From assembly GCA_017515795.1 (NCBI GenBank), contig JAFWEE010000011.1, positions 1 to 32,707 on the forward strand: a stretch of 32,707 nucleotides of DNA, given 5' to 3'. Below the pieces are notes generated by a model. It was not told the DNA's origin and made no database searches. It saw only the letters and a list, made by a program, of their open reading frames with translations. This DNA is from Bacilli bacterium (GTDB lineage: Bacteria; Bacillota_I; Bacilli_A; RF39; UBA660). Numbering within the stretch: position 1 is the stretch's first letter; each line of letters begins with the position of its first letter. Shown here piece after piece: positions 1 to 32,707 of the stretch. Position numbers and translations under genes: made by a program.

Positions 1-1134
1 TTAGAAGAAGTTTCCGGACTTTCTAAATCAGATGCTAAAAAAATGATTATGGACAAAGTTAAAGAAACTATGTCTAAAGAAATAGCTAGTTATATTAAAG
101 AAGAAGAAAACAAAGCTAAGTTAGATGTTGATAGAAAAGCTAAAGATCTATTAGTATCTACTATGGAAAAGTTTTCATCTGATGTAACTAACGAAGCTAC
201 TGTATCAGTAATTACTTTACCTAATGATGAAATGAAAGGTAGATTAATTGGTAGAGAAGGTAGAAATATAAGAACAATTGAAGCTGTTACTGGTGTAGAT
301 TTAATTATTGATGATACTCCAGAAGCTATTGTTATTTCATCATTTGATCCACTTAGAAGAGAAATAGCTAAAGTAACAATAGAAGCTTTAATTAAAGATG
401 GAAGAATACATCCAGGAAGAATTGAAGAATTATATGATAAGACTTGTGAGGACTTCAAAACTAAGATTAGAGAAAAAGGTGAAGAAGCTTTATTCAAGTT
501 AAAACTTGGTACTATGGATCCAGAACTTGTTTATACTGTTGGTAGACTTCATTATAGAACTAGTTATGGACAAAATGTATTACAACATTCAATCGAAGTA
601 GCTAATCTATGCGGTATTATGGCCGGTGAAATTGGTGAAAATGTTACACTTGCAAAAAGAGCAGGATTACTTCATGATATTGGTAAAGCAATAGACTTTG
701 AAGTAGAAGGATCACATGTTGATATTGGAGCTGATTTAGCTAAGAAATATAAAGAAGATCCAGTAGTACTTAATGCAATTATGTCTCACCATGGAGATTG
801 TGCTCAAACTAGTATAATATCTGCCCTTGTTCAAATTGCAGACTCTATTAGTTCAAGTAGACCTGGTGCTAGAAATGATTCATTAGAAAACTATATCAAG
901 AGATTAGAGCAATTAGAAGAAATAGCTAACTCTCATGATGGAATAGATAAAACATATGCAGTTCAAGCTGGTAGAGAACTTAGAGTAGTTGTTAAACCAG
1001 AAAAAATAGATGAACTTGGATCTGTTACTTTAGCTAGAACTATTAAAGATGAAATTGAAGAAAAACTTCAATATCCTGGTACTATTAAAGTAATTATTAT
1101 TAGAGAAACAAGAGCAATCGAAGAAGCAAAATAA
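1..1134 (+). CDS. rny: Ribonuclease Y, 3' part (5' end outside window)
   Basis: Endoribonuclease that starts mRNA decay at the inner face of the membrane. The reading frame is open from base 1, so the gene is cut by the window edge; 377 residues are present of a usual ~520. Missing are the N-terminal membrane helix and most of the coiled coil, whose charged end is still visible at the start. A KH RNA-binding domain follows, with the GRLIGREGRNIR motif. An HD phosphohydrolase domain comes next: LHDIGKA supplies the catalytic His-Asp pair, and MSHHGD is another metal-site motif. The C-terminal tail is typical of the family. The gene ends in a hairpin terminator shared with the convergent nfu gene. 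Recognition is secure; only the N-terminus cannot be judged. Confidence 0.97.
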   Translation, partial: LEEVSGLSKSDAKKMIMDKVKETMSKEIASYIKEEENKAKLDVDRKAKDLLVSTMEKFSSDVTNEATVSVITLPNDEMKGRLIGREGRNIRTIEAVTGVDLIIDDTPEAIVISSFDPLRREIAKVTIEALIKDGRIHPGRIEELYDKTCEDFKTKIREKGEEALFKLKLGTMDPELVYTVGRLHYRTSYGQNVLQHSIEVANLCGIMAGEIGENVTLAKRAGLLHDIGKAIDFEVEGSHVDIGADLAKKYKEDPVVLNAIMSHHGDCAQTSIISALVQIADSISSSRPGARNDSLENYIKRLEQLEEIANSHDGIDKTYAVQAGRELRVVVKPEKIDELGSVTLARTIKDEIEEKLQYPGTIKVIIIRETRAIEEAK

Positions 1135-1160
1135 AAAGAAGACTTAGTCTTCTTTTTTTT
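1133..1160. terminator. Bidirectional terminator between rny and nfu
   Basis: Inverted repeat AAGAAGAC-TTA-GTCTTCTT with an A-run on the left and a T-run on the right, so it can end transcription from both sides. The TTA loop is itself the TAA stop codon of the minus-strand nfu gene. Confidence 0.9.
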
Positions 1161-1386
1161 CTTTTACTACCTCAACTGCTATTACTTCAGGTATTTCAGA
1201 AGTAAGTATAGTTTCCACAGTATCAGTTATTTCTGTATCTGCTAATGCACAATCTGCACAAGCACCAGATATTTTTATATATACAATACCATCTTCATAT
1301 TTGACAAACTGAACATCTCCACCGTCTCCTATCATATATGGTCTAATTTTTTCAATAATATATTTTATGTGATCAATTATTTCCAT
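1144..1386 (-). CDS. NifU C-terminal-domain (Nfu) Fe-S scaffold protein
   Basis: An 80-residue protein made only of the Nfu domain, which holds a [4Fe-4S] cluster and passes it to target proteins. Visible marks are the IRPYMIGDGGDVQFV stretch typical of Nfu and the cluster-binding pair C43-x2-C46 (GACADCAL). The ATG at 1386-1384 is chosen because GGAGGAAATT lies just before it. An in-frame start 27 bases upstream would fall at the predicted -10 box. The protein lacks the A-type N-terminal domain of E. coli NfuA and matches the short Nfu form seen in Gram-positive bacteria. It stands alone, 8.7 kb from the suf operon that it probably serves. Confidence 0.9.
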   Translation of the reverse strand: MEIIDHIKYIIEKIRPYMIGDGGDVQFVKYEDGIVYIKISGACADCALADTEITDTVETILTSEIPEVIAVEVVKEKKED

Positions 1387-1404
1387 AATTTCCTCCGTAA
1401 ATAA

Positions 1405-1433
1405 ATTATACATTTTTTTAAATAAATATTCAA
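1405..1433 (-). promoter_or_regulatory. Promoter of nfu
   Basis: Minus-strand TTGAAT (1433-1428), 17-base spacer, TATAAT (1410-1405) preceded by TG. It lies 18 bases upstream of the nfu start and back to back with the promoter of the S1-domain gene. Confidence 0.7.
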
Positions 1434-1447
1434 TATTAATAAATATA

Positions 1448-1456
1448 TGTTATAAT
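1448..1456 (+). promoter_or_regulatory. Extended -10 promoter of the S1-domain gene
   Basis: TGT-TATAAT, a perfect extended -10, about 20 bases before the start codon. The -35 region is poor, as is common with extended -10 promoters. Confidence 0.65.
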
Positions 1457-1476
1457 ACTTCCAAGGACGGCGCTTT

Positions 1477-1818
1477 ATGAAGGTTAATGAAATAGTAAAA
1501 GTAGAGGTTACTTCTATTAAACCTTATGGAGCATTTATAAAAAGTGGTAATTACACAGGATTAATCCATGTTTCTATGATTAATGGTAATTATATTAAAA
1601 ATATTAATGATTATTTTTATGTAGGACAAGAATTATATGCTAAAGTAACAGAAGTAGATGATAAAAGTAAGCATATATCTTTGAGTTTAAAGGAATTAGG
1701 ACTTCATTTAAATGAAAAAGAAAACAAATTATATGAAACAAAGAAGGGTTTTGCTACCTTGGAAAAAATGCTTCCTGATTGGATAGAAGAAACACTTGAA
1801 GAATTAGAAAATAAATAA
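1477..1818 (+). CDS. S1 RNA-binding domain protein (CvfD/YugI, GSP13-like)
   Basis: A 113-residue protein whose first ~75 residues form one S1 OB-fold: VNEIVKVEVTSIKPYGAFI, then GLIHVSMI, and VGQELYAKVTEVDDKSKHISLSLK. The C-terminal ~35 residues are charged and helical. Single-S1 proteins of this size in Bacillota (YugI/GSP13, CvfD) bind RNA or ribosomes and act as post-transcriptional regulators; that role here is inferred from the family. The ribosome site is weak (AAGGA about 10 bases before ATG). It is monocistronic, between the nfu divergent promoter and the first tRNA operon. Confidence 0.85.
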   Translation: MKVNEIVKVEVTSIKPYGAFIKSGNYTGLIHVSMINGNYIKNINDYFYVGQELYAKVTEVDDKSKHISLSLKELGLHLNEKENKLYETKKGFATLEKMLPDWIEETLEELENK

Positions 1819-1840
1819 ATAAAAAAATTGTTAAAATACA

Positions 1841-1869
1841 TTGACAATACTTGATATCAATGGTATATT
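1841..1869 (+). promoter_or_regulatory. Strong promoter of the first tRNA operon, with dyads
   Basis: Consensus TTGACA (1841-1846), 17-base spacer, TATATT (1864-1869) with TGG before it. The spacer holds the perfect 10-base palindrome TTGATATCAA (1851-1860). The whole core is flanked by TTGACAAT (1841-1848) and its inverse ATTGTCAA (1874-1881). Confidence 0.85.
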
Positions 1870-1888
1870 TGTAATTGTCAATGTTTAT

Positions 1889-1965
1889 GGATTCTTAGCT
1901 CAGTTGGTTAGAGCATCTGCCTTACAAGCAGGAGGTCGAAGGTTCGAGTCCCTCAGAGTCCACCA
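1889..1965 (+). tRNA. tRNA-Val (anticodon TAC)
   Basis: Full cloverleaf with encoded CCA. The acceptor GGATTCT/AGAGTCC pairs with one G-U. The anticodon loop is CTTACAA. The T-stem GAAGG/CCCTC has an A-C mismatch at position 51:63. Confidence 0.95.
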
Positions 1966-1970
1966 TGGAT

Positions 1971-2046
<76 letters not shown>

Positions 2047-2055
2047 TTTTTATAT

Positions 2056-2139
2056 GGGAAGATAGCGAAGTGGCTAAACGCGGCAGACTGTAAATCTGCT
2101 CCTTCGGGTTCGGTGGTTCGAATCCACCTCTTCCCACCA
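2056..2139 (+). tRNA. tRNA-Tyr (anticodon GTA)
   Basis: Class II tRNA with a long variable arm. Acceptor GGGAAGA/TCTTCCC, anticodon loop CTGTAAA, T-stem GGTGG/CCACC, encoded CCA. Confidence 0.96.
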
Positions 2140-2143
2140 GGAT

Positions 2144-2218
2144 TGCCTTGTAGCCAAGTGGTAAGGCATCAGACTTTGACTCTGACATGCGGTAGTTCGA
2201 ATCTACCCAAGGCAGCCA
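2144..2218 (+). tRNA. tRNA-Gln (anticodon TTG)
   Basis: Acceptor TGCCTTG/CAAGGCA with the U1-A72 pair typical of bacterial tRNA-Gln. Anticodon stem TCAGA/TCTGA around CTTTGAC, discriminator G, encoded CCA. Confidence 0.95.
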
Positions 2219-2232
2219 TTTTTAATGTTTAT

Positions 2233-2308
2233 GTCCTGTTAGCTCAGTCGGTAGAGCACTTGACTTTTAATCAAGGGGTCATGCGTTCAAGTCGCATACA
2301 GGACACCA
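2233..2308 (+). tRNA. tRNA-Lys (anticodon TTT)
   Basis: Perfectly paired cloverleaf. Acceptor GTCCTGT/ACAGGAC, anticodon stem CTTGA/TCAAG around CTTTTAA, T-stem ATGCG/CGCAT, encoded CCA. Last tRNA of the first operon. Confidence 0.97.
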
Positions 2309-2316
2309 TTTTAAAA

Positions 2317-2342
2317 AATACTAGGTTTTACCTAGTTTTTTT
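2317..2342 (+). terminator. Terminator of the first tRNA operon
   Basis: Stem ACTAGGT/ACCTAGT with a TTT loop, followed by seven T residues, directly after tRNA-Lys. Confidence 0.9.
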
Positions 2343-2365
2343 GTTATTAAAATTATAAAAAAGTA

Positions 2366-2394
2366 TTGCAAAATAAATAAAAATATATTACAAT
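2366..2394 (+). promoter_or_regulatory. Promoter of the second tRNA operon
   Basis: TTGCAA (2366-2371), 17-base spacer, TACAAT (2389-2394), 27 bases upstream of tRNA-Leu. It follows the terminator of the first cluster, so the two clusters are separate transcription units. Confidence 0.8.
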
Positions 2395-2421
2395 TAAGAA
2401 GTCCAAGCAATTGGGAGATGT

Positions 2422-2510
2422 GCTCTAGTGGCGGAATTGGTAGACGCACAGGACTTAAAATCCTGCGTGAGTCAAATCACGTGCCGGTTCAAGTCCGGCC
2501 TGGAGCACCA
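2422..2510 (+). tRNA. tRNA-Leu (anticodon TAA)
   Basis: Class II tRNA. Acceptor GCTCTAG/CTGGAGC, anticodon stem CAGGA/TCCTG around CTTAAAA, long variable arm, T-stem GCCGG/CCGGC, encoded CCA. Confidence 0.95.
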
Positions 2511-2514
2511 CTTT

Positions 2515-2607
2515 GGAGAAGTACCCAAGTCTGGCTGAAGGGACCGGTCTTGAAAACCGGGAGGTCGGGTAACCGGCGCAGGGGTTCGAATCCCTTCTTC
2601 TCCGCCA
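2515..2607 (+). tRNA. tRNA-Ser (anticodon TGA)
   Basis: Class II tRNA. Acceptor GGAGAAG/CTTCTCC, anticodon stem CCGGT/ACCGG around CTTGAAA, a long GC-rich variable arm, discriminator G, encoded CCA. Confidence 0.95.
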
Positions 2608-2622
2608 TTTTAAAATATATAT

Positions 2623-2699
2623 CGCGGGATGGAGCAGTCTGGAAGCTCGTCGGGCTCATAACCCGAAGGTCGTTGGTTCAAATCCAACTCCCGCAACCA
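2623..2699 (+). tRNA. Initiator tRNA-fMet (anticodon CAT)
   Basis: Anticodon loop CTCATAA on a stem ending in GGG/CCC, and a C1-A72 mismatch in the acceptor (CGCGGGA/TCCCGCA). These two hallmarks identify the initiator rather than the elongator. CCA is encoded. Confidence 0.96.
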
Positions 2700-2701
2700 T
2701 T

Positions 2702-2777
2702 GGTTCCGTGGTGTAGTGGTTAACACGTCTGCCTGTCACGCAGAAGATCGAGGGTTCAAGTCCCTTCGGAACCGCCA
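2702..2777 (+). tRNA. tRNA-Asp (anticodon GTC)
   Basis: Acceptor GGTTCCG/CGGAACC, anticodon stem TCTGC/GCAGA around CTGTCAC, discriminator G, encoded CCA. Confidence 0.96.
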
Positions 2778-2790
2778 TTTTTTTTATGTT

Positions 2791-2866
2791 GGCTCTATAG
2801 CTCAGTAGGTAGAGCACAGGACTGAAAATCCTGGTGTCGGTGGTTCGATCCCACCTGGAGCCACCA
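2791..2866 (+). tRNA. tRNA-Phe (anticodon GAA)
   Basis: Acceptor GGCTCTA/TGGAGCC, anticodon stem with loop CTGAAAA, T-stem GGTGG/CCACC, encoded CCA. Last tRNA of the second operon. Confidence 0.96.
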
Positions 2867-2876
2867 TTTAATAAAT

Positions 2877-2902
2877 AAACTAGATTTTTATCTAGTTTTT
2901 TT
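2877..2902 (+). terminator. Terminator of the second tRNA operon
   Basis: Stem ACTAGAT/ATCTAGT with a TTTT loop and a following T-run. Nearly the same sequence as the terminator of the first tRNA operon. Confidence 0.9.
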
Positions 2903-2921
2903 ATTTTTTATATAATAAATA

Positions 2922-2930
2922 TGTTATAAT
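2922..2930 (+). promoter_or_regulatory. Extended -10 promoter of the envelope operon
   Basis: TGT-TATAAT 25 bases before the sulfatase-fold gene; no clear -35. It follows the tRNA terminator, so this gene starts its own unit. Confidence 0.65.
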
Positions 2931-2954
2931 TATTTGTGTTAGTAGAGGTTAAAT

Positions 2955-4574
2955 ATGAAAAAAGTATTATTAAGATTATTACCAGTTTTTATTGTGTCAT
3001 TTGTTTTATCATTTATGATGATAATATACGAACCAACATTATTATTTATATCTAGTTTTGAAGATTTTTGGTTTACTTTTGGAATGATGTTGAAAATGAA
3101 TATAGTATTATTTTTAATAGCATTCATTTTATTATCTTTATTTGGTATTGGATTATATTACCTAGGTAAGAAGATTAATAAAGAATGGATTATAAATATT
3201 TATTTAATCTTATTATCTTCAGGATTCTTATTCTTTTATATACAAGGAAATTATTTTTCAAGTAAACTACCAATATTAGATGGGTCTCCAATTGAATGGG
3301 GTAGTTTTAAACTAGAATCTATTATTTCAGTTTTATTAGTTATTTTTGCTCTTGGTTTAAATATAGTTTTATATAAAAAGAAAAAAGATATTTATAATAA
3401 GATTGTATCTTATATAGCAGTAATAATTTTTGTATTATTATTAACAGGTTTAATACCATCTATTATTAAGAATAAAAGTGCTTTAAATAGTACAGTTAAA
3501 TGTACTTCATCACTTGAAAATATTAATAAATTGTCTTCTAATAAGAACTTTTTAATACTTGTTGTTGATATGTTAGATTCAAGAACATTTGCAAAAGTAT
3601 TAAAGGAAGAGAATAAAGAAGATTTATTTAAAGACTTTACTTATTATCCTGATACTTTATCAGCATATTCTTATACAAGAGAATCTATTCCATTTATGAT
3701 GTCTGGAAAATGGTATGAATTAGATGGAGAATACTCTGATTATTATAATGATTCATTTGATAATTCACCTTTATTAAAAAGATTAAGAAAAGAAGATTAT
3801 GATATTAATATTTATGAACAAGATATGCAATGGACAAGTAAGAAATGTTTAGATGTTAATAATATGAATATGTCTTCATATAAAGTTAGTTTATTTTCAT
3901 TTGCAAAACAAGAATCTAAATATTTAATATTTAAATATTTTCCATATCCTTTAAAAAGATTTTCTAAAATATTAACTATGAATTTTAATTCTATTAGAGA
4001 AAATACTTTTGAAGCTGATAATAAAGTAGTATTTAATACATTAGATGATATTGAATTACAAGATAACAATTATTTCCAATTTATTCATATTGATGGAGGA
4101 CATTATCCATGGAATATGGATGAAAACTTTAATATAGTAGAAAATAGTACTTATGAAGATAAGATTAAGGCTTCTATTAAAGTAATAGATAAATATTTAA
4201 CAAGAATTAAAGATAGTGGTCAATATGATAATACTGCTATTATTGTATTAGCAGACCATGGTACAAATGGTTGGGAATACACAGGAAGACAGAATCCATC
4301 ATTATATATTAAAGGAATTAATGAACATCATGATAGTATGATTATATCTGATAAGAAAGTATCACAAGTGGATCTTGTAGATAGTATTTATGATGATTTA
4401 CTTGATGGAAAAACTAGTGAAGAGTTATTAAAAGATATAGGTACAGATAGAGTAAGAAGACATCTTTGGTATAAAGATATGACTTATGATAAATACTTTG
4501 AACAAACAACTGATGGAAATGCTTGGGATACAGATAATCTTAAAAATACAGGCACAATATACGAAAGAAAATAG
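2955..4574 (+). CDS. Membrane-anchored sulfatase/alkaline-phosphatase-fold enzyme
   Basis: A 539-residue protein with about five hydrophobic helices in residues 5-170, then a large extracytoplasmic domain of the alkaline phosphatase superfamily. Metal-site signs are VVDMLD (D205), a probable nucleophile T241 in YSYTRESIPFMMSG, HIDGGHYPW (H383) and LADHG (D434, H435). The layout resembles LTA synthase and other phosphoglycerol or phosphoethanolamine transferases, but the primary motifs differ from LtaS, so the substrate is not known. RBS AGAGG. It heads a three-gene operon, 8 bases before a gene with a TagF-like domain. Both neighbours suggest a glycerol-phosphate or similar phosphodiester modification of the envelope; this is inference. 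Confidence 0.8.
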   Translation: MKKVLLRLLPVFIVSFVLSFMMIIYEPTLLFISSFEDFWFTFGMMLKMNIVLFLIAFILLSLFGIGLYYLGKKINKEWIINIYLILLSSGFLFFYIQGNYFSSKLPILDGSPIEWGSFKLESIISVLLVIFALGLNIVLYKKKKDIYNKIVSYIAVIIFVLLLTGLIPSIIKNKSALNSTVKCTSSLENINKLSSNKNFLILVVDMLDSRTFAKVLKEENKEDLFKDFTYYPDTLSAYSYTRESIPFMMSGKWYELDGEYSDYYNDSFDNSPLLKRLRKEDYDINIYEQDMQWTSKKCLDVNNMNMSSYKVSLFSFAKQESKYLIFKYFPYPLKRFSKILTMNFNSIRENTFEADNKVVFNTLDDIELQDNNYFQFIHIDGGHYPWNMDENFNIVENSTYEDKIKASIKVIDKYLTRIKDSGQYDNTAIIVLADHGTNGWEYTGRQNPSLYIKGINEHHDSMIISDKKVSQVDLVDSIYDDLLDGKTSEELLKDIGTDRVRRHLWYKDMTYDKYFEQTTDGNAWDTDNLKNTGTIYERK

Positions 4575-4582
4575 GTGAGATT

Positions 4583-6634
4583 ATGTTTTTGGTAGACATT
4601 TTAGGAAAGATAATGAGATTTTGCTATAACATATTTAATAATTATGGATTAGCAATTATCTTATTCACATTTATAAGCAAGATTGTATTATTACCAATTT
4701 CAATTTGGGTTCAAAAGAATTCAATTAAGATGGTAAAAATGCAACCAGAAATTAATAAGATTAAAATAAAATATTTTGGAGATAAAGATAAGATAGCAGA
4801 TGAAACATCTAAATTATATAAGAAAGAAAAGTATAATGCATTAGTATCTTTAATACCTTTATTTATTCAAATACTATTATTAATGGGATTAGTTAGTGTA
4901 ATTAATCATCCATTAGATTATATTTTAAACTTTAAAGATGAAACTACTACAAGAGCAGTTGAAACAATGATGAAAAATCATAAAGAAGTAGATAAAGATT
5001 CATCATCAAAGGAATTAGTAGTAGTTAATGATATTAAAACAAATAATATTGATTATAGTAAAGACTTAACTACTAAAGAAATAGATAAAGTTAAAGATTT
5101 AAAAATGAATTTTTCAAAGTTTGATTTAAGTTGGGTAGCTGTTCAAAAGAAAGGTATAGCATGGCTTATTCCTTTAATAGCAGGCTTAAGTGCACTAATA
5201 CTTTGTATTGGTCAAAATATGATGAATGTTCTTCAAAAAGAACAAGGAGCATTAAATAAATATGGTATGCTTGCTTTATCTGTTGGATTATCTTTATATT
5301 TAGGTATGTTTGTACCAGCAGGAGTAGCCCTATATTGGACTGCATCAAATATATTTGCAGTTATTCAACAATGGCTATTAAACATATTTATTAATCCAAA
5401 AAAATATGTAGATTATGAAGCATTAGAAACAACAAGTAAAGAATTAAAAGAAATGAATTCTTCTACTAAAGTTAAAAGATCTAGTGAAATGATAAAGAAA
5501 GAAAAACAAGACTATAAAAGATTCTTTTCTGTTGTTAATAAACATTTAGTATTCTATTCAGAATCTAATGGTTTTTATAAATATTATAAAGGTGTAATTG
5601 AATACCTATTAAAGAATACAAATATGACTATTCACTATATAACAAGTGATTATAATGATAATATCTTTAATTTAGAAAAAGAGAATAATCAAATAAAAGC
5701 ATATTATATAGGAGAAAGAAAATTAATTACTCTTATGATGAAAATGGATGCTGATGTAGTTGTTATGACTATGCCAGATCTTGAAACATATCATATTAAG
5801 AGGAGTTATATTAGAAAAGATGTTCATTATGTATATTATCCTCATGGTCAAGGAAGTACTAATTTAACACTTAGATATAAAGCAACATTTAATTATGATA
5901 CTATATTTACAACAGGTAAAGGTCAACAAGATGAAGAAGAGATATTCAATAAAAAGTATAAATTAAATAGAGTATTATTTAAATTTGGTTATCCTCTTTT
6001 AGATGATATGATTGCAAGTTATAAAGAAAAGAAAGAATCTAAAAAGAAAACTATTCTTATTGCACCATCATGGCAAAAAGATAATATAGTAGACCTATGC
6101 TTAGAAGACATATTAGATAATATAAAGGATGAAGACTATAATGTTATAGTTAGACCTCATCCACAACAAGTAAGACATAAAAAAGAATACTTTGAACAAA
6201 TGAAAGAAAAGTATTCTAATAATGAAAATATTGAAATTCAAACAGATTTTTCAAAAACAAATACAGTATTTGATTCTGATTTAGTAATTACAGATTGGTC
6301 TGATATTGGTTTTGAATATGCTTTTACAACTAAAAAACCAGTATTATATATTAATACTCCAATGAAAGTAATGAATCCAAATTATAAGGATATTGATATA
6401 GTTCCATTAAATGTATGGGCGAGAGATAAAATAGGAAAATCATTAGATGTAAAAGATTTAAATAAAACAAAAGATACAATTAGAGAACTATTGAAAGATA
6501 AAGATAAATATAGTAAAATTATTACAAAAGTAATGAATGAATATGTATACAACATAGGAAACAGTTCTGAAGTTGGTGCAAATTATATCATTGATTTAAT
6601 TCAAAAGAAAATAAAGGAGAAGAAAGATAAATGA
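4583..6634 (+). CDS. YidC/Oxa1-like insertase fused to CDP-glycerol glycerophosphotransferase (TagF/TagB-like) domain
   Basis: A 683-residue two-domain protein. Residues ~10-270 match YidC/Oxa1: NYGLAIILFTFISKIVLLPIS; KMQPEINKIKIKY with a basic cytoplasmic hairpin; IPLFIQILL; and the signature VPAGVALYWTASNIFAVIQQ. The groove arginine is replaced by K33, and an ~80-residue hydrophilic stretch (110-190) is inserted. Residues ~318-683 are a cytoplasmic glycerophosphotransferase domain: YYPHGQG (H421), FGYPLLD, APSWQ, RPHPQ (H526) and ITDWSDIGFEYA. Both halves are in one continuous frame with no internal ribosome site that I can see. Known TagF enzymes attach to the membrane by amphipathic helices, so an insertase-type anchor is unusual. 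Function is not established: it may polymerise glycerol phosphate at the membrane or couple a precursor to the flanking sulfatase-fold enzyme. Confidence 0.85.
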   Translation: MFLVDILGKIMRFCYNIFNNYGLAIILFTFISKIVLLPISIWVQKNSIKMVKMQPEINKIKIKYFGDKDKIADETSKLYKKEKYNALVSLIPLFIQILLLMGLVSVINHPLDYILNFKDETTTRAVETMMKNHKEVDKDSSSKELVVVNDIKTNNIDYSKDLTTKEIDKVKDLKMNFSKFDLSWVAVQKKGIAWLIPLIAGLSALILCIGQNMMNVLQKEQGALNKYGMLALSVGLSLYLGMFVPAGVALYWTASNIFAVIQQWLLNIFINPKKYVDYEALETTSKELKEMNSSTKVKRSSEMIKKEKQDYKRFFSVVNKHLVFYSESNGFYKYYKGVIEYLLKNTNMTIHYITSDYNDNIFNLEKENNQIKAYYIGERKLITLMMKMDADVVVMTMPDLETYHIKRSYIRKDVHYVYYPHGQGSTNLTLRYKATFNYDTIFTTGKGQQDEEEIFNKKYKLNRVLFKFGYPLLDDMIASYKEKKESKKKTILIAPSWQKDNIVDLCLEDILDNIKDEDYNVIVRPHPQQVRHKKEYFEQMKEKYSNNENIEIQTDFSKTNTVFDSDLVITDWSDIGFEYAFTTKKPVLYINTPMKVMNPNYKDIDIVPLNVWARDKIGKSLDVKDLNKTKDTIRELLKDKDKYSKIITKVMNEYVYNIGNSSEVGANYIIDLIQKKIKEKKDK

Positions 6635-6828
6635 TGAATACATTATATATTGATCCATCTGTTATGACATATGCTATTCAAGCAATTGCAGGTATAGTTA
6701 TAGCTATTGGTGCAACTGTTGGAATAATATGGAGAAAATCAAAAAAGAAAGTTTCTAAAACTCTTGGAATTGATGAAAATAAGAATAAAGAAGTAGAATC
6801 AGATGAAATAATAGTTAAAAAAGACTAA
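6631..6828 (+). CDS. Small single-helix membrane protein of the envelope operon
   Basis: A 65-residue protein with a short N-terminus containing YIDPSVM, one hydrophobic helix (~13-33), then a basic patch (WRKSKKKVSK) and an acidic tail, so the C-terminus should be cytoplasmic. Its ATG overlaps the stop of the fusion gene (ATGA), and AAGGAGA lies 10 bases upstream inside that gene, so translation is coupled. From memory, short proteins starting with a YIDPG-like motif occur beside sulfatase-type envelope genes in Clostridia; I cannot confirm that here. It may be an accessory subunit of the fusion enzyme. The biochemical role is unknown. Confidence 0.75.
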   Translation: MMNTLYIDPSVMTYAIQAIAGIVIAIGATVGIIWRKSKKKVSKTLGIDENKNKEVESDEIIVKKD

Positions 6829-6845
6829 TCAATAGTCTTTTTTTA
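6817..6845 (+). terminator. Terminator of the envelope operon
   Basis: Stem AAGACTA/TAGTCTT with loop ATCAA and a run of T. The TAA stop of the small protein lies at the loop edge. Confidence 0.9.
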
Positions 6846-6875
6846 TTGCTTATTATTGTTATTTCATTGTATAAT
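6846..6875 (+). promoter_or_regulatory. Promoter of the HelD-like gene
   Basis: TTGCTT (6846-6851), 18-base spacer, TATAAT (6870-6875). The predicted start of transcription falls at about 6882, which rules out an in-frame ATG at 6881 as the translation start. Confidence 0.65.
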
Positions 6876-6907
6876 ATATAATGGTTTTAAAAAACGGGGT
6901 GGTAAAA

Positions 6908-8863
6908 ATGAGACTTTCAAATAGTGAAATTGAAAGAGAAAAGAATTATCTTTGTTGTGTTGAAAAAATTATAAACGGTGAAATAAATGATATGAACTTA
7001 GATGTTCAAAAGAAAATGGAAGAAGTAAACACTGCTAAAAGAGAAATATATGAAGCTAAAACAGAGGATTATTTAGATGGTCAAGATTCTGTTAGAGATG
7101 TATATGCTGTTGAATCTAAAGTAGATTATATTAATAAAAAAATAGATAAAATAGAATTATTTAAAAGATCAGCTTCAATACCATATTTTGGTAAAATAAC
7201 CTGTGATTTTAATAGTGATAAAGAAGATGTATATATAGGTATTACATCTATTGAAAAAGATAATAAATTTTATGTATATGATTGGAGAAGCCCTATATCC
7301 TCATTATTCTATAATTATGAATTAGGACCTGCTTCTTATAAGATTGATTCTAAAGAAATAAAATGCAATATTGATAGAAAATTACAATTTAAAATAAAAG
7401 ATGGAGTACTTATTAGATGTTTTGATTCTTCTATAAATATAGATGATGAATATTTACAAGAAATGCTTTCTAATACTAATGATAAAAAATTAACTAGTAT
7501 TATTAGTACTATTCAAAAAGAACAAAATCAAATAATAAGAAATGAAGATGATAAGAATCTTCTTGTTCAAGGATTTGCTGGTTCAGGTAAAACAGTAGTA
7601 GCCCTTCATAGAATTGCTTATCTATTATATAGAGATGCAAAACTTGAATCTAAAAACATATTAATTATATCTCCTAATGAGATATTCTCTGATTATATAT
7701 CTGATGTACTTCCAGAACTTGGAGAAAAGAATACTAAATGTTTTACTTTAACTTCTTATTTAGAAAGTTATTTAGGTAAATATAAAATTGAACCATATGT
7801 TAAGTATATATCTAGAATAGAAGATGGTAATCTAAAAGAAATAAGTAAAAAAATAAATATATCAAAGGAATTAAAAAGATTCTTAAAGAAATATTATTCT
7901 AGCTTTAATTTTACTAGAAAGTTTACTATTGGAACCGAGAAATTTACTGCAAAAGATATTAATGATATGTTTAATGAGAAATATAAAAGACTATGTATAA
8001 GTGATAGATTTAGAAGAATATCTGAATTCATTTGTAATAAAGTTGGAACTCATAATAAAAAATATTATGCTATGATTAAAAAATATCTAATAGATAATAG
8101 TAATGTAAGTTTAGATATATATGAAGTATATAAAGAGTTTTTAAAATCAAAAAAAATATCTACAGTATTTTTAAATAATAAAGAAATAAAGTATGAGGAT
8201 GCTATTAATCTAATAAATGTAAGTTTCTTTATTAATGGAGTAAAAAAAGATTTATCTTTAAGACATGTAGTAATAGATGAAGCACAAGATTATACTTTGA
8301 ATGAAATTGAAATAATAAAGAAAATGTTCCCAGAAGCATCATTTACTATTCTAGGAGATGACAATCAAAATATAAATCTGTGTGATAAGAGTAAAATAAT
8401 TGATTATAGTGAATTATTTAAAACATATAAATATATTGAATTAAACAAAACTTATAGATCTACTGAAAACATAGTAGAGTTCTCAAATAAAATACTTGGA
8501 TTAAATAATGTATGTGCTGTTAGAAATACTTCTGGTGAAGAAGTAGAAATAAAAAAACTATCTATAGATAATTTAAAGAAATGTATAGATAATAATAAAG
8601 ATAAATATAAGAAGATTGCAATAATAACAGACACTATGGATAATGCTAAGAAGTTATATAAAGAATTAAATAATAAAGATATTCAGTTAATAGACTTTAG
8701 TACTGATGTATTTGAAAAGAATATATTTGTTATTCCATCATATTTAGCTAAAGGTTTAGAATTTGAATATGTAATAGTATATAAAGAAAAAGAATATAAC
8801 AATAAGAATTTATATTACGTAGCTGTTACTAGAGCTCAACATAAATTAACTGTTTTAGAATAA
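6908..8863 (+). CDS. helD: HelD-like SF1 helicase (RNA polymerase recycling factor family)
   Basis: A UvrD-like ATPase that in Bacillus binds RNA polymerase and frees it from nucleic acids. The 651 residues start with a charged coiled-coil region, as in the HelD secondary-channel arm. Then comes the HelD hallmark YDWRSPISSLFYNYELG. Walker A is FAGSGKTVVALHR (~222-234), motif II VVIDEAQD, motif III ILGDDNQNI, motif IV NKTYRST, then LAKGLEFEYVIV and YYVAVTRAQ. The start at 6908 has GGGGTGG seven bases upstream. It is about 120 residues shorter than B. subtilis HelD, mostly in the middle, but all ATPase motifs are present. Monocistronic, ended by a bidirectional terminator. Confidence 0.88.
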   Translation: MRLSNSEIEREKNYLCCVEKIINGEINDMNLDVQKKMEEVNTAKREIYEAKTEDYLDGQDSVRDVYAVESKVDYINKKIDKIELFKRSASIPYFGKITCDFNSDKEDVYIGITSIEKDNKFYVYDWRSPISSLFYNYELGPASYKIDSKEIKCNIDRKLQFKIKDGVLIRCFDSSINIDDEYLQEMLSNTNDKKLTSIISTIQKEQNQIIRNEDDKNLLVQGFAGSGKTVVALHRIAYLLYRDAKLESKNILIISPNEIFSDYISDVLPELGEKNTKCFTLTSYLESYLGKYKIEPYVKYISRIEDGNLKEISKKINISKELKRFLKKYYSSFNFTRKFTIGTEKFTAKDINDMFNEKYKRLCISDRFRRISEFICNKVGTHNKKYYAMIKKYLIDNSNVSLDIYEVYKEFLKSKKISTVFLNNKEIKYEDAINLINVSFFINGVKKDLSLRHVVIDEAQDYTLNEIEIIKKMFPEASFTILGDDNQNINLCDKSKIIDYSELFKTYKYIELNKTYRSTENIVEFSNKILGLNNVCAVRNTSGEEVEIKKLSIDNLKKCIDNNKDKYKKIAIITDTMDNAKKLYKELNNKDIQLIDFSTDVFEKNIFVIPSYLAKGLEFEYVIVYKEKEYNNKNLYYVAVTRAQHKLTVLE

Positions 8864-8890
8864 AAAAATAGACTACATAGTCTATTTTTT
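8863..8890. terminator. Bidirectional terminator between helD and the convergent unknown gene
   Basis: Perfect 13-base inverted repeat AAAAAATAGACTA/TAGTCTATTTTTT around CA. The TAG stop of the minus-strand gene lies inside the stem. Confidence 0.92.
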
Positions 8891-9286
8891 TGATGGTTTA
8901 AATACAAGTTTCTTGAATCTATTAATAATTCCATTATTAGGAGTTATATCTTTATTAGTTGTTGTACTTTGTTTAGAAGCACTCTTATCATAATAATCTA
9001 TTTGAGAATATGTTGCTTCTTTTCCTTGTTTTGCTAAGTTAATTGACATAGTAAATGCTGGTGTATCAGTTGTTACATAATCAATTACGTTTTTTCTTTT
9101 TGTATGAATATAACAAGGTATATATTTGTCTTCATAACCATTAGATCCAAGAGTAGGAGCAGCTACATATAATGAATCTTTTGAAAGAAATAATCTTAAA
9201 TTATATTTAGATAAACCTGCTATTAAAGCTTGGTTATGAGTTAATGATGTAAGTGTTAATTCCATCTTTTTATTAATGTTTGCCAT
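8882..9286 (-). CDS. Protein of unknown function, 134 aa
   Basis: I do not recognise this family. The protein appears soluble, with no membrane helix or signal peptide. It has a mixed alpha/beta-looking N-terminal ~90 residues (including LSKYNLRLFLSKDSLYVAAPTLGSNGYEDKYIPCYIHTKR in two parts of one run), a Ser/Thr/Asn-rich linker (~100-117) and a basic C-terminus (NRFKKLVFKPSKK). It has a good ribosome site (GAGGTGAAAT before ATG), an extended -10 promoter and a proper terminator, so it is a real gene. It is monocistronic and divergent from the DUF5684 protein. The basic tail could bind nucleic acid or membrane, but that is speculation. Confidence 0.7.
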   Translation of the reverse strand: MANINKKMELTLTSLTHNQALIAGLSKYNLRLFLSKDSLYVAAPTLGSNGYEDKYIPCYIHTKRKNVIDYVTTDTPAFTMSINLAKQGKEATYSQIDYYDKSASKQSTTTNKDITPNNGIINRFKKLVFKPSKK

Positions 9287-9306
9287 AATTTCACCTCAGT
9301 AGTAAT

Positions 9307-9315
9307 ATTATATCA
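9307..9315 (-). promoter_or_regulatory. Extended -10 promoter of the 134-aa unknown gene
   Basis: Minus-strand TGA-TATAAT about 20 bases before the start codon; no convincing -35. Confidence 0.55.
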
Positions 9316-9330
9316 AATATTACAAAAAAT

Positions 9331-9356
9331 ACTATATTTTTTTTGCAAAATATAGT
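9331..9356. repeat. 10-base inverted repeat in a divergent intergenic region
   Basis: ACTATATTTT (9331-9340) and AAAATATAGT (9347-9356) are exact inverses around TTTTGC. The repeat lies between two divergent genes and could be an operator, but it is nearly all A/T, so chance is a real alternative. Confidence 0.4.
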
Positions 9357-9385
9357 ATACTTAATTTAGAAAGGAGATAGGGAGA

Positions 9386-9811
9386 ATGTATAATACATAT
9401 GGTACTTATGGATACGGTAACTACAACTATAATACAACAGCAGCTAGCGCAGCTGCAGGAGTAGTTGGTGTTGCTCTTGTATTCTTAGTAATTTTCTATA
9501 TTCTATTATTTGCTGCAGCAGTCGTAGAATTAATTGGTATGTGGAAAGCATTTGAAAAAATGGGTAAAAAAGGTTATGAAGCTTTAATACCAGGACACAA
9601 CTATGTTGTTCTATTTGAAAAAGCTGGAATGCCTCTTTGGTATTTCTTCTTAATGCTAATACCAGTATGTAATATTGTATTCCTAATTCTAGTATCTATC
9701 GAAATTGCTAAGAAATTCGGTAAATCTTCTGGATTTGGTGTACTTCTTGCATTATTCGGATTTGTTTGCTGGCCAATTCTTGGATTTGGAAAAGCAACTT
9801 TCAAAGACTAA
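9386..9811 (+). CDS. DUF5684-type membrane protein
   Basis: A 141-residue protein. The first ~17 residues are rich in Tyr, Gly and Asn (MYNTYGTYGYGNYNYN), followed by a long hydrophobic helix (~20-48). Next comes a conserved loop (MWKAFEKMGKKGYEALIPGHNYVVLFEKAGMP split around residues 50-80) and two or three more helices ending in PILGFGKATFKD. The WKxFxKxGKxGxxALIP...N pattern and the FGKSxGFG...PILGFG end match DUF5684, a small bacterial membrane family of unknown function. RBS AAAGGAGAT. Monocistronic, with its own terminator. Four helices are expected. Confidence 0.8.
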   Translation: MYNTYGTYGYGNYNYNTTAASAAAGVVGVALVFLVIFYILLFAAAVVELIGMWKAFEKMGKKGYEALIPGHNYVVLFEKAGMPLWYFFLMLIPVCNIVFLILVSIEIAKKFGKSSGFGVLLALFGFVCWPILGFGKATFKD

Positions 9812-9829
9812 TTTATTAGTCTTTTTATT
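9803..9829 (+). terminator. Terminator after the DUF5684 gene
   Basis: Stem AAAGACTAA/TTAGTCTTT with loop TTTA followed by T residues; overlaps the last codons. Confidence 0.88.
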
Positions 9830-9833
9830 TTAC

Positions 9834-9862
9834 TTGTAATTCCTACTAAAATGGTATAGAAT
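9834..9862 (+). promoter_or_regulatory. Promoter of the rrf2-suf operon
   Basis: TTGTAA (9834-9839), 17-base spacer, TAGAAT (9857-9862), 18 bases before the regulator start. An Rrf2 operator would be expected around here, but I see no convincing long dyad. Confidence 0.6.
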
Positions 9863-9879
9863 ATATCTAGGTGATTGAA

Positions 9880-10272
9880 ATGAGAATATCTTCAAAAGGA
9901 AAATATGCATTAGAATTAATGGTTTATTTAGGAAGAAACTATGGAAAGGGTAGTATTTCTATTAGTGAAATAACTGGTGATTCTTTTTCTATTAAGTATA
10001 TGGAAAAGATAGCAAGTTTACTTAATAAAGCAAAACTAATTAAAAGTGAAAGAGGAGTAGAGGGTGGATATAAGTTAGTAAAAGATCCAAAAGATTACTC
10101 TATATTTGAAATACTTAATGCTGTGGAAGATAATATGGCACCAATTAAATGCATAATAGATAGTGATGCTTGTAAAGTAAAGATTAATTGTAAAACATAT
10201 CCTATATGGGATGAGTTATATGAAATAGAATCAGAATTCTTAAAGAATAAAAGATTAACTGATATATTATAA
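9880..10272 (+). CDS. Rrf2/IscR-family Fe-S-responsive regulator of the suf operon
   Basis: A 130-residue winged-helix DNA-binding protein. MRISSKGKYALELMVYLG is the canonical Rrf2 start; the recognition region (SISEITGDSFSIKYMEKI) and wing (ERGVEGGYKL) follow. Three cysteines at C91, C98 and C104 sit almost exactly where E. coli IscR has its cluster ligands (92, 98, 104), which separates it from the CymR type that lacks them. A GTG nine bases upstream is part of the ribosome site (AGGTGAT), so the ATG is chosen. It is first in the operon, 9 bases before sufC, so it probably represses its own Fe-S assembly genes when holo. The target site is unproven. Confidence 0.9.
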   Translation: MRISSKGKYALELMVYLGRNYGKGSISISEITGDSFSIKYMEKIASLLNKAKLIKSERGVEGGYKLVKDPKDYSIFEILNAVEDNMAPIKCIIDSDACKVKINCKTYPIWDELYEIESEFLKNKRLTDIL

Positions 10273-10281
10273 GGAGGACAT

Positions 10282-11016
10282 ATGGAATTACTTAAAATAG
10301 AAAACTTACATACTATAGCATCTGATGATGAAAGTATGAATATATTAAAGGGATTAAATTTAACTATAAATAAAGGTGAAATACATGTAATAATGGGACC
10401 TAATGGAGCAGGCAAATCTACATTAGCTAATACTATATTAAATAGTCCTAAATACATAGTAAAAGAGGGTAATATATACTTTGAAGGGAATAATATAAAT
10501 GATTTAAAAACTAATGAAAGAGCTTCTTTAGGTATATTTATGTCATTCCAATCTCCAGTAGAAATACCTGGTATATCAGTTTCTAACTTTATTAAGAGTT
10601 CTCTTAATAATAAAGAAAAAGTTAATCTATATGAATATATAAAAGAGTTAGAGTCTACTATGAAAGAATTAGATATTGAAGAAGGTAAAGAACATAGAGA
10701 TTTAAATGTAGGCTTTTCCGGTGGAGAAAAGAAAAAGAATGAAATACTTCAAATGCTTATGATGAAACCAAAATTAGCTATATTAGATGAAATAGATTCA
10801 GGACTAGATATAGATGCTATTAAAACTGTTTCTAAGGGCATTAATATGTTTAAAAATGATGATAATGCTATTCTTATGATTACTCATTCCACTAAGATAT
10901 TAGAGAACTTGGATAACTACATAGTACATGTTTTAATAGACGGTAAGATTGTAGATACTGGTGATAAGTCATTGGCTATAGAAATAGATAAAAACGGATA
11001 TAATAAATACTTGTAG
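10282..11016 (+). CDS. sufC: SufC, ABC-type ATPase of Fe-S assembly
   Basis: A 244-residue cytoplasmic ATPase that drives conformational change in the SufBD scaffold. Walker A GPNGAGKST lies at ~40-48; the Q-loop region MSFQSPVEIPG is the specific SufC form; the ABC signature is FSGGEKKKNE, with Walker B LAILDEIDSGLDIDA and switch H in MITHS. RBS AAGGAGG is placed between the regulator stop and this ATG. Length is normal. The gap to sufB is 9 bases with an AGGAGG-type site. Confidence 0.97.
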   Translation: MELLKIENLHTIASDDESMNILKGLNLTINKGEIHVIMGPNGAGKSTLANTILNSPKYIVKEGNIYFEGNNINDLKTNERASLGIFMSFQSPVEIPGISVSNFIKSSLNNKEKVNLYEYIKELESTMKELDIEEGKEHRDLNVGFSGGEKKKNEILQMLMMKPKLAILDEIDSGLDIDAIKTVSKGINMFKNDDNAILMITHSTKILENLDNYIVHVLIDGKIVDTGDKSLAIEIDKNGYNKYL

Positions 11017-11025
11017 GAGGCAACT

Positions 11026-12420
11026 ATGAAAACATATGTAGAAGAATCAGATAGAAACATATATGATATAGTTACCAAGAATGAAACTGAAAAAGAAATA
11101 ATAGGTTTAAATGAAAATACTATTAGAGAAATATCTAAATTAAAAGGTGAACCTGATTGGATACTAGATATTAGATTAAAGGCATTAAAGTTCTTTAATG
11201 AGACTTCTAATCCTACTTGGGGACCTGATTTATCAGATTTAGATTTAAATAAGATTAGTATGTATGTTAAACCAAAAGCAGAACTATCAGATAAATGGGA
11301 AGATGTACCAGAAGAAATAAAAGATGTATTTAATAAACTAGGTATTCCTGAAGCAGAAAAGAAATCTTTATCTGGAGCATCTGCTCAATTTGATAGTGAA
11401 GTAGTATATCATAATGTTAATCATAAATTAGAGGGTACAGGTGCTATTTATTTAGACTTTGATAGTGCTGTTAAAAAGTATCCTGAACTAATTAAGGAAT
11501 ATTTTTCTAAAGCAGTACCACTTAATGATCATAAATATATATCATTACACTATGCTTTATTTAGTGGTGGTTCATTTGTATATATTCCAAAAGGAGTAAA
11601 ACTAGAATTTCCGCTTCAATCATATTTTAGACTTAATTCTAGAGGAAGTGGACAATTTGAACATACATTAATAATAGTAGATGAAGATGCTTCTTTAGAG
11701 TTTATTGAAGGATGTTCTGCTCCTGGATATAATGAGAATAATTTACATGCTGGATGTGTAGAATTATTTGTTAAAAAGAATGCATATTTAAAGTTTTCTA
11801 CTATTGAAAACTGGTCTAAAAATATGTATAACTTAAATACTAAAAAATGTTATGTAGAAGAAAATGGAAAGATAGAGTGGGTAATGGGTTCATTTGGATC
11901 TAAAATATCTATGCTTTATCCTATGAATATATTAAATGGAAAAAATGCTAAATGTGAATTTACTGGTATATCATTTGCAGGTAAAGGACAAAACTTAGAT
12001 ACTGGTATTAAGATTATTCATAATGCAGAAAACACATTATCTGTAGTAAATTCTAAATCAATATCTAAAGATGGGGGAATATGTACTTTTAGATCTAATA
12101 CTTGGATTAGAAAGAATGCTAAAAACTCTAAAGTAGTATTTGATTGTGCATCACTTATGTTAGATAGTGAATCTAGAAGTGATACTATTCCTGTGGATAG
12201 AATTGAAAATAGTGAGGTAACATATTCTCATGAAGCATCTGTAGGTAAACTTTCTGATGAAGAAATATTCTATATTATGTCTAGAGGATTTACTGAAGAA
12301 GAAGCTAAATCTTTAATTGTTAGAGGTTTTGCAGAACCAATATCTAAATCATTTCCTGTTGAATATGCAGTAGAAATGAATAGACTAATAGATTTAGAAT
12401 TAGAGGGGGCAATAGGATGA
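11026..12420 (+). CDS. sufB: SufB, Fe-S cluster scaffold
   Basis: A 464-residue beta-helix scaffold protein on which the nascent cluster is built. Family marks include TSNPTWGPDLSDLD near the N-terminus, YIPKGVKLEFPLQSYFRLN, the FTLIIVDE-like strand (FEHTLIIVDEDASLEFIEGC), NLHAGCVELF and the C-terminal EASVGKLSDEEIFYIMSRGF. The conserved late cysteine (DCASLML, about residue 377), equivalent to the functional C405 of E. coli SufB, is present. Its TGA stop overlaps the sufD ATG (ATGA), so the two are translationally coupled and probably made in equal amounts. Confidence 0.97.
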   Translation: MKTYVEESDRNIYDIVTKNETEKEIIGLNENTIREISKLKGEPDWILDIRLKALKFFNETSNPTWGPDLSDLDLNKISMYVKPKAELSDKWEDVPEEIKDVFNKLGIPEAEKKSLSGASAQFDSEVVYHNVNHKLEGTGAIYLDFDSAVKKYPELIKEYFSKAVPLNDHKYISLHYALFSGGSFVYIPKGVKLEFPLQSYFRLNSRGSGQFEHTLIIVDEDASLEFIEGCSAPGYNENNLHAGCVELFVKKNAYLKFSTIENWSKNMYNLNTKKCYVEENGKIEWVMGSFGSKISMLYPMNILNGKNAKCEFTGISFAGKGQNLDTGIKIIHNAENTLSVVNSKSISKDGGICTFRSNTWIRKNAKNSKVVFDCASLMLDSESRSDTIPVDRIENSEVTYSHEASVGKLSDEEIFYIMSRGFTEEEAKSLIVRGFAEPISKSFPVEYAVEMNRLIDLELEGAIG

Positions 12421-13421
12421 AATATATATTAAATGAGACTCCTATTAGGACTTCTAATAACTTTAGAATTAATGATATTAAACTAGATTTAGAATTACCT
12501 ACTAAATCTAACTTTAAAGAGTTTAAAGTAACTAATTTGGATAGTAATAAAACTATTATTCAATATAAGTATGGTTTAAATGTAAAAAGTAATTTAGGTA
12601 TTAATTTACCAGATACTTGTGATGCAACTATTAACATAAGTAAATCATTAGATAAACCTTTAATACTAGAATATGATTCTAATGATGTGATGCTTTCTAT
12701 TAAAATAGGAACTAAGGATAATGTTAATGCTGATGTAATTATTAAAACTAAAGGTAATAAATATAATATGTTAGTAATTAATTCTTATACTGGTAATAAT
12801 AGTAAATTAACTATTAATTATATTAATATGAATGAAGGTAATTCTTTAGTATCTTTTAATAAGTCTTCTAGAAGTAATTCAAATACTACATACAATATAT
12901 ATGATTTATGTGGTGAGCTTAGAATATATAATTATGAAAACTATGATAGTGATTCAAATATAAAAGAAAATATTAATAATATGTATATAACTAAGAATGA
13001 AGATGTATTAGATATGAATTATTATATTAAACATACAGGTATTGAATCTAATAGTGATATATGTGTACTTGGATGTATTAAAGATAAATCAAAGAAATCA
13101 TTTAAGGGAACAATAGATTTCAAAGAAGGATCTAAGAAATCTATTGGAAGAGTAAATGAAAAAGTAATATCTTTATCTGATGAAGCTATTTCTACATCAT
13201 TACCTATGATTCTATGTCATGAAGAAGATGTAGAAGGTTCTCATGGAGTATCTAATGGTAAGATAGATGAAGATATATTATTCTATTTAGAAACTAGGGG
13301 ATTCTCTAAAGAAGAAGCTATTAAATATATATTAACTACTAAATTTGATAGTTATATTAATTTATTAAATGATAATACTTTAAAAGAAGAAATAAGAGAA
13401 TATATAAAAAAAGAACTATAA
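12417..13421 (+). CDS. sufD: SufD-like Fe-S assembly scaffold partner
   Basis: A 334-residue protein, shorter than the usual ~400-430. The C-terminal part is clearly SufB/SufD: FKGTIDFKEGSKKSIGRVNEK, LPMILCHEEDVEGSHGVSNGKIDEDILFYLETRGFSKEEA (one run, split here only by description), with the conserved His in the SHG motif and the EDV acidic site. The N-terminal half is divergent and rich in Asn and Ser. It should pair with SufB in a SufBC2D complex. It is the last gene of the operon. No sufS or sufU follows, so the sulfur donor must be encoded elsewhere. Confidence 0.88.
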   Translation: MKYILNETPIRTSNNFRINDIKLDLELPTKSNFKEFKVTNLDSNKTIIQYKYGLNVKSNLGINLPDTCDATINISKSLDKPLILEYDSNDVMLSIKIGTKDNVNADVIIKTKGNKYNMLVINSYTGNNSKLTINYINMNEGNSLVSFNKSSRSNSNTTYNIYDLCGELRIYNYENYDSDSNIKENINNMYITKNEDVLDMNYYIKHTGIESNSDICVLGCIKDKSKKSFKGTIDFKEGSKKSIGRVNEKVISLSDEAISTSLPMILCHEEDVEGSHGVSNGKIDEDILFYLETRGFSKEEAIKYILTTKFDSYINLLNDNTLKEEIREYIKKEL

Positions 13422-13434
13422 AGTTCTTTTTTTT
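13406..13434. terminator. Bidirectional terminator between sufD and the Crp-family gene
   Basis: Stem AAAAAAAGAACT/AGTTCTTTTTTTT with loop ATAA; T-runs on both strands. It serves the convergent genes on either side. Confidence 0.9.
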
Positions 13435-14062
13435 AAAACGTTAATTTAATTCTTTTACCCTTTATTTCTATAAAACCCTCTTCTTTTAAGTAACTAAGTT
13501 CTCTACTCATAGCAGATCTATCTACTCCAAGATAATCTGCTAGGGCCATAAAACTAAATGGAAGATATATATTATTAGAACCATTCTTTACTTTAACAAT
13601 AGAGAAGTACTCTAATAATCTATTTCTAATAGTCTTTTTTGATAGAATTTGTATTCTTTCATTCTTTTCATTTATTTTATCATTGAGTATTAAAAATAGA
13701 TTCTTAATAAACATATTATAGTATCCTTTTTCATTATTTGGATAAGTTGATAAAGCTTCTAAATCAAAGAATACTATTTTAGTTTGTTCTTTTACTAATA
13801 CTTCATATTCTGAATCTTGTACATAAATAGTTTTAATACTTAATACATCATCTTCATATAATTCATCTATAACTATTTTACTTCCATTAAGATTTTCTTT
13901 TATTATTTGTATATAGCCTTCTATAATAATACCAATAGAATTCTTATCTAATAACATGTTAGATAAGTCTTCTCCTGCTTTATAAGTTATTATATCAGTA
14001 TGGAACATATTAAATAGTTTTTGTTTATTCTTTTCTGATATATTTTCGAATGGTTTTGTCAT
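13433..14062 (-). CDS. Crp/Fnr-family transcription regulator
   Basis: A 209-residue protein. The N-terminal cNMP-binding-like beta barrel spans ~20-115 (IITYKAGEDL, SIGIIIEGYIQIIKEN, IDELYEDDVLSIK). A long dimerisation helix and a C-terminal Crp-type helix-turn-helix follow (LPFSFMALADYLGVDRSAMSRELSYLKEEGFI). There is no cysteine at all, so it cannot be an Fe-S oxygen sensor like E. coli FNR; the ligand is unknown. The ATG at 14062 is preferred over an upstream TTG at 14071 because AGGAG lies 10 bases before it and only one base before the TTG. It is divergent from nrdDG, and a palindrome between them overlaps its own -35 box, so autoregulation and control of nrdDG are likely. Confidence 0.88.
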   Translation of the reverse strand: MTKPFENISEKNKQKLFNMFHTDIITYKAGEDLSNMLLDKNSIGIIIEGYIQIIKENLNGSKIVIDELYEDDVLSIKTIYVQDSEYEVLVKEQTKIVFFDLEALSTYPNNEKGYYNMFIKNLFLILNDKINEKNERIQILSKKTIRNRLLEYFSIVKVKNGSNNIYLPFSFMALADYLGVDRSAMSRELSYLKEEGFIEIKGKRIKLTF

Positions 14063-14083
14063 GTTCGTCAACTCCTATGTAAA

Positions 14084-14112
14084 ATTTTATCATATTTTTG
14101 AATTTGTTGCAA
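14084..14112 (-). promoter_or_regulatory. Promoter of the Crp-family gene
   Basis: Minus-strand TTGCAA (14112-14107), 17-base spacer, TAAAAT (14089-14084) with TGA before it. The -35 box lies inside the 16-base palindrome. Confidence 0.7.
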
Positions 14113-14120
14113 CTGCAACA
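14105..14120. promoter_or_regulatory. Palindromic operator, probably for the Crp/Fnr-family regulator
   Basis: TGTTGCA-AC-TGCAACA: two exact 7-base inverse arms. It covers the -35 of the regulator gene, and its centre lies about 42.5 bases upstream of the predicted nrdD transcription start, the class II activator position. Unusually GC-containing for this AT-rich gap. Confidence 0.75.
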
Positions 14121-14148
14121 TAACACGTATTTTATATTATGCTAAAAT
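14120..14148 (+). promoter_or_regulatory. Promoter of nrdDG
   Basis: Weak -35 ATAACA (14120-14125), 17-base spacer, -10 TAAAAT (14143-14148) with TGC before it. A weak -35 next to an upstream palindrome fits an activator-dependent promoter. Confidence 0.65.
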
Positions 14149-14174
14149 TGAATTAGAACATAGGAGGATAAGAC

Positions 14175-16367
14175 ATGAAAATTATAAAAAGAGATGGACA
14201 TATAGTAGACTATTGTCCAGAAAAAATTGAAATAGCAATTAAAAAAGCAAATAGAGATGTTCCTGAAGATGAACAAGTAAGTGATACTCAAATAAAGAAC
14301 ATTATTAAACATATAGAAGGTCTTAAAAAGAAAAGAATGTTAGTAGAAGACATTCAAGATATTATTGAAATGAGACTTATGGCTTTAGGTAAATATCAAT
14401 TAGCTAAAGCATATATTACATATAGATATACAAGAGAATTAGTAAGAAAGAGTAATACTACTGATAAATCTATTAAAGAATTAATTAATGGAGAAAATGA
14501 ATACTGGAATACAGAAAATTCTCATAAGAACGCAATGGTAGTGACTACTCAAAGAGATTACTTAGCAGGTGTAACTTCTACAGATATCACAAGAAGATTC
14601 CTTTTAACAGAGGATATAGTAAAAGCTCATGATGAAGGTATTATTCATTTCCATGATGCTGACTATTTTGCACAAAATGCTCTTCATAACTGTGATTTAA
14701 TTAATTTAGATGATATGCTTCAAAATGGAACAGTTTTAAATGGAGTAATGATAGAAAAACCTCATAAGTTTTTAACTGCTATGACTATAGCTACTCAAAT
14801 AATATTAGTAGTTACAGGTAGTCAATATGGTGGTTGTACTATTTCTTTAACTCACTTAGCTCCTTTCGTTAGACAAAGTTATAAAAAATATGTAAAGAAA
14901 TATGAAGATAGAGGACTATCTAAAAAAGATGTTGAAAAGTTTGCTAAAGAAGATCTTAAAAAAGAAATAGCAGATGGAGTACAAACTTTCCAATATCAAG
15001 TTAACTCTATGGATAATATTAATGGTCAAATACCTTTCTTAAGTGTAAATATGTATCTTGGAGAAACTGATGAATATAAAGAAGAACTTGCTATGATTAT
15101 AGAAGAATTCTTAAAACAAAGACTAGAAGGTATGAAGAATGAACAAGGTGTTTATATAACTCCTGCATTTCCTAAATTATTATATGTTCTAGAAGAAGAT
15201 AATATTAATCCTAAGAGTAAATATTATTACTTAACTAAATTAGCAGCTAAATGTACTTCTAAGAGAATGGTTCCTGATTATATATCAGAGAAAATAATGA
15301 AAGAACTAAAGAAAAATGAATATGGTGAAGGAGAATGTTATCCATGTATGGGATGTAGATCATTCTTAACACCAGATAGATCTATTAGTTTAGGTAATAT
15401 AGCTAAAGCTAAAAACTATGTAGAGGGTAAAGGTAAATACTATGGTAGATTTAATCAAGGAGTAGTAACTCTTAATTTACCAGATATAGCATTATCTTCT
15501 GGAAAAGATATGGATTTATTCTGGCAAATATTTGATGAAAGACTAGATCTATGTCATAGAGCACTTCAAATAAGACATAAAAGATTATCTAGAGCAACAT
15601 CTGATGTAGCTCCTATATTGTGGCAACATGGAGCATTAGCTAGACTTGAAAAAGGTGAATCTATTCATGAACTATTACATCATGGGTATTCAACTATATC
15701 TCTTGGATATGCAGGTCTATATGAATGCGTTAAATATATGACTGGCCATTCTCATACTGATAATGGTATTGGTAAAGAATTTGGTTTAAAAGTAATGAAG
15801 CATATGAATGATATGTGTAAAAAGTGGAGAGAGGAAGAAGATATAGATTATTCTGTATATGGAACTCCTATTGAATCTACTACATATAAATTTGCTAAAT
15901 GTTTAAGAGAAAGATTTGGTAAGATTAAAGGTATAACAGATAGAGATTATGTAACTAATTCATATCATGTACCTGTATTCGAAGAAATAGATGCATTTAC
16001 TAAACTAAAACTTGAAAGTGAATTCCAACAATTATCTCCAGGAGGAGCCATTTCATATGTTGAAACTCCTAATCTAGAAAATAATTTAGATACAGTAATG
16101 GAATTAATTAAGTTTATATATAATAATATTATGTATGCTGAATTAAATACTAAATCAGATTATTGTGGTAAATGTGGTTTTACTGGAGAAATATTAATAA
16201 ATGATGATTTAGAATGGTATTGTCCTAATTGTGGAAATAAAGACCATAATACATTAAATGTTGCAAGAAGAACTTGTGGCTATATAGGAAATAATTTTTG
16301 GAATAAAGGAAGAACCCAAGAAATAAAAGATAGAGTATTACACGTAGATAATAAAGAGTGTAACTAA
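14175..16367 (+). CDS. nrdD: Anaerobic (class III) ribonucleoside-triphosphate reductase
   Basis: A 730-residue oxygen-sensitive glycyl radical enzyme that makes dNTPs from NTPs using formate. An ATP-cone regulatory domain occupies ~1-95 (KIIKRDGHIVDYCPEKIEIAIKKA in parts). The catalytic barrel contains GIIHFHDADY, NCDLINLDDML, GGCTISLTHLAPF and PCMGCRSFLTPDR. A C-terminal zinc site is CGKCGFTG...CPNCGN, and the glycyl radical loop RRTCGYIG puts the radical glycine near residue 702. RBS AGGAGG lies 7 bases before ATG. The stop overlaps the nrdG ATG by one base. It shows a strictly or facultatively anaerobic lifestyle, and its promoter probably depends on the adjacent Crp-type regulator. Confidence 0.98.
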   Translation: MKIIKRDGHIVDYCPEKIEIAIKKANRDVPEDEQVSDTQIKNIIKHIEGLKKKRMLVEDIQDIIEMRLMALGKYQLAKAYITYRYTRELVRKSNTTDKSIKELINGENEYWNTENSHKNAMVVTTQRDYLAGVTSTDITRRFLLTEDIVKAHDEGIIHFHDADYFAQNALHNCDLINLDDMLQNGTVLNGVMIEKPHKFLTAMTIATQIILVVTGSQYGGCTISLTHLAPFVRQSYKKYVKKYEDRGLSKKDVEKFAKEDLKKEIADGVQTFQYQVNSMDNINGQIPFLSVNMYLGETDEYKEELAMIIEEFLKQRLEGMKNEQGVYITPAFPKLLYVLEEDNINPKSKYYYLTKLAAKCTSKRMVPDYISEKIMKELKKNEYGEGECYPCMGCRSFLTPDRSISLGNIAKAKNYVEGKGKYYGRFNQGVVTLNLPDIALSSGKDMDLFWQIFDERLDLCHRALQIRHKRLSRATSDVAPILWQHGALARLEKGESIHELLHHGYSTISLGYAGLYECVKYMTGHSHTDNGIGKEFGLKVMKHMNDMCKKWREEEDIDYSVYGTPIESTTYKFAKCLRERFGKIKGITDRDYVTNSYHVPVFEEIDAFTKLKLESEFQQLSPGGAISYVETPNLENNLDTVMELIKFIYNNIMYAELNTKSDYCGKCGFTGEILINDDLEWYCPNCGNKDHNTLNVARRTCGYIGNNFWNKGRTQEIKDRVLHVDNKECN

Positions 16368-16867
16368 TGAGATATAATCGAATTAGAAAAATGGATATTT
16401 CTAATGGACCTGGTGTTAGAGTATCTATATTTGTTCAAGGATGTGAATTTCATTGTAAAGACTGTTTTAATCCTGAAACATGGGATTTTAAATGTGGAGA
16501 AGAATTTACTGATGAAACTATAGAAAAAGTACTTGATTTATGTAATTATGATCATATAACAGGTCTTACTATATTAGGTGGTGAACCAATGCATCCTAAT
16601 AATATAGAGGGTACTACTAAACTAGCTAAAGAGTTTAAAAAGAGATATCCAAATAAAACACTTTGGGTTTGGACTGGATTTCTATATGAAGGTATAAAGG
16701 ATAATGAAGTCTTTAATTATATAGATGTTTTAGTAGATGGACAATTTAAAACTGAATTATTTTCACCTTTACTTAGATGGAGAGGATCCTCTAATCAAAG
16801 AGTAATAGATATTAAAGAAACAAAAGAAAAAGGCGAAATAATAATATATAAAGATGAGGAATACTAA
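16367..16867 (+). CDS. nrdG: Anaerobic ribonucleotide reductase activating enzyme (radical SAM)
   Basis: A 166-residue radical SAM enzyme that abstracts hydrogen from the NrdD glycine. The cluster motif is C26-x3-C30-x2-C33 (GCEFHCKDC). NGPGVRVSIFVQG precedes it, LTILGGEPMHP provides the SAM-binding GGE motif, and DVLVDGQF and WRGSSNQRVID close the fold as usual. Its start overlaps the nrdD stop (TAATG) and has no strong ribosome site of its own, so it relies on translational coupling. Confidence 0.97.
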   Translation: MRYNRIRKMDISNGPGVRVSIFVQGCEFHCKDCFNPETWDFKCGEEFTDETIEKVLDLCNYDHITGLTILGGEPMHPNNIEGTTKLAKEFKKRYPNKTLWVWTGFLYEGIKDNEVFNYIDVLVDGQFKTELFSPLLRWRGSSNQRVIDIKETKEKGEIIIYKDEEY

Positions 16868-16881
16868 TAGTATTCCTTTTT
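16857..16881 (+). terminator. Terminator of nrdDG
   Basis: Stem AGGAATACT/AGTATTCCT with loop AAT and T-run; overlaps the last nrdG codons. Confidence 0.9.
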
Positions 16882-16902
16882 GTATAGTTAATGTAATAGT
16901 AA

Positions 16903-16931
16903 TTGAATAACTAATAATTGTTTGTTAAAAT
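16903..16931 (+). promoter_or_regulatory. Promoter of the DUF1292 gene
   Basis: TTGAAT (16903-16908), 17-base spacer, TAAAAT (16926-16931) with TGT before it. Confidence 0.7.
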
Positions 16932-16949
16932 AAAGAAAAGGAGTATTGT

Positions 16950-17222
16950 ATGAAAGAAGATATTATAACAAATCAAGATCCTCTTGAAATTGAAATGGAA
17001 TCTGAAGAAGGGGAAAAAGTAAGAGTAAGAATAGTTAGATTATTTGAAGATGGAGATAAAAGTTATGTAGTAGCAGATAATCTAGATAATGAAGAAGAAT
17101 CATATATTTTTGAAATTATACCTCATGATGATGGTGATGAACTTGTAAGTATAGAAACAGAAGAAGAGTTTAATAGATTATGTGAAGTACTTAATAAACA
17201 GCTTGAAGAAGAGGAAGAATAA
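16950..17222 (+). CDS. DUF1292 family protein (YrzB-like)
   Basis: A 90-residue, very acidic cytoplasmic protein. The LEIEMESEEGEKVRVRIVRLFEDGDKSYVVA region, the ESYIFEI strand and the Glu-rich C-terminus fit DUF1292. In many Bacillota the gene follows alaS and the Holliday-junction-resolvase-like yrrK; here it stands alone with its own promoter and terminator, next to tRNA-Ala. The function is unknown. The RBS AAAGGAG is good. Confidence 0.85.
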   Translation: MKEDIITNQDPLEIEMESEEGEKVRVRIVRLFEDGDKSYVVADNLDNEEESYIFEIIPHDDGDELVSIETEEEFNRLCEVLNKQLEEEEE

Positions 17223-17243
17223 AGACATTAGTCTTTATTTTTT
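17218..17243 (+). terminator. Terminator after the DUF1292 gene
   Basis: Stem AATAAAGAC/GTCTTTATT with loop ATTA and T-run; the TAA stop is in the left arm. Confidence 0.9.
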
Positions 17244-17255
17244 GTTATAAATATG

Positions 17256-17285
17256 TTGACTTTTAAAAATATGCTGTGTTATAAT
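17256..17285 (+). promoter_or_regulatory. Promoter of tRNA-Ala
   Basis: TTGACT (17256-17261), 18-base spacer, TATAAT (17280-17285) with TGT before it, 19 bases upstream of the tRNA. Confidence 0.85.
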
Positions 17286-17304
17286 TTATTTGCTTATTTG
17301 AAAT

Positions 17305-17380
17305 GGGCCCTTAGCTCAGCTGGTAGAGCATCTCGCTTGCACCGAGAAGGTCAGGAGTTCGAACCCCCTAGGGTCCACCA
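17305..17380 (+). tRNA. tRNA-Ala (anticodon TGC)
   Basis: Acceptor GGGCCCT/AGGGTCC with the G3-U70 pair that identifies tRNA-Ala. Anticodon stem TCTCG/CGAGA around CTTGCAC, encoded CCA. The T-stem AGGAG/CCCCT has an A-C mismatch at position 52:62. It is a single-gene transcription unit. Confidence 0.95.
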
Positions 17381-17390
17381 TTTGAAATGT

Positions 17391-17414
17391 AAAGAACCTA
17401 ATGGTTCTTTTTTT
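17391..17414 (+). terminator. Terminator of tRNA-Ala
   Basis: Stem AAAGAACC/GGTTCTTT with loop TAAT and T-run. Confidence 0.92.
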
Positions 17415-17428
17415 ATTTTATATATACA

Positions 17429-17437
17429 TGTTATAAT
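17429..17437 (+). promoter_or_regulatory. Extended -10 promoter of guaD
   Basis: TGT-TATAAT 18 bases before the start codon, right after the tRNA-Ala terminator; no clear -35. Confidence 0.6.
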
Positions 17438-17454
17438 TATTATAGGTGGTATAT

Positions 17455-17931
17455 ATGAATAAGTTTATGGATGTAGCAATTGATTTGTCAGATGACAATT
17501 TCGAAAAAAATTATGGAGGTCCTTTTGGAGCATGTATAGTTAAAGATGGAAAAATCATTGGTAAAGGAATTAATAGAGTAATAAAAGATCATGATCCTAC
17601 TGCACATGCAGAAGTAGTAGCTATTAGAAATGCATGTAAAGAATTAGGAACTCATGATTTAACAGGATGTGAAATATATACTTCTTGCTATCCTTGTCCT
17701 ATGTGTTTGTCTGCTATTATATGGTCTAATATTAAAAAAGTATATTATGCTAATACTAAGGAAGATGCAGCTAATATTGGATTCAGAGATGATTTTATAT
17801 ATGATTATTTAGATAAATTATCTAATGGTCTAAATGATAATAGTGTTCTTAAATTAAAATCTATGAATAGAGAAGAAGCTATAGAAGTCTTTAAAAGATA
17901 TGAAGAAGATAAAGATAAAATAGTTTACTAA
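17455..17931 (+). CDS. guaD: Guanine deaminase (GuaD, cytidine-deaminase fold)
   Basis: A 158-residue zinc enzyme that turns guanine into xanthine and ammonia. GGPFGACIVKDGKIIG, the zinc and proton-shuttle motif H51-A-E53 (DPTAHAEVVAIRNACK) and the zinc cysteines C81 and C84 (SCYPCPMCLSAIIW) are all present. The C-terminal GFRDDFIYD matches B. subtilis GuaD, whose tail covers the active site of the partner subunit; TadA lacks this. The ATG is chosen because AGGTGG lies 5 bases upstream; a GTG within that site is rejected. No other purine gene is near. Confidence 0.93.
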   Translation: MNKFMDVAIDLSDDNFEKNYGGPFGACIVKDGKIIGKGINRVIKDHDPTAHAEVVAIRNACKELGTHDLTGCEIYTSCYPCPMCLSAIIWSNIKKVYYANTKEDAANIGFRDDFIYDYLDKLSNGLNDNSVLKLKSMNREEAIEVFKRYEEDKDKIVY

Positions 17932-17946
17932 TATTATTCTATAGTG

Positions 17947-17952
17947 TATAAT
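17947..17952 (+). promoter_or_regulatory. -10 box of the EIIB-like gene
   Basis: TATAAT 18 bases before the start codon and 15 bases after the guaD stop. No good -35, so read-through from guaD is also possible. Confidence 0.45.
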
Positions 17953-17969
17953 TTATTTAGGTGATAGAG

Positions 17970-18293
17970 ATGAGTCAATATTGGATTCAATATATTATTA
18001 TAGGAGCTATACTAATATTTATATTATTAATAGTATTAAAAGCTACTAAAAAAGACTTCCATGTAGAAGCAAATAAATTAGTAGATTACCTTGGTGGTAA
18101 AGATAATATTATTAGTATGGAAGTAAATATGTCTAGATTTAAAGTTACTTTAAGAGATGTATCTATTGTTAATAAAGAAGGTATTCAAAAGATGGGTGCT
18201 AAAGGTATAGTAGAAATAGATAATCAATTAAAGATAATACTTGGTCCTAATGCTAAAACATTAGAAAAATATATAGATGATTTAAAAAAATAA
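17970..18293 (+). CDS. Membrane-anchored EIIB-like (glucose-type PTS) protein without the catalytic Cys
   Basis: A 107-residue protein with one N-terminal helix (~6-24) followed by a PTS EIIB-Glc fold: LVDYLGGKDNI, MSRFKVTLRDV, GIQKMGAKGIVEIDNQLKIILG, then a final helix. In active EIIB the motif is DACxTRLRV, whose Cys carries phosphate. Here the same place reads EVNMSRFKV, with N53 for Cys, so phosphotransfer is not possible. No EIIA or EIIC domain is attached or nearby. It may be a binding or regulatory module that reuses the fold. The ATG has AGGTGA upstream; the in-frame GTG inside that site is rejected. Confidence 0.82.
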   Translation: MSQYWIQYIIIGAILIFILLIVLKATKKDFHVEANKLVDYLGGKDNIISMEVNMSRFKVTLRDVSIVNKEGIQKMGAKGIVEIDNQLKIILGPNAKTLEKYIDDLKK

Positions 18294-18318
18294 AAATACA
18301 TCAAATGATGTATTTTTT
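18292..18318. terminator. Bidirectional terminator between the EIIB-like gene and the mini-protein operon
   Basis: Inverted repeat AAAAATACATCA/TGATGTATTTTTT. It ends both the plus-strand EIIB-like gene and the minus-strand operon. Confidence 0.9.
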
Positions 18319-18667
18319 ATTTTAATAATAATTTAACAAGTAAATATACAAAACAATATCCATATGAAAAACCATTTAGTAAAAGTGATAATTTATATGG
18401 AGATATTATACTCTTATTAAGTTTTTTAAAATAAGTACCTTCTATTAAGAATACAAATATTTCTAATATTGGAACTATTATATAGAATACTACATAATTA
18501 TTTATAACTAGGTATAATAAAGAAACAATAATATTAAGAGTAACATTAGTCACTATATTAATAAATGTAATTCTAAGAAGATCTTTACCTTTAATTCCAA
18601 GTACTATTGAAATAGTTAATTCTATTAATAGAGTAAGTATTAAACTTTGAATAATATTAATTATCAT
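18317..18667 (-). CDS. Polytopic membrane protein of unknown function, last gene of the mini-protein operon
   Basis: A 116-residue protein with four predicted helices (about 4-22, 30-52, 57-77, 93-114). The helix 1-2 region reads IELTISIVLGIKGKDLLRITFINIVTN, and helix 3 carries EIFVFLIEGTYFKK. I do not know the function; the pattern E...G-K-D-L...N-x2-T-N is one I associate with small uncharacterised membrane proteins of Bacillota. Its ATG overlaps the TGA stop of the 39-aa mini-protein (ATGA), so the two are translated together. A role in processing or display of the mini-proteins is possible but unproven. Confidence 0.7.
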   Translation of the reverse strand: MIINIIQSLILTLLIELTISIVLGIKGKDLLRITFINIVTNVTLNIIVSLLYLVINNYVVFYIIVPILEIFVFLIEGTYFKKLNKSIISPYKLSLLLNGFSYGYCFVYLLVKLLLK

Positions 18668-18783
18668 TTTCTATTCTTTATTAAGAAAGTAACTATTCCA
18701 CTAACAATTACTACAACAGATATTGCAATAATAATTATTGGTGTAGGATTTGTTTCTTGTATTGGGGCTACATCTAAAAACAT
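18664..18783 (-). CDS. Mini-protein 3 (39 aa), single-helix
   Basis: A 39-residue ORF starting MFLDVAPIQETNPTP, then one hydrophobic helix (~16-34) and a basic end (KNRK). This predicts N-terminus outside and C-terminus inside. The ribosome site AGGAGG lies 7 bases upstream and overlaps the end of mini-protein 2. Its stop overlaps the start of the next gene. The M-F-L-D start and the helix-plus-basic end are shared with the two upstream mini-genes, which makes a chance ORF unlikely. Function unknown. Confidence 0.75.
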   Translation of the reverse strand: MFLDVAPIQETNPTPIIIIAISVVVIVSGIVTFLIKNRK

Positions 18784-18793
18784 AATATACCTC

Positions 18794-18949
18794 CTATTTC
18801 TTTTTTTTGTTAACTATTATTAAAGTTACAGTTAATGCAATTAATACAACTACTATTGATGCTATTATTATTGGTGTAACATTTGTAGTGCTAACAGGTT
18901 CTTTAATTGTTGGATGTGGATATCCAGCTATATCTAGAAATCTCATCAT
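18794..18949 (-). CDS. Mini-protein 2 (51 aa), single-helix
   Basis: Starts MMRFLDIAGYPHPTIKEP, with a hydrophobic helix (~25-45) and a tail of four lysines. The first of two adjacent ATGs overlaps the stop of mini-protein 1, so translation may be coupled; 18946 is an alternative start. It shares R/F-FLD near the N-terminus and a short Pro- and Thr-containing outer segment with its two neighbours. Function unknown. Confidence 0.75.
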   Translation of the reverse strand: MMRFLDIAGYPHPTIKEPVSTTNVTPIIIASIVVVLIALTVTLIIVNKKKK

Positions 18950-19104
18950 TTTCTTTTTCCTTTCTTAATTAATACTGTTGTTATAATTGCTACTAAAACA
19001 ACAATTGTAACAGCAATAGCTATTGCACCAATTACAGTAGAATTATTAAATGAGTTCTTAACTGTATATAATGGTTCAACTGGTTCATCTAGAAAATAAA
19101 ACAT
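18946..19104 (-). CDS. Mini-protein 1 (52 aa), single-helix
   Basis: Starts MFYFLDEPVEPLYTVKNS, with one long hydrophobic helix (~24-46) and a basic end (KKGKRK). Its ribosome site AAGGAGG is inside the last codons of the MFS-like gene, whose stop lies two bases before this ATG. It is the first of three tandem mini-genes with the same architecture, and the tight packing argues strongly that it is translated. Confidence 0.78.
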   Translation of the reverse strand: MFYFLDEPVEPLYTVKNSFNNSTVIGAIAIAVTIVVLVAIITTVLIKKGKRK

Positions 19105-19106
19105 AT

Positions 19107-20132
19107 TTATACCTCCTTACTTTCTATCTTTACTAATATTATTGTACAAAGAATTGTTAAAATAGTAAATACTATACCATTTATAAGTAGTGAATCAATT
19201 GTAAAGAAGAATGCTGGAAATGAACCAACAAATAGAGCAATTGTTGTAAGTCCAAATGCTATTCCAGGATTCTTTTTTAATCTTGATACTAGTATTGCTA
19301 AAGTAACTGGCATAGTCATACTAAATAACATGACTCCTATTAGCGATAAATACATATTATGATTTCCAAAAATTAAGAATGGTAATGCTAAAAGTGTACT
19401 AACAATAGACGTAATCTTAATATTAGTTTTATCTATTAAGAGACCTCCTAAAGCTTTTCCTGTACCCATAAAACAGAATAATAATATACTTTGAAATACT
19501 GTTTTATTCCATGCAGTAGGTATACCATAACTAGAAAATGATCTTACTGCTACTACAAAAACTGCTAATAATATAATTACAGTTAATCCCATTTTTTTAT
19601 TATCATAATTATAATCTTTTAAATCTTTATCTTCTGTATCTCTATATTTGCTAAATAATATAACTAATAATAAACTAATAATATTAGCAATTATAATAAA
19701 TAAAACATTAACGTTATTTTGATATAATAATCTTCCTGTTATTATTCCAAAAGCACCACCAGAAACAAATAGTGCACTAGGAAACATTTTACCTCTTGAT
19801 GTTCTAAGAGTAGCTTCTGCTCCCTCTACATGTGTTAAAGCATTACCAACAGTTAAGAATCCAAATATTACTATTATAGGTAAACTATACTTCAAACATA
19901 TAAGAGCAATAGTAGTTAATACAATACCTATAACTCCAACATTAATCTTTCTATATTTATCTGTAATAGCACCTATTAAACCTTGTGGAACAAATGCTAT
20001 TAAGTCATACATTAATGCTATTATAGGAAACATATTATTATTAGTATAAGCAGCTAATGTATAAAAACAAGTTACTTCTAATATAAAATGTACTAGGAAA
20101 AATATAAATCCTATTAAATACTTATTTTTCAT
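19107..20132 (-). CDS. MFS-like membrane transporter heading the mini-protein operon
   Basis: A 341-residue protein with about ten to eleven hydrophobic helices in two halves, joined by a charged central loop (KYRDTEDKDLKDYNYDNKK, ~165-184). MFS-like features are the loop YDLIAFVPQGLIGAITDKYRKINVG in parts (D-K-Y-R-K after helix 2) and FMGTGKALGGLLIDKTN in the second half. It is shorter than most MFS proteins (380-450). The acidic and polar stretch THVEGAEATLRTSRGKM after helix 4 is conserved-looking. Substrate unknown. RBS AGGAGG is strong. Tight coupling with three mini-membrane-proteins suggests an export or sensing role rather than ordinary nutrient uptake; that is inference. Confidence 0.72.
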   Translation of the reverse strand: MKNKYLIGFIFFLVHFILEVTCFYTLAAYTNNNMFPIIALMYDLIAFVPQGLIGAITDKYRKINVGVIGIVLTTIALICLKYSLPIIVIFGFLTVGNALTHVEGAEATLRTSRGKMFPSALFVSGGAFGIITGRLLYQNNVNVLFIIIANIISLLLVILFSKYRDTEDKDLKDYNYDNKKMGLTVIILLAVFVVAVRSFSSYGIPTAWNKTVFQSILLFCFMGTGKALGGLLIDKTNIKITSIVSTLLALPFLIFGNHNMYLSLIGVMLFSMTMPVTLAILVSRLKKNPGIAFGLTTIALFVGSFPAFFFTIDSLLINGIVFTILTILCTIILVKIESKEV

Positions 20133-20156
20133 ATTACCTCCTAATTATATTATATC

Positions 20157-20190
20157 AAAAAAACACATCACTTAGATGTATTTTTTATTT
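20157..20190 (-). terminator. Terminator of the CPBP-metallophosphoesterase operon
   Basis: On the minus strand ATACATC pairs with GATGTGT (one G-U) and is followed by seven T. The stop codon of the metallophosphoesterase gene lies in the stem. On the plus strand the same position is a C-A mismatch, so it probably works in one direction. Confidence 0.82.
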
Positions 20191-21016
20191 TATATACATT
20201 AATAGATGGAATACTATTAATTCTAAATTTAAACTTGTCAGTTCCTAAACCATTAGATATAAATAAATTAGTTTTATTCATTTTATAGTGTTCTTTATAA
20301 TATAATCTAGATCCATTTTTTAATAATAATTTATCTATTCCTGGTATATTAATTTGATTATATAAAGAATGACCAGCAAACACATAATTATAATTTAAAT
20401 GATCTATCTTATCCATAGTATCTGGAGTATGCATTATATTAATTTTAAATCCCTCATAATTAATATCATCTAGAAATTTTAAATTTGATTTATATTTAGT
20501 ACCACTAATTAGTAAAGAAGCATTATCTTTATTATATAGTACTTTATAATCATCATTTAATGATACAAATCCAGAATCCTCCATTAAGGTAGAATAACTT
20601 TCAAATTTAGTATCATTATCACCACTAACATAATATTTACCATAAGTAGTATCTATTTTAGATAATTCTTCTTCTATTTCATTAATGTCCTTTTCATTTA
20701 ATATAGTTTCACTATATAGAAGATCACCTGTATATATAACTATATCTGCCTTTTTATTATTAATTATTTCTACTACTTTTTTCACAGTATCTATATCAGT
20801 AGTACTTCCATATAATATATCTGAAAAATGTACTATTTTTAATGTACCAAATGTTTTATCTAGAGTATTGTCTTCTATATTTTGTTCATTTACTAATAAT
20901 AAATTTGGTTCAACAAATCTACCATAAATAATGACTAAAGAAATAATTAGAATAACTAATATAATAAATACTCTAAGCTTAGAACTATTCTTTTCCTCTT
21001 TTTCTTCTTTTCTCAT
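20168..21016 (-). CDS. Membrane-anchored metallophosphoesterase-like protein with altered metal site
   Basis: A 282-residue protein with a short charged cytoplasmic start, one helix (~15-32) and an outer calcineurin-like domain. Ligands that remain are D66 (HFSDILYG), D98 (YTGDLL), H196 (MHTPD) and H216 (AGHSLYNQINIPG). Three usual motifs are changed: SDxH reads SDIL, GNHD reads GDND (132-135), and GHTHGGQ reads GHSLYNQ. Loss of two metal-binding histidines and the catalytic GNHD histidine suggests weak, altered or no hydrolase activity. It starts one base after the CPBP-protease stop, with its ribosome site AGAGGT inside that gene. Confidence 0.82.
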   Translation of the reverse strand: MRKEEKEEKNSSKLRVFIILVILIISLVIIYGRFVEPNLLLVNEQNIEDNTLDKTFGTLKIVHFSDILYGSTTDIDTVKKVVEIINNKKADIVIYTGDLLYSETILNEKDINEIEEELSKIDTTYGKYYVSGDNDTKFESYSTLMEDSGFVSLNDDYKVLYNKDNASLLISGTKYKSNLKFLDDINYEGFKINIMHTPDTMDKIDHLNYNYVFAGHSLYNQINIPGIDKLLLKNGSRLYYKEHYKMNKTNLFISNGLGTDKFKFRINSIPSINVYKIKNTSK

Positions 21017-21017
21017 A

Positions 21018-21716
21018 TTAACCTCTCATCATTAACTGAATTATAAGTAATATAGTATTATGCATAAAATGAAATTGCATACTTCCAAATAAATTGTCTG
21101 TTTTTAAATAAATATATGCTAGTGCTAAACCAACTGCCATATATGGAATACCCATTAATAGATCATAAAAAGATGCATCAATTGTAATTACATGTAATAA
21201 TCCAAATATAATAGCACTAATTAATACATATGCTATTTTAGTATACTTATCATTTCCTTTTATTACTTTTCTAATACATTTTCTAAATAGTAATTCTTCT
21301 ATAAAAGGAGCATATACAACAGTAGAAAATGTCATATAAATAGGTAATAATTTAATAAGTCTTCTTATTTGATCTTCATTCTCACTCATATCCATATTAG
21401 TTATTTTAGATAATAATACATTTAATATTCCCATAACTAATACTGATATAAGAAATATACCTATATATTTAATAAACCATTTCCCTTTATTAGAAATGAA
21501 TTCTTTAAATTCTTTAATAAGTTCTTTTTTATATATTAAAAACATTATTACAATAAATATTAAATCAGATAATACTAATATTCCATTTAATACAATAGGT
21601 TTTAAATCTTTAATATTAATATTTAATAATCTAAATATATATGAAAAAATCATACTAAATGTAAAATATAATAAAAATGATATAAGTACTAATAATAAAT
21701 CTTTATATTTTTTCAT
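21018..21716 (-). CDS. CPBP-family intramembrane glutamic protease (CAAX protease-like)
   Basis: A 232-residue membrane protein with about seven to eight helices. All three CPBP motifs are present: E140-E141-x3-R145 (FIEELLFRK), FGLLH (H175) and HFMHN (H216 to N220). Family members are intramembrane proteases such as Rce1, MroQ and Abi-type bacteriocin-immunity proteins. It starts a two-gene operon with the metallophosphoesterase-like gene and lies just upstream of the mini-protein operon on the same strand. Proteolysis of small peptides or mini-proteins is therefore a possible job, but there is no direct sign of a substrate. Confidence 0.9.
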   Translation of the reverse strand: MKKYKDLLLVLISFLLYFTFSMIFSYIFRLLNINIKDLKPIVLNGILVLSDLIFIVIMFLIYKKELIKEFKEFISNKGKWFIKYIGIFLISVLVMGILNVLLSKITNMDMSENEDQIRRLIKLLPIYMTFSTVVYAPFIEELLFRKCIRKVIKGNDKYTKIAYVLISAIIFGLLHVITIDASFYDLLMGIPYMAVGLALAYIYLKTDNLFGSMQFHFMHNTILLIIQLMMRG

Positions 21717-21733
21717 ATTCTTACCTCTATATA

Positions 21734-21742
21734 ATTATATCA
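21734..21742 (-). promoter_or_regulatory. Extended -10 promoter of the CPBP gene
   Basis: Minus-strand TGA-TATAAT 17 bases before the start codon; the ribosome site is AGAGGTAAG. Divergent from the rimP-nusA promoter. Confidence 0.6.
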
Positions 21743-21771
21743 TTTTTATTAATATTATTAAACAAAAAGTG

Positions 21772-21800
21772 TTTACATTATATAATATATTTGCTATAAT
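21772..21800 (+). promoter_or_regulatory. Promoter of the rimP-nusA-infB operon
   Basis: TTTACA (21772-21777), 17-base spacer, TATAAT (21795-21800) with TGC before it. The predicted start at about 21807 leaves a leader of ~56 bases. Confidence 0.82.
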
Positions 21801-21817
21801 CTATGTTAACAACGAAG

Positions 21818-21845
21818 AAGAGTGAGGTGATCCTCACTCTTTAAT
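21818..21845 (+). promoter_or_regulatory. Leader hairpin of the nusA operon, probable weak terminator/attenuator
   Basis: Perfect 10-base stem AAGAGTGAGG/CCTCACTCTT with loop TGAT, followed by an interrupted U-rich stretch (TTAATATTTG) before the rimP ribosome site. A strong stem with a poor U-run is what NusA-dependent terminators look like, and in B. subtilis nusA is autoregulated by such attenuation. Confidence 0.65.
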
Positions 21846-21862
21846 ATTTGTATGGAGGAAAT

Positions 21863-22108
21863 ATGCTAGAAAAGGTTAAAGAACTTATTGAAGAACCATT
21901 ATCTAAAGAAAAGATAGACGTAGTATCTGTTTCTTATGAAGATATTGATGGTGCTATGAATTTAGTTATAGTAATTGATACTAAACCATATGTTGATTTA
22001 AATACTTGTGTTAAAGCAACTCATATTATTAATCCAATTCTTGATGAAGCGGATTTAATTAGTGAAAGTTACATACTTAATGTATGTTCGAAGGGAGAAG
22101 ATGAATAA
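21863..22108 (+). CDS. rimP: RimP, N-terminal domain only (truncated ribosome maturation factor)
   Basis: RimP helps 30S subunit assembly and normally has ~150 residues in two domains. This gene gives 81 residues: EKVKELIEEPLSKEKIDVVSVSYEDIDGAMNLVIVID (in parts), DLNTCVKATHIINPILDEADLI and YILNVCSKG, which aligns with the usual YxLEVSSPG end of the N-terminal domain. The C-terminal SH3-like domain is absent. The frame stops cleanly, and the stop overlaps the nusA ATG (TAATG), so this is not a frameshift remnant with leftover sequence. RBS GGAGG before the chosen ATG; the upstream in-frame ATG lacks one. Position before nusA confirms identity. Confidence 0.85.
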   Translation: MLEKVKELIEEPLSKEKIDVVSVSYEDIDGAMNLVIVIDTKPYVDLNTCVKATHIINPILDEADLISESYILNVCSKGEDE

Positions 22109-23217
22109 TGAATGGTAAAGAATTATTAAAGGCATTAGCAGTTCTTTCTGAAGAAAGAGGAATTAGTGAAGATGAATTACTTTCTTATGTAGAAAGTGCT
22201 TTAAATGCTGCTTATAAAAGAGAATATAATGCTACTAATAGTAAAGTAGTAATTGATAAAGATACTGGAGATATAAAAGTATTTGCTTATAAAAAGGTAG
22301 TTGAAGAAATAAATCCAGAAGAAGATGAAGATTCACAAGTATTATTAGAAGAATTAGGAGACAACAAAGAAGGATTAAAACTTGGAGACGAAATAGAAGA
22401 AGAAGTAACTCCTAAAGATTTTGGTAGAGTAGCTGCTGGAGCTGCAAAACAAGTATTAGTTCAAAAAGTAAGAGAAGCTGAAAGAGAAAGCATAATGGAA
22501 GAATTCAAAGATAAAGAAGGAGAACTTTTAGTAGGAACTTTATCTAGAGAAGATGTATCTAATTATTATGTAGATCTTGGTAAAGCACATGGAATACTTC
22601 CTAAGAAAGAAATTATTCCAGGAGAAGAACTTGTTATGGGTTCTCAAGTTAAAGTATATGTAACTAAGATTGAAGAAGGTAATAAGGGAGGCCCTGTTAT
22701 ATTCTTATCTAGAACTCATTATGGTTTTGTAAAGAGATTATTAGAAATAGAAATACCAGAATTATCAGATGGTATAGTTATGCTTTATTCTATAGCTAGA
22801 GATCCAGGATCAAGAAGTAAGATAGCTGTTTATTCAGAAAATGAAAAAGTAGATGCTATTGGAGCTTGCATTGGTGAAAAAGGTATTAGAATTAATAATA
22901 TTTCTAAAGAATTAAATGGTGAAAAAATAGACGTTGTTAAATATGATACAGATCTTGTTCAATTTATAAAGAATGCATTAAGTCCTGCAAAAGAAGTTGA
23001 AGTATATATAGTAGATAAAAAAGAAAAGAGAGCTATTGCTGTAGCTGAAGGAGATAATTTATCTTTAGCTATTGGTAAAAAAGGACAAAATGTTAAATTA
23101 GCAGCAAGACTTACTAAATGTAAGATTGATGTTATGACTAAAGAACAAGTAGAAGAAGAAGGAATTAACCTTTATAAATACTACGAAGTAGAGGAAGAAG
23201 AAACTACTGAAGAATAA
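22108..23217 (+). CDS. nusA: Transcription termination/antitermination factor NusA
   Basis: A 369-residue RNA polymerase-binding factor. The N-terminal domain (ELLKALAVLSEERGISEDELLSYVESAL in parts) is followed by S1 (GELLVGTLSREDVSNYYVDLGKAHGILPKKE in parts, ~130-200) and two KH domains (HYGFVKRLLEIEIPEL, IGACIGEKGIRINNI and LAIGKKGQNVKLAARL). It ends in a short acidic tail, with no extra C-terminal repeats, as usual in Bacillota. Coupled to rimP by TAATG overlap. Confidence 0.97.
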   Translation: MNGKELLKALAVLSEERGISEDELLSYVESALNAAYKREYNATNSKVVIDKDTGDIKVFAYKKVVEEINPEEDEDSQVLLEELGDNKEGLKLGDEIEEEVTPKDFGRVAAGAAKQVLVQKVREAERESIMEEFKDKEGELLVGTLSREDVSNYYVDLGKAHGILPKKEIIPGEELVMGSQVKVYVTKIEEGNKGGPVIFLSRTHYGFVKRLLEIEIPELSDGIVMLYSIARDPGSRSKIAVYSENEKVDAIGACIGEKGIRINNISKELNGEKIDVVKYDTDLVQFIKNALSPAKEVEVYIVDKKEKRAIAVAEGDNLSLAIGKKGQNVKLAARLTKCKIDVMTKEQVEEEGINLYKYYEVEEEETTEE

Positions 23218-23227
23218 GGAGGTAATT

Positions 23228-23485
23228 ATGAAGAAAGTACCACTTAGAACATGTGTAATAACTAGAGAAAAATTAGAAAAGAAAGATCTAGTTAGAGTTG
23301 TTAGAAATAATGAAGGGGAAGTTTTCGTTGATGAGACTGGAAGAGCAAATGGTAGAGGAGCCTACATTAAAAAAGATTTAGAGGTTCTTGATAAAGCAAT
23401 TAAAACTAATGCTCTTGAAAGACATTTAGAATGCAAAATACCTAACGAGATATATGAACAAATAAAAAATATAATAGAAGGGTAG
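23228..23485 (+). CDS. rnpM: YlxR/RnpM, RNase P modulator family
   Basis: An 85-residue basic protein of the YlxR (DUF448) family. PLRTCVITREKLEKKDLVRVVRN is the family start and GRANGRGAYI the conserved core loop. YlxR binds RNA and has been described as RnpM, a modulator of RNase P, in B. subtilis. The gene sits in its usual place after nusA with RBS AAGGAGG. The next gene of the standard order, ylxQ, is missing. Confidence 0.93.
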   Translation: MKKVPLRTCVITREKLEKKDLVRVVRNNEGEVFVDETGRANGRGAYIKKDLEVLDKAIKTNALERHLECKIPNEIYEQIKNIIEG

Positions 23486-23493
23486 TGATAATT

Positions 23494-25641
23494 ATGATGA
23501 GCGTAAAAGAATATGCTTTAGATATTAATAGATCTGTTGAAGAAATTATAAAGAAAGCTAATGAACTTGGTTATGAAGTTAATAATGAAGATGATATCTT
23601 AAGTGAAGACGCTGTTATTGACCTAGATACTGTTTTAACTATGAATAATTCTGAAGAATCAGAAGAAGAAACAGTATATATGGAAGAAAATAATGAAGAA
23701 AAAGACTACGAATTAGAAGATGAATTAGATGATAAAGCAGAAGTACTTGCTTCAGCTTCTAATCTTAAATTCAAAGATGAAGGAAAAGTTCAAAAAGTTA
23801 AAAAGAAAGCAGTAGAAGGGGAAGATATTAGTGCTAAGAAAAAGGAAATGTATAAGAATAAAACTAAACTTCAAGAAAATACTGCTACTAAAGATGATAA
23901 TGTAATAGTATATGAAGAAGGAATGACTGTTAATAAATTAGCAGAAAAATTAAATGTTCCTGCTGTTGAAATTATTAAAAAGTTAATGAGTCTTGGAGTA
24001 ATGGCTAGTTTAAATAATACTGTTTCATTTGATGATGCAGAACTTGTATGTATTGATTATGATAAAACATTAAAGAGTTTTGAATCTCAAGATATAACTA
24101 ACTTTGAAAAACTAGAAATAACTGATGATGAAAAAGATCTAGAACTTAGAGCACCAGTTATTACTATTATGGGTCACGTTGACCATGGTAAAACTTCATT
24201 ATTAGACTATATTAGAAATAGTTCTATTATTGAAGGAGAATTTGGTGGAATTACTCAACATATTGGTGCATATCAAATAGATCATAATGGTAAAAAATTA
24301 ACATTTATAGATACTCCTGGACATGCTGCATTTACTGAAATGAGAGCAAGAGGAGCTTCTATTACAGATATAGTAATTATTATTGTAGCTGCTGATGATG
24401 GTGTAATGCCTCAAACAATTGAAGCTATTGACCATGCTAAAGCTGCTAATGTTCCAATAGTAGTAGCTGTTAATAAAATTGATAAACCTGATGCTAATCC
24501 AGATAGAGTAATTGAAGAAGTTTCTAAACAAGGATTAATTCCAGAAGCTTGGGGCGGAGATACAGTTTATGTTCCTATTTCTGCTAAGACTGGTGAAGGT
24601 GTTGATAAATTACTTGAAAATATTGAACTAATTGCAGAAGTAAGAGAATTAAAAGCTAATCCAAATAGATATGCTTTAGGTACTGTACTTGAATCAAGAC
24701 TTGATAAGAACTATGGACCTACTGCAACTCTATTAGTTCAAAATGGAACACTTAGAATAGGAGACCCAGTAGTAGTTGGTACTTCATTTGGTAGAGTTAG
24801 AACTCTTAAAAATGATTTAGGTAATGAAATAGTTGAAGCACTTCCATCAACTCCAGTAGAAGTAACAGGATTATCTGATGTTCCTACAGCAGGTGATAGA
24901 TTCATGGCTTATTCAAATGAAAAAGAAGCTAAAGCTATAGCTGAAAATAGAAAAGAAAAAGAAAAACTTAAGAAAGATAAAGCAGGTTCTGCAGTATCTT
25001 TAGATGATATCTTTAATAGAATTAAAGAAGGTGCTAAAGAAATTAATGTAGTACTTAAGACTGATGTTAATGGTACTGAAGAAGCTGTTAAGAATGCTTT
25101 AACTAAAGTTAAAGTTGAAGATGTTTCTGTTAATGTAATTAGAAGTGGTGTAGGAGCTATTACTGAATCTGATATAGTTTTAGCTAGTGCATCTGATGCT
25201 ATAGTAATTGGTTTCAATGTTAGACCTGATGCTAAAGTTACTGAAATAGCTAAATCATATGGTGTTGATATAAGATTATATAACGTAATTTATAAACTAG
25301 TAGAAGAATTAGAAGACGCTATGAAAGGTATGCTTGATCCTGAATACGAAGAAGTAGTAATTGGATCTGCTAAAGTACTTCAATTATTTAAGTTCTCTAA
25401 AGTTGGAACTATTGCAGGTTCTAAGGTAGATACAGGAGTTATTAAGTCTAATGCAAAAGCAAGACTTATAAGAGACGGCGTAGTTATCTATGACGGAGAA
25501 ATAAATAGTTTACAAAGAGAAAAAGATAATGTTAAAGAAGTTAAAAAAGGTTTTGAATGTGGTATTACACTTGAAAACTATTCTGATATTAAAGTTAACG
25601 ATATAATTGAAGCATATGAAATGCAAGAGGTAAAAAGATAA
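23494..25641 (+). CDS. infB: Translation initiation factor IF-2
   Basis: A GTPase that brings fMet-tRNA to the 30S subunit. About 715 residues: a short N-domain ([26 protein letters not shown] in parts), an acidic and lysine-rich linker, then the IF2-N repeat ([32 protein letters not shown] in parts). The G domain has [12 protein letters not shown] (~226), [12 protein letters not shown] and SAKTGEG, followed by domains II-IV. ATG 23494 is taken rather than the GTG nine bases upstream; ATG 23497 is equally possible. The ribosome site is weak (GAAGGG), so coupling to ylxR translation is likely. Its stop overlaps rbfA (TAATG). Confidence 0.97.
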
Positions 25642-25982
25642 TGAGTATACACACTAAAAGACTTGAAAGTATGCTTATTAGTGAAATTAGTAATATACTT
25701 ATGACTGAAGCTAAAGATGAAGATCTTAAGTTTGTCACTATTACTTCTATGAACTTAGCTAATGATTTATCATTTGCTAAAGTATACTTTACAACTTTAA
25801 ATGAAGATAAAGAAAAGATTACTAAAGAATTAAATGATGCCTCTGGTTTTATAAGAGCAATTCTTAAAAAAAGAAAATTAGATATTAGAATCATGCCTGA
25901 ATTAAAATTTGTATATGATGATTCAATGGAATATGGTAATAATATTGATAGTTTAATTGATAAAATAAAAAAAGAAGATTAA
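25641..25982 (+). CDS. rbfA: Ribosome-binding factor A
   Basis: A 113-residue KH-like protein for late 30S maturation. The family features RLESMLISEISNILM, FVTITSMNLANDLSFAKVYFT and the C-terminal LDIRIMPELKFVYDDSMEYG are present. Normal length. The ATG overlaps the infB stop. Last gene of the operon, followed by a bidirectional terminator. Confidence 0.96.
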   Translation: MSIHTKRLESMLISEISNILMTEAKDEDLKFVTITSMNLANDLSFAKVYFTTLNEDKEKITKELNDASGFIRAILKKRKLDIRIMPELKFVYDDSMEYGNNIDSLIDKIKKED

Positions 25983-25996
25983 ATCTTCTTTTTTTT
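25967..25996. terminator. Bidirectional terminator between rbfA and the DUF308 gene
   Basis: Stem AAAAAAAGAAGAT/ATCTTCTTTTTTTT with loop TAA, which is the rbfA stop codon. Confidence 0.92.
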
Positions 25997-26552
25997 ATTC
26001 AAATACTCTAACAATAGCTTTTATATTTTTCTTAAATATATAGACTTCTATAATATCTACTATTGAGAATAATATAAATGCAGATCCAAGTATAACTTTA
26101 ATAGATAATGATCCAATAGATGGATTAATTATTAATAATAATCCAATAACTATTGTAACTAATGATAATAAATATGTTGGAATCCATGCTTTATTATTAG
26201 TATCCTTTAATGCTAAACTCATTCTAAGTTTAAATGTAGAACTAATAATAAACCAAAGTCCTATTACCATTGGTAAGAATAGTGGAACTGAATCTCTATT
26301 CATTGTAATTATAACTCCAAGCATTATAGATAATAAACCAGATGTAAAACCGTCAAAGAAATAGAATGGTTTAAATATTCTATAATCATCAATCATATTA
26401 GCAAATCCATTTACTATAAATATACCTGCTATTACTAATGCTAGTGTTTCTAATTTAACATTTGTAAATATAAACATAGCAACCCCTAATATAATAAATA
26501 AGATTGAAGTTATAAATGAAATGTTCATCATTTTAGTAAATTTACTTTTCAT
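25995..26552 (-). CDS. HdeD/DUF308-like membrane protein
   Basis: A 185-residue protein with six helices arranged as three similar hairpins. Short polar turns each carry a similar phrase: ILGVAMFIF then ALVIAGIFIVNGF, MLGVIITM then GLWFIISSTFKL, and VIGLLLIINP then ILGSAFILFSIVDII. This is the DUF308/HdeD pattern. The E. coli member is linked to acid resistance; here the function is unknown. RBS AGGAGG, single-gene unit. Confidence 0.85.
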   Translation of the reverse strand: MKSKFTKMMNISFITSILFIILGVAMFIFTNVKLETLALVIAGIFIVNGFANMIDDYRIFKPFYFFDGFTSGLLSIMLGVIITMNRDSVPLFLPMVIGLWFIISSTFKLRMSLALKDTNNKAWIPTYLLSLVTIVIGLLLIINPSIGSLSIKVILGSAFILFSIVDIIEVYIFKKNIKAIVRVFE

Positions 26553-26632
26553 ACATACCTCCTATTATATTTTAATTATATTAAAAAAAATAATAAAAGT
26601 CAAAGGTACTAAAGCCCAAAAGAGTTAATAAA

Positions 26633-28093
26633 ATGTATATGAGAAATATATATTTAGACCATGATTATTATTTAAATAATAAGAGTAAATTTAATATTAT
26701 TTATAATGTTTTTTTAAAGTATAAAATCTATAAGAACAATAAACTTTTTATAGAGAATAATATTAATAAATTACCACTAGATTATTATCAGAATAAAGCT
26801 ATTCTCCTAGATGATAATGTACTTTTAATAGCAGGAGCAGGTTCAGGTAAAACAACTACTATTATTAATAAGATTAATTATTTAATAGAGAGTAAATGTA
26901 TTAATCCTGAAGATATATTATGTATATCATTTACTAATAATACAGTGGATGATTTAAAAGAAAGAATAAAGTATCCTGTGGATATTTATACCTTTCATAA
27001 ATTAGCTTTAGAAATATTAGATGATAATAATATATATTATGGAATATCAGGAGACCTATTAGAGTACATAATAGATGAGGTATTTTATAACTATGAATTA
27101 GATTATTATAAGAAAGTAATTAATTTGTTTATTAATTTATATAAACAAAAAAATATTAATAATCTATCAAAGATATCTAATAAGAATATTTTGTTAAAAG
27201 TAATAAATGCAATATATATTCGTTATCAAAATGAATTATATTCTCAAGGTTTATTAGATTTCAATGATATGATTAATAAATGCATAGAAGTACTTAAAGT
27301 AAATGGTTTAAAAAGATATTATAAGTATATTATTATTGATGAATATCAAGATATTTCTTTTGAGAGATATTTATTAATAAAAACAATAAAAGATATTTGT
27401 AATAGTAAGATATTTGCTGTAGGAGATGATTTTCAATCTATATATGCTTTCTCTGGATCTGATATAAAAATGTTTTTAAGATTCAAAAAATACTTTGGAT
27501 ACTCAAAAATAGTTAAATTAAATCATACTTATAGGAACTCTCTTGAATTAACTAAAGTATCTACTAGATTTATTCTTAAAAATATATTTCAAATAAGAAA
27601 GAAGATTAATTCAAATAAGCATTTAAATAAACCTATAAAGATTATTTATTATAACAATAATGAGTTAATAGTTTTAAAAAGATTTCTAGATACGGTAACA
27701 AGTGATATAACAATACTTATGCGTAATAAAAAAGATATATATAAATATAATGATGAAGAGATAAAGATTAAAAGTAGTGAAATTGTATATAATAAAAATC
27801 ATATAAAACATATGACAGTACATAAGTCTAAAGGATTAGAATTCAATAATGTATTAATAATAAATTTAGAAGACTCATATTTAGGATTTCCTAATAAAAT
27901 GAAAAATAATAAAGTGTTTAAATATATAAAAGCTAAGGATAATTCTATATTTGAAGAAAGAAGATTATTTTATGTAGCGTTAACTAGATCAAAGAATTAT
28001 GTATACTTGTTTGTTAATAAAGAGAAACCATCTATATTTGTTAAAGAACTCCTAATAGACAGCAAAAAACATATTGAAGTTGTTTCTCTTTAA
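26633..28093 (+). CDS. Compact UvrD/HelIV-like SF1 DNA helicase
   Basis: A 486-residue ATPase with every SF1A motif: Q-motif region (LDYYQNKAIL), Walker A IAGAGSGKTTT (~67-77), Ia SFTNNTVDDLKERI, II IIIDEYQDIS, III AVGDDFQSIYAFSG, IV NHTYRNS, V MTVHKSKGLEFNNV and VI RRLFYVALTRSK. The N-terminal ~50 residues are basic and aromatic and may bind DNA. It is much shorter than UvrD or PcrA (~720), with small 1B and 2B insertions, closer to helicase IV cores. The start is uncertain: neither ATG (26633 or 26639) has a clear ribosome site, so expression may be low. Confidence 0.85.
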   Translation: MYMRNIYLDHDYYLNNKSKFNIIYNVFLKYKIYKNNKLFIENNINKLPLDYYQNKAILLDDNVLLIAGAGSGKTTTIINKINYLIESKCINPEDILCISFTNNTVDDLKERIKYPVDIYTFHKLALEILDDNNIYYGISGDLLEYIIDEVFYNYELDYYKKVINLFINLYKQKNINNLSKISNKNILLKVINAIYIRYQNELYSQGLLDFNDMINKCIEVLKVNGLKRYYKYIIIDEYQDISFERYLLIKTIKDICNSKIFAVGDDFQSIYAFSGSDIKMFLRFKKYFGYSKIVKLNHTYRNSLELTKVSTRFILKNIFQIRKKINSNKHLNKPIKIIYYNNNELIVLKRFLDTVTSDITILMRNKKDIYKYNDEEIKIKSSEIVYNKNHIKHMTVHKSKGLEFNNVLIINLEDSYLGFPNKMKNNKVFKYIKAKDNSIFEERRLFYVALTRSKNYVYLFVNKEKPSIFVKELLIDSKKHIEVVSL

Positions 28094-28094
28094 G

Positions 28095-28103
28095 TGATAT
28101 AAT
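28095..28103 (+). promoter_or_regulatory. Extended -10 promoter of the lipid kinase gene
   Basis: TGA-TATAAT between the helicase stop and the lipid kinase start; no good -35. Confidence 0.5.
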
Positions 28104-28118
28104 TGTATTGGTGATTAC

Positions 28119-29057
28119 ATGAAAAAATGTGTATTAATCTATAATAGTAAAAGTGGTAGAGGAGTTAATAAAATTCCTTTTGAAAGAGTTATAGATATAG
28201 TAAATTCTTATGGATATACACTATCAATAGAGAAAACTAGAAAAAAAGGACATGCTACCAATATTATTAAAGAATTAGATGATGATGTAGATTTAGTAAT
28301 AGCTGCTGGTGGAGATGGAACATTTAATGAGGTAGTAACAGGTAATTTAATGAGAAAAAAGAAATTATTACTTGCTCATTTACCAATAGGAACTACTAAT
28401 GATGTAGGAACTATGTATGGTTTTTCTAAGAATATAGAAGTAGATTTAGAATGGATCTTTACAGGAGTTAAAAAGAATATAGATGTAATAATGATAAATA
28501 ATACTCCATTTATATATAGTGCTGCTTTTGGTAATTTTGTAAATATTACATATGAAACTCCAAGAAAATTAAAAGAAATATTTGGAAGAATTGGTTATTT
28601 CTTATTTGCTACTAAAACTATAAATGAAAAAATAAGAAAATATAGATTAAGAATAACTCAAAATGGTAAAATAAATGAAGGAGAATATTCTTTCATGTTT
28701 ATAACAAATTCAACAAGAGTAGGTGGAGTAAATAATATATATCCAGATGTAAAATTAGATGATGGTAAATTTGAAGTATTATTATGTAAATTAACTTCTA
28801 AACCAGCATTAATAAAATCATTGTTCTTTTTAATAAATAATAACAATATGGATAATATTCCTGGATGTGAATATTATAAGTTATCTGATTTAACAATTGA
28901 ATTTTTAGATGAACCAAAATACTCTTGGTGTATAGATGGTGAAGAATTAAAGTCTAAAAGTAATAAATTTAAATTTACTATTAATAAAGATTTATATGCT
29001 GTTCTTCCAGAACATAATGTAAAAAAATTGTTTATAGAAACTAAAGATAATGAATAG
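28119..29057 (+). CDS. Diacylglycerol/lipid kinase (DagK/YegS family)
   Basis: A 312-residue soluble kinase that phosphorylates a lipid such as diacylglycerol, recycling it to phosphatidate. YNSKSGRG at the N-terminus, the nucleotide motif AAGGDGTFNEVV (~80-91), LPIGTTNDVG, and the C-terminal domain with YPDVKLDDGKFEVLLC and CIDGEE are typical. DAG is released when glycerophosphate is moved from phosphatidylglycerol to LTA-like polymers, so it could link to the envelope operon at 2.9-6.8 kb, but the genes are not adjacent. RBS GGTGATT. Followed 11 bases later by addB. Confidence 0.9.
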   Translation: MKKCVLIYNSKSGRGVNKIPFERVIDIVNSYGYTLSIEKTRKKGHATNIIKELDDDVDLVIAAGGDGTFNEVVTGNLMRKKKLLLAHLPIGTTNDVGTMYGFSKNIEVDLEWIFTGVKKNIDVIMINNTPFIYSAAFGNFVNITYETPRKLKEIFGRIGYFLFATKTINEKIRKYRLRITQNGKINEGEYSFMFITNSTRVGGVNNIYPDVKLDDGKFEVLLCKLTSKPALIKSLFFLINNNNMDNIPGCEYYKLSDLTIEFLDEPKYSWCIDGEELKSKSNKFKFTINKDLYAVLPEHNVKKLFIETKDNE

Positions 29058-29068
29058 AAGGTGATGAT

Positions 29069-31375
29069 ATGAATCTAACAACATATGATTTAGTTATAAC
29101 TGGTTATTCTAATAAAAAAAGAATACTAAAAGAACTAAATAATAAAAAAGAAATATTAAATGTTAAATTCATGTCATTAGATGAATTAATAAATTCATTA
29201 TCTTTTTCTTTTGACCAAAAATCTATTTATCATATTATAAAGAAATATAATGTTAAGTATGATAATGCTTTAGTTTATTTAAATAATATAAAGTATATTA
29301 ATGATACTATAGATAATGATAAGATGACTAAGTTAAAAGAAATAAAAGAAGAAGTAAAAGATGAACTTATTTATGATAATAAGTTTATTAATTATATAAG
29401 AAATAAAAAAATAGGTATATATGGTTATAACTATATAAATAACTATCAAAAGAATATATTAAAGAATTATAGTTATGAAATAATAGATAATCCTAAAAAT
29501 AATTACGAACATAAAATATATTCATTTAATAAGATAGATGATGAAATAGTATTTGTATTATCAAGTATATATAAGCTTATTAAAGATGGAATAGATATTA
29601 ATAAAATTAAACTAATAAATATATCTGATGATTATTTATTTAGACTTAAATATATATCAGAATTATTTAATATAAAGATTAATTTTAAAAGTAATAGATC
29701 TATTTATGAAACAATAGAATTTAATAATCTATTAAATGAATATATTAATGATAAAGAAATAGAAAGTAGTAATAAATCTATACTTGATTCATTTATAAGA
29801 ATAGTAAATAAGTTTAACTTTATAGAAGATAAACAAGATAAGATAGATATGATTATTAATGAAGCAAAGAATACTTTAGTAGAATCAAGTATTTATGATA
29901 ATGCTGTAGAAATAATTAGTATCTCTGAATTAAATGATGATGAATATGGTTTCTATTTAGGTTTTACTGAGGAACTTGCTTACGTTAAATCTAGAGATGA
30001 TGATTTCTTTAGTGATAAAGAAAAAGAATTATTAGGACTTGAAACATCAAACGAAATAAACAAGATTAATAAAGACAACTTAATTAATAGGATTAAATCT
30101 TCAAAGAATTTAAGCTTATCTTATTCTTTATCATCTTCATTTAATATTTATTATCCATCTAGTATAATAGATGAACTAAATTATGAAGTAATAGATAACT
30201 ATAAATATAATTATGAATGTTCTAAATTATTTAATATATTACTATTCTATAAAGATATAGATAAGTATGTTAAATATGGAGATATATCAGATGAATTAAT
30301 TACTCTTAATTCTAATTATGAATATGAAAAAGAATATGATAATTCCTATACTGGAATAGATTCAAATAAGATTATTAATTCTTTAGATAAGGGATTAAAT
30401 CTTAGTTATTCTAGTATGAATAAATTCTATGAATGTAAATTTAAATACTATTTAGAAAATATTCTTAAGATAAAAGAAGATGAAGAAACTAATGCTATAT
30501 TTATAGGTAATTTATTCCACGATGTTTTATCTAAAATGTCCAATAAAGACTTTAATTTTGATAAAGAATATGAATCCTATATTAAAGATATAGATTTAAC
30601 TAATAAAGATAAATTCTTTGTTAATAAATTAAAAGATGAATTAAAGTTTGTAATAGATACTATTAATAAACAATACAAATATATGTCATTTGATAAGTCT
30701 TTAGAAGAAGAAAAAGTAGAAGTAAATCTAGATAGAAATATTAAGATTACATTTAAAGGTTTTATAGATAAAGCATTATATAATGATAATAAAGAAATGA
30801 TTATAATAGACTATAAAACTGGAGACACTAAACTTGATTTAGGTAACTGTTATTATGGACTTAATTTACAATTACCTGTTTATTTATATTTATCAGATAA
30901 CTTAGATAGTATTAAGAATGTAGAGGTGCTTGGTTTCTATATTCAAAGAATATTAAATAGTACTATAACTGCTAAAAAAGATTGTAAACTTGATGATATT
31001 AAATCAGATAATTTAAAGTTACAAGGATATACAATATCTGATATGGATAAGATATCCACAGTAGATAGTTCTTATACTAAGAGTAAAATAATAGCTTCTC
31101 TAGGAGTTAAACAAGATGGTGATTTTTATACAGCATCTAAAGTATTATCTAGAGACGAAATGGATAATTTAAAGACTCTTGTAAAAACTAAAATAGATGA
31201 AATGATAGATGATATCTTATCATCATCATTTGAAATAAATCCTAAAAAGATTGATGGTAAAGATGTATCATGTACTTATTGTAAGTATAAAGATATATGT
31301 TATAAAAAAGAAAAAGATTATAAATATTTAGATAAAAAGGATTATAAAGAATTCTTAGGAGATAAAAATGAATAA
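29069..31375 (+). CDS. addB: AddB-like subunit of the AddAB helicase-nuclease
   Basis: A 768-residue protein that, with AddA, processes DNA double-strand ends for recombination. Its C-terminal RecB-type nuclease is intact: GNLFHDVL, GFIDKALY (D567), IIIDYKTGD (D581, K583) and NLQLPVYLYL. The AddB Fe-S staple is also complete: C456 (YECKFKYY) before the nuclease and C735, C738, C744 (CTYCKYKDIC) after it. The N-terminal part is a worn helicase relic: where AddB has a Walker A there is only VITGYSNKKRIL. It is well below the usual ~1150 residues. The start has GAAGGTGATGAT upstream. The next ORF begins inside its last codons. Confidence 0.88.
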   Translation: MNLTTYDLVITGYSNKKRILKELNNKKEILNVKFMSLDELINSLSFSFDQKSIYHIIKKYNVKYDNALVYLNNIKYINDTIDNDKMTKLKEIKEEVKDELIYDNKFINYIRNKKIGIYGYNYINNYQKNILKNYSYEIIDNPKNNYEHKIYSFNKIDDEIVFVLSSIYKLIKDGIDINKIKLINISDDYLFRLKYISELFNIKINFKSNRSIYETIEFNNLLNEYINDKEIESSNKSILDSFIRIVNKFNFIEDKQDKIDMIINEAKNTLVESSIYDNAVEIISISELNDDEYGFYLGFTEELAYVKSRDDDFFSDKEKELLGLETSNEINKINKDNLINRIKSSKNLSLSYSLSSSFNIYYPSSIIDELNYEVIDNYKYNYECSKLFNILLFYKDIDKYVKYGDISDELITLNSNYEYEKEYDNSYTGIDSNKIINSLDKGLNLSYSSMNKFYECKFKYYLENILKIKEDEETNAIFIGNLFHDVLSKMSNKDFNFDKEYESYIKDIDLTNKDKFFVNKLKDELKFVIDTINKQYKYMSFDKSLEEEKVEVNLDRNIKITFKGFIDKALYNDNKEMIIIDYKTGDTKLDLGNCYYGLNLQLPVYLYLSDNLDSIKNVEVLGFYIQRILNSTITAKKDCKLDDIKSDNLKLQGYTISDMDKISTVDSSYTKSKIIASLGVKQDGDFYTASKVLSRDEMDNLKTLVKTKIDEMIDDILSSSFEINPKKIDGKDVSCTYCKYKDICYKKEKDYKYLDKKDYKEFLGDKNE

Positions 31376-31874
31376 TATAATGTTACTTTTAGAAGAAATA
31401 GAATATGGTTATAAAGATGTTAATAATGAATACCATTATTCAGTAGATAATGATTTTTCAGATAATTATATATTACAATCACCAAGTGAAATAGAAGAAA
31501 GTAAACTTGGTGTATGTTGGGATCAAGTAGAATATGAAAGATATTTATTTAATAAACAAGATATTAAAAACAATACTTATTTTATAGTTCATTATGATAA
31601 TGATAAATGTCCAACACATACATTTTTGATATATGAAGATAATAATAAATATTATTGGTTTGAACACGCATGGGAAAAGTTCAAAGGTATTCATGAATAT
31701 AATACTGAAGAAGAAGCGTTAAAAGATATAAAAGATAAATTCATTAAATATGAATTAAATAATAATTATATAAATAATAATTTATGTATTTATAAATATG
31801 ATAAACCAGAATATGGTTTATCAGTAGAGGAATTCTATAAACATTGTGAAAAAGGAGAAAACATAATTATATAG
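31368..31874 (+). CDS. Transglutaminase/cysteine-protease-like protein between addB and addA
   Basis: A 168-residue soluble protein. LGVCWDQVEYERYLF (C50) looks like the nucleophile helix of the transglutaminase-like fold (GxC-W/x-D-x). It is followed by CPTHTFLIYEDNNKYYW (H84) and FEHAWEKFKGIHEY (H100), which could give the catalytic His and acidic partner. The C-terminus is charged and helical. I recognise the fold type only from this pattern and do not know a substrate. The start overlaps the end of addB by 8 bases, with AGGAGAT inside addB, and it ends 17 bases before addA, so it is firmly within the addBA operon. AddAB has no known partner of this kind. Confidence 0.68.
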   Translation: MNNIMLLLEEIEYGYKDVNNEYHYSVDNDFSDNYILQSPSEIEESKLGVCWDQVEYERYLFNKQDIKNNTYFIVHYDNDKCPTHTFLIYEDNNKYYWFEHAWEKFKGIHEYNTEEEALKDIKDKFIKYELNNNYINNNLCIYKYDKPEYGLSVEEFYKHCEKGENIII

Positions 31875-31891
31875 AATAGGAGGTGAATAAT

Positions 31892-32707
31892 ATGCCTACA
31901 TGGACTAATGAACAATTATTAGCTATTAATGAAGAAGGAAAAAATATAATTGTTTCTGCAGGAGCAGGTTCAGGTAAAACAGCAGTTTTAACTAATAGAG
32001 TTATTCGTAAGATTAAATCTGGTGTTAAGATTAATGAATTATTAATTCTTACATTTACTAATTTAGCAGCTAAAGAAATGAAAGAAAGAATTAAAAAGAA
32101 TCTTAAAAAAGAAGGTTTAATGGAAGAATATAATTCTATTGATTCAGCATATATAACTACATTTGATAGTTATTCTTTAAGTATGCTTAAAAAATACCAT
32201 TATTTGTTAAATGTTAGTCCTAATGTAGATATATTAGAGGACTCCATTCTAACTCTAAAAGAAAAAGAAATACTAGATGATATCTTTGAAAAATTATATG
32301 CATCAAATGATTCTAAGTTTAATAAATTAATAAATGATTTTTGTATGAAAGATGATAAAGAACTTAAAAATTTAATTTTAGGTTTATCATCTAAACTCGA
32401 TTTAATATCTGATAAAAAATTATATCTAGATACTTATATTAATAATTATTATAATGAAGAAAGATATAATTTTTTACTTGATTCATTTATGGATATTCTA
32501 AGAAATAAGATAGAGTTAATTAAAAAACTATGTAATGAGATTTCATATTACTGTGAAAAAGAACAATATGAATCGTTAATAGATTTCTTTAATTCATTAT
32601 TTAATTCAGAAACTTATGAAGATATAAGAAGAAATACATCTAGTAATGCAGTATCTATTAGAGGATTAGATGAAGTAGCTAAAAAGATAAAAGATAAAAT
32701 TAATAAA
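31892..32707 (+). CDS. addA: AddA helicase-nuclease subunit, 5' part (runs off the window)
   Basis: An open frame of 272 codons to the last base, with no stop. It starts PTWTNEQLLAINEEGKN (Q-motif type), then Walker A VSAGAGSGKTAVLTNRV and motif Ia LTFTNLAAKEMKERI, then YITTFDSYSLSMLKKYHYLLNVSP, which is the AddA/RecB start pattern (TxHSF-like, here TTFDS). Motifs II-VI and the C-terminal nuclease are outside the window. RBS AGGAGGTGA. Its place after addB matches the addBA order of Bacillota, apart from the inserted gene. Confidence 0.93.
   Translation, partial: MPTWTNEQLLAINEEGKNIIVSAGAGSGKTAVLTNRVIRKIKSGVKINELLILTFTNLAAKEMKERIKKNLKKEGLMEEYNSIDSAYITTFDSYSLSMLKKYHYLLNVSPNVDILEDSILTLKEKEILDDIFEKLYASNDSKFNKLINDFCMKDDKELKNLILGLSSKLDLISDKKLYLDTYINNYYNEERYNFLLDSFMDILRNKIELIKKLCNEISYYCEKEQYESLIDFFNSLFNSETYEDIRRNTSSNAVSIRGLDEVAKKIKDKINK

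Follow-up and report, generated by a model that had tools for sequence, protein, structure and literature searches.

Organization of the locus

The window analyzed here is a 32,707-nucleotide stretch of contig JAFWEE010000011.1 from a Bacilli bacterium (GTDB lineage RF39; UBA660), and it carries a three-gene unit closed by a putative terminator-like hairpin (Table 1). The central gene encodes a YidC/Oxa1 domain and a TagF-like phosphotransferase (GT) domain in a single chain. It lies 8 bp downstream of a gene for a membrane enzyme of the sulfatase fold and is followed by a gene for a small protein with one transmembrane (TM) helix, here called YIDP after its invariant motif Y-(I/L)-D-P-S. The N-terminus of YIDP is predicted to lie outside the cell and its basic tail inside. 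PADLOC returned no defense match for the three genes.

Table 1. Coordinates of the fusion gene, its partners and the slot that holds them
Feature	Position in the window	Strand	Remarks
Module slot between tRNA array and helD	2903..6838	.	Sister-species comparison
Sulfatase-fold (alkaline-phosphatase superfamily) membrane enzyme	2955..4574	+	539 aa; profile and structure matches
YidC::TagF-like fusion	4583-6634	+	One unbroken frame, 683 aa
YidC/Oxa1 domain, residues 1-274	4583..5404	+	Five TM helices (AlphaFold and homology)
Groove Lys33 codon, YidC domain	4679-4681	+	
Helical linker from YidC to transferase, residues 275-316	5405..5530	+	Model helices 278-293 and 301-316
TagF/TarL-like GT-B CDP-alcohol phosphotransferase domain, residues 317-683	5531..6631	+	
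One-TM 'YIDPS' protein	6631..6828	+	65 aa; ATG overlaps fusion stop by 4 bp (ATGA)
Putative terminator-like hairpin, AAAGACTA / TAGTCTTT then T-run	6820..6844	+	Read from sequence

That YidC and a TagF-like transferase share one chain had been proposed in a first-pass annotation of this DNA, and Pfam, AlphaFold, Foldseek and the relatives of the protein now agree on it. Residues 21-267 match the YidC family (PF02096, 60KD_IMP; E 9e-35) over profile positions 1-162 of 163, with 120 bits against a family cut-off of 35, and NCBIfam gives the same assignment. The profile is matched by all 74 full-length relatives, which upholds the earlier placement of residues ~10-270 in this family. Foldseek pairs the N-terminal half with YidC of B. 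halodurans (3wo6; E 1.6e-5, TM-score 0.71 by target length), and the invariant groove and TM residues of this half include Y251, W252, N256 and P38. TM helices are numbered here from the model and from homology because a simple hydropathy count fuses the last two YidC helices.

The C-terminal half, searched alone, gave nothing in Pfam at E 0.001, and sequence searches of the PDB, with a single sequence or a profile, matched the YidC half alone. When PF04464 (Glyphos_transf) is run on the bacterium's own genome, positions 5927-6352 score above the curated cut-off (45.6 bits vs 22.1; E 1e-12), and the same profile is matched by 63 of the 74 full-length relatives (E up to 0.01, at best 2.6e-18). 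By structure, the top Foldseek matches are TagF, TarL and TagF-like capsule polymerases, and VIA places TagF first (Z 21.8 over 339 residues, 5.2 Å rmsd). H421, R524, H526, D571 and S573 are invariant in the alignment of all 74 relatives. Residues 317-683 have a GT-B fold with conserved His/Asp motifs, presumably catalytic. In the AlphaFold model of the entire fusion (mean pLDDT 89.8) both halves fold as the first-pass annotation had supposed, and the linker between them probably lies on the cytoplasmic side after TM5, judging from YidC topology.

The sulfatase-fold enzyme (model pLDDT 93) consists of five N-terminal TM helices and a catalytic domain (residues ~195-539) that resembles YejM, LtaS/LtaP and EptA/MCR-1, and also true sulfatases. 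D205, T241, H378, H383, D434 and H435 are invariant across 43 relatives; by homology, T241 would be the catalytic residue and the Asp and His positions metal ligands.

Distribution and genomic context

Scanning 84,980 species genomes turned up 254 relatives, of which the best 80 were examined. In 79 of these 80 the fusion is a single frame, and the proteins are mostly 630-720 aa long and distributed over several classes in two phyla. Their hosts are Bacilli, Erysipelotrichaceae/Solobacterium, Lachnospiraceae, Oscillospiraceae and Saccharibacteria. The relatives stem chiefly from metagenome assemblies, and isolates include Lachnospiraceae COE1, G41 and IMSAGC_011. Closer to home, the fusion was found in none of 11 same-genus relatives searched, and 386 genomes of the same family contain five others with a full-length copy, 64-69% identical in the C-terminal half. 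No frameshift or stop separates the domains: these five genomes and nearly all 80 public contigs likewise have both in a single frame. Another member of the family, G116, has a broken copy in decay, a remnant of the transferase half (L045:9052-9635).

Whether the sulfatase-fold gene and YIDP always travel with the fusion had been raised as a check; they commonly do so, though not always. Of 79 public loci, 61 have a sulfatase nearby and 63 have YIDP, as a protein or as a domain; where at least 4.5 kb of flanking DNA is available on both sides, 44 of 47 loci have at least one of these partners. Within the family, sulfatase homologues occur in 6 of the 386 genomes, five of which also hold the fusion (hypergeometric p 5e-10).

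In a quick tree built on MAG bins, the 14 fusions from Saccharibacteria form one clade (support 100) within a set of Bacilli and Clostridia (97). This nested position makes at least one inter-phylum transfer likely. The Saccharibacteria loci (L065-L089), from CPR bacteria with tiny genomes, come mostly from rumen and gut samples. Searches of viral contigs found no relative of the fusion, plasmids gave ordinary YidC matches only, and a viral structure search gave generic glycosyltransferase-fold matches only.

The module of the window is flanked by an array of ten tRNA genes and by helD. DNA of a sister species is 94-97% identical upstream and 83% identical downstream, and the same slot holds unrelated genes there. 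This variable slot next to tRNA genes is what a mobile surface locus would be expected to occupy. In the sister species G006, the slot (window 1889-2866 and 2903-6838; L191) contains, as read by eye, nucleotidyltransferase-like and NUDIX-like genes and two others.

Permuted fusions of four parts

The strongest new evidence that transferase, YidC, sulfatase and YIDP form one machine is that their covalent connections are permuted. Triple fusions in the order sulfatase::YidC::GT are encoded at L121 (1192 aa), L133 (1202 aa) and L122, where the 1180-aa frame lies at a contig edge, and the order YidC::GT::sulfatase is found at L119 (1359 aa). One genome, G418, has both orders together (L119/L136 and L133). 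In Solobacterium/Erysipelotrichaceae loci (L085 and others), YIDP forms the N-terminus of the sulfatase.

A sister type, found at about ten Lachnospiraceae-type loci, distributes the same parts differently: a YIDP::GT protein (413-460 aa, 721 in L171) is encoded beside a YidC::sulfatase protein (787-964 aa). The transferases of the two types are homologous (E 7e-46 over 349 columns). Four parts that are kept together while their covalent links change very likely belong to one complex. In L170 and L176, YIDP::GT occurs with no recognizable YidC::sulfatase adjoining, so that the sister-type transferase can also be found in other settings. L175 has a small cytidylyltransferase-like gene, identified by eye, between YIDP::GT and YidC::sulfatase (L175:6870-7310), which fits a CDP-alcohol donor.

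The altered groove of the YidC domain

YidC/Oxa1 proteins are known as insertases, and a conserved arginine in the groove of TM1 is the mark of a functional YidC insertase. This arginine is absent from the fusion. The first-pass annotation had read K33 in its place, and the substitution is confirmed as a hallmark of the class: the residue is Lys in 73 of 74 fusions and Arg in one, compared to Arg in 21 of 21 aligned ordinary YidC homologues, while the YidC of the sister type has Asn or Gln. These replacements suggest that general insertion is no longer a task of the groove, an argument that is suggestive only, as Lys retains the charge. A second, ordinary YidC, whose presence in the genome had been raised as a check, is encoded on contig C10.

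Candidate genes for activated amino-alcohols

Genes for the activation of amino-alcohols lie within 8 kb of the fusion in 36 of 79 loci (none in the other 43). The most frequent is a cytidylyltransferase joined to a CobD-like PLP enzyme (21/79 loci), for which CobD, threonine-phosphate decarboxylase, is the best NCBIfam match. At least one phosphonate gene, of PepM, Ppd, 2-aminoethylphosphonate (AEP) transaminase and cytidylyltransferase, is found in 8 of the 79. The AEP-type loci encode PEP mutase with a cytidylyltransferase domain, phosphonopyruvate decarboxylase, AEP transaminase and an NTP transferase. All six PepM proteins contain EDKX5NS, the motif of Ppm (PMC6697681). The 36 loci also include some with a HisC-like enzyme or a glycerol-3-phosphate-cytidylyltransferase::oxidoreductase (6 each). 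The recurring neighbors of the module suggest donors of the amino-alcohol kind, activated with CDP or CMP.

The cytidylyltransferase::CobD gene is not confined to carriers of the fusion: 6 genomes of the family have the gene without it (enrichment with the fusion, p 0.005), so other pathways share this gene. Two-domain proteins in which a cytidylyltransferase is joined to a CobD/HisC-like PLP enzyme are encoded at L054:1461-3203, L107:8152-9963, L194 and L197, and possibly make CDP-ethanolamine from phosphoserine. In the last two loci, from fusion-less genomes, the CobD-type gene adjoins a stand-alone TagF-like protein, as judged by eye. Neither the window nor the 684 kb searched of the bacterium's own genome, which is 66% complete, holds a donor cassette, and the cytidylyltransferase::CobD gene was not found in this genome. 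Phosphoethanolamine and AEP are one oxygen apart, and a single transferase could therefore act on either.

Topology and a proposed relay

YidC has its N-terminus outside and its C-terminus inside, which would place the C-terminal TagF-like domain in the cytosol. In the sulfatase-fold enzyme, five TM helices and a basic N-terminus on the inside would bring the catalytic domain to the extracytoplasmic face. An outside sulfatase domain can run into the outside N-terminus of YidC, as in L121, and in L119 the sulfatase can restart from the inside after a cytosolic transferase. YIDP, with its basic C-terminal tail, can lead into a cytosolic transferase or into the inside N-terminus of the sulfatase. 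On homology and modeled helices, every order observed would fit one layout, with the transferase inside, YidC in the membrane and the sulfatase outside.

A transmembrane relay by this four-part machine is the best reading of these data, although we hold it only tentatively, as a claim that falls just short of an even call. The same tentative status applies, jointly, to the view that the module in the window is a mobile form, with three genes, of a conserved envelope phosphotransfer machine that has four parts. The module and the topology of the machine are supported, and we infer the substrate, the lipid and the flipping. First, a CDP- or CMP-activated amino-alcohol, such as a CDP-ethanolamine-like compound or CMP-2-aminoethylphosphonate, would be made in the cytosol. 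The TagF-like domain would then move the phosphoryl or phosphonyl group onto a lipid carrier, and the polar head would cross the membrane along the YidC groove, which lacks the usual Arg and might act as a dedicated scramblase. On the outside, the sulfatase-fold enzyme would use its invariant Thr to put the group onto a surface glycan, a lipid or a teichoic-acid-like polymer, while YIDP would keep the complex together.

The part of the relay that concerns the membrane step is more doubtful, if still conceivable: that the YidC core has given up protein insertion and become a dedicated translocator of a lipid-linked phospho-amino-alcohol or phosphonate, situated between an inside maker and an outside user. 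Triple fusions of the L121 type would then be a relay from inside to outside in one chain. The first-pass annotation had listed a channel for lipid-linked substrate among the roles open to the YidC half, and this idea is now among the best-fitting ones, strengthened by the permuted fusions and by a preprint on E. coli YidC, which acts there as a lipid scramblase in liposomes (PMC10491306). The scrambling result concerns an ordinary YidC and may reflect a generic property of insertases.

It is unlikely that the YidC domain is instead a dedicated insertase or chaperone that inserts and folds the sulfatase and YIDP co-translationally, the transferase tether just holding the complex together. Such a role would be in keeping with a core that retains the family signature and, with Lys, a positive groove residue, and YIDP has the small size typical of YidC substrates. 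However, the genome has an ordinary YidC, the groove residue of the sister type is Asn or Gln, L121, L122 and L119 have the sulfatase in the same chain as YidC, and the fusion of YidC to a cytosolic transferase in most lineages is left unexplained. A chaperone for the sulfatase, also proposed at first, keeps a small share of the probability, and it explains poorly why YidC has the cytosolic transferase attached in one lineage and the sulfatase in a different one.

A passive anchor or scaffold is improbable as well. Here YidC would only place the cytosolic transferase beneath the extracellular enzyme, and another flippase would move the lipid. Anchoring as such is within the reach of a single helix, since that of YIDP alone provides it for the sister-type transferase, but the YidC core has been kept over many lineages with all five TM helices and with invariant residues in the groove and the helices, which an anchor would not need. 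YidC is kept even when it is fused to a sulfatase that has TM helices of its own.

Still less probable is a classical teichoic-acid pair, in which the TagF-like domain would polymerize glycerol- or ribitol-phosphate from a CDP-alditol and the sulfatase would be LtaS-like. The fold and Pfam matches to TagF/TarL and the partner's match to LtaS are what this explanation would predict, and a glycerol-3-phosphate (G3P)-cytidylyltransferase-like domain is near the fusion in 6 loci. These cytidylyltransferases, however, are joined to an oxidoreductase, and most are encoded after a HisC-like PLP enzyme (itself in 6 loci); other loci have CobD-like or AEP genes, and all of these point to amino-alcohols. 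A second PF04464 protein, as needed for a linkage unit, was not found in the searched part of the bacterium's own genome. Nothing points to the poly(glycerol phosphate) of wall teichoic acid, the product that TagF-type enzymes had brought to mind in the first-pass annotation, and the recurring neighbors suggest CDP- or CMP-activated amino-alcohols. Finally, the idea that the fusion arose by faulty sequencing or assembly or is a chimera in decay, which a fragmented partial assembly and the broken copy in G116 might bring to mind, is refuted by the conserved junction. This junction recurs, at 46-69% protein identity and with the catalytic residues invariant, in more than 70 independent assemblies, and the idea has practically no probability left.

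Relation to known systems

Each part of the machine comes from a known family; the open-licence papers searched describe neither the machine nor its permuted fusions or its spread. With YidC/Oxa1 proteins such as SpoIIIJ, YidC2 and E. coli YidC, the fusion has PF02096, the five-TM core and structural matches (3wo6 and 6al2) in common. It differs from these insertases by having Lys where they have the groove Arg (the sister type has Asn/Gln), by being joined to a transferase in the cytosol or to a sulfatase outside the cell, and by its occurrence beside a normal YidC. A conserved YidC joined to envelope phosphotransferases would give the YidC fold a new job and would be a natural case in which to test whether insertases move lipids, as recently claimed.

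TagF, TarL and the TagF-like capsule polymerases (PF04464) share with the transferase half the GT-B CDP-alcohol transferase fold and conserved His/Asp/Ser motifs. In the fusion, YidC stands in place of the N-terminal part of TagF, and the context suggests amino-alcohol rather than alditol donors. LtaS, EptA/MCR-1 and YejM/PbgA resemble the sulfatase-fold partner in having five TM helices and an extracytoplasmic domain of the alkaline-phosphatase superfamily with a Thr and probable metal ligands. The partner is distant from them, with 12-16% identity to solved chains, and is fused to or encoded with YidC, a TagF-like domain and YIDP.

The Pnt/Lic pathway decorates surfaces with phosphonate or phosphocholine (PMC6697681), and several loci, though not the one in the window, have genes of its kind beside the module, for a Ppm with a cytidylyltransferase fused to it, Ppd, AEP transaminase and an NTP transferase. 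Rice et al. (2019; PMC6697681) propose LicD-like or glycosyltransferase reactions for the end steps of that pathway, a place that the TagF-like/YidC/sulfatase machine would take here; YidC, TagF and sulfatases go unmentioned in their paper. The machine is a candidate for how cytosolic CMP- or CDP-activated phosphonates and amino-alcohols reach the surface of gut bacteria. As to the acceptor side, six to seven tandem paralogous sulfatase-fold genes, one of them split by a stop, lie directly before the fusion in L073 / L044:825-12359, an array that suggests diversification of acceptors.
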